Source: Chelatococcus sambhunathii (GTDB lineage: Bacteria > Pseudomonadota > Alphaproteobacteria > Rhizobiales > Methylopilaceae). From it: a stretch of DNA of 34,472 bases. Under the pieces are notes generated by a model, which saw only the letters and a list, made by a program, of their open reading frames with translations, did no database searches and was not told the origin of the DNA. Shown one piece after another: positions 1 to 34,472 of this stretch. Each line of letters begins with the position of its first letter. Positions within the stretch are counted from its first letter, which is position 1. The stretch spans positions 1-34,472 of the forward strand of contig JADBEO010000044.1 in NCBI GenBank assembly GCA_031316315.1, written 5' to 3'. Both the position numbers and the translations under genes were made by a program.

Positions 1-9
1 CCACCCTTA

Positions 10-32
10 CCCTCCCCTTTGCAAGGGGAGGG
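10..32. repeat. Intergenic GC-rich hairpin at the left edge
   Basis: Ten-base arms CCCTCCCCTT and AAGGGGAGGG enclose a 3-base loop. On the minus strand the hairpin is followed by TAAGGGTGG. The same arms and a similar G-rich tail occur at 27435-27470, so this is a copy of a dispersed intergenic repeat, cut by the window edge. It lies 22 bases beyond the stop of the synthetase gene and could also stabilise or end that transcript, although no U-run is visible. Confidence 0.6.
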
Positions 33-54
33 ATCCGGCAGCGTTCCGGCCTGT

Positions 55-1347
55 TCAGCAGTCCAGCGTGTTGTCGCGCTCCCACTGGCTCAGGTGGCGG
101 CAGTGGTTGTTCCACTCCTGCATCTTGAGCTTGGAATAGGCGGTGACGAACTCATCGCCGAACATCGCGCGGGTCGCCGCGGAGCCCTCGAACAGCCGAA
201 GCGCGTCGAGCAGGTTGAGCGGCAGTTTCTTGACGCCCTCCACCGTGTGGCCGTCGGTGTACATGTTGATGTCGAGGCGCTTGCCTGGGTCGCGCTTGTT
301 CTCCATGCCGTCGAGGCCGGCGGCGAGGATCGCGGCCTGCAGGAGATAAGGGTTCGCGGCGCCGTCGCCGAGGCGGAACTCGAAGCGGCCCGCATCCGGG
401 ATGCGGATCATGTGGGTGCGGTTGTTGCCGGTGTAGGTGATCGAGTTCGGCGCCCAGGTCGCGCCGGACGTCGTGCGCGGCGCGTTGATGCGCTTGTAGG
501 AGTTCACCGTCGGGTTCGTCAGCGCGCAGATCGCGTCCGTGTTGTGCATCAGGCCGCCGATGAAATGGTAGCCGGTCTGGCTGACCCCGAGTTCCCCATT
601 CGGATCCTCGAACAGGTTCGTCTTGCCGTCCCACAGCGAGACGTGGGCGTGGCAGCCTGAGCCGGTGAGGTTCACGAAGGGCTTCGGCATGAAGGTCGCG
701 CGCAGGCCGTGCTTCTCGGCGATCGACTTCGCCATGAACTTGAAGAAGGCGTGCTGGTCGGCGGTCTGGAGAGCGGGTCCGTAGTTCCAGTTCATCTCGA
801 ACTGGCCGTTCGCGTCCTCATGGTCGTTCTGGTAGGGCGCCCAGCCGAGCGAAAGCATGCTGTCGCAGATCTCGGTGATGACCGCGTAGCGGCGCATCAG
901 CGCTTGCTGATCGTAGCAGGGCTTTTCGGCGGTGTCGGCGAGGTCGGAGATCTGGGTGCCGTCGGCGTTGACGAGGAAGAACTCGCACTCGACGCCGGAC
1001 TTCATCTGGCAGCCGGACTTCGCGATCAGCCGCTTCAACGTGTTGCGCGGGGCCTGCTCGACCTCCTTGCCGTCCATCCAGAGATCGGCGGCGAGCCAGC
1101 CGACTTCCGGCTTCCAGGGCAGCTGGATGAGGCTGTCGGGATCGGGCTTGGCGAAAAGGTCGCTGTCGGACGGGCTCATGTCGAGCCAGGTCGCGAAGCC
1201 CGCAAAGCCGGCGCCGGCCTTCTGCATGTCGCCGATGGCGGCGGCCGGAACCAGCTTGGCGCGCTGCGAGCCGAACAGATCGGTGTAGGAGATCAGGAAG
1301 TACTTGATGCCGCGATCCTTCGCGGCTTTGGAAAGATCGGACGCCAT
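55..1347 (-). CDS. gmaS: Type III glutamine synthetase family: gamma-glutamylmethylamide synthetase or GlnT
   Basis: ATP-dependent ligase of 430 residues that joins ammonia or methylamine to the gamma-carboxyl of glutamate in the cytoplasm. Glutamine synthetase motifs are visible: GVECEFFL (118-125), HEDANGQFEMN (176-186), GSGCHAHVSLWD (229-240), NPTVNSYKR (278-286) and RFEFRLGDGAANPY (321-334). These supply the metal, ATP and glutamate sites. The ATG at 1347 is preferred over an upstream in-frame extension because the family N-terminus begins there and GGGGA lies just upstream. The gene is last in a run with three glutamate synthase-like subunits, the order seen for gmaS-mgsABC in methylamine users and glnT-glxBCD in rhizobia. 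Sequence alone does not separate GmaS from GlnT; the adjacent permease and regulator favour an amine role. A 163-base gap separates it from the preceding gene, so it may have its own promoter. Confidence 0.85.
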   Translation of the reverse strand: MASDLSKAAKDRGIKYFLISYTDLFGSQRAKLVPAAAIGDMQKAGAGFAGFATWLDMSPSDSDLFAKPDPDSLIQLPWKPEVGWLAADLWMDGKEVEQAPRNTLKRLIAKSGCQMKSGVECEFFLVNADGTQISDLADTAEKPCYDQQALMRRYAVITEICDSMLSLGWAPYQNDHEDANGQFEMNWNYGPALQTADQHAFFKFMAKSIAEKHGLRATFMPKPFVNLTGSGCHAHVSLWDGKTNLFEDPNGELGVSQTGYHFIGGLMHNTDAICALTNPTVNSYKRINAPRTTSGATWAPNSITYTGNNRTHMIRIPDAGRFEFRLGDGAANPYLLQAAILAAGLDGMENKRDPGKRLDINMYTDGHTVEGVKKLPLNLLDALRLFEGSAATRAMFGDEFVTAYSKLKMQEWNNHCRHLSQWERDNTLDC

Positions 1348-1510
1348 TTCTGTCAGTTCCCCGTTTTTAGCCCGCACCTGGGCACGTCTTCTGGAGGGGA
1401 CCCCGGGCAAAAAAAGAGCCAGGAGCACGCCTGAACGCTTTCGCGGATCGGCGTCGCTCCCGGCCCGACGGCTGACGCCGCCGAAGAGGGGCGACGACGC
1501 CTTCCGAGTT

Positions 1511-2857
1511 TTAGAACCGTCCCGTCAGGCCCGGCACCCAATCCGTGCCGGCGATCGGCACCTGGGCCATGGCGGCGGCCTCGATGGTCAGCGCCACGAG
1601 GTCTTCCGGCTCGAGATTGTGCACATGGCTCTTGCCGCAGGCGCGGGCGATGGTCTGGGCTTCCAGCGTCATCACGGCGAGGAAGTTGGCCAGGCGCCGG
1701 CCCGCCTTCACCGGGTCGAGCCGCTTCATCAGCTCGGGGTCCTGCGTGGTGATGCCGGCGGGGTCGCGGCCCTCGTGCCAGTCGTCATAGGCGCCGGCGC
1801 GCGAGCCGAGGGCGCGGTACTCCTCGTCGAGCGCGGGATCGTTGTCGCCGAGCGCGATCAGCGCGGCCGTGCCGATCGCGACCGCGTCCGCGCCAAGCGC
1901 GAGCGCCTTGGCGACGTCAGCGCCGTTGCGGATGCCGCCGGAGACGATCAGCTGCACCTTGCGATGCATGCCGAGGTCCTGCAGCGCGCGCACCGCGTTG
2001 CGGATCGCCGCGAGCGTCGGGATGCCGACATGCTCGATGAACACTTCCTGCGTCGCGGCGGTGCCGCCCTGCATGCCGTCGACCACCACAACGTCGGCCC
2101 CGGCCTTCACGGCGAGCGCCGTGTCGTAATATGGGCGGGCGGCGCCGACCTTCACATAGATCGGCTTCTCCCAGTCGGTGATCTCGCGCAGCTCCTCGAT
2201 CTTGATCTCGAGATCGTCCGGGCCGGTCCAATCGGGATGCCGGCAGGCCGAGCGCTGGTCGATGCCTTCGGGCAGGTTGCGCATCTGGGCGACGCGCTTG
2301 GAGATCTTCTGGCCGAGCAGCATGCCGCCGCCGCCGGGCTTGGCGCCCTGGCCGACCACCACCTCGATCGCGTCGGCCTTCCGGATGTCGTCCGGGTTCA
2401 TGCCGTAGCGCGAGGGCAGGTACTGGTAGACGAGCGTCTTGGAATGCCCGCGCTCCTCCTGCGTCATGCCGCCGTCGCCGGTGGTGGTCGAGGTGCCCAT
2501 GGCGGACGCGCCGCGCCCCAGTGCTTCCTTGGCCGGGCCCGACAGCGAGCCGAAGCTCATGCCGGCGATGGTGACGGGGGTCTTCAGCTCGATCGGCTTC
2601 TTCGCGAAGCGGGTGCCGAGGACGACGTCGGTGCCGCACTTCTCGCGATAGCCCTCGAGCGGGTAGCGCGAAATCGAGGCGCCGAGGAACAGCAGGTCGT
2701 CGAAATGCGGGACCTTCCGCTTCGCGCCGGCGCCGCGGATGTCGTAGATGCCGGTCGCCGCCGCGCGGCGGATCTCGGACATGGTGTAAGCGTCGAAGGT
2801 CGCGCTCTCGCGCGGCAGCGTCGCCGGGATCGGCGGGGCCTTGAAGTGCTCGTTCAT
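1511..2857 (-). CDS. mgsC: N-methylglutamate synthase large subunit / GlxD, FMN-binding glutamate synthase domain
   Basis: Protein of 448 residues matching the FMN-binding synthase domain of glutamate synthase. The TIM-barrel signatures are MSFGSLSGPAKEAL (100-113), TTTGDGGM (124-131), GQGAKPGGGGMLLGQKI (169-185), VDGMQGGTAAT (259-269) and SGGIRNGADVAKALALGADAV (306-326). It would transfer ammonia, released by the amidase subunit, or methylamine nitrogen to a carbon skeleton to form N-methylglutamate or glutamate. The segment where GltB carries its [3Fe-4S] cysteines reads AGAYDDWHEGRDPAGITTQ (354-372) and has no cysteine; the only cysteines are 74, 205 and 407. The start at 2857 has a GA-rich ribosome site, and the preceding gene stops 10 bases away, so the genes are co-transcribed. 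Confidence 0.87.
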   Translation of the reverse strand: MNEHFKAPPIPATLPRESATFDAYTMSEIRRAAATGIYDIRGAGAKRKVPHFDDLLFLGASISRYPLEGYREKCGTDVVLGTRFAKKPIELKTPVTIAGMSFGSLSGPAKEALGRGASAMGTSTTTGDGGMTQEERGHSKTLVYQYLPSRYGMNPDDIRKADAIEVVVGQGAKPGGGGMLLGQKISKRVAQMRNLPEGIDQRSACRHPDWTGPDDLEIKIEELREITDWEKPIYVKVGAARPYYDTALAVKAGADVVVVDGMQGGTAATQEVFIEHVGIPTLAAIRNAVRALQDLGMHRKVQLIVSGGIRNGADVAKALALGADAVAIGTAALIALGDNDPALDEEYRALGSRAGAYDDWHEGRDPAGITTQDPELMKRLDPVKAGRRLANFLAVMTLEAQTIARACGKSHVHNLEPEDLVALTIEAAAMAQVPIAGTDWVPGLTGRF

Positions 2858-2867
2858 CGCCTTCGCC

Positions 2868-3575
2868 TCAGTAGGCCGACGCGTTGTCGACGTGGAAGTG
2901 ATAGAGCGTCCGGCCGGAGCCGTAGCGCTTGAATTCGGACGGATCGATCTGGCCGTTCACGCCCGCGGACTTGAAGCGCTCGAAGAGCTCTTGTCTGTGC
3001 TCGTCGCGCATTTCCTTCTCGATGCAGTCGGCGCCGAGGCTCGCGACCGAGCCGCGGACGTAGAGCCGCGCCTCGTAGATCGAGTCCCCGAGCGCCTCGC
3101 CGGCGTCGCCGAACACGACCATGCTTCCCGACTGGGCCATGAAGGCCGACATGTGGCCGACCGAGCCCTTCACGACGATGTCGACGCCCTTCATCGAAAT
3201 GCCGCAACGCGCCGCGGCGTTGCCCTCGATGACGAGCGTTCCGCCATGGGCCGTCGCGCCGGCCGCCTGGCTCGCGTCGCCTTCGACGTGAATGAGGCCC
3301 GACATCATGTTCTCGCCGACGCCGACGCCGGCCGAGCCGCGCACGATGATCGTGGCCTGCTTGTTCATGCCGCCGCAGTAGTAGCCGACGGGACCATCGA
3401 TCTCGACTGTGACAGGCGCGTCGACGCCGGCCGCGATCGCGTGCAGACCTCGCGGATTGGCGATCCGCCAGAGCGAGGCGTTCGAGCCCTCCTTCAGCGC
3501 GTGCAGCGCCGAGTTGAGCTCGCGGACCGAGGATCCCGCGAGATCGATCGCGTGGCTTTCGACGTTGGCGTTCAT
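2868..3575 (-). CDS. mgsB: N-methylglutamate synthase GXGXG subunit / GlxC
   Basis: Protein of 235 residues corresponding to the C-terminal GXGXG beta-helix domain of glutamate synthase, here a separate subunit. Glycine-rich turns repeat regularly, for example GPVGYYCGG (61-69), GSAGVGVGENMMSG (80-93), GDASQAAGATAHGGTLVIEGNAA (99-121, a stack of turns) and GDAGEALGDSIYEA (156-169). The domain is structural and holds the synthase and amidase parts together. The ATG at 3575 follows AGGGGGCG at good spacing; an in-frame ATG at 3599 would add eight residues and is less well supported. It sits between the amidotransferase and FMN subunits, as expected for a three-gene split glutamate synthase. Confidence 0.85.
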   Translation of the reverse strand: MNANVESHAIDLAGSSVRELNSALHALKEGSNASLWRIANPRGLHAIAAGVDAPVTVEIDGPVGYYCGGMNKQATIIVRGSAGVGVGENMMSGLIHVEGDASQAAGATAHGGTLVIEGNAAARCGISMKGVDIVVKGSVGHMSAFMAQSGSMVVFGDAGEALGDSIYEARLYVRGSVASLGADCIEKEMRDEHRQELFERFKSAGVNGQIDPSEFKRYGSGRTLYHFHVDNASAY

Positions 3576-3604
3576 GAGCCGCGCCCCCTGAGCTGTCATG
3601 GTTG

Positions 3605-4492
3605 TCACGCCGCGGCCCGGTCCCAGAAGTAGGCCTTGGCCGGCTCCGGCTCCCAGACCTTCGCGTTCTCGATGCCGGGCAGGCCGGCGAGCGCGCGATA
3701 TTCCGAGCCGAAGGCGACGTACTGGTCGGTCTCGGCCATCACCGCCGGCTTGCAGGCGATCGGGTCGCGGATGACGCCGAAGCCGGTCTCGGTGCCGACG
3801 ACGAAGGTGTAGAAGCCGTCGAGATCGTCGAGCGAGTCCTCGAGGGCCTCGCCAAGCGTGCGGCCCTGGTTCATCCGCCAAGTCAGATAGCCGGCGGCGA
3901 CCTCGCTGTCGTTGTCGGTCTGAACGGGCACTCCGGCGCGGTCGAGGTCGCGGCGAACGCTGCGATGATTCGACAGTGAGCCGTTATGGACGAGGCACTG
4001 GTCCGCGCCCGTCGAGAACGGATGCGCGCCGTTGGTCGTCACGGCGCTCTCAGTCGCCATGCGGGTGTGGCCGATGCCGTGGGTGCCGGTCATCTTGGAA
4101 AGTTCGAAGCGCTCGGCGACCTCGCTCGGAAGCCCGACTTCCTTGAAGAGCTCCATGCGCTGGCCGGCGCCGACGACCGCGACGTCCTTGGTCTTGGCGA
4201 CGATGGCGCGGATCTCCGCTTCGCGCGCGGCCGGCGCCGAGACGACGGCGTGGGTGCCGCGCACCGAGACCGTGACGTCGTCGCCGAGCGTCTTGCCGAG
4301 GGCGGCGAAATCGAAGCCCTCCGGCGCGCGCAGGGTCAGCTTGATCTTGCCGCTCTCGCCGGAGCCGTACACGGCGAAGCCGGCCGAGTCCGGGCCGCGA
4401 TCGCACATGACGTCAAGCATCCCGCTCAGCATCTCGCCGAGCTTGGGTTCGAGAGCCTTGTCTTTCAGGAAAAGTCCGACGATGCCGCACAT
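3605..4492 (-). CDS. mgsA: N-methylglutamate synthase amidotransferase subunit / GlxB (class II glutamine amidotransferase)
   Basis: Protein of 295 residues with an N-terminal-nucleophile glutamine amidotransferase fold. It begins MCGIVGLF, so removal of Met1 exposes catalytic Cys2. Other glutaminase motifs are RGPDSAG (32-38), GHTRMATES (141-149), NGAHPF (154-159), HNGSLSN (169-175) and DNDSE (193-197). It would release ammonia from glutamine, or handle gamma-glutamylmethylamide, for the FMN subunit. The ATG at 4492 is fixed by the need for Cys2; the open frame extends 26 codons further upstream without family resemblance. It is the first gene of the synthase operon, behind a good sigma70-like promoter and a putative operator. 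Confidence 0.87.
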   Translation of the reverse strand: MCGIVGLFLKDKALEPKLGEMLSGMLDVMCDRGPDSAGFAVYGSGESGKIKLTLRAPEGFDFAALGKTLGDDVTVSVRGTHAVVSAPAAREAEIRAIVAKTKDVAVVGAGQRMELFKEVGLPSEVAERFELSKMTGTHGIGHTRMATESAVTTNGAHPFSTGADQCLVHNGSLSNHRSVRRDLDRAGVPVQTDNDSEVAAGYLTWRMNQGRTLGEALEDSLDDLDGFYTFVVGTETGFGVIRDPIACKPAVMAETDQYVAFGSEYRALAGLPGIENAKVWEPEPAKAYFWDRAAA

Positions 4493-4541
4493 GTCTGGCG
4501 CCGCTCCATCGAGGGGAGGGAAGGCCGAAGCCCGTGACCGG

Positions 4542-4570
4542 AAGCTAGCTGCGGCGCCCGAAGGCGTCAA
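4542..4570 (-). promoter_or_regulatory. Candidate sigma70 promoter of the mgs operon
   Basis: On the minus strand TTGACG (4570-4565) is followed after exactly 17 bases by TAGCTT (4547-4542). This would start transcription about 40 bases before the mgsA start codon. The AT-rich putative operator lies directly upstream of the -35 box, a position that suits an activator or a repressor that loops or blocks polymerase. The call is by eye only. Confidence 0.45.
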
Positions 4571-4580
4571 TGAGTTTGGA

Positions 4581-4607
4581 AAAAAAATTTCGCTAGAAGA
4601 AAATTTC
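4581..4607. promoter_or_regulatory. Putative operator upstream of mgsA (shared with the permease operon)
   Basis: The plus strand reads AAAAAAATTTC, then seven bases (GCTAGAA), then GAAAATTTC. It is an AT-rich near-palindrome in otherwise GC-rich DNA. The minus-strand sequence upstream of the permease operon (8787-8764) gives AAAAAAATTTC, seven bases, GAAATT, with the same spacing. The obvious candidate ligand is the XRE-cupin regulator encoded next door. Binding is inferred, not shown. Confidence 0.5.
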
Positions 4608-4664
4608 TGAACAGTTTGGCTGGAGCGTTCGCGTACGCCGACCGCGTGGGAACGACGAAGAAGG

Positions 4665-5414
4665 TCAGTCCTTCTCGTACATGATGATCGACAGGTAGCT
4701 GAGCGGGGTCCGCATGATCCGCTCTGGCCCGTGCGGCGCGCCCGAATCGAACAGCAGGGTGTCGCCGGGCTTCATGTCGTAGCTGTTGCCGGCATGAGCG
4801 TAGGTGACCTCGCCGGTGAGGATGTGGATGAGCTCCGTCCCCTCGTGCTGGAACGCCGTGTAAGGGGCGGCGTCGTCCGCGAGCGTGATCAGGTAGGGCT
4901 CCACCGCGACCGCTCCGCCAAGCATGTGGCCGAGAAGTTCATAACGATGGCCGACCTTCGTGCCGCGGCGCTGGATCGAGACGCCCTGTCCCGCCGGGAC
5001 GAAGGAGCAGTCCCGCCGCTCTTCGAACTCGGAAAACAGCAGGCTGATCGGCATGTTGAGCGCGGAAGCGAGCGTCTGCAGCGTGGTCAGCGACGGCGAG
5101 ATCTGGCCGTTCTCGATCTTCGACAGCATGCCGTTCGAGACCGAGGCCGCGCTGGCGAGCTCCGCGACGGTGAGGCCCATCGCCTTCCGGTGATGCCGGA
5201 TCTGCAGACCGATCGCCTGTTCGAGCGTGCGGCGCGCGAGCGCGGCCGGCGCGTTGGAGCCCGTGACGTAGGGCTCGCCGTCGTCCGTCGGCTCGACCGC
5301 CTCGAGCCGCGGCGTCGCGCCCGAGGCGGGCCGCGACGAGGCCTTAAGCGCGGACGGCTTCGCCGGCGCGGTCTTGGAACGGGAAGTCTTTGCGAGAGAG
5401 GACTTTGGGGCCAT
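4665..5414 (-). CDS. XRE-family regulator with C-terminal cupin sensor domain
   Basis: Protein of 249 residues. Residues 1-50 are a basic, Lys/Ala/Ser-rich, probably disordered tail. Residues 68-123 form an XRE helix-turn-helix (LTVAELASAASVSNGMLSKIENG), and about 168-245 form a cupin with HEGTE (190-194), GEVTYAHAG and APHGPER. Such proteins bind an operator as dimers and sense a small ligand in the cupin. The gene lies between the permease operon and the mgs operon on the same strand, and a matching AT-rich palindrome precedes both operons, so it is the likely local regulator, possibly responding to an amine or glutamyl-amine. Its own 87-base upstream region lacks a clear copy of that motif. 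The start at 5414 is the only ATG before the tail, so the N-terminus is moderately certain. Confidence 0.85.
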   Translation of the reverse strand: MAPKSSLAKTSRSKTAPAKPSALKASSRPASGATPRLEAVEPTDDGEPYVTGSNAPAALARRTLEQAIGLQIRHHRKAMGLTVAELASAASVSNGMLSKIENGQISPSLTTLQTLASALNMPISLLFSEFEERRDCSFVPAGQGVSIQRRGTKVGHRYELLGHMLGGAVAVEPYLITLADDAAPYTAFQHEGTELIHILTGEVTYAHAGNSYDMKPGDTLLFDSGAPHGPERIMRTPLSYLSIIMYEKD

Positions 5415-5501
5415 CGATCGATCTGCCAGCGTCTCGGTGCTGCATTAGAGACGAGGTTTCGAAAATCCCATAGTGCCAGTATCGACGCGGGGCGTTCGAG
5501 G

Positions 5502-5774
5502 TCAGCGTCCTGTGCCGGCCACGCGCGCGCGTTCCTGATCGAGCCGCGCCGAGCGATAGGCGTCCGGAATAGACAGCGCCCAGACCAGGACGCCGCCGGC
5601 GTGCTTGCTGATGAGCGACGCGTCCGGCGCCGCGAACTTGGCGGTCAGCCAGCCTCCGATCAGCGTGAAGAAAGCGAAGCCGAGCCCGCGCGCCGCCCGC
5701 CCGATCAGTACGTGGCCGACTCCCGGCAGCAGGGCCGCGACGGCGAGCACGAGGCGCGGGTCAGGCGGCCTCAT
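5502..5774 (-). CDS. Small TM2-like membrane protein, last gene of permease operon
   Basis: Protein of 90 residues with hydrophobic stretches at about 8-25 and 30-47 and a third, weaker one near 58-70. The sequence LLPGVGHVLIGRAARGLGFAFF resembles the PGxGxxxxGrxxrG pattern of TM2-type small membrane proteins. I do not recognise a function. The ATG at 5774 overlaps the end of the preceding gene by 14 bases in another frame, which supports translational coupling. An in-frame ATG at 5792 is an alternative. The C-terminus is charged (SARLDQERARVAG). Confidence 0.55.
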   Translation of the reverse strand: MRPPDPRLVLAVAALLPGVGHVLIGRAARGLGFAFFTLIGGWLTAKFAAPDASLISKHAGGVLVWALSIPDAYRSARLDQERARVAGTGR

Positions 5775-6447
5775 GGAGGTCTGCCTGGTCATGGGCCTGG
5801 ACGTGGTCTGCGATGGCGGCCGCCAGATCGAGCGCGGCGCGCGCGGTAGACGGATCAACCCGTGCCTCGTCGAAGCGGGTCTCGCGGAACAGGACGTAGG
5901 ATCCGCGAAGCCCCTGTGCGGCCTGCCGGACGATGCGGACTCCGCGCGGCGAGACAGTGATCGCCTTGAGCCGGTCGTCCGCCAAGGCTTCCGCTAGGAC
6001 AGGCCCCAGCGACCCTAGCAGAGCCAAGGCCCCCGGCGAGACCCGGACGCTCGTGTCCTGAGGCCACTCCGCGGGTGGGCGGACCGAGAGAGGAAGGCCT
6101 GCGCCGCCCGTGAAGGCGTCGGCGTCGCCGGGTCGCCGGATGATCTCGATCGAGGGCCGGCCGTCGTTCTGCTCCAGCAGGGTCGCCGCCAGCCAGAGCT
6201 GCGGCAGCTTGCGGAAGGCGAGGGCGTCGGCGATCGGGGTCAGCGCCGCGCGCCGACCGCGATGAACGCCACGGAGGACGCCGTAGCCGGAGCGCGCGAC
6301 GCTGGTTTCCGCGGCCTCCAGGACATCGGAGCAGTCCGCGAGAATCGCGCGTCGCACCGCCCGATCCCGCGCATTGGCGCGCAGGATCGCGACGGCCGCG
6401 GCCAGGAGCGCCGCGGCGAGCGCGAGAAAGCCGGCCGCGGTCTCCAT
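5761..6447 (-). CDS. Hypothetical protein with N-terminal membrane anchor
   Basis: Protein of 228 residues. A single hydrophobic helix (about 3-24, FLALAAALLAAAVAIL) is followed by a soluble region rich in Arg and Ala, with no family motif that I recognise. It starts four bases after the permease stop and overlaps the next small membrane gene, so it belongs to the permease transcript. The soluble part contains PSIEIIRRPGDADAF and a stretch SPRGVRIVRQAAQG that looks beta-rich. It could be an accessory or quality-control factor for the transporter. Function unknown. Confidence 0.6.
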   Translation of the reverse strand: METAAGFLALAAALLAAAVAILRANARDRAVRRAILADCSDVLEAAETSVARSGYGVLRGVHRGRRAALTPIADALAFRKLPQLWLAATLLEQNDGRPSIEIIRRPGDADAFTGGAGLPLSVRPPAEWPQDTSVRVSPGALALLGSLGPVLAEALADDRLKAITVSPRGVRIVRQAAQGLRGSYVLFRETRFDEARVDPSTARAALDLAAAIADHVQAHDQADLHEAA

Positions 6448-6450
6448 TGG

Positions 6451-7872
6451 TCAGTACCCCCTCGGCTTCGGCCAGGGCATCGTGAACTGCTCGCCGCGAC
6501 GGCAGTACTTGTAGCGGTGCAGGACGAACCAGGCCGAGGCGACGATGTAGAACACCATCATCGCCAGCAGCTGGGTGCCGTATCCGAGGAACACCGCGAC
6601 GTAGGTGATGGCGCAGAGCGTCAGCAGCAAAATCGCGGGCAGCGGATGCAGCGGGTGGATATAGCCGCGCGCGATCGAGTCGAGCGGCCACTTCCTGCGG
6701 AAGATGATCACGCCGATCGCCATGATCGTGTAGCCGAGCAGGCCGGACAGAATCGACAGCGTGATCGTCTGGTCGAGCGGCGTCGAGATCGCGAACAGGA
6801 TCGCGATCGGCACGAAGAACACGATCGAGCGGAACGGCGTGCGGTAGGTCGGATGCACGCCGCCGAACCAGACCGGCATGTAGCGGTCGCGGCCCATGGC
6901 GAACCACGCCCGGGACGCGTCGTTGATGCAGCCGTTCGCCGAGGCGAGCGTCGCGAACAGCGTGCCGACGAACAGGAACACCTCGAGCGGCTTGGAGCCC
7001 GTCAGGCGCGCGGCGTCGTAGAGGGGCGTGATCGCCTGGCCGAGATACTCCCACGGCATCAGGCCGGCGCCGATGTACCAGGTGATGGTGGCGGCGATCA
7101 GCAGCGTCATGATGCCGGTGAGCGTGCCGAGCGGCAGCGAGCGGGCCGGCGACCGCACCTCTTCAGCCGCCTGCGTGGTCCCCTCGATTCCGAGATAGAA
7201 CCAGAGGCCGAAATGCATCGCGGCCAGGATGCCGAGGCCGCCATAGGGAAGGCCCGTCAGCAGCTGATCGTGCATCACCACCGTGCCGGGCGTCAGCGGG
7301 TTCACCGCCACGAACAGCGCGATGATGGCGGCGAAGGCGATCGCCGTGATGATGTAGTTGATGGTCAGCGTCGCGAGCACGCCGCGATAGTTCAGCCACG
7401 ACAGGAAGACGATCGTCAGCACCATGTAAGCGCGTTTGTCGACCTCGCCCTCGAGGCCCATGTTGGCCGCGAAAGCCTGGATCAGGTCGCCGGTGACGAT
7501 GGCGTTCGACACCTCGAGCATGGTGTAGGCCATGACGAGGTAGAGACCGACGTTGAACGCCGCGAGCGGCCCGATGATGTGCTTGGCCTGGGCGTACTGC
7601 CCGCCGGCTGCGGCGACCGTGGAGGTGACCTCCGAGTCGATCATGGCGACGCAGGTGTAGAGGATGCCGGCGAGCCAGCAGGCGGTGAGCGCCGCGATCG
7701 CGCCGCCTTTGCCCACCGCGAAGTTCCAGCCCATGAACTCGCCGACGAGCACGATGCCGACGCCGAGGCCCCAGACGTGGGCGGGGCCGAGCACGCGCTT
7801 CAGCGCGACGCGCTTGGGCGCGGCGGCGGGGGAGGGGGCGAGGGCGCCGGGTGTGTTGGAGATGTCGACCAT
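6451..7872 (-). CDS. APC-superfamily permease, ethanolamine-permease-like
   Basis: Protein of 473 residues with about 12 hydrophobic segments. The first helix region GVGIVLVGEFMGWNFAVGKGG resembles the substrate-binding start of ethanolamine permease-type APC transporters, and GIEGTTQAAEEVRSPARSLP is the conserved loop after helix 6 of APC proteins. It would import a small amine or amino acid by proton symport. The ATG at 7872 shares its A with the TGA of the 56-residue gene (TGATG), so translation is coupled. The open frame continues upstream, but that part overlaps two other coding genes. Next to a methylamine-assimilation module, candidate substrates are methylamine, ethanolamine or a gamma-glutamyl amine; this is inference. 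Confidence 0.85.
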   Translation of the reverse strand: MVDISNTPGALAPSPAAAPKRVALKRVLGPAHVWGLGVGIVLVGEFMGWNFAVGKGGAIAALTACWLAGILYTCVAMIDSEVTSTVAAAGGQYAQAKHIIGPLAAFNVGLYLVMAYTMLEVSNAIVTGDLIQAFAANMGLEGEVDKRAYMVLTIVFLSWLNYRGVLATLTINYIITAIAFAAIIALFVAVNPLTPGTVVMHDQLLTGLPYGGLGILAAMHFGLWFYLGIEGTTQAAEEVRSPARSLPLGTLTGIMTLLIAATITWYIGAGLMPWEYLGQAITPLYDAARLTGSKPLEVFLFVGTLFATLASANGCINDASRAWFAMGRDRYMPVWFGGVHPTYRTPFRSIVFFVPIAILFAISTPLDQTITLSILSGLLGYTIMAIGVIIFRRKWPLDSIARGYIHPLHPLPAILLLTLCAITYVAVFLGYGTQLLAMMVFYIVASAWFVLHRYKYCRRGEQFTMPWPKPRGY

Positions 7873-8042
7873 CACTGCCTCGCAACCGTCTCGCCGACCT
7901 CGGCGTCGATGATCTCGCCCTCGGCGGAGGACGTCAGATAGGCTTCGCTGTGGGAGCGGTTGGTGGAGATCATGTCCCACAGCATCCACAGCGCGAGCAC
8001 GGCGGAGATTCCCCAGGCCGCATAGTTCATCAGGACGATCAT
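7872..8042 (-). CDS. 56-residue single-pass membrane protein in permease operon
   Basis: Short gene read directly from the minus strand. It begins MIVLMNYAAWGISAVLALWM with one transmembrane helix at about 5-25, then a hydrophilic acidic tail (SSAEGEIIDAEVGETVARQ). Its TGA overlaps the permease ATG by one base, and its start lies four bases from the preceding stop. The tight packing argues that it is a real gene and probably a permease partner. No family is recognised. Confidence 0.65.
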   Translation of the reverse strand: MIVLMNYAAWGISAVLALWMLWDMISTNRSHSEAYLTSSAEGEIIDAEVGETVARQ

Positions 8043-8045
8043 GGC

Positions 8046-8456
8046 TCAGGCTCCCCCGGATCGGCCGGCGCCGGGCCTGTCGTCGAAATGCTCGGCGATG
8101 ACGTCGCGATACTCCTTGTCGGACCAGCGCAGCATCCCGACGAAGTAGCCGATGATGACGACACCTGTGATCGCGAGCGCGACCCAGGAGAACTCGTAGT
8201 CGAAGCGCTTGCCGATGATCTCGGCGGCCTGGGCGGGGGCGAAGCCGAGCTTCTCCCACTGGCCCGCCATCGCCGCGTTCTGGCCGAGCGCTTCCCATGT
8301 CGGGTTGTCGAAGGTCTTCGTCGTCGTGCCGCCGCCGGCCAGCCCGAGCAGGAGCGGCAGGTAGAGCGTGACGAGCACGAGCGCGAGCATCAGCACGGCG
8401 TCGACGATCTGCCCGATCACCGATTGGGTCGGCGGTTCGTAGGGCGCCTTGCTCAT
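8046..8456 (-). CDS. 136-residue two-pass membrane protein in permease operon
   Basis: Predicted helices at about 18-40 and 90-108 are separated by a 45-50 residue hydrophilic segment (TTTKTFDNPTWEALGQ...FAPAQAAEIIGKRFDYEFS). The C-terminal tail is charged (RWSDKEYRDVIAEHFDDRPG). The ATG at 8456 overlaps the preceding stop as ATGA, so it is translationally coupled to the 98-residue gene. I recognise no family. The arrangement, a small two-helix protein made with a large secondary transporter, recalls small subunits of two-component transporters, but that is only an analogy. Confidence 0.65.
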   Translation of the reverse strand: MSKAPYEPPTQSVIGQIVDAVLMLALVLVTLYLPLLLGLAGGGTTTKTFDNPTWEALGQNAAMAGQWEKLGFAPAQAAEIIGKRFDYEFSWVALAITGVVIIGYFVGMLRWSDKEYRDVIAEHFDDRPGAGRSGGA

Positions 8457-8749
8457 CGGGCGGCCCTCTTCTCGGCGGCGATGCGGTCGAGATAGTAGAC
8501 GTCCGTGCCGTAGATCGCGGCCTTGTCCTCCTTGTAGTGGCGGATCAGCGCGACCACGGCGGCGGTGTTGAGCAGCAGCACAAGCCCGCCGAGGGCCAGC
8601 ATGAGCCAGGTCAGGCCCGCCGCCGCGAGATGGTCGTACATGCGCCAGTAAACGAAGAGATAGACCGCCCACACGGCCAGAACGCAGACATAGGCCGCGA
8701 CTTTGTCGCGTGCGTACATCGCGTCGATGCGGGATTCGTGGCTTCCCAT
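8453..8749 (-). CDS. 98-residue two-pass membrane protein, first gene of permease operon
   Basis: Helices at about 17-38 (AAYVCVLAVWAVYLFVYWRM) and 45-69 (GLTWLMLALGGLVLLLNTAAVVAL), then a charged cytoplasmic-looking tail with YGTDVYYLDRIAAEKRAAR. The ATG at 8749 has a strong GAGGAG ribosome site seven bases upstream, so it is preferred over an in-frame start 26 codons earlier that would run through the putative operator. It leads a six-gene coupled operon. Function unknown; it is probably an accessory subunit of the APC permease. Confidence 0.65.
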   Translation of the reverse strand: MGSHESRIDAMYARDKVAAYVCVLAVWAVYLFVYWRMYDHLAAAGLTWLMLALGGLVLLLNTAAVVALIRHYKEDKAAIYGTDVYYLDRIAAEKRAAR

Positions 8750-8763
8750 ATCGCGCTCCTCCC

Positions 8764-8787
8764 AATTTCCTCGCAGGAAATTTTTTT
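8764..8787. promoter_or_regulatory. Putative operator in the leader of the permease operon
   Basis: The perfect inverted repeat AATTTCCT-CGC-AGGAAATT (8764-8782) continues into a seven-T tract. It abuts the ribosome site of the 98-residue gene. Read on the minus strand it matches the site before mgsA in sequence and in the seven-base spacing. Lying between any upstream promoter and the start codon, it would suit a repressor. The XRE-cupin protein is the candidate ligand. Confidence 0.5.
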
Positions 8788-8801
8788 GATTACTGTCGAG
8801 G

Positions 8802-8835
8802 ATGGGCGCCGAATTTTTCGGCGTCAAGCGCCCAT
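8802..8835. promoter_or_regulatory. Nested inverted repeat with -35-like box before the permease operon
   Basis: Outer arms ATGGGCGC (8802-8809) and GCGCCCAT (8828-8835) enclose a second inverted repeat, CGCCGAA-TTT-TTCGGCG (8807-8823). On the minus strand TTGACG (8827-8822) shares TTGACGCC with the mgs promoter, but the hexamer 17 bases on (CATCCT) is a poor -10. The element may be a promoter with an operator, or a hairpin; I cannot decide. Confidence 0.3.
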
Positions 8836-8956
8836 TTGTTGTGCAGTGCGATAAATCCTCCGGCGATATGCTCCGCGCTGTCGGAGTTGCGCCGCGCGTG
8901 AAATCGAGATTTGCAGGAACTGCGCGGGGAACGGCCCGCGATCAGAAGGAAGCGCG

Positions 8957-9934
8957 ATGAAGCTTTTTCTGCATGTCGGCACCCACAAGACCGGTTCGAC
9001 GCATCTGCAGATCTATCTGCGCAACCACGCGGCCGAACTGGCGCGACAGGGGCTGGTCTATCCCGATCCGGCGGACTGGTTCGGTGGGAAGCCTCAAGTC
9101 GCGCAGCACCTTCTGACGGCGGCGGCGGCGCAGAAGAAGAACAGGTTCGACGCCTGTCGCCGGCGTGTCGATCAGGCCCGTCTCGACGCGAGGCCCGGCG
9201 ACACGATGCTGATCAGCAGCGAGCCCGCCTGGCGCCGCACCTTCCCGGAGATCTGCCCGCCGGATGAGCTGTGGGAAGGGCGCCGCCGCTACGTGCGCCG
9301 CCTCAGGCGCGTTTTCGCCCGTTTCGACGCGACGGTCGTCGTCTGCCTGAGGAACCGCGCGACGTTCGGCGAGTCGCACTACGGCTCGGCGGTGAAGAGC
9401 GGCTATGCGAAAGGTTTCGAAGACTACCTCGAGGATCACGCCTTCATGTTCGATTACAACCGCCAGACGGCTCTGTTCCGCGAGGCGTTCGGCGACGTGC
9501 TGACCTACACCTACGAGGAGGCCGCCCGGGAGGGCGTCTCCGAGACGCTGCTGCGCAAGATCGGCTTCGTGGCGCCTGCGCCGGACGATCGCCCGCCCAC
9601 GCGGCGTTCGCCGGACCGGCGGCTGTTTCTTTGGCTCGCGCGCCGAAATGCGCTGGCGGGGGAGGAGCTGTCGGCGACGCGCAGCGAGCGCACGGCGTTC
9701 TCCATCACCGGTGCGGCGGCCGCGGCCCTGCCGGACGCCGAGCCGACCACGTTCTGGAGCGAGCGCACGCGCCCGTTCCTCGAGCGCTTCGACGACGGCG
9801 CCGCGATGGACGGCCTCGCCGGGCGGCGGCTCGCGAGCCTGTCCGAGGCCGAGCACGCCGCGCTGGACGCGGCGTTCGAGGACTGGCGGTCCTCCGACGA
9901 GGCGAGGAGGCGGCGGGCGAGGGTCGCGGCCTGA
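8957..9934 (+). CDS. P-loop sulfotransferase-like protein
   Basis: Protein of 325 residues. It begins MKLFLHVGTHKTGSTHLQ, the 5'-phosphosulfate (PAPS) loop of sulfotransferases (HVGTHKTGST, residues 6-15). The segment FDATVVVCLRNRATFGESHYGS fits the 3'-phosphate binding strand and helix (R..S). It would transfer sulfate from PAPS to a sugar or other acceptor; the acceptor is not predictable. AAGGAAG precedes the ATG. It is divergent from the permease operon and has no obvious operon partner. The C-terminal 100 residues are Arg/Ala-rich and poorly conserved in appearance. Confidence 0.7.
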   Translation: MKLFLHVGTHKTGSTHLQIYLRNHAAELARQGLVYPDPADWFGGKPQVAQHLLTAAAAQKKNRFDACRRRVDQARLDARPGDTMLISSEPAWRRTFPEICPPDELWEGRRRYVRRLRRVFARFDATVVVCLRNRATFGESHYGSAVKSGYAKGFEDYLEDHAFMFDYNRQTALFREAFGDVLTYTYEEAAREGVSETLLRKIGFVAPAPDDRPPTRRSPDRRLFLWLARRNALAGEELSATRSERTAFSITGAAAAALPDAEPTTFWSERTRPFLERFDDGAAMDGLAGRRLASLSEAEHAALDAAFEDWRSSDEARRRRARVAA

Positions 9935-9977
9935 GCGCTCTGGCGCTCCGCGCGGCGGCGGCTAATCTCTCGCTCCG

Positions 9978-10670
9978 ATGTGCAATCTCTATTCGCTGAC
10001 CAAGGGGCAGGCCGCGATCCGCGAGCTCGCCCGCGCGCTCGTCGACCGAACCGGCAATCTGCCGCCGATGCCGGGAATCTTTCCGGACTACCCGGCTCCG
10101 ATCGTCCGCAACGGCGCGGAGGGGCGCGAGCTCGTGCTGGCGCGCTGGGGCATGCCGTCGCCCGTGTCCGTGCTCAAGGGCAGGAGCGTCGATCCGGGCG
10201 TCACCAACATCCGCAATGTCGCCAGCCCGCACTGGCGGCGGTGGCTCGGCCCCGCCAACCGCTGCGTCGTTCCCTTCACCAGCTTCTCCGAGTACGAGAC
10301 TGCTCCGGACGGACGGAAGTCGCCGGTCTGGTTCGCGCGCGACGAAAGCCGGCCGCTCGCCTTTTTCGCCGGACTCTGGACGCGCTGGACGAGCGTGCGG
10401 AAGGTGCGGGAGGGCGCAGTGACGGCCGACCTGTTCGGCTTCCTGACCACGGAGCCGAACGCCTTAATCGCGGCCGTTCATCCGAAGGCGATGCCGGTCG
10501 TCCTGACCGAGCCCGAGGAAATCGAGGTCTGGCTCCGCGCGGACTGGCGAGAGGCGAGCGCGCTGCAGCGCCCGCTCGCCGACGACGGGCTTGTCGTCGT
10601 CGCGCGCGGCGCGAAGGAAGACGGTCCCGGGAACGAACCGGCGGTTCCGGCGCAGGGCCTCCTGTTCTGA
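9978..10670 (+). CDS. SRAP-domain protein (YedK/HMCES family), abasic-site DNA crosslinker
   Basis: Protein of 230 residues that starts MCNLYSLT. Cys2 becomes the N-terminal residue that forms a thiazolidine crosslink with abasic sites in single-stranded DNA. The other conserved residues are visible: Asn77 in TNIRNV, Glu105 in FSEYE and His168 in HPKAMPVVL; the ARWGMP motif is at 55-60. The family protects stalled replication forks and is sometimes annotated as SOS response-associated peptidase. It is close to the usual length. It starts 43 bases after the sulfotransferase gene, and the amidase gene begins 25 bases after its stop. Confidence 0.9.
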
Positions 10671-10694
10671 ACGATCGAATTGAGGGAAAAACGA

Positions 10695-11870
10695 ATGCCG
10701 ATCAGCGACAGCGTCCACGCCTTCGTAGCGCACGGCTTCGTAGAGCGCGAAGGCGCCGCCGACGGTCCGCTCGCGGGCCTGACCTTCGGCCTGAAGGACC
10801 TGTTCGACCTCGCGGGAACGCCGACCGGCGCGGGCAACCCGGACTGGCTGGCGAGCCACCCGGTCCCGACGGAAACGGCCCCGATCGTGGACCTGCTGCT
10901 CGCCGCCGGCGCTCGCCTCGTCGGCAAGACTCACACCGACGAAATCGCGTGGAGCCTCAACGGCGAAAACGCCCATTACGGAACGCCCGAGAACGCCGCG
11001 GCGCCGGGCCGGATCCCCGGCGGATCGTCGTCCGGCTCGGCGGCGGCAACGGCCGCCGGCCTCGTCGACTTCGCGATCGGCACGGACACCGGCGGCTCGG
11101 TTCGGCTGCCGGCGAGCTATTGCGGGCTCTACGGGCTGAGGCCGACCCACGGGCGCGTGCCCATAGACCGCGCCGTCGCGCTCGCGCCGAGCTACGACGT
11201 CGTCGGCTGGTTTGCGCGCGACCCCGTGACTCTCGCCAGGGTCGGCTCGGTGCTGCAGGAGCCGATCCAGGAGCCGGCCGCGCCGACGCGCCTGCTGATC
11301 GCCGACGACATGTTCGCGCGCGCCGGCGAGGCGACGCGCCTCGCGCTCGCCTCGGAGGTCGAGCGCGTGAAGGCGCTGTTCGGCGCGATCGAGCATGTCG
11401 AGATCGCAGGCGCCGCCGCGCCGGACTGGCGCAACGTGTTCCGCGTCATCCAGTCCGCCGAGGCGTGGGAGCAGCATGGCGACTGGGTCGAGCGCGTCCG
11501 CCCCAATTTCGGTCCGGGCGTCAGGGAGCGCTTCGAGGCGGCCTCGAAGCTCACCGCCGACGAGATCGCGCAGGCTCGCGCAATGCGCAATCAGATCCGC
11601 GTTCGGATGGAGACGCTCGCGCCGCCCGGAACAATCCTTCTGCTGCCGACCACCCCGGGCGTCGCTCCGCTGAGGGGAACGCCGGAACCCGAGCTCAACC
11701 TGTTCCGCGCCAAGGCGCTCGAGATGCTTTCGCCGGCCGGCCACGCCGGGATGCCGCAGATCTCGCTGCCGGCGGCGAGAGTCGACGGGCTGCCGGTCGG
11801 CCTGTCGATGATCGCGGCGCGCGGCCAGGACGAGGCGCTGCTTGACCTCGCGGTCGCCTGGGGAAGCTAG
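10695..11870 (+). CDS. Amidase-signature hydrolase
   Basis: Protein of 391 residues of the amidase signature family with the Ser-cisSer-Lys triad: Lys34 in FGLKDLFD, Ser111 in PGGSSSGSAA and nucleophile Ser135 in GTDTGGSVRLPAS. It hydrolyses a carboxamide to acid and ammonia; the substrate is unknown. It is shorter than GatA (about 480) and lacks GatA context, so a stand-alone amidase (AMI1-like) is more likely. The ATG at 10695 has GAGGGA upstream and is preferred to an in-frame ATG five codons earlier. Its stop codon shares bases with that of the convergent DUF3617-like gene. Confidence 0.82.
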   Translation: MPISDSVHAFVAHGFVEREGAADGPLAGLTFGLKDLFDLAGTPTGAGNPDWLASHPVPTETAPIVDLLLAAGARLVGKTHTDEIAWSLNGENAHYGTPENAAAPGRIPGGSSSGSAAATAAGLVDFAIGTDTGGSVRLPASYCGLYGLRPTHGRVPIDRAVALAPSYDVVGWFARDPVTLARVGSVLQEPIQEPAAPTRLLIADDMFARAGEATRLALASEVERVKALFGAIEHVEIAGAAAPDWRNVFRVIQSAEAWEQHGDWVERVRPNFGPGVRERFEAASKLTADEIAQARAMRNQIRVRMETLAPPGTILLLPTTPGVAPLRGTPEPELNLFRAKALEMLSPAGHAGMPQISLPAARVDGLPVGLSMIAARGQDEALLDLAVAWGS

Positions 11871-12298
11871 CGGGTCGTATCGCCCGCGGCGCAGTCGCCG
11901 ACGCGGCGGCCGTGCTGGACCTCGGTCATCGTCATGTTCTTGCCGCCCATGTTCATGGCGATGCGGCCGTCGAAGCCGTCGTCGCGGAGGTCGAACAGCG
12001 CGTCCGCCTTGGCGGCGTTCGGCCCGGCGCAGACGATGCGGAACGAGACCTCGCGGCCCTGGCGTCGGATGTCGCTTGCCGGACAGCGCGCCAACGGATT
12101 GTTCGCGCTCAGCACTGGAAAGGCATGGTTTTCCGTGACGCAGACCTTCGCGGTGTTCGACTGCGTCGGCGCGACGTGCGGGAGCTCGAGACTGTAGGTC
12201 ACCTCATAGGCGCCGGATGGAATGTTCTCCTGGGCGCTGGCCGATGCCGCGCATGCGCAGAGCGCCGCCGTTGATAGCGCGGTCCATCTCAATTGCAT
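11867..12298 (-). CDS. DUF3617-like secreted protein
   Basis: Protein of 143 residues with a signal peptide (LSTAALCACAASASAQ, cleavage near residue 23). The mature part begins with IPSGAYEVTYSLELP and contains paired cysteines (KVCVTENHAF, ARCPASDIRRQGREVSFRIVCAG) and the GGKNMTMTEVQHGRRVGDC ending that is typical of DUF3617 proteins. Function is unknown; the protein would be periplasmic. The ATG at 12298 follows GGGGA and coincides with the start of the signal peptide; the open frame upstream is not needed. It converges on the amidase gene. Confidence 0.65.
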   Translation of the reverse strand: MQLRWTALSTAALCACAASASAQENIPSGAYEVTYSLELPHVAPTQSNTAKVCVTENHAFPVLSANNPLARCPASDIRRQGREVSFRIVCAGPNAAKADALFDLRDDGFDGRIAMNMGGKNMTMTEVQHGRRVGDCAAGDTTR

Positions 12299-12483
12299 TT
12301 CGGCGTCCCCATCGAGCGGTTCACCAAAGATGGCGCGACCGGCGACCATCGCCCACCCCGCTTCTTGCTCCCGAAATCCTGGAGCCGGGGCCCACATTGA
12401 GAGCAAGAGCCGGAGCGCGTCCGGCCAGGCAAGCGTCCATAACGGCGGCATGCTAGACCACACGACAGAGGAGAACCTGACCC

Positions 12484-13572
12484 GTGCTCCGCATGCAGGA
12501 AGCCCCCACCGACCGTCCGGCGATTTCGACAGAGCGCGACCCGCGCTGGGCCGCCGTCGTCGCCAAGGACGCACGCGCCGACGGAACGTTCTTCACCTGC
12601 GTCCGCTCGACCGGGATCTATTGCCGCCCGTCCTGCCCGGCGCGGCGGCCCAAGCCCGAGAACGTCAGCTTCGCGGAGACCTGGGAGGAGGCCGAGGCGC
12701 GCGGTTTCCGAGCCTGCAAGCGTTGCCGGCCGAAGGAGGCCAGCCTCGCCGAGCGTCAGGCGGCGCTGATCGCCGATCTCTGCCGCCACATCGAGCAGGC
12801 CGAGGACGCTCCGAAGCTCGACGAGCTGGCGAAGCGCGCGGGCGTCAGCCCGTTTCATCTGCATCGCCTGTTCAAGGCGGCGACGGGCCTGACCCCGAAA
12901 GCGTATGCGTCCGCCGAGCGCGCGAAGCGGGCGCGTGTGGAGCTCGCGAGCGGGGAGGGGTCCGTCACCTCCGCGATCTACGGCTCCGGCTTCAACTCGA
13001 ACGGACGTTTCTACGCCGCGTCCGACGGCATGTTCGGCATGACCCCGAGCGCCTTCAAGGCGGGCGGCGCCGGCAAGACGATCCGATACGCGGTCGGGCT
13101 GAGCACGCTCGGCCGCGTTCTGGTCGGATCGAGCGATCGCGGCGTCTGTTTCATCGCGCTCGGCGACGATGAAGAGGCGCTGCTTGCCGATCTGCGGCGA
13201 CGCTTCGGCAAGGCCGAGATCGTCCGCGGCGACGGAGCCTATGAGGAGACGGTCAGGCAGGTCGTGGCGTCGGTGGAGGATCCGCGCCGCGGCTTCGATC
13301 TGCCGCTCGATATCCAGGGCACCGCGTTCCAGCAGCGGGTCTGGCGGGCGTTGCAGGCTATCCCGCTCGGCGAGACGGCGAGCTACGCCGAGATCGCGCG
13401 AGCCATCGGCGCCCCGACCTCGGCGCGCGCCGTCGCGCAGGCCTGCGGGGCCAATAAGCTCGCCGTCGTCGTGCCGTGCCACCGCGTGGTGCGCGAGGAC
13501 GGCGCGCTTTCGGGCTATCGCTGGGGCGTCGAGCGCAAGCGTGCGCTGCTCAAGAAGGAGAAGGCGGGCTGA
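12484..13572 (+). CDS. ada: Bifunctional Ada: methylphosphotriester/O6-methylguanine-DNA methyltransferase and activator
   Basis: Protein of 362 residues with the complete Ada architecture. The N-terminal zinc domain has CRPSC (Cys47, Cys51) and CKRC (Cys78, Cys81), with Cys47 matching the methylphosphotriester acceptor. An AraC-type helix-turn-helix follows at about 92-190 (LDELAKRAGVSPFHLHRLFKAATG). The C-terminal methyltransferase has PCHRV near residue 331, containing the O6-methylguanine acceptor Cys. It repairs alkylated DNA and, once methylated, activates repair genes. It starts with GTG at 12484, 10 bases after GAGGAG; ATG at 12493 is an alternative. It ends 12 bases before the convergent carboxypeptidase gene. 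Confidence 0.93.
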   Translation: MLRMQEAPTDRPAISTERDPRWAAVVAKDARADGTFFTCVRSTGIYCRPSCPARRPKPENVSFAETWEEAEARGFRACKRCRPKEASLAERQAALIADLCRHIEQAEDAPKLDELAKRAGVSPFHLHRLFKAATGLTPKAYASAERAKRARVELASGEGSVTSAIYGSGFNSNGRFYAASDGMFGMTPSAFKAGGAGKTIRYAVGLSTLGRVLVGSSDRGVCFIALGDDEEALLADLRRRFGKAEIVRGDGAYEETVRQVVASVEDPRRGFDLPLDIQGTAFQQRVWRALQAIPLGETASYAEIARAIGAPTSARAVAQACGANKLAVVVPCHRVVREDGALSGYRWGVERKRALLKKEKAG

Positions 13573-13584
13573 GCGGAGCCGCGT

Positions 13585-15078
<1,494 letters not shown>

Positions 15079-15103
15079 ATCTGGGGCTCGATCGAGGAGG
15101 ATG

Positions 15104-15328
15104 TCAGAAGCGCGTCGGCCCGTAGCCGCCGATCGGCATCTCGTTGGCGAGCTTGCGGGCGCCGCGGGCGCGATCCTCGGACACCTGCCGCTCGCACGAA
15201 GCGTAACCGCCGGTCCCTGGCACATGGCCCGCGTCACGGCAGGCGTCGCCCGAGGCGCAGCCGCCGAGAGATGCGGCGAGGATGGACAGGGTGGTCAGGT
15301 TGATCAGGGTGGCCAAGCGCTTGTTCAT
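15104..15328 (-). CDS. Small lipoprotein
   Basis: Protein of 74 residues with a lipoprotein signal: MNKRLATLINLTTLSILAAS, then a lipobox LGGC at residues 22-25, so Cys25 would be lipidated. The mature part is short, basic and has two more cysteines (GDACRDAGH, YASCERQ). GGAGGG lies only a few bases from this ATG, so a GTG nine bases upstream is an alternative start. Function unknown. It precedes the M32 gene by 25 bases and may share its transcript. Confidence 0.6.
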   Translation of the reverse strand: MNKRLATLINLTTLSILAASLGGCASGDACRDAGHVPGTGGYASCERQVSEDRARGARKLANEMPIGGYGPTRF

Positions 15329-15433
15329 GCCCTCCACATAGACCCTGGGCCGGCCGCCGTCGACGCTCGCGCGCCGCGTGACGGTCCCCCGCGGCGCGCT
15401 ATCTTGCGGCGCGGCTCATCGGGAGGAGACGGC

Positions 15434-15646
15434 ATGAAACACGGCGCGCGCAACGACATTCCGGCCGAGGTCGTCGAGATCAAGCGGGGCGGGGTGATGG
15501 GGCAAGTGACGGTGAGGCTTCAGGGAACGGATTATTTCATGTCTCCGGTCATGACGATCGACAGCCTGAACGAACTCGGTCTTCAGACGGGCTCGACCGT
15601 CCACGTGCTCGCCAAGGCCGTGAACGTGCTGCTTGTGAAGCCCTGA
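15434..15646 (+). CDS. TOBE/Mop-domain molybdate-binding-like protein
   Basis: Protein of 70 residues, the size of a single Mop (molbindin) domain. The pattern ARNDIPAEVVEIKRGGVMGQV then LGLQTGSTVHVLAKAVNVLLVK is characteristic: Mop domains begin with a SARN-like strand and end with G..V.a.iKas.V.l. It would bind molybdate or tungstate in the cytoplasm as an oligomer, or sense it. GGGAGGAGA precedes the ATG. It lies 67 bases upstream of tRNA-Sec on the same strand; molybdenum and selenocysteine both serve some formate dehydrogenases, which may explain the pairing. Confidence 0.8.
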   Translation: MKHGARNDIPAEVVEIKRGGVMGQVTVRLQGTDYFMSPVMTIDSLNELGLQTGSTVHVLAKAVNVLLVKP

Positions 15647-15713
15647 TCTGAACCGTCTGGCGTTCGGCCTCCCGATGCGCTTTATGCGGCGCGGAGCCGA
15701 AAAAAGGTCTTTC

Positions 15714-15811
15714 GGAGGAGAAGCGTTCCCCGGTGGGGCGTCCGGTCTTCAAAACCGGAAGGGGCCGCGGATGCGGTCCCTGGTGGGTTCGACTCCCACT
15801 CTCTTCCACCA
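15714..15811 (+). tRNA. selC: tRNA-Sec (selenocysteine), anticodon TCA
   Basis: 98 bases including a genomic CCA end. The acceptor stem has eight pairs (GGAGGAGA with TCTCTTCC, one G-T), as in bacterial tRNA-Sec. The anticodon arm TCCGGT-CTTCAAA-ACCGGA has anticodon TCA at 15749-15751. A long variable arm (GGGGCCGC...GCGGTCCC) and a T loop GGTTCGACTCC follow. The overall pattern matches E. coli selC closely. It reads UGA as selenocysteine, so the organism should also have selA, selB, selD and at least one selenoprotein; none is in this window. Confidence 0.93.
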
Positions 15812-15926
15812 GCGCTCAGTCTTCGTCGGTCTCCGCGAGCGGGCGCGACGCCGCCGTTCGCGATGTCGCCGCGCGGCGCCGGCGCGTGTCGTCGGCCGCT
15901 TCTACGAAGCCGGCTGCAGTCGATCG

Positions 15927-15950
15927 GCTGGCGGCGCACGCGCCGCCAGC
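15927..15950. terminator. Strong hairpin downstream of tRNA-Sec, no U-run
   Basis: Ten-base arms GCTGGCGGCG and CGCCGCCAGC surround a CACG loop, 116 bases after the tRNA. There is no T tract on either side, so it may be a weak or Rho-assisted terminator, or chance in GC-rich DNA. A second small repeat, CAGCGCC-CTTA-GGCGCTG (15972-15989), overlaps the stop of the next minus-strand gene. Confidence 0.3.
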
Positions 15951-15979
15951 TTCAGAAGGGTCAGGGAGCGCCAGCGCCC

Positions 15980-16255
15980 TTAGGCGCTGACGGCCAGCTG
16001 CCGCTCGAAGCGCCGCGCCTTCGACAGCGCCGACACGAGATCGGAACAGTTCTCGAGAACCGCGAACTGGCATTTCCGCCCGGAGAAGTCCACAAACTGC
16101 TCCTCCGGCCGACTCCAATCCGCCTCCACCAAGTCAAGCACGTTCGGCTTGAAATATTTGTCGCACACGACGATCGCGTAGCCTCTGTCGTGGGAGAAAA
16201 CGATCAGGTGGCCACTCGGAAGCCGGTGCACGACCTTACCGGCGTGGACGCTCAT
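15980..16255 (-). CDS. Small hypothetical protein
   Basis: About 91 residues from the ATG at 16255; an in-frame ATG at 16294 would add 13. No family is recognised. The sequence has a beta-rich look (GKVVHRLPSGHLIVFSHDRGYAIVVCDKYF) followed by QFVDFSGRKCQFAVLENCSDLVSAL, with three cysteines. Amino-acid composition is ordinary and not repetitive, unlike the shadow frames, which supports coding. It is isolated between tRNA-Sec and a small plus-strand gene, in DNA that looks slightly less GC-rich than its surroundings. Confidence 0.45.
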   Translation of the reverse strand: MSVHAGKVVHRLPSGHLIVFSHDRGYAIVVCDKYFKPNVLDLVEADWSRPEEQFVDFSGRKCQFAVLENCSDLVSALSKARRFERQLAVSA

Positions 16256-16496
16256 CACCTTAGCCCCGCTCGTAACGATACCCGTTGCCCGCATCCGGAG
16301 TATCAGACGAGATTATCGTGCCGTAACTTCGTAGAATCCCGTAGAGCGACGTATGCGCGCACGGCAGGTCTATACCTCCAAAGCCGGCTCAGGCAGCCGC
16401 CCGTGCAGATTCACCCGTCGAGCCGGAACGAAATCGCGCTTCGGCGGTTTGTTCGCCGCAGCGGCTCGATAGAAGCCGCCATCAGTGGAGAGGCGT

Positions 16497-16679
16497 ATGT
16501 CCTATACAGTCTTCGTCGACGCCGAGGACGGGCCGGTCGCGACCGTGGCGCCGTCTGTCCTGGACGCTCTTATGCTCGCGCGCGGTCTGAAAACCGATGA
16601 CAGCATCGGCGTCACCATCGCCGGCGAGGATGGATGGATCCTGACGCTCGAGGAACTGGAGGAACTCGCGAAGTCCTGA
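16497..16679 (+). CDS. Small acidic hypothetical protein
   Basis: Protein of 60 residues beginning MSYTVFVDAEDGPVATVAPS, with a C-terminal segment GEDGWILTLEELEELAKS. GGAGAGG stands at good distance before the ATG. It is acidic, probably a small alpha/beta protein. I recognise no family. The start is chosen over an in-frame GTG four codons upstream because of the ribosome site. A strong bidirectional terminator follows 36 bases after the stop, consistent with a real transcript end. Confidence 0.5.
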   Translation: MSYTVFVDAEDGPVATVAPSVLDALMLARGLKTDDSIGVTIAGEDGWILTLEELEELAKS

Positions 16680-16714
16680 GTCCGAAGACCTTCACTGTTG
16701 CCAAGAGAAAAAAA

Positions 16715-16740
16715 CGCCCGGCGAACCGCCGGGCGCTTTT
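16715..16740. terminator. Bidirectional Rho-independent terminator
   Basis: Nine-base arms CGCCCGGCG and CGCCGGGCG have an AAC loop. A CTTTT tail follows on the plus strand and a run of seven T's on the minus strand (AAAAAAA at 16708-16714). It serves the 60-residue gene (plus) and oxlT (minus, stop 37 bases away). Confidence 0.85.
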
Positions 16741-16776
16741 CTTGTGGGCCGCATCGTGAAGGATGCGCGGGATGGT

Positions 16777-18093
16777 TCAGGCCGCGCGGACCGCCGTCGG
16801 ACCGGCGACCTCTGCTTCGGCGCCGGCGACGACGGAGCGCCGCCAGGGCTTCAGCACGGTGATCGCGAGCAGCGAGGCCAGGATGTTGGCGCCCGCCGCG
16901 ACCAGGAACACCGCGTCCCAGCTGCCGGTCGACTGCTGCAGCGTGTTGGCGAACGGCACCAGCAGCGCCGCGGTGCCCTTGGCGGTGTAGAGCAGGCCCG
17001 CATTGGTCGCCGCGAACTTGGAGCCGAAGGTGTCCGTGCAGGTCGACGGGAAGAGGGAGTAGATCTCGCCCCAGGCGAAGAACACGAGACCCGTCAGGAT
17101 GACGAACAGCAGCGGGTCGTGGCCGTAGAGGTAGAGCAGGTAGATGCCGACGCCCTCGAAGCCGAACGCGATGAACATGGTGTTCTCGCGTCCGATCTTG
17201 TCGGAGACCCAGCCGAAGAACGGGCGGGTCAGGCCGTTCAGGATGCGGTCGATGGTGGCGGCGAAGGTGACCGTCGTCATGGTCAGGCCGACCAGGGTCA
17301 CGTCGATCTTGTCGATGTGGAAGTCGGCCGCGATCGGCTTCAGGTTGGCGGTGATCATCAGGCCGCCGGCGCCGACGATGACGAACATGAAGTACATCAG
17401 CCAGAAGATCGGGTGCTTCAGCACCGCGCCCGGGCCGTAATCCTTGCGCGTCTGAACAAGGTTCGCCTTCACGACCGGCGCTGGCACCTGGCCGGCGCGC
17501 GGGGCGACGAGGAACATGCAGGCGATCATAATGACGACGGCCTGACCGATGCCGAAGTTGATGAAGGCGGCCTGGAAGCCGGAGTTCGCGATCATCGACT
17601 GGATCGGAGCGACGGTGAGGGCCGCGCCCGCGCCGAAGCCGGCGGCGGTGAAGCCGGCGGCGAGGCCGCGCTTGTCCGGGAACCACTTGAGGGCGTTGCC
17701 GACGCAGGTGCCGTAGACCGCGCCCGCGCCGATGCCGGCGATGATCTGGCCGAGATAGAAGCCGCCGAGCGAGGTGGCGTAGCCGTTGACGACCCAGCCG
17801 ATGCCGCAGAGCAGGCCGCCGAACATCACGACCGAGCGTGGGCCGTAGCGGTCCACGAACCAGCCTTCGACCGGCACGAGCCAGGTTTCGAACAGGACGA
17901 ACAGCGTGAAGGCCCACTGGATCGCCGAGCGATCCCAGCCGAAGGTCTTCTGAATGTCGGTGACGAAGAAGGTCCAGCCGTACTGGAGGTTCGCGATCAT
18001 CACCATGCACAGCACGCCTACGGCGAGCTGCATCCAGCGATAACCGTCGCTGACGCGGTCGCCGGCGGGGCCGGGGGCAAGCTCAGTGCTCAT
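16777..18093 (-). CDS. oxlT: Oxalate/formate antiporter, MFS (OxlT family)
   Basis: Inner-membrane transporter of 438 residues with 12 predicted helices. It matches the oxalate/formate antiporter family: RWMQLAVGVLCMVMIANLQYGWTFF at the start, LTRPFFGWVSDKIGR (288-302) in the central loop, and GEIYSLFPSTCTDTFGSKFAATNAGLLYTAKG near the end. Arg290 and Lys372 align by context with Arg272 and Lys355 of Oxalobacter OxlT, the charged residues that bind the dicarboxylate. It would exchange external oxalate for internal formate. The ATG at 18093 is fixed by family length. An inverted repeat 53 bases upstream is shared with the PAS-frc promoter. Confidence 0.87.
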   Translation of the reverse strand: MSTELAPGPAGDRVSDGYRWMQLAVGVLCMVMIANLQYGWTFFVTDIQKTFGWDRSAIQWAFTLFVLFETWLVPVEGWFVDRYGPRSVVMFGGLLCGIGWVVNGYATSLGGFYLGQIIAGIGAGAVYGTCVGNALKWFPDKRGLAAGFTAAGFGAGAALTVAPIQSMIANSGFQAAFINFGIGQAVVIMIACMFLVAPRAGQVPAPVVKANLVQTRKDYGPGAVLKHPIFWLMYFMFVIVGAGGLMITANLKPIAADFHIDKIDVTLVGLTMTTVTFAATIDRILNGLTRPFFGWVSDKIGRENTMFIAFGFEGVGIYLLYLYGHDPLLFVILTGLVFFAWGEIYSLFPSTCTDTFGSKFAATNAGLLYTAKGTAALLVPFANTLQQSTGSWDAVFLVAAGANILASLLAITVLKPWRRSVVAGAEAEVAGPTAVRAA

Positions 18094-18145
18094 TTTCCTT
18101 CACCCTTGTGCGTTTCCATATGCGGTGCGCGGGCGCTTCAGCGCC

Positions 18146-18168
18146 TTCTGGCATTAGGCATGCCAGAA
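18146..18168. promoter_or_regulatory. Putative operator upstream of oxlT
   Basis: TTCTGGCA and TGCCAGAA form perfect eight-base arms around seven bases. The inner 18 bases, TGGCATTAGGCATGCCAG (18149-18166), match 22318-22335 upstream of the PAS-frc unit at 15 of 18 positions. TGGnATnCCA-like sites are typical of GntR/FadR-type regulators. No such regulator is encoded in the window. The rest of the 247-base gap to the hydrolase gene holds nothing else that I can identify. Confidence 0.5.
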
Positions 18169-18340
18169 GCTGCTCCCGGCCGGGAGGAATTGCAAGCAAA
18201 ATGTTCACCGCGTCGTGAGCGATGCGTGAGTACTGGTCGAGTTTACGTGATCGTCGAAAAATGGGGGCACGATCCAGGGCGCCTCGTGCCAGACAATCGT
18301 CTTATAGACCAACGGTTTGGCAGGCGGCCGCCGTCCGGCC

Positions 18341-19033
18341 TCAGCTGTAAAGTGGCGGACCCAGGAAGAAGTCGGCAGCCTGGCGGGCGATGTCGTGCCG
18401 CCAAGCGTGCGGCCCGTCATGCTCGACATAGGTCACGTCGTAACCTGCGTGGCGCAGCTTGGCGGCGTGGATCCGCGCGCTGCGGCCGATCGGGATCTGC
18501 TCGTCGTTGACCCCATGTGAGATGAAGATCCGCGGCGCGCCGGATTGCATATGCACGGACATAAACCCGGCGGAGGAAACGATCATGTGCGTCACGAAAT
18601 GGCCGTTCGTGGGGCCAAGCGAGAGCGTATAGCTGCCGCCGTCGGAGTGTCCCGCGAAGGCCAGGTGCGTCGGATCGAGAAGGAAGCGCGAAGAGACTTC
18701 CGCGAGCGCGACGTCGAGCCGCTCGCGGTCGGGGCCATTGCCGGCGATGACGATGTCCCAGGTGGGAAACAACGACTGCGGCGCGAGCAGCAGGAAGCCG
18801 CGCGCCTCGGCGTGCGACTCCATCATCGGCAGAATCTTCTCCGCGCTTCCTCCGCCGCCGTGGAACAGCACCATCAGCGGCGTCGGCTTGCGTGGCTCGA
18901 CCGCTTCGGGAACGACCAGGATCGCGTCGCGCTCCTCAAACAAGCCGAGCGCGTGGCGGCCGGCAGGCAGCGGCGGCTTGACCGGCAGCCGGTGGACGAA
19001 GTCGAGCCGCCCAGCGAGGTGCGGGTCGATCAC
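18341..19033 (-). CDS. Alpha/beta hydrolase (esterase/phospholipase-like)
   Basis: Protein of 230 residues with an alpha/beta hydrolase fold. The oxyanion-region motif is LMVLFHGGGGSAE (53-65), the nucleophile elbow GHSDGG has Ser130, a likely acid is Asp177 (GVNDEQIP), and His209 is in GPHAWRHD. No signal peptide is visible, so it is cytoplasmic. The substrate is unknown. Translation starts at GTG (19033) overlapping the TGA of the HPP-CBS gene (GTGA), so the two proteins are made together. A related annotation would be dienelactone hydrolase or PHB-depolymerase-like esterase. Confidence 0.72.
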   Translation of the reverse strand: MIDPHLAGRLDFVHRLPVKPPLPAGRHALGLFEERDAILVVPEAVEPRKPTPLMVLFHGGGGSAEKILPMMESHAEARGFLLLAPQSLFPTWDIVIAGNGPDRERLDVALAEVSSRFLLDPTHLAFAGHSDGGSYTLSLGPTNGHFVTHMIVSSAGFMSVHMQSGAPRIFISHGVNDEQIPIGRSARIHAAKLRHAGYDVTYVEHDGPHAWRHDIARQAADFFLGPPLYS

Positions 19034-20187
19034 GCCGCCATCGCCATCGCCTTGGACCCGTCCGCAAGCAGCGCCGATACGACGTCGGTCTGGGAGACGA
19101 GGCCGGCGAGACGCCCGAGTTCGTCAACGACAGGCAGATGATGAAGCCCTGTCTGAGCCATGGCGACGACGGCGTCGGCCACCGGCGTTTCCGGTCCGAC
19201 CGTGAGCACCGAGGTCGTCATGATGTCCTCCACTGCCCCGTGCGGCGCGCGGATGTGGGTCATCGTCAGACGCACCCGGGTCCGGAATCCAAGCCGGGGT
19301 CCGAGCGCGCCCCACACGGCTTTGTCGAGAAGATCGGTCTGCGTCACGATCCCGAGCACCTTCCGCGTCTCATCCGTGACGGGAAGCGCCTTGATGTGGT
19401 GGCGGCGCAGCAGTTCGAGCGCTTCCTTCATCGGCGCCTGCGGCGCAATCGCGATGACGTCGCGGGACATGATGTCCTTGCAGACGGTCAGGCCGGAGCG
19501 GCGCGCATAGGATCGGAGCTGGGCGTCCTGAAGGATCGCTTCGAGGTCGCCGCGTTCGACGTCGAGAAGCTGGCCGAAGTTCTCGATCGCCGCGTCGATG
19601 TCCGACGCCGTCAGAGCATCGCGCGCGGAGCGCGGACCCTCGGCGGGAGCCGTCTTCTGCGCATGCGGATGCGGGTAAGGTCGCCCGGTGAGATTGTTGA
19701 ACACGAGCGCCGCGCCCAGCAGAACTGCGGAATTGGCGAGCACCGGCCAGACGACGAAGCCGTATCCCAGATGCGCGATGGCGGGTCCGCCGAGCACCGC
19801 GGTCAGCGCCACGGCTCCGCTCGGCGGATGCAGGCATTTGAACGCAGTCATCAGCGCGATGGCCACTCCGATCGCTATCCCTGCTGCGAGATAGGGATCG
19901 GGCACGAGGCGCGCGGCCGTCACGCCGACGAGGGCTGCGATAAGATTGCCGCCGAGGATCGACCAGGGTTGGGCGAGGGGGCTCGCGGTGGCGGCGAACA
20001 GGAGCACGGCGGAGGCGCCCATGGGGGCGATCAGCACCGGGACCGAAGCGCTGTCGCCGACGGCGGCATGGCTGATGAGGCCCGTTCCGAGGACGCCGAT
20101 CAAGGCGCCGAGCGCCGACCTGATCCGCTCTCGCGGGCCGATGGGCGTGAGATCGGGGATGAAGCGGCGAAGGAATGCGGAGGTCAT
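19030..20187 (-). CDS. HPP-family membrane protein with C-terminal CBS pair
   Basis: Protein of 385 residues. The N-terminal half is an HPP domain with about four to five helices and the namesake His-Pro-Pro at 120-122 (KCLHPPSGAVALTA). The C-terminal half has two CBS motifs, about 240-300 (CKDIMSRDVIAIAPQAPMKEALELL) and 320-380 (VEDIMTTSVLTVGPETPVADAV). CBS pairs bind adenine nucleotides and gate transporters or enzymes; some HPP proteins have been linked to nitrite transport. The role here is unknown. The ATG at 20187 is chosen because upstream sequence lacks the HPP pattern. It is coupled to the hydrolase gene and lies beyond the frc terminator, so it has its own promoter. Confidence 0.8.
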   Translation of the reverse strand: MTSAFLRRFIPDLTPIGPRERIRSALGALIGVLGTGLISHAAVGDSASVPVLIAPMGASAVLLFAATASPLAQPWSILGGNLIAALVGVTAARLVPDPYLAAGIAIGVAIALMTAFKCLHPPSGAVALTAVLGGPAIAHLGYGFVVWPVLANSAVLLGAALVFNNLTGRPYPHPHAQKTAPAEGPRSARDALTASDIDAAIENFGQLLDVERGDLEAILQDAQLRSYARRSGLTVCKDIMSRDVIAIAPQAPMKEALELLRRHHIKALPVTDETRKVLGIVTQTDLLDKAVWGALGPRLGFRTRVRLTMTHIRAPHGAVEDIMTTSVLTVGPETPVADAVVAMAQTGLHHLPVVDELGRLAGLVSQTDVVSALLADGSKAMAMAA

Positions 20188-20331
20188 GGGCGCAGCCTTA
20201 GAGCAAGTCCGTCGATGGTGGACCTGCTCCGGAACCAGAAATCCGAGAAAATTCCCCGCCGGATGATCTGATCCGGCCAAAGGCGGATTTGCTTTGGCGC
20301 GCCGGCATGTCGCCGGGCGCGGTCTATGAAA

Positions 20332-20370
20332 GAAAAAACGGCGGCGCGCCGGGAGAGCGCGCGCCGCCGT
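20332..20370 (-). terminator. Rho-independent terminator of frc
   Basis: Twelve-base arms ACGGCGGCGCGC (20338-20349) and GCGCGCCGCCGT (20359-20370) with a nine-base loop. On the minus strand the stem is followed by TTTTTTCTTTC. It lies 23 bases past the frc stop codon and separates frc from the HPP-CBS gene. Confidence 0.85.
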
Positions 20371-20392
20371 GGGTCTGAAGTATGGCGTCCGC

Positions 20393-21643
20393 TCAGACCG
20401 CGCGGTTCTGGTGCAGCATCTCGATCTGCTGATCGGTGTAGCCGAGATCCTTGAGAACCTCGTCGGTGTGTTCGCCGAGCAGCGGCGAAGGCTTTACCTC
20501 GACCTGCATATCCGAGAACTTGATCGGGCTGCCGACGGTCAGGTACTTGCCGAGCTTCGGATGCGGGACCTCGACGACCGTGCCGCTAGCGCGCAGCGAC
20601 GGATCCTCGGCGATCTCCTTCATCGAGAGCACCGGCGAGCACGGGATGTCGTACTTGCGCAGGATGTCGACCGCCTCGAACTTGGTCTTGTCCTTGAGCC
20701 AGTCCTCGATGATGGCGAAAATGTCCATGATCTTGTCCTGGCGGGCGCGGGCCGTGTTGTAGGCCGGATCGTCGATCCACTCCTCACGGCCGATCGCCTT
20801 GCAGATCGGGGCCCAGGCATGGCCCTGGATCGTGAAGTAGATGTAGGCGTTGGGGTCGGTCTCCCAGCCCTTGCACTTCAGCACCCAGCCCGGCTGGCCG
20901 CCGCCGCCGGCGTTGCCGCCGCGCGGCACGACGTCGGTGAACTCGCCATGCGGATACTGCGGGTACTCCTCAAGATAGCCGAGGGCGTCGAGGCGCTGCT
21001 GGTCGCGCAGCTTCACGCGGCAGAGGTTCAGCACCGCGTCCTGCATCGACACGGCGACCTTCTGGCCCTTGCCGGTCTTATTCTTCTGATGCAGCGCGGT
21101 CAGGATGCCGATCGCGAGGTGCATGCCGGTGTTCGAGTCGCCGAGCGCGGCGGCCGACACGGTGGGGGGGCCGTCCCAAAAGCCGGTGGTCGAGGCGGCG
21201 CCGCCCGCGCACTGCGCGACGTTCTCATAGACCTTCAGGTCCTCGTAGTGATGGCCGTCCGAGAAGCCCTTCACCGAGGCGAGGATCATGCCGGGGTTGA
21301 GCTCCTGGATGTGCTTCCACGAGAAGCCCATGCGGTCGAGGGCGCCGGGGCCGAAGTTCTCGACCATGACGTCCGACTCCTTGATCAGCTTCGTGAGGAC
21401 TTCCTTGCCCTCCGGCGTCTTTGTGTCGAGCGTGAGCGAGCGCTTGTTGGAGTTCAGCATGGTGAAGTAGAGCGCGTCGGCGTCCTCGACGTGCCGCAGC
21501 TGGGTGCGGGTGACGTCGCCGGCGCCGGGCCGCTCGACCTTGATCACGTCTGCGCCGAACCAGGCGAGCAGCTGCGTGCAGGCCGGGCCGGCCTGGACGT
21601 GCGTGAAGTCGATGATTTTGATGCCTTCGAGCGGCTTGCTCAT
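20393..21643 (-). CDS. frc: Formyl-CoA:oxalate CoA-transferase
   Basis: Class III CoA-transferase of 416 residues that moves CoA from formyl-CoA to oxalate, giving oxalyl-CoA and formate. It closely resembles Oxalobacter formigenes Frc: [12 protein letters not shown] (13-24), [13 protein letters not shown] (95-107), the catalytic Asp169 in [16 protein letters not shown] (200-206) and the glycine loop GGGG-Q (246-250). It is about 12 residues shorter than the Oxalobacter enzyme (428) because the loop before VPRGGN is reduced. GGAGAG precedes the ATG. The usual partner oxalyl-CoA decarboxylase is not in the window. It follows the PAS gene by 82 bases on the same strand and is closed by a strong terminator. 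Confidence 0.93.
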
Positions 21644-21725
21644 CTTGGTCTCTCTCTCCGCTAGCCCGCCTTTGGTTCGTCTGGCGGGTTGATTTTCTTG
21701 GGAAGTGCTTGGGGAACCGCGCAGT

Positions 21726-22187
21726 CTAGGCTTCGGCCGGAGCCGACGCTTGAAGTTGTTTGACCTGTGCCTTCAGCTCCGAGATGCGCTTGCGCTCCTC
21801 GCGCTGCTGGGCCCAGCGCTCGGTCTCGTCGCGGATGATCGCGCTGACGCCGACCGTTTTGCCGTCGGCGTCGAACAGCATGCCGACGGTGAAGGCGATC
21901 GACAGGGCGCGGCCGTCCTTGTGCAAAGCGGGCACCTTCAGGAGCTCGCCGTTTCCGTAGCGCGTCTTGCCGGTCTCCATGGACCGCGCGTAGCCGTCCC
22001 AGTGACGCTCGCGGTGCCGCTCCGGCGTGATGATGTCGAGGGAGCGCCCGAGCGCCTCCGCCTCGCTGAAGCCGAAGATCCGCTCCGCCGCCGCGTTCCA
22101 CACGACGATCGCGCCAGTGGCGTCCGCGACGACGACAGCGTCGCCGGCGGTCGCGACCAGATCAGCGAAGTCGATGGGATGAGCCAT
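21726..22187 (-). CDS. Single PAS-domain protein in the oxalate region
   Basis: Protein of 153 residues. A PAS domain covers about 5-125 ([39 protein letters not shown] then [26 protein letters not shown]). A charged coiled-coil-like tail follows at about 126-150 ([18 protein letters not shown]). There is no kinase, cyclase or DNA-binding domain. It may sense a small molecule or redox state and act through a partner. It is the first gene of the unit that includes frc, downstream of a promoter with a perfect TTGACA box and an overlapping operator. Confidence 0.8.
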
Positions 22188-22300
22188 CAGGTGCGCGGAT
22201 CCATGCTGATGCGCGTCGAAAGGACGCCTTCAAGGTTCACGATCTGACCGGCTGGGCCGCTATCGGAACGAAACCGAAGGCAGAACCGGCCAAACACTGT

Positions 22301-22316
22301 TCTGGCGCACGCCAGA
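22301..22316. promoter_or_regulatory. Inverted repeat between the PAS and NTF2-like genes
   Basis: TCTGGCG and CGCCAGA are perfect seven-base arms around two bases. The half-site TCTGGC also occurs in the oxlT operator (TTCTGGCA), and this repeat lies one base before the second shared site. It could be a second binding site for the same regulator. Confidence 0.4.
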
Positions 22317-22317
22317 G

Positions 22318-22353
22318 TGGTATTTGGTATGCCAGCGAACGGCGTCCTGTCAA
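22318..22353 (-). promoter_or_regulatory. Promoter and overlapping operator of the PAS-frc unit
   Basis: On the minus strand a perfect -35 box TTGACA (22353-22348) is followed after 18 bases by TACCAA (22329-22324). The 18-base site TGGTATTTGGTATGCCAG (plus strand 22318-22335) covers the -10 box and matches the oxlT site at 15 of 18 positions. Overlap with the -10 box fits repression that is relieved by oxalate or a CoA ester. The site also lies upstream of the divergent NTF2-like gene. Confidence 0.5.
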
Positions 22354-22402
22354 GCGGCGTTGCGAAGGGGGAGACGGAAATTCACTATCAGGAGGCGAAG
22401 CG

Positions 22403-22765
22403 ATGAATGAGAAGAAGTCCGCGGCACGCGAACCCGAGGAGCTTCCGCGACTGTTTCTGGAATTCGCAAACGCCGGCGACGCCGACGGCCTAGCGTCGCT
22501 CTACGAGGAAAACGCGGTGCTCGCGGCCGGCGACGTGGTCGCGACCGGCCGGAGCGCGATCCGGGAGTTCTATGCCAATCTGCTGCAGCGCCGGTCGGAG
22601 TTTCCGGCGCCGCGGCTTCTCGCTCCGCTGCGCGCCGGAGAGCTGGCGCTCACGAGCGCGGTCTCGGGCGAGTTGGCGGTGTCCGCCGAGATCGCGCGCC
22701 AGCAACCGGACGGGAGCTGGCTCTGGGTCGTCGACCAGCTGAAGATCAGCGTCGGAAGCCGCTAG
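22403..22765 (+). CDS. NTF2/SnoaL-like protein
   Basis: Protein of 120 residues with the DUF4440/SnoaL-like pattern FLEFANAGDADGLASLYEENAVLAAGDVVATGRSAIREFYANLL, ending PDGSWLWVVDQLKIS. These small alpha+beta barrels bind a ligand or act as simple enzymes; function here is unknown. CAGGAGG is well placed before the ATG. It is divergent from the PAS gene and shares the intergenic operator region, so it may be co-regulated with the oxalate genes. It converges on the M20 gene with 23 bases between stops. Confidence 0.7.
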   Translation: MNEKKSAAREPEELPRLFLEFANAGDADGLASLYEENAVLAAGDVVATGRSAIREFYANLLQRRSEFPAPRLLAPLRAGELALTSAVSGELAVSAEIARQQPDGSWLWVVDQLKISVGSR

Positions 22766-22788
22766 TCCGCGACCGCGGCGCTCGCGGC

Positions 22789-23949
22789 CTAAGCCGCGAG
22801 CCGTCTCTCGACGATGCGGGCGAGCAGGCTCGCGCCGAGGGGCAGGATGGCGTCGTCGAGGATGAAGCCCGGATTGTGGAGGGGGAGGTCTCCGGCATGG
22901 CCGACCCGGGCGTAGCAGCCGGGCGCCTTGCGCAGCATGTCCGCGAAGTCCTCCGAACCCATCATCGGCCGCGGCCGGGTGATGACGCTGTCCGCCCCGA
23001 CGATGTCGCGCGCCGCCTCGACCATGGCCGCAGTCTCGGCCTCGTGGTTGATCAGCACGTCGAAGATGGAGTTCAGCGAGAGCCCGATCTCGACCGAGTA
23101 GGCGGCCGCGATCCCGTCGCAGATCGCCGTCATGCGCTTGCGCGCGAGTTCGAGCGCCTCCGGCTTGAAGGCGCGGATTGTGCCGGTGAGCGTCGCCTCC
23201 TCGGGGATGACGTTGTAGGCCGAGCCGGAGTGCATCTGCGTGATCGACATCACGAGCTCGTCGAACGGGTTAGCGTTGCGCGAGACGATCGACTGCAGCG
23301 CCTGGACAAGCGCGGCCGCGGCGACGATCGGGTCGCGCGACATCTGCGGCATCGCGGCGTGGCTGCCGGAGCCTTTGATCGCGATGTCGAAGAAGTCAGC
23401 CGCCGCCATCGCGGGGCCGGGGAAGACGGAAATCTCGCCCGGCTGGAGGTAGGGATCGTTGTGGAGCCCGTAGATCTCGTCGACCGGGAAACGCTCGAAC
23501 AGCTTGTCGGCGATCATCGCCCGGGCGCCGCCGAGCCCTTCCTCGGCCGGCTGGAAGACGAAGACGGCCGTGCCCGGGAAGTCCCGCTTCGACGCGAGAT
23601 AGCGAGCGGCGCCGAGCAGCATGGTCGTGTGGCCGTCATGGCCGCAGGCGTGGCTGACGCCGGGATTGGTCGAGCGCCAGGGCAGGTTCGTCGTCTCGCC
23701 GATGGGCAGCGCGTCCATGTCGGCACGGAGGCCGATGGTCCGGCCGGGGCCGCCACGGCCCTTCAGCACGCCGACCACGCCGGTCTTTCCGACGCCGCGA
23801 TGCGTTTCGACGCCGAACGTCTCGAGCATGTCGGCGACGATGCCGGAGGTCCGTGTCTCCTCGAAGCCGATCTCCGGATGAGCGTGGAGATCGCGGCGGA
23901 TTTCGACGAGGTCGTCGGCGAAGGCGGCGATTTCGGGAAGCGCGGGCAT
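22789..23949 (-). CDS. M20D amidohydrolase (hippurate/N-acyl-amino-acid hydrolase type)
   Basis: Metal-dependent amidohydrolase of 386 residues. Motifs include RRDLHAHPEIGFEE (18-31), RADMDALPI (75-83), HACGHDGH (100-107), PAEEGLGGA (metal and general base region) and MGSEDFADML near residue 335. It removes acyl groups from N-acyl amino acids or opens a peptide bond. The start ATG at 23949 shares one base with the TGA of the solute-binding-protein gene (TGATG), so the two are coupled. This suggests that it acts on the imported substrate. No signal peptide is visible, so it is cytoplasmic. Confidence 0.88.
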   Translation of the reverse strand: MPALPEIAAFADDLVEIRRDLHAHPEIGFEETRTSGIVADMLETFGVETHRGVGKTGVVGVLKGRGGPGRTIGLRADMDALPIGETTNLPWRSTNPGVSHACGHDGHTTMLLGAARYLASKRDFPGTAVFVFQPAEEGLGGARAMIADKLFERFPVDEIYGLHNDPYLQPGEISVFPGPAMAAADFFDIAIKGSGSHAAMPQMSRDPIVAAAALVQALQSIVSRNANPFDELVMSITQMHSGSAYNVIPEEATLTGTIRAFKPEALELARKRMTAICDGIAAAYSVEIGLSLNSIFDVLINHEAETAAMVEAARDIVGADSVITRPRPMMGSEDFADMLRKAPGCYARVGHAGDLPLHNPGFILDDAILPLGASLLARIVERRLAA

Positions 23950-25553
23950 CAGTCCTTCTTCTCCATGTTCCAGAAGACGGGGACGGGCGCCTTCACGACG
24001 CCGTCGATCTTCGTGCGCCAGGCGGCGGGCGCGACGTACTGGCCGAGCGGCACGTAGGTCACCTGGTCGTAGGCGTGGATCTGGATCTCGTCGGCGATCT
24101 TCTTCCGATCCGCGTCCGTCTCGGCCTGCGCGAATTTCGCGCGCATCGCCTCGAGCTCGGCGTCGTCCGGCCAGCCGAAGAAGCCCTTCTTGCCGCGCCC
24201 GTTGATCATCGGATTGACGATCGGGTTCCAGATCTCCGGGATCACCCAGTTCGTGAAGAACATGTTCCAGCCGCCCTCGGCGATGGGCTTCTGGGAGGCT
24301 CTGCGGGCGACCAGCGTCTGCCAGTCCATCGGCTGAAGGTCGACCTTGAAGCCGGCCGCCCGAAGAAGCTCGGTCGCGACGACAGGCTGCGTCGACGTCG
24401 AGGGCGTATCGGTCGGATGCATGATGACGATGGGCGTCCCGTCGTATCCGGCCTCCTTGAGAAGCGCCTTCGCCTTCTCGACGTCGCCGCCCTTGCCGAT
24501 GGTCTTGGCGCCGTCCCCCACGTCGGTCGAGAGGGGGGTGCCGCAGCCGTAGAAGGACGGGCAGGTCTTGAAGTAGTCCGGGTTGCCGATCATCGCTTGC
24601 AGCACGCTCTCCTGGTTCAGGGCGAGCAGCGCGGCGCGGCGGATGCGGATGTCGTTGAAGGGCGGGTAGAGGAAGTTCATCCGCCCCATGGTCTGGTAGC
24701 CGAGCTCGTTGAACGCGCCGACGCGGACGTCGTCCGGCGCGCCCTGTACGAGCGGCAGGAGGTCGACCGGCACCTGCTCATAGTAGTCGATCTCGCCGGT
24801 CATCAGCGCGTTCACCGCGGTCTGCTGGTCCGGCATGTTGATCCACTCGACACGGTCGATCTTCACGGTCTTGCCGCCGGCGAGCCAGTCCGCCGGCTCG
24901 GGGCGCGGCTTGTAGTCCTTGAACTTCTCGTAGACCACCCGGTCGCCAGGCCGGTACTCGGACGCAACGAACCGGAACGGGCCGGAGCCGATCTGCTCCT
25001 TGATCTGCTCGTTCGGCGGCGTCTCGGCGAGCCGCTTCGGCATCATGAAGGCGACGAGCGAGGAGGGCTTCGAGAGCAGTTCCAGCACGTAGCGGAACGG
25101 CTTCTTGAGCTTGAGCGTGATGGTCTTCTCGTCGGTCGCCGTCAGGCTCTCGACGCTGTCCATCATCATCTGGCCGCCGGCGTCACGCGCGGCCCAGCGT
25201 TTCAGGGAGGCCACGCAGTCTTCCGCCGTGACCTTCTGGCCATCGTGCCACAGCAGGCCGTCGCGCAGCGTGAAGACATAGGTGAGCTTGTCGTCGGAGA
25301 CCTTGAAGTCCGCCATCTGCGGCTTCGGCTGGTACTTCGAGTCCATCGAGAGCAGCGTGTCGTAGACCATGTAGCCATGGTTCCGCGAGATGTGCGCCGT
25401 GGTCACGATCGGATCGAGGATGTTGATCGCCGAGTGCATCACAGCCTTGACCGTCGTCTCGGCCCGCGCCGTCGCGGATGCGGCGACCGAAAGGAGAAGC
25501 GCCGCTGCAAGGCGCAATGACAGACGGGCCGGCTTGAGAGGCGTTTCGACCAT
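23949..25553 (-). CDS. Peptide-type ABC solute-binding protein (SBP family 5), first copy
   Basis: Periplasmic binding protein of 534 residues with a Sec signal (LRLAAALLLSVAASATARA, cleavage near 31). Family-5 features include LTYVFTLRDGLLWHDGQKVTAEDCVASLKRW, GSGPFRFV and NFLYPPFNDIRIRRAALLALNQ. It captures a peptide, amine or similar ligand for an ABC importer. GGGAG precedes the ATG at 25553. It is divergent from a second binding-protein gene of similar design (both have HDG, a YPPF segment and a GGWNMF segment), a likely old duplication. No permease is next to it, so it may share the importer at 27.6-31.5 kb. Confidence 0.88.
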   Translation of the reverse strand: MVETPLKPARLSLRLAAALLLSVAASATARAETTVKAVMHSAINILDPIVTTAHISRNHGYMVYDTLLSMDSKYQPKPQMADFKVSDDKLTYVFTLRDGLLWHDGQKVTAEDCVASLKRWAARDAGGQMMMDSVESLTATDEKTITLKLKKPFRYVLELLSKPSSLVAFMMPKRLAETPPNEQIKEQIGSGPFRFVASEYRPGDRVVYEKFKDYKPRPEPADWLAGGKTVKIDRVEWINMPDQQTAVNALMTGEIDYYEQVPVDLLPLVQGAPDDVRVGAFNELGYQTMGRMNFLYPPFNDIRIRRAALLALNQESVLQAMIGNPDYFKTCPSFYGCGTPLSTDVGDGAKTIGKGGDVEKAKALLKEAGYDGTPIVIMHPTDTPSTSTQPVVATELLRAAGFKVDLQPMDWQTLVARRASQKPIAEGGWNMFFTNWVIPEIWNPIVNPMINGRGKKGFFGWPDDAELEAMRAKFAQAETDADRKKIADEIQIHAYDQVTYVPLGQYVAPAAWRTKIDGVVKAPVPVFWNMEKKD

Positions 25554-25816
25554 CGCGAAATCTCCCTGCTGACGGCGCGGGGGCGCCGGAAACCGCGCCG
25601 ACCCTAATCGAGGGATCGCGCCTGCGCAGCGACCGGCGAAGCTCAAATGCGCGGCGCCGCTGACCAGGAGTTGGCCAATCGCATCCTTATACCGCAGTAT
25701 GACGCCGAGGCCGTCCGCGCGGCGTGTTCCATTTCGGGCGACTGGCACGATCTCTGCTGACCCGGTTTTTGGCGTATGGCGTCCCAACGGACCGCCGGCA
25801 CGACAGGAGACCCCGG
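25554..25816. promoter_or_regulatory. Divergent promoter region between the two binding-protein genes
   Basis: This 263-base gap must hold both promoters. A small palindrome ATAC-CGCA-GTAT lies at 25689-25700 with AT-rich flanks, and TTGGCC at 25671-25676 stands 18 bases before CAGTAT on the plus strand. Neither is strong enough for a firm promoter call. Confidence 0.3.
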
Positions 25817-27418
25817 ATGGATCGTCGCGTATTTCTTCAGGCCTCGTTGGGCGCCGGTCTCATCGGGGCCTCGGGCGGCCTCGCCGCGCCGGCCATTGCG
25901 CAAGGGGCGGCCAAGCGGACGCTGAAGTTTGTGCCGCAGGCGAACCTCGCCAATTTCGATCCAATCTGGGGAACGCAATACGTCGTCCGCAACGCCGCGG
26001 CGCTGGTCTGGGACACGCTCTACGGCGTCGACGAGAAGCTGCAGCCGCAGCGCCAGATGGTCGAGAGCGAGAGCGTCTCTGACGACGGCCTCGTCTGGAC
26101 CTTCAAGCTGCGCTCCGGCCTCAAGTTTCACGACGGCGAGCCGGTGCTCGCGAAGGACGCGGTGGCCTCGATGGCGCGCTGGTCGTCGCGCGACCCGATG
26201 GGCCTGATGATCAAGGGGATCCAGAACGAGTTGGTGGCGGTCGACGACCTCACCTTCAGGTGGTCGCTGAAGAAGCCCTACCCAAAAATGTTGCTGGCGC
26301 TGGGCAAGAACAACGCGCCGTGCTCCTTCGTGATGCCCGAGCGCATCGCCAAGACGGACCCGTTCACCCAGATCAAGGAATATGTCGGCTCGGGGCCGAT
26401 GAAGTTCGTCGCCAAGGAATGGGTGCCGGGCGCGATCGCCGTCTTCGAAAAGTTCGAGGACTACAAGTCGCGCGACGAGCCGTCGTCCTGGCTCGCCGGC
26501 GCCAAGCGCATGATGGTCGACCGCATCGAGTGGATCATCATGCCCGATCCCGCGACCGCGCTCGCGGCGCTGCAGAACGGCGAGATCGACTGGTGGGAGA
26601 ACCCGCTTTCCGATCTCGTGCCCGCGCTGCAGGGCAATTCCGACATCTCCGTCGACATCGCCGATCCGCTCGGCAATGTCGGCTCCTTCCGGATGAACCA
26701 TCTGTACCCGCCCTTCGACAAGGTCGAGGTGCGCAAGGCCGTGCTGACCGCGCTCAGCCAGGAAGACTACATGCGCGCGATCGTCGGCTCCGACGACAAG
26801 CTCTGGAAGCCGATGCCCGGCTTCTTCACGCCCGGCACCCAGTTCTACACCGAGCAGGGGGGCGACATCCTCAAGAAGGCGAGCATCGACGAGGCCAAGA
26901 AGCTGCTCGAGAAGGCGGGCTACGACGGCACGCCCGTGACCTGCGTCGTCGCGCAGGACCAGCCGATCACGAAGGCGCAAGGCGACGTCACCGCCGACCT
27001 CCTGCGCCGCATGGGAATGACCGTGGACTTCGTCGCGACTGACTGGGGCACGGTCGGCGCGCGGCGCGCTTCGAAGAAGCCGCCGAAGGAAGGCGGCTGG
27101 AACATGTTCCACACCTGGCACGCCGGCGCCGACTGTCTTTCGCCCGCGGGCTACAACGCGCTGCGCGCCAACGGCGAAAAGGCCTGGTTCGGCTGGCCGA
27201 ACAGCCCGAAGACCGAGGAGGGCATCACCGCATGGTTCGAGGCCGCCGATCTCGAGGCCGAGAAGGCGGCGCTGGTCAAAACCAACGAGGCGGCGGTCGA
27301 CGACGTCGTCTACGGCGTGACGGGCTTCTTCCTGAGCTACCAGGCGTGGCGCAACACGCTGAAGGGCGTGAAAAACGGCCCGCTGCCGTTCTTCTGGGAC
27401 GTGACGAAGGAGGCGTGA
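25817..27418 (+). CDS. Peptide-type ABC solute-binding protein (SBP family 5), second copy, Tat-type signal
   Basis: Binding protein of 533 residues. The N-terminus MDRRVFLQASLGAGLIGASG has a twin-arginine motif (RRVFL) and ends APAIAQ, so it is probably exported folded by Tat. Family-5 features are LVWTFKLRSGLKFHDGEPVLAKD, GSGPMKFV, MNHLYPPFDKVEVRKAVLTALSQ and GGWNMFHTW. CAGGAG precedes the ATG. It heads the ABC importer genes on the plus strand, separated from the first permease gene by 217 bases with three strong hairpins. It is probably the main ligand-capturing subunit. Confidence 0.88.
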   Translation: MDRRVFLQASLGAGLIGASGGLAAPAIAQGAAKRTLKFVPQANLANFDPIWGTQYVVRNAAALVWDTLYGVDEKLQPQRQMVESESVSDDGLVWTFKLRSGLKFHDGEPVLAKDAVASMARWSSRDPMGLMIKGIQNELVAVDDLTFRWSLKKPYPKMLLALGKNNAPCSFVMPERIAKTDPFTQIKEYVGSGPMKFVAKEWVPGAIAVFEKFEDYKSRDEPSSWLAGAKRMMVDRIEWIIMPDPATALAALQNGEIDWWENPLSDLVPALQGNSDISVDIADPLGNVGSFRMNHLYPPFDKVEVRKAVLTALSQEDYMRAIVGSDDKLWKPMPGFFTPGTQFYTEQGGDILKKASIDEAKKLLEKAGYDGTPVTCVVAQDQPITKAQGDVTADLLRRMGMTVDFVATDWGTVGARRASKKPPKEGGWNMFHTWHAGADCLSPAGYNALRANGEKAWFGWPNSPKTEEGITAWFEAADLEAEKAALVKTNEAAVDDVVYGVTGFFLSYQAWRNTLKGVKNGPLPFFWDVTKEA

Positions 27419-27434
27419 TGCGCCGGGTCGCGAT

Positions 27435-27545
27435 CCCTCCCCTGGGACAGGGGAGGGTAGGGTGGGGTGGGCCTCAGAACGAGGCTTGCGCTCTAAGCCC
27501 CCAGTCCCCTTCCGACCTCGCTACCGCTCGGCCACCCTCCCGGAG
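27435..27545. repeat. Dispersed intergenic repeat, second copy
   Basis: CCCTCCCCTG-GGA-CAGGGGAGGG (27435-27457) followed by TAGGGTGGGGTGGG resembles the left-edge repeat in arms and tail. The far end reads GCCACCCTCCC (near 27531-27541), the reverse of the G-rich tail, so the element looks like a roughly 110-base mobile-type palindromic repeat. There is no coding potential that I would support. Confidence 0.55.
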
Positions 27546-27609
27546 CCAACTCCGCTGTTGCGGAGTTGGCCACGAAACGTGGTCCAAGTCTGAAACATCC
27601 GACTTGGAC
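27545..27609. repeat. Three consecutive hairpins before the permease genes
   Basis: GCCAACTCCGC-TGTT-GCGGAGTTGGC (27545-27570), CACG-AAA-CGTG (27571-27581) and GTCCAAGTC-N10-GACTTGGAC (27582-27609) follow each other without gaps. They lie between the abundant binding-protein gene and the permease genes. Such hairpins often protect the upstream mRNA end, giving more binding protein than permease. No U-run follows. Confidence 0.6.
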
Positions 27610-27635
27610 GCGCGGGGCAGGGATCAGGACGCCCG

Positions 27636-28577
27636 ATGACCTCGGTGGTCCTGCGCCGCGTGCTGTCGACGCTGCCTGTCATGGGCGTCGTGGCGCTATT
27701 CGTGTTCTCGCTGCTCTACATCGCGCCTGGCGATCCGGCCGCCGTCATCGCCGGCGACCAGGCCTCGCCGGAGGACGTCGAGCGCATCCGGGCCGGGCTC
27801 GGTCTCGACCGTCCCTATCTGATCCGCTTCTTCGAATGGGTCGGCCAGATCCTTTCCGGAGATCTCGGCACGTCGATCTTCACCAACATGCCGGTCACGA
27901 CGATGATCGCGCAGCGCGTCGAGCCGACACTTTCGTTGATGCTGGTGACGCTCGTGATCGCGGTCGGCGTCGCCGTCCCGATGGGCGTGATCGCCGCCTG
28001 GAAGGCTGACACCTGGATCGACCGTTCCGCAATGGCCTTCGCCGTGCTCGGCTTCTCGACGCCCGTCTTCGTCGTCGGCTACCTCATCGCCTATCTGTTC
28101 GCGTTGAAGCTCGGCTGGTTCCCGGTGCAGGGCTATCAGCCGCTCGCCCGCGGCGTCGGCCCGTGGCTGCACAGCCTGATCCTGCCGTCCGTCACGCTCG
28201 CGCTGGTCTACATCGCGTTGATCGCCCGCATCACCCGCGCCGCGATGCTCGAGGTGCTCGGCCAGGACTACATCCGCACCGCCAAGGCCAAGGGCGTCGG
28301 CCAGCGCCGCATCCTGTTCGTCCATGGTCTGAAGAACGCCGCCGTGCCGATCGTCACCGTCATCGGCATCGGCGTCGCGCTGCTGATCGGCGGCGCGGTG
28401 GTGACGGAGAGCGTGTTCGCGATCCCCGGCCTCGGGCGTCTCGTCGTCGACGCGATCCTGCGGCGCGACTACCCGGTGATCCAGGGCGTCGTGCTGCTGT
28501 TCAGCTTCGTCTATGTGCTGGTCAATCTGGCGGTCGACCTCGTCTACGTCCTGGTCGATCCGAGGATCCGCTACTGA
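27636..28577 (+). CDS. Dpp/Opp-type ABC permease, first subunit
   Basis: Inner-membrane protein of 313 residues with six helices. It has the DppB-type start [30 protein letters not shown] and the EAA-loop segment [24 protein letters not shown] (about 210-235) that contacts the ATPases. It ends [23 protein letters not shown], as family members do. It forms the translocation channel with the next gene product, whose ATG overlaps this stop (TGATG). Substrate specificity lies in the binding proteins. Confidence 0.9.
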
Positions 28578-29491
28578 TGGCCGACGCCGCCTTCGCCCCG
28601 CCGCCCGGCCTCGCGGTCGCCGAAGAACTTCCCGACGTCATCCCGGCGCGCAAACGGCTGACGGGCGTTTGGGGCTTCGTGCGCCGGCGCCCGTCGGTCG
28701 CCTTCGGCGCGGCGCTCCTCGGCGTGATGGCGTTGCTCGCGATCTTCGCGCCGCTGATCGGCACGGTCGATCCCGGCGCGCTCGCGACGTCGAAACGGCT
28801 TCGGCCGCCCTCGGCCGAGGCGTGGTTCGGCACCGACATGCTCGGGCGCGACCTCTATTCCCGCGTCGTCTATGGCGCGCGCGTGTCGTTGATCGTGGGT
28901 TTTTCAGTTGCCGTGCTGGCCTCGATCGCCGGCCTCGTCATCGGTCTGGTTTCCGGCATGGTGCGCTGGGTGGACGGCGCCGTCATGCGGCTGATCGACG
29001 GCATGATGTCGATCCCGCCGATCCTGCTCGCTGTCGCGTTGATGGCGCTGACCCGCGGCTCGCTCCAGAACGTCGTCATCGCGATCACGCTGGCCGAGAT
29101 CCCGCGCGTCGCGCGGCTCGTGCGCGGCGTGGTGCTCTCGCTGCGCGAGCAGCCTTATGTCGACGCGGCGGTGGCCGCCGGCACGCCGGCGCCGATGATC
29201 GTGATCCGACACATCCTGCCGAACACGATCGCACCGATGACGGTGCAGGCGACCTACATCTGCGCCTCGGCGATGATCGTGGAGGCGATCCTGTCCTTCA
29301 TCGGCGCTGGCGTGCCGCCGATCACGCCGTCCTGGGGCAACATCATGGCGGAGGGCAGGGCGCTCTGGCAGGTGAAACCGACGATCGTGTTCTTCCCTGC
29401 AATCTTCCTGTCGCTGACGGTGCTCGCCGTGAACCTGCTCGGCGACGGCCTGCGCGACGCGCTCGACCCCCGTATGGCGAAGAGGCTCTGA
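28577..29491 (+). CDS. Dpp/Opp-type ABC permease, second subunit
   Basis: Protein of 304 residues of the DppC type. It has an N-terminal cytoplasmic segment, then [28 protein letters not shown], the [22 protein letters not shown] motif and the EAA loop [24 protein letters not shown]. It ends [15 protein letters not shown], as usual. It pairs with the preceding permease. Both of its ends overlap neighbouring genes by one base (TGATG), indicating strict co-translation. Confidence 0.9.
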
Positions 29492-30483
29492 TGCCCCTTC
29501 TCGAGGTCGACCGCCTGCAGACCCATTTCCGCACGCCGGACGGCGTGAACCGGGCGGTCGACGGCGTTTCGTTCCACGTCGACAAGGGCGAGACGCTGGC
29601 CGTCGTCGGCGAGAGCGGCTGCGGCAAGTCGGTGACCGCCATGTCGATCATGCGGCTGATCCCGGAGCCGCCCGGCAAATCGGCGGGCGAGGTGCGGTTC
29701 GAGGGCCGCGACCTGCTCAAGCTCCCCGAGAAGGAGATGAAGAAGATCCGGGGCGACGACATCTCGATGATCTTCCAGGAGCCGATGACGAGCCTCAACC
29801 CGGTGCTCAAGGTCGGCAAGCAGATATCCGAGAGCTTGCGCCTCCATCAGGGCCTCGACCGCGCCGCCGCGGCCGAGAAGGCGGTCGAGATGCTTCGACT
29901 TGTCGGCATCCCCGAGCCGAAGCGCCGCGCGGGCGAGTATCCGCACCAGCTGTCGGGCGGCATGCGCCAGCGCGTCATGATCGCGATGGCGCTCGCCTGC
30001 TCGCCGAAGCTTCTCATCGCCGACGAGCCGACCACGGCGCTCGACGTCACCATCCAGGCCCAGATCCTCGACCTGATGCGCGACCTGAAAACGCGGGTCG
30101 GGGCCGCGATCCTGATCATCACGCACGATCTCGGCGTGGTGGCGGAGGTCGCCGACCGCGTCGTGGTCATGTACGCCGGCCGCAAGGTCGAAGAGGCCGC
30201 GGTCCGCGACCTGTTCGCGACGCCCCGCCACCCCTACACGCGCGGCCTGCTCGGCGCCGTGCCGAAGCTTGGCTCCTCGCTGGAGGGCGAGTCCGACCGC
30301 CTCGCCGAGATTCCAGGCATCGTGCCGAGCCTCAAGAAGCGGATCGAGGGCTGCGTCTTCGCGGGCCGATGCCCCGAAGCGGAAGAACTTTGCCGCAAGG
30401 TCGCGCCGGGCCTCGAGGAAAAGGCGCCCGGCCATTCCGCCGCCTGCCACCACGCGGTCCGCGAGACGGAGGCCGCGGCGTGA
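29491..30483 (+). CDS. Dpp/Opp-type ABC ATPase, first subunit (DppD-like)
   Basis: ATPase of 330 residues: Walker A GESGCGKS (39-46), Q-loop [11 protein letters not shown], signature LSGGMRQRV, Walker [13 protein letters not shown] and switch His in ITHDLGVV. The C-terminal oligopeptide domain contains GCVFAGRC...LCRK...AACHH, the four-cysteine motif that can hold an Fe-S cluster in Dpp/Opp ATPases. It powers import with the following ATPase. Its stop overlaps the next GTG start. Confidence 0.92.
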
Positions 30484-31493
30484 GTCCTCCTCTGCTCGAG
30501 GTCAATGACCTCAAGATGCATTTCCCGCTTGGCGGGGGACTTCTTCGGAGCCCGACGAAGTTCGTCTACGCCGTCGACGGCGTGTCGTTCCGTGTGGAGC
30601 GCGGCGAGACGCTGTCGCTGGTCGGCGAGAGCGGCTGCGGCAAGTCGACGGTGGGCCGCGCGATCCTGCGTCTCCTGAAGCCGACCGGCGGGCAGGTGGT
30701 GCTCTCGGGCAAGCGGATCGACGACATGTCGTCGGGAACGCTCCGGCCGCTGAGGCGCCGGGCGCAGGTCGTGTTCCAGGACCCGTTCTCGAGCCTCAAT
30801 CCGCGCATCCGTGTCCGGGACGCGCTCGCGGAGCCCATCAACAATTTCGGCCTGGCGAAGAACCGCGCCGACCTCGCCGCAAAGCTCGACGCGCTGATGG
30901 ACAAGGTCGGCCTGCCGCGCGAGGCGCTCGGCCGCTGGCCGCACGAGTTCTCCGGCGGCCAGCGTCAGCGCATCGGCATCGCCCGCGCGCTCGCCGCCGA
31001 GCCGGACCTGATCGTCTGCGACGAGGCGGTTTCCGCGCTCGACGTCTCGGTCAAGGCGCAGATCGTCAACCTGCTCGGCGACCTGCAGAAGGAGCTCGGC
31101 CTCGCGCTGCTGTTCATCAGCCACGACCTTGCGATCGTCGAGCACATGACGCATCGGGTCGCGGTCATGTATCTCGGCAAGATCGCCGAGATCGGGACCA
31201 AGCGTCAGATCTTCGCGCGGCCGCGCCACCCCTACACCGAGGCTCTGCTGTCGGCCGTGCCGAAGCCCGATCCGCTGGCGAAGCGCGATCGCATCATGCT
31301 GAAGGGAGACGTGCCGAGCCCGATCAGTCCGCCGAGCGGCTGCCGCTTCCACACCCGCTGCCCCTACGTCTTCGACCGCTGCCGGACCGAGGAGCCGCGG
31401 CTGCGGGAGGTCGAACGCGGCCACGAGGCCGCCTGCCACCTCAACGATCGGGACCCGCAGGACAATCCGCTGCTCGACGGAGCGCGGGCGTGA
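30480..31493 (+). CDS. Dpp/Opp-type ABC ATPase, second subunit (DppF-like)
   Basis: ATPase of 337 residues beginning with GTG at 30480, which overlaps the previous TGA (GTGA). It has Walker [11 protein letters not shown]-loop [13 protein letters not shown], signature [15 protein letters not shown], Walker [13 protein letters not shown] and [11 protein letters not shown]. The C-terminal motif is [15 protein letters not shown]...AACHL. The open frame extends further upstream but only through the DppD-like gene, so the GTG is preferred. It completes a heterodimeric importer (two permeases, two ATPases, one or two binding proteins). Confidence 0.92.
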
Positions 31494-31512
31494 GATTTCG
31501 GACGACCGAACT

Positions 31513-31627
31513 GCGTGCTTCGAGACGCGCCTTCGGCGCTCCTCAGCATGAGGGAGGATGAGGATGCCAAAGCGGGAACGTCCCTCATGCTGAGGAGCCG
31601 TCCGCAGGACGGCGTCTCGAAGCACGC
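31513..31627. repeat. 115-base palindromic intergenic repeat
   Basis: Outer arms GCGTGCTTCGAGACGC (31513-31528) and GCGTCTCGAAGCACGC (31612-31627) are exact complements. Inner arms GCTCCTCAGCATGAGGGA (31538-31555) and TCCCTCATGCTGAGGAGC (31581-31598) are also exact. It resembles the palindromic CTTCGAGACG...CCTCAGGATGAGG element seen in many Hyphomicrobiales genomes. It ends nine bases before the deacetylase start codon and can fold into a very long hairpin, so it may lower expression of the genes that follow. Confidence 0.85.
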
Positions 31628-31636
31628 AGGCCGCTG

Positions 31637-32821
31637 ATGCCGGCGCCTGTGGTCCACGACCTCATCCTGCGCGGCGGCCGCGTCATCGATCCGAGCCAGG
31701 AGTTCGACGGGATCGCCGACGTCGGCTTCGCGGGCGGCAAGGTTGCCGGGCTCGGTCCGAACCTTCCGGCCGGCTCCGCGACCGAGATCCGCGACATCGC
31801 CGGCGCGATCGTCACGCCGGGCCTGATCGATCTCCATACCCACGTCTACTGGGGCGGCACCTCGCTCGGGATCGACCCGGACGATTTCTGCCGGCTCTCC
31901 GGCGTCACCACGTCGGTCGACACCGGCTCCGCCGGTCCCGGAAACTGGGCGGGTTTTCGCCGCCACGTCATCGAGCGGGCCGAGGCGCGGGTGCTCGCTT
32001 ATCTCCACGTCTCCTTCGCCGGCATTTTCGGGTTTTCGAAGACCGTGATGGTCGGCGAGAGCGAGGACGTCCGGCTGATGGCGCCGGCCGAGGCCGCGGC
32101 GGTCGCCGACGCCAATCGCGACCTGATCGTCGGCATCAAGGTCCGCGTCGGCCGCCACGCCTCCGGCGACCAGGGGACCGCGCCGCTCAACGCCGCGCTG
32201 CAGGTCGCCGACGAGGTCGGCATGCCGCTGATGTGCCACATCGACCATCCGCCGCCGTCCTACGAGGAGGTGCTGGCGATGCTGCGGCCGGGCGACGTGC
32301 TGACTCACGCCTTCCGGCCCTTTCCCAACGCCCCCTGCACGGCGCAGGGCACGGTGAAGCGCGAGGTCCGGGAAGCGCGGGAGCGCGGCGTGCTGTTCGA
32401 CATCGGCCACGGCATGGGATCGTTCTCGTTCAAGACCGCGCGGGCCATGCTGGCGCAGGGCTTTACGCCCGACACCATTTCCTCGGACGTCCACCAGCTC
32501 TGCATCGACGGCCCCGCCTTTGATCAGGTCACGACCATGTCGAAGTTCCTGTGCCTCGGCATGGAGCTTCCGGAGGTCGTGCGGCGGTCGACGGTCAACG
32601 CGGCCTTCGCGCTGAAGCGGCCGGAATATGGGTCGCTGAAGGTCGGATCGCTCGGCGACGCGACGGTGCTGACTGTCCGGGACGGCGAATTCGACTATGT
32701 CGACGTCGTCGGCGAGCACATGGCCGGCGCGAAGAAGATCGTCTCGGAGGGCGTGGTGCTGAAGGGCAGGTGGTGGCATTCGACTGAAGGCTCGCGCGTC
32801 GGCGCGAAGGCGGCCGCATGA
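31637..32821 (+). CDS. Amidohydrolase-superfamily deacetylase (N-acyl amino acid / acyl-ester type)
   Basis: Metallohydrolase of 394 residues with a TIM-barrel metal site: His67 and His69 in DLHTHVYWGG, probable carboxylated Lys168 in VGIKVRVGRHA, His201 in MCHIDHPP, His224 in LTHAF and Asp284 in SSDVHQL. The overall pattern (SGVTTSVDTGSAG; GHGMGSFSF) matches the amidohydrolase/deacetylase group related to Atu3266 and EF0837, which act on N-acetyl-D-amino acids or acetylated hydroxy acids. The start follows the palindromic repeat with only AGG as ribosome site, so the N-terminus is moderately certain. Its stop overlaps the RidA start (ATGA). It probably releases the amino acid used by the last gene. 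Confidence 0.85.
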   Translation: MPAPVVHDLILRGGRVIDPSQEFDGIADVGFAGGKVAGLGPNLPAGSATEIRDIAGAIVTPGLIDLHTHVYWGGTSLGIDPDDFCRLSGVTTSVDTGSAGPGNWAGFRRHVIERAEARVLAYLHVSFAGIFGFSKTVMVGESEDVRLMAPAEAAAVADANRDLIVGIKVRVGRHASGDQGTAPLNAALQVADEVGMPLMCHIDHPPPSYEEVLAMLRPGDVLTHAFRPFPNAPCTAQGTVKREVREARERGVLFDIGHGMGSFSFKTARAMLAQGFTPDTISSDVHQLCIDGPAFDQVTTMSKFLCLGMELPEVVRRSTVNAAFALKRPEYGSLKVGSLGDATVLTVRDGEFDYVDVVGEHMAGAKKIVSEGVVLKGRWWHSTEGSRVGAKAAA

Positions 32822-33276
32822 GCGCGGAGAAAAAGCTCGCCGAGCTGGGCCTCACGCTGCCGCAGACATATAAGCCGGTTGCGACCTACGTGCCGGCCAA
32901 GCGCGTCGGCGACCTGCTGTTCCTGTCGGGGCAGGGGCCGCGGCTGCCGGACGGCTCCCATCATGTCGGCAAGGTCGGCGCGGACGTCTCGGTCGAAGAG
33001 GCGAACGAGCACGCCAGGATGGTCGGGCTCGGCCTGCTCGCCGCGATCAAGGCCGCGGCGGGCGATCTCGACAAGGTCGAGATCGTGAAGCTGCTCGGCA
33101 TGGTCAACGCGACGCCTGATTTCACGGACCACCCGACGGTGATCAACGGCTGCTCCAACCTCTTCGTCGCTGTGCTCGGGGAGCGCGGCCGCCACGCGCG
33201 CTCGGCGGTCGGCATGGGTTCGCTCCCGAACGGAATGACGGTCGAGATCGAGGCGATCGTCCGGATCCTGCCGTGA
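32818..33276 (+). CDS. RidA/YjgF-family enamine/imine deaminase
   Basis: Protein of 152 residues of the YjgF/YER057c family, with KRVGDLLFLSGQGPRLPDG (28-46) and GRHARSAVGMGSLPNGMTVEIEAIVRI at the end. Arg128 in HARS aligns with the catalytic Arg105 of RidA, and the EIEAI motif is present. RidA hydrolyses reactive 2-aminoacrylate and similar enamines made by PLP dehydratases to keto acids and ammonia. It overlaps both neighbours, and the next gene encodes just such a dehydratase-type enzyme, so a dedicated clean-up role is likely. Confidence 0.88.
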   Translation: MSAEKKLAELGLTLPQTYKPVATYVPAKRVGDLLFLSGQGPRLPDGSHHVGKVGADVSVEEANEHARMVGLGLLAAIKAAAGDLDKVEIVKLLGMVNATPDFTDHPTVINGCSNLFVAVLGERGRHARSAVGMGSLPNGMTVEIEAIVRILP

Positions 33277-34349
33277 CGCCGCTCGCGGCGGCGGTCGCGC
33301 GCGCGTTCGGCACGCCCGCCGTCGTCGTCGACCTCGACGTCGTGGAATCGAACATCGCACGCGTCCAGGCGCTGTGCGACCGGGCGGGCCTCGCCTGCCG
33401 CCCGCACGTCAAGACGCACAAGTCGCCCGAACTCGCCCAGCTCCAGGTCGCGGCCGGCGCGAAGGGGATCACCTGCCAGAAGCTCGGCGAGGCCGAGGTC
33501 ATGGCCGACGGCGGCCTCGACGACATCCTGATCAGCTACAACATCCTCGGCGAACGGAACCTCGGCCGTCTCGGCGCGCTGATGCGGCGCGTAAAGATGA
33601 CGGTCGCGGCCGACAGCGCGACCACCGTCGACGGGCTCGCGCGCGCCGCGGCGGCCGGCGGACGTACGCTCGACGTGGTGGTCGAATGCGACACCGGGCT
33701 GAAGCGCGCCGGCGTCGAGACGCCGGGCGAGGCGGTCGAACTGGCGCGGCGGATCGCGGCGACGCCCGGCCTCGCCTTCGCCGGGCTGCTGCTCTATCCG
33801 CCGCCCGATCGCTGGCCGGAGACGCAAGCCTTTTTCGACGCGGCCCAGGCGGGTTTGCGCGATGCGGGGCTCGAGCCGCGGATCGTCTCGACCGGGGGCT
33901 CGCCCAATCTCAAGCATCTCGGCGCGCTGGACGGCGCGACCGAACATCGGCCAGGCACCTACATCTTCAACGACCGCATGCAGGTGGCGGCCGGCGTAGC
34001 GACGCTGCAGGACTGCGCAGTCTCGGTCTATGCGACGGTGGTCAGCCGAGCCGCGCCGGACCGCGGGATCGTCGACGCCGGGTCAAAGATCCTCACGAGC
34101 GATCCCGGAGGGTTGAGCGGCCACGGTTTCGTGCTGGACTTGCCGGAGGCGCGGATCAATGCGCTGTCGGAGGAGCACGGCTTTCTCGACCTGTCCGCCT
34201 CGGCCGCGCGGCCGCCGATCGGCGAGGTGGTGCGGATTGTCCCGAACCACGTCTGCGTGGTGGTCAACATGGTCGACCGGCTCGTCGCCGTGCGAGGCGA
34301 GGCGATCGTCGGCGAGATCGCCGTCGCGGCAAGAGGCATGAGCGTCTAG
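33273..34349 (+). CDS. DSD1-type PLP enzyme: D-serine dehydratase / D-threonine aldolase family
   Basis: Protein of 358 residues with an alanine-racemase-like fold III PLP domain. The Schiff-base lysine is Lys47 in RPHVKTHK. The C-terminal metal pair is His326-Val-Cys328 in PNHVC, the His/Cys pair of eukaryotic-type D-serine dehydratase and D-threo-3-hydroxyaspartate dehydratase, whereas D-threonine aldolases use His/Asp. It therefore probably dehydrates a D-beta-hydroxyamino acid to an enamine. It starts with GTG (33273) overlapping the RidA stop, so the two are coupled. The likely start of an insertion sequence follows directly after the stop. Confidence 0.85.
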   Translation: MTPLAAAVARAFGTPAVVVDLDVVESNIARVQALCDRAGLACRPHVKTHKSPELAQLQVAAGAKGITCQKLGEAEVMADGGLDDILISYNILGERNLGRLGALMRRVKMTVAADSATTVDGLARAAAAGGRTLDVVVECDTGLKRAGVETPGEAVELARRIAATPGLAFAGLLLYPPPDRWPETQAFFDAAQAGLRDAGLEPRIVSTGGSPNLKHLGALDGATEHRPGTYIFNDRMQVAAGVATLQDCAVSVYATVVSRAAPDRGIVDAGSKILTSDPGGLSGHGFVLDLPEARINALSEEHGFLDLSASAARPPIGEVVRIVPNHVCVVVNMVDRLVAVRGEAIVGEIAVAARGMSV

Positions 34350-34414
34350 GTTCTGAACTCATAAAGTTTGCGTGGCGCGCTGGTGGCTGATTCAAGGTCT
34401 GGGGAGGATCTTGG
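34350..34414. mobile_element. Probable left end of an IS5-type insertion sequence
   Basis: The segment between the DSD1-type gene stop (TAG at 34347-34349) and the transposase start is short. It begins GGTTCTGAACTCATAAAG, which may be the terminal inverted repeat. The other end is outside the window, so the exact boundary and target duplication cannot be set. Confidence 0.4.
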
Positions 34415-34472
34415 ATGGCGCGCTACGATCTCAGCGAAGCGGAGTGGCGGCTGATCGAGCCGCTGCTTCCGA
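34415..34472 (+). CDS. IS5-family transposase, N-terminal fragment cut by window end
   Basis: The first 19 codons read MARYDLSEAEWRLIEPLLP, the characteristic start of IS5-family transposases (DUF4096-type N-terminus: dLtdaeWalIaPlLP). GGGGAGGA precedes the ATG. The rest is beyond the window, so intactness is unknown. Confidence 0.75.
   Translation, partial: MARYDLSEAEWRLIEPLLP

Follow-up and report, generated by a model that had tools for sequence, protein, structure and literature searches.

A co-inherited block of an APC permease and five small membrane proteins linked to the N-methylglutamate pathway

Six genes at 5502..8749 of the window (34,472 nucleotides of Chelatococcus sambhunathii DNA, the whole stretch that was analysed), which encode a permease of the APC superfamily (P) and five small membrane proteins (A, B, C, D and E), are strictly co-inherited, and the block is linked to gmaS and mgsABC both at the genome level and by position. 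Because the block is fixed and often lies beside genes for methylamine use, the six proteins probably build a multi-part methylamine importer; we put the probability that they act together as a single secondary transporter of methylammonium, or of some other short alkylamine, at about 55%. Such an importer would be unusual, since transporters of this kind are usually thought to act alone.

Structure and co-inheritance of the block

The first-pass annotation had described six coupled minus-strand genes here, and all six ORFs are present in the window sequence, joined by overlaps or by gaps of at most 3 bp. Along the minus strand, an AGGAG resembling a ribosome site stands immediately 5' of the ORF for protein A (98 aa; 8453..8749, read from 8749 to 8453), which overlaps by 4 bases with that for B (136 aa; 8046..8456), and C (56 aa; 7872..8042) begins 3 bp past B. 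The ethanolamine-permease-like P (473 aa; 6451..7872) has a 1-base overlap with C, D (228 aa; 5761..6447) begins 3 bp past P, and E (90 aa; 5502..5774), a TM2-like small membrane protein, overlaps D by 14 bases.

A P orthologue was found in 52 of 347 sampled genomes of the host's order, and in every one of the 52 the gene for B lies 176-303 bp from P. The complete A-B-C-P-D-E arrangement stands on one strand in 51 of them, and the contig of the 52nd stops after P. Among the 80 named module loci, taken from 231 relatives of B, 74 have the complete block; five of the other six are cut at contig ends and one (L071) is without a recognisable E. Laboratory methylotrophs with the module include a Methylorubrum strain and Paracoccus aminophilus JCM 7686, which has it on pAMI6 and for which methylamine dehydrogenase genes are also described. 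As the block recurs to this extent in both sets, the coupling of all six genes, in constant order on one strand, is far beyond chance. Searched for separately in 61 genomes, A was found in 15 and D in 14, and neither occurred apart from other module genes in any of the 61, a partial second copy in G048 being counted. Weak matches to B in G125 and G258 (E about 7e-4 and 5e-4) were judged to be chance because P is absent from both genomes, and weak matches in G354 and G796 were judged likewise.

Gene order by itself never proves a functional link, and the six genes could merely share an operon while serving unrelated functions. However, P and B occur together in 52 of 52 genomes from 13 genera, they fall in the same 22 records among 72,556 plasmids (P at no less than 60% identity), and the block is found in Burkholderiales and Alphaproteobacteria alike; this co-occurrence strongly disfavours a shared operon and nothing more, which we consider scarcely credible. 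It also bears on the earlier proposal of three small partners dedicated to the permease. The dedication holds, as B accompanies P in all of these genomes and plasmids and the small proteins are not mostly found elsewhere, and the number has to be raised to five, because D and E are also part of the fixed block and are equally strictly linked. The original observation holds, and more strongly than was first claimed. One locus weighs against a six-part importer: in the partial second copy of G048, A stands next to P, B is 11 kb off, and C, D and E were not found; A and P may therefore be separable from the rest, or the copy may be decaying.

Linkage to the N-methylglutamate pathway

The same-strand run extends from 8749 to 55, the block being followed by a regulator gene, mgsABC-like genes and a gmaS-like gene, all on the minus strand. 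The regulator (4665..5414) is a PuuR-like protein with an XRE-type helix-turn-helix and a cupin domain (HTH_3 and Cupin_2 above gathering), and scores 54.6 against the PuuR model, for which the cut-off is 211. It is followed by an mgsA-like class II glutamine amidotransferase gene (3605..4492; GATase_6 and GATase_7 above gathering), an mgsB-like gene for a GXGXG protein (2868..3608), which was recognised from its translation, has a provisional start codon and corresponds to a homologous stretch annotated as a GXGXG domain protein in Paracoccus pAMI6, and an mgsC-like gene for an FMN-binding glutamate synthase domain protein (1511..2857; PF01645, 307.3 bits). The gmaS-like gene (55..1428) encodes a type III glutamine synthetase, gamma-glutamylmethylamide synthetase, at 656.8 bits against the TIGR03105 cut-off of 469.6. 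With gmaS above its cut-off and mgsA-, mgsB- and mgsC-type genes adjoining, the locus fits the N-methylglutamate pathway.

All 52 module genomes have gmaS, compared with 119 of the 347 overall (hypergeometric p about 7e-29, uncorrected for relatedness). In 28 of the 52, P and gmaS are no more than 10 kb apart; in the other 24 the distance is greater or gmaS is on a separate contig of a draft assembly, which counts against the importer reading, as does G021, where A and B stand at a contig end and no gmaS match was found. Since 67 gmaS genomes are without the module, the pathway does not require it. Within the locus stretches compared, mgsC is present in 40 and gmaS in 39 of the 80 named loci. 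Of those 39, 24 have a divergent gmaS upstream, 10 have it downstream on the same strand and 5 have it in another placement. The block stays whole while the gene contexts around it vary; in Sinorhizobium meliloti Ak57 it lies inside an apparent methylated-amine cluster, which also favours the importer reading. We propose that P would be the transport subunit, and that the imported amine would be trapped at once by GmaS through ATP-dependent synthesis of gamma-glutamylmethylamide, which would then be handed to MgsABC.

The cargo might instead be dimethylamine, trimethylamine, ethanolamine, gamma-glutamylmethylamide or N-methylglutamate, or the module might export a surplus. P scores best with an ethanolamine permease model of NCBIfam, the apparent methylated-amine cluster around the block of S. 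meliloti Ak57 would, from product names, break down di- and trimethylamine, and 24 of the 52 genomes have no gmaS within 10 kb of P. However, the presence of gmaS in every module genome and the frequency of mgsC and gmaS at the named loci, within the stretches compared, speak for the methylamine pathway, and we regard these other cargoes as unlikely. A second departure from the importer reading concerns the regulator: the permease and its partners might act more as a sensor of an amine than as its transporter, signalling for example to the XRE-cupin protein. An XRE-cupin gene is found within the compared stretches of 37 of the 80 named loci, and A, B and C carry tails that are rich in conserved residues and predicted to be cytoplasmic. 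However, no signalling domain reached its cut-off in the five partners of the window, and 43 of the 80 loci are without such a regulator gene, several of their stretches being short; we consider a sensing role very improbable.

Twenty module-negative gmaS loci, from the 67 genomes, were examined for other transporters, and eight membrane ORFs were scanned against Pfam. Another AA_permease_2 protein stands beside gmaS in two of these loci (L146 and L149) and two Amt proteins stand near it in a third (L162); among the eight ORFs scanned, no alternative transporter was confirmed for the remaining 17. With E. coli AmtB as query, phmmer detected neither Amt protein of L162, and its non-matches are uninformative on Amt.

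The permease and its partners

P lies well above gathering for PF00324 (99.1 against 24.6 bits) and PF13520 (89.2 against 27 bits). Its best NCBIfam model, the ethanolamine permease TIGR00908, aligns over residues 22-452 of 473 and supports the importer reading; however, at 182.7 bits P, although related to this model, stays below the curated cut-off of 381.75, which counts against that reading. The earlier description of an APC permease for an amine stands as to the family, and the amine remains probable.

Among solved structures, GkApcT (6f34/5oqt) is the closest to P in sequence. Ala179 of P aligns, at low identity, with Lys191, the proton-coupling residue of GkApcT according to the available part of its description, and in this low-identity alignment the TM5 lysine of ApcT-type proton coupling is missing from P. 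Ala179 is invariant in 78 P sequences, as are 192 residues in all. That set is without sequences of 430 residues or fewer and without L058, L069, L109, L125 and L143, which have split, insert-bearing or over-long genes and were also left out beforehand from the distance set of 37 loci having gmaS and all six block genes. Over the 37 loci, P is highly conserved (mean p-distance 0.24) and the partners are more variable (0.43-0.65). The correlation of distances with those of P is 0.88 for C, 0.77 for A, 0.65 for E, 0.60 for B and 0.53 for D; GmaS reaches 0.82, and because it tracks P no less closely than the partners, these correlations fail to single the partners out.

Protein A has two predicted TM helices and a conserved C-terminal tail with the consensus HYxEDKxxIYGLDxxYLD. 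In B, two TM helices flank a small loop domain, with a conserved N-terminal YxPPxQ and C-terminal EYRxVIxExF (AlphaFold2 single-chain model, pLDDT 83.2, pTM 0.42). C has one predicted TM helix and the conserved tail L-x-SS-x-EG. D combines an N-terminal TM helix with an alpha/beta domain that is predicted to be cytoplasmic (AlphaFold2, pLDDT 92.7, pTM 0.88). E is conserved at the module loci; its best Pfam match, DUF6677, reaches 17.7 bits against a cut-off of 24.3, and the Pfam scan reported no TM2 model for it.

None of A, B and C matched a Pfam or NCBIfam model at cut-off; D reached no Pfam cut-off, nor did any of 68 homologues give a match at E 0.01. The lone weak matches of A to MASE3 (18.2 against 31 bits) and of B to Rv1476 (13.1 against 26 bits) were judged to be chance, as were those of four families that each matched 1 of 66 B homologues. 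A fold search with B gave nothing useful, profile searches of PDB sequences with A, B and D gave nothing meaningful, and the D profile had no match there at E up to 10. A Foldseek search with the D model, considering the best 50 of 465 matches at E up to 10, gave none with E of 0.001 or below and two with a probability above 0.8. The first, 7tm3_4 (E 0.014), comes from the structure of a multipass translocon; we take this chain to be CCDC47, a helper of other membrane proteins. The second, TtfA (6t84; E 0.054, probability 0.85, TM-scores 0.38 and 0.46), is an accessory factor of MmpL3 and, in the part of the publication available, likewise has an N-terminal TM helix and a soluble domain (PMC6593404); with so weak a fold match and no PDB sequence match, we treat it as a lead and not yet as a relationship.

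In the importer that we propose, A, B and C would be small inner-membrane subunits packed around P with their conserved tails in the cytoplasm, and D would contribute a cytoplasmic domain anchored in the membrane which, like the small membrane protein E, would act on P in assembly, stability or gating. Because an alanine of P aligns with the ApcT-type proton-coupling lysine, the small subunits might provide what P lacks in energy coupling or selectivity. This stronger version, an obligate multi-subunit APC alkylammonium importer of a new class, in which an APC-fold permease is joined by up to five families that have no assigned function in the libraries searched, we offer tentatively, as a possibility with the odds against it.

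Comparison with known transport systems

Members of the TIGR00908 ethanolamine permease family are described as single-gene permeases. The partner that SLC3 provides in the SLC7/SLC3 heteromers is a single large ectodomain protein, whereas here there are five small proteins, none in a known family at cut-off, and no SLC3-type heavy chain is found in the block, A-E being without a known domain at cut-off. These heteromers are similar in that an APC-fold transporter is joined by a non-transporting partner (PMC5803215, as far as its text was available). Together with GkApcT-MgtS, described in the same part of that article, they make the first-pass statement that APC transporters normally work as single polypeptides too strong. 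GkApcT was crystallised with the single-TM small protein MgtS packed on TM5, and MgtS lets a cholesterol analogue stabilise the transporter and raises total uptake (PMC5803215, same part). The likeness to the block is a small protein on the nearest solved relative of P, which is a precedent for the proposed importer; however, MgtS has 31 residues and was contributed by E. coli, the expression host.

P may also be a complete transporter by itself, with A-E as dedicated factors for its biogenesis, stability or turnover that stay outside the working transporter. The lower total uptake but similar initial rates of GkApcT without MgtS (PMC5803215, same part) are consistent with this, and so are the conservation of P beside variable partners, the model of D, in which a TM helix anchors a soluble domain, and the fact that the two most probable fold matches of D, among the best 50 of 465, serve other membrane proteins. 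However, five partners in a fixed order are many for mere helpers, and D has neither a Foldseek match at E of 0.001 or below among those 50 nor a PDB sequence match; we therefore think a helper-only role for A-E rather unlikely, if still to be taken seriously.

ActP-YjcH resembles the block in that a small membrane protein gene lies directly 5' of a secondary transporter gene, and the predicted architecture of A is similar. To our knowledge, ActP is not an APC-family permease; as a YjcH/DUF485 homologue A was rejected (hhalign probability 2%, no detectable homology), and Pfam and NCBIfam scans gave no DUF485 match for B, C, D or E.

For many methylotrophs and rhizobial relatives, the module is a concrete candidate for the route by which methylamine enters the cell. 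It also offers a naturally occurring example of several small partners accompanying an APC-fold transporter, and the protein families could receive function-based names. The gene assigned to bacterial methylamine import beside the N-methylglutamate pathway, in the available part of the source, is amt of one Pseudomonas, strain C5pp, in the operon gmaS-mgsABC-amt (PMC8292978). There too a transporter gene is coupled to the pathway, but amt belongs to another transporter superfamily and that part of the article mentions no small partners (PMC8292978). The part of a methylotroph transcriptome report that was available places unspecified amino-acid permeases among the methylamine-responsive functions.

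Gene layout and inheritance of the block

The six minus-strand open reading frames that the first-pass annotation had placed at window positions 5502..8749 are real and have the coordinates it gave. Downwards from 8749, they encode A (98 aa), B (136), C (56), the APC permease P (473), D (228) and E (90), A-E being small membrane or membrane-anchored partners of P; A and B overlap by 4 bases, C and P by 1 and D and E by 14, and 3-base gaps separate B from C and P from D. After an 87-base gap downstream of E, the same strand carries an XRE-cupin regulator gene, mgsA-, mgsB- and mgsC-like genes and gmaS, which ends at position 55 and exceeds the cut-off of TIGR03105, the type III glutamine synthetase model (656.8 bits vs 469.6). 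The divergent neighbour of the module (8957-9934, plus strand, 325 aa) gave no match in a Pfam scan, and its N-terminal start appears to resemble that of sulfotransferases. A selenocysteine tRNA gene is found at 15714-15807 (+) by ARAGORN and by Rfam RF01852 (71.8 bits).

The six genes are a single evolutionary unit. Within the order of the window organism, P orthologues (E <= 1e-60, all matches at least 60% identical) were found in 52 of 347 genomes and B in 55, namely the same 52, genome G021 (A and B at the end of a contig) and two genomes with weak matches taken as chance. B and P lie 176-303 bp apart in all 52, and when all ORFs of at least 30 codons at these P loci (the window, L141 and L167-L216) were searched with six profiles, the arrangement A-B-C-P-D-E on one strand was recovered at 51; at the 52nd (L195), the contig stops after P. 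Relatives of B in named genomes numbered 231, and among the best 80 examined, the complete arrangement is present at 74 loci, five are truncated by contig ends, and one (L071) has no recognisable E within its 20 kb stretch. The closest of these 80 to window B, at 93% identity, comes from an uncultured Methylopila genome (L033). The two sets test the arrangement independently only in part, since D and E were searched with profiles made from these named loci, and the A, B, C and P profiles came from some of the order genomes. A search of 72,556 plasmids found P, at 60% or higher identity, in 22 records and B in exactly those 22; just one further permease, 29.6% identical to P, came within E 1e-20. 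Searches of 61 genomes with A alone and D alone found A in 15 and D in 14, and every site adjoins other module genes, including the broken locus of G021 and a partial copy in G048; the independent searches agree with co-inheritance. The next-best paralogues of P are at most 31% identical (nine genomes, setting aside extra copies in G048 and G138), and the P clade is therefore sharply separated.

Outside the order the module is uncommon, as B occurs in 7 of 385 genomes of the class sample (one match weak) and in 15 of 398 of the phylum sample (one weak), 12 of which belong to the order. It was seen in relatives of Rhodobacter, Gemmobacter, Paracoccus and Roseovarius, and also in Paraburkholderia (L126) and in G977, a genome outside the class.

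Several loci are irregular. Besides a complete block, G048 carries a second, partial copy (L140 3882-16836), in which A adjoins P, and intervening genes separate them by about 11 kb from a downstream B; a search of this copy for C, D and E found none of them. G138 (L141 3869-6585) has P twice in tandem and each of the five partners A-E once. B was matched as two pieces in four genomes of one genus (including L143 7612-8094), the extra sequence lying inside the loop that separates its two helices. P appears split over two frames in L058, L069 and L109, as does D in L058, which may reflect sequencing errors or decay. On pSymB of Sinorhizobium meliloti Ak57 (L125 7391-8929), B and C have no listed genes in the record, yet the profiles found both, the frame of B extending beyond the usual stop.

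Association with the N-methylglutamate pathway

The pathway gene gmaS, for gamma-glutamylmethylamide synthetase (E <= 1e-100), occurs in 119 of the 347 order genomes, and every one of the 52 module-bearing genomes has it (hypergeometric p ~7e-29, relatedness ignored); in 28 of these 52, its distance from P is at most 10 kb. It falls inside the examined stretch at 39 of the 80 named loci (the best 80 of 231) and at 33 of the 58 longest; of those 39, 24 have a divergent gmaS upstream, 10 a downstream gmaS on the same strand, and 5 another placement. The surroundings of the block differ between loci, and the block itself does not vary.

On pAMI6 of Paracoccus aminophilus, the block is divergent from mgsABC-gmaS, and its five partners are annotated as hypothetical proteins. 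The available parts of the genome paper for this species describe the mgs and mgd operons (PMC4543880), and no mention of the block was found there or in the available parts of the further literature examined. In S. meliloti Ak57, the block has an XRE regulator on one side and gmaS-mgsCBA on the other. We read the surrounding cluster, which also has genes for an oxidoreductase, aminomethyltransferase and sarcosine oxidase as well as purU, as a methylated-amine cluster. Methylorubrum contributes nine records to the best 80 of the 231 named loci, and every clade B (Methylorubrum) strain grew on methylamine according to the accessible part of a published study (PMC8561711), a combination compatible with a methylamine link.

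The module is missing from 67 gmaS genomes. Among 20 loci from these, another APC permease lies nearby in two and two Amt genes in one, so other transporters may fill the module's place. G005, the sole genome without B among 12 of the same genus, has an APC permease of a different kind directly 3' of gmaS (L146 10091-11713).

The permease, its partners and the proposed importer

With the module established genetically as a unit, we infer a complex, a substrate and a direction of transport: most likely, it is a multi-subunit methylammonium importer with P as the substrate carrier. P belongs to the APC superfamily (Pfam); the best NCBIfam model, ethanolamine permease, scored under its cut-off, and GkApcT is the closest solved relative. 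Ala179, which all 78 P sequences compared share, aligns with Lys191 of GkApcT, a residue tied to proton coupling, and the invariant Glu45 lies in the TM1 region, at a site that we take to be the carboxylate-binding region of amino-acid permeases. In this low-identity alignment, the two residues would suit a carboxylate-free substrate and a coupling unlike that of ApcT. P is uniform, with a mean p-distance of 0.24 vs 0.275 for GmaS and 0.43-0.65 for A-E (37 loci).

Window A, B, C and D reached the cut-off of no family in Pfam or NCBIfam, the sole match of E, DUF6677, was under cut-off, and a scan of B and D homologues gave no family common to more than one member. Secondary transporters with small partners and heteromeric APC transporters are already known; a fixed set of five unnamed-family partners with an APC permease was not found in the parts of the open-licence literature searched. 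In the main rival explanation, P would transport alone, and A-E would serve its biogenesis or stability. In a multi-subunit importer, A-C would surround P as small subunits, D and E would act on the P complex, and GmaS would trap the imported product.

Hydropathy and positive charges predict two TM helices for each of A and B, whose ends would both be inside; C would have a single helix and an inside tail, and D a single N-terminal helix, the remainder lying inside. Many invariant residues lie in these tails and, for B, also in the loop. In the model of B, a mini-domain accompanies two TM helices, and confidence in the overall packing is low (pTM 0.42); the model of D combines a TM helix with an alpha/beta domain at high confidence (pLDDT 92.7, pTM 0.88); the best fold matches of D, both weak, are TtfA and a chain of the translocon structure 7tm3, presumably CCDC47.
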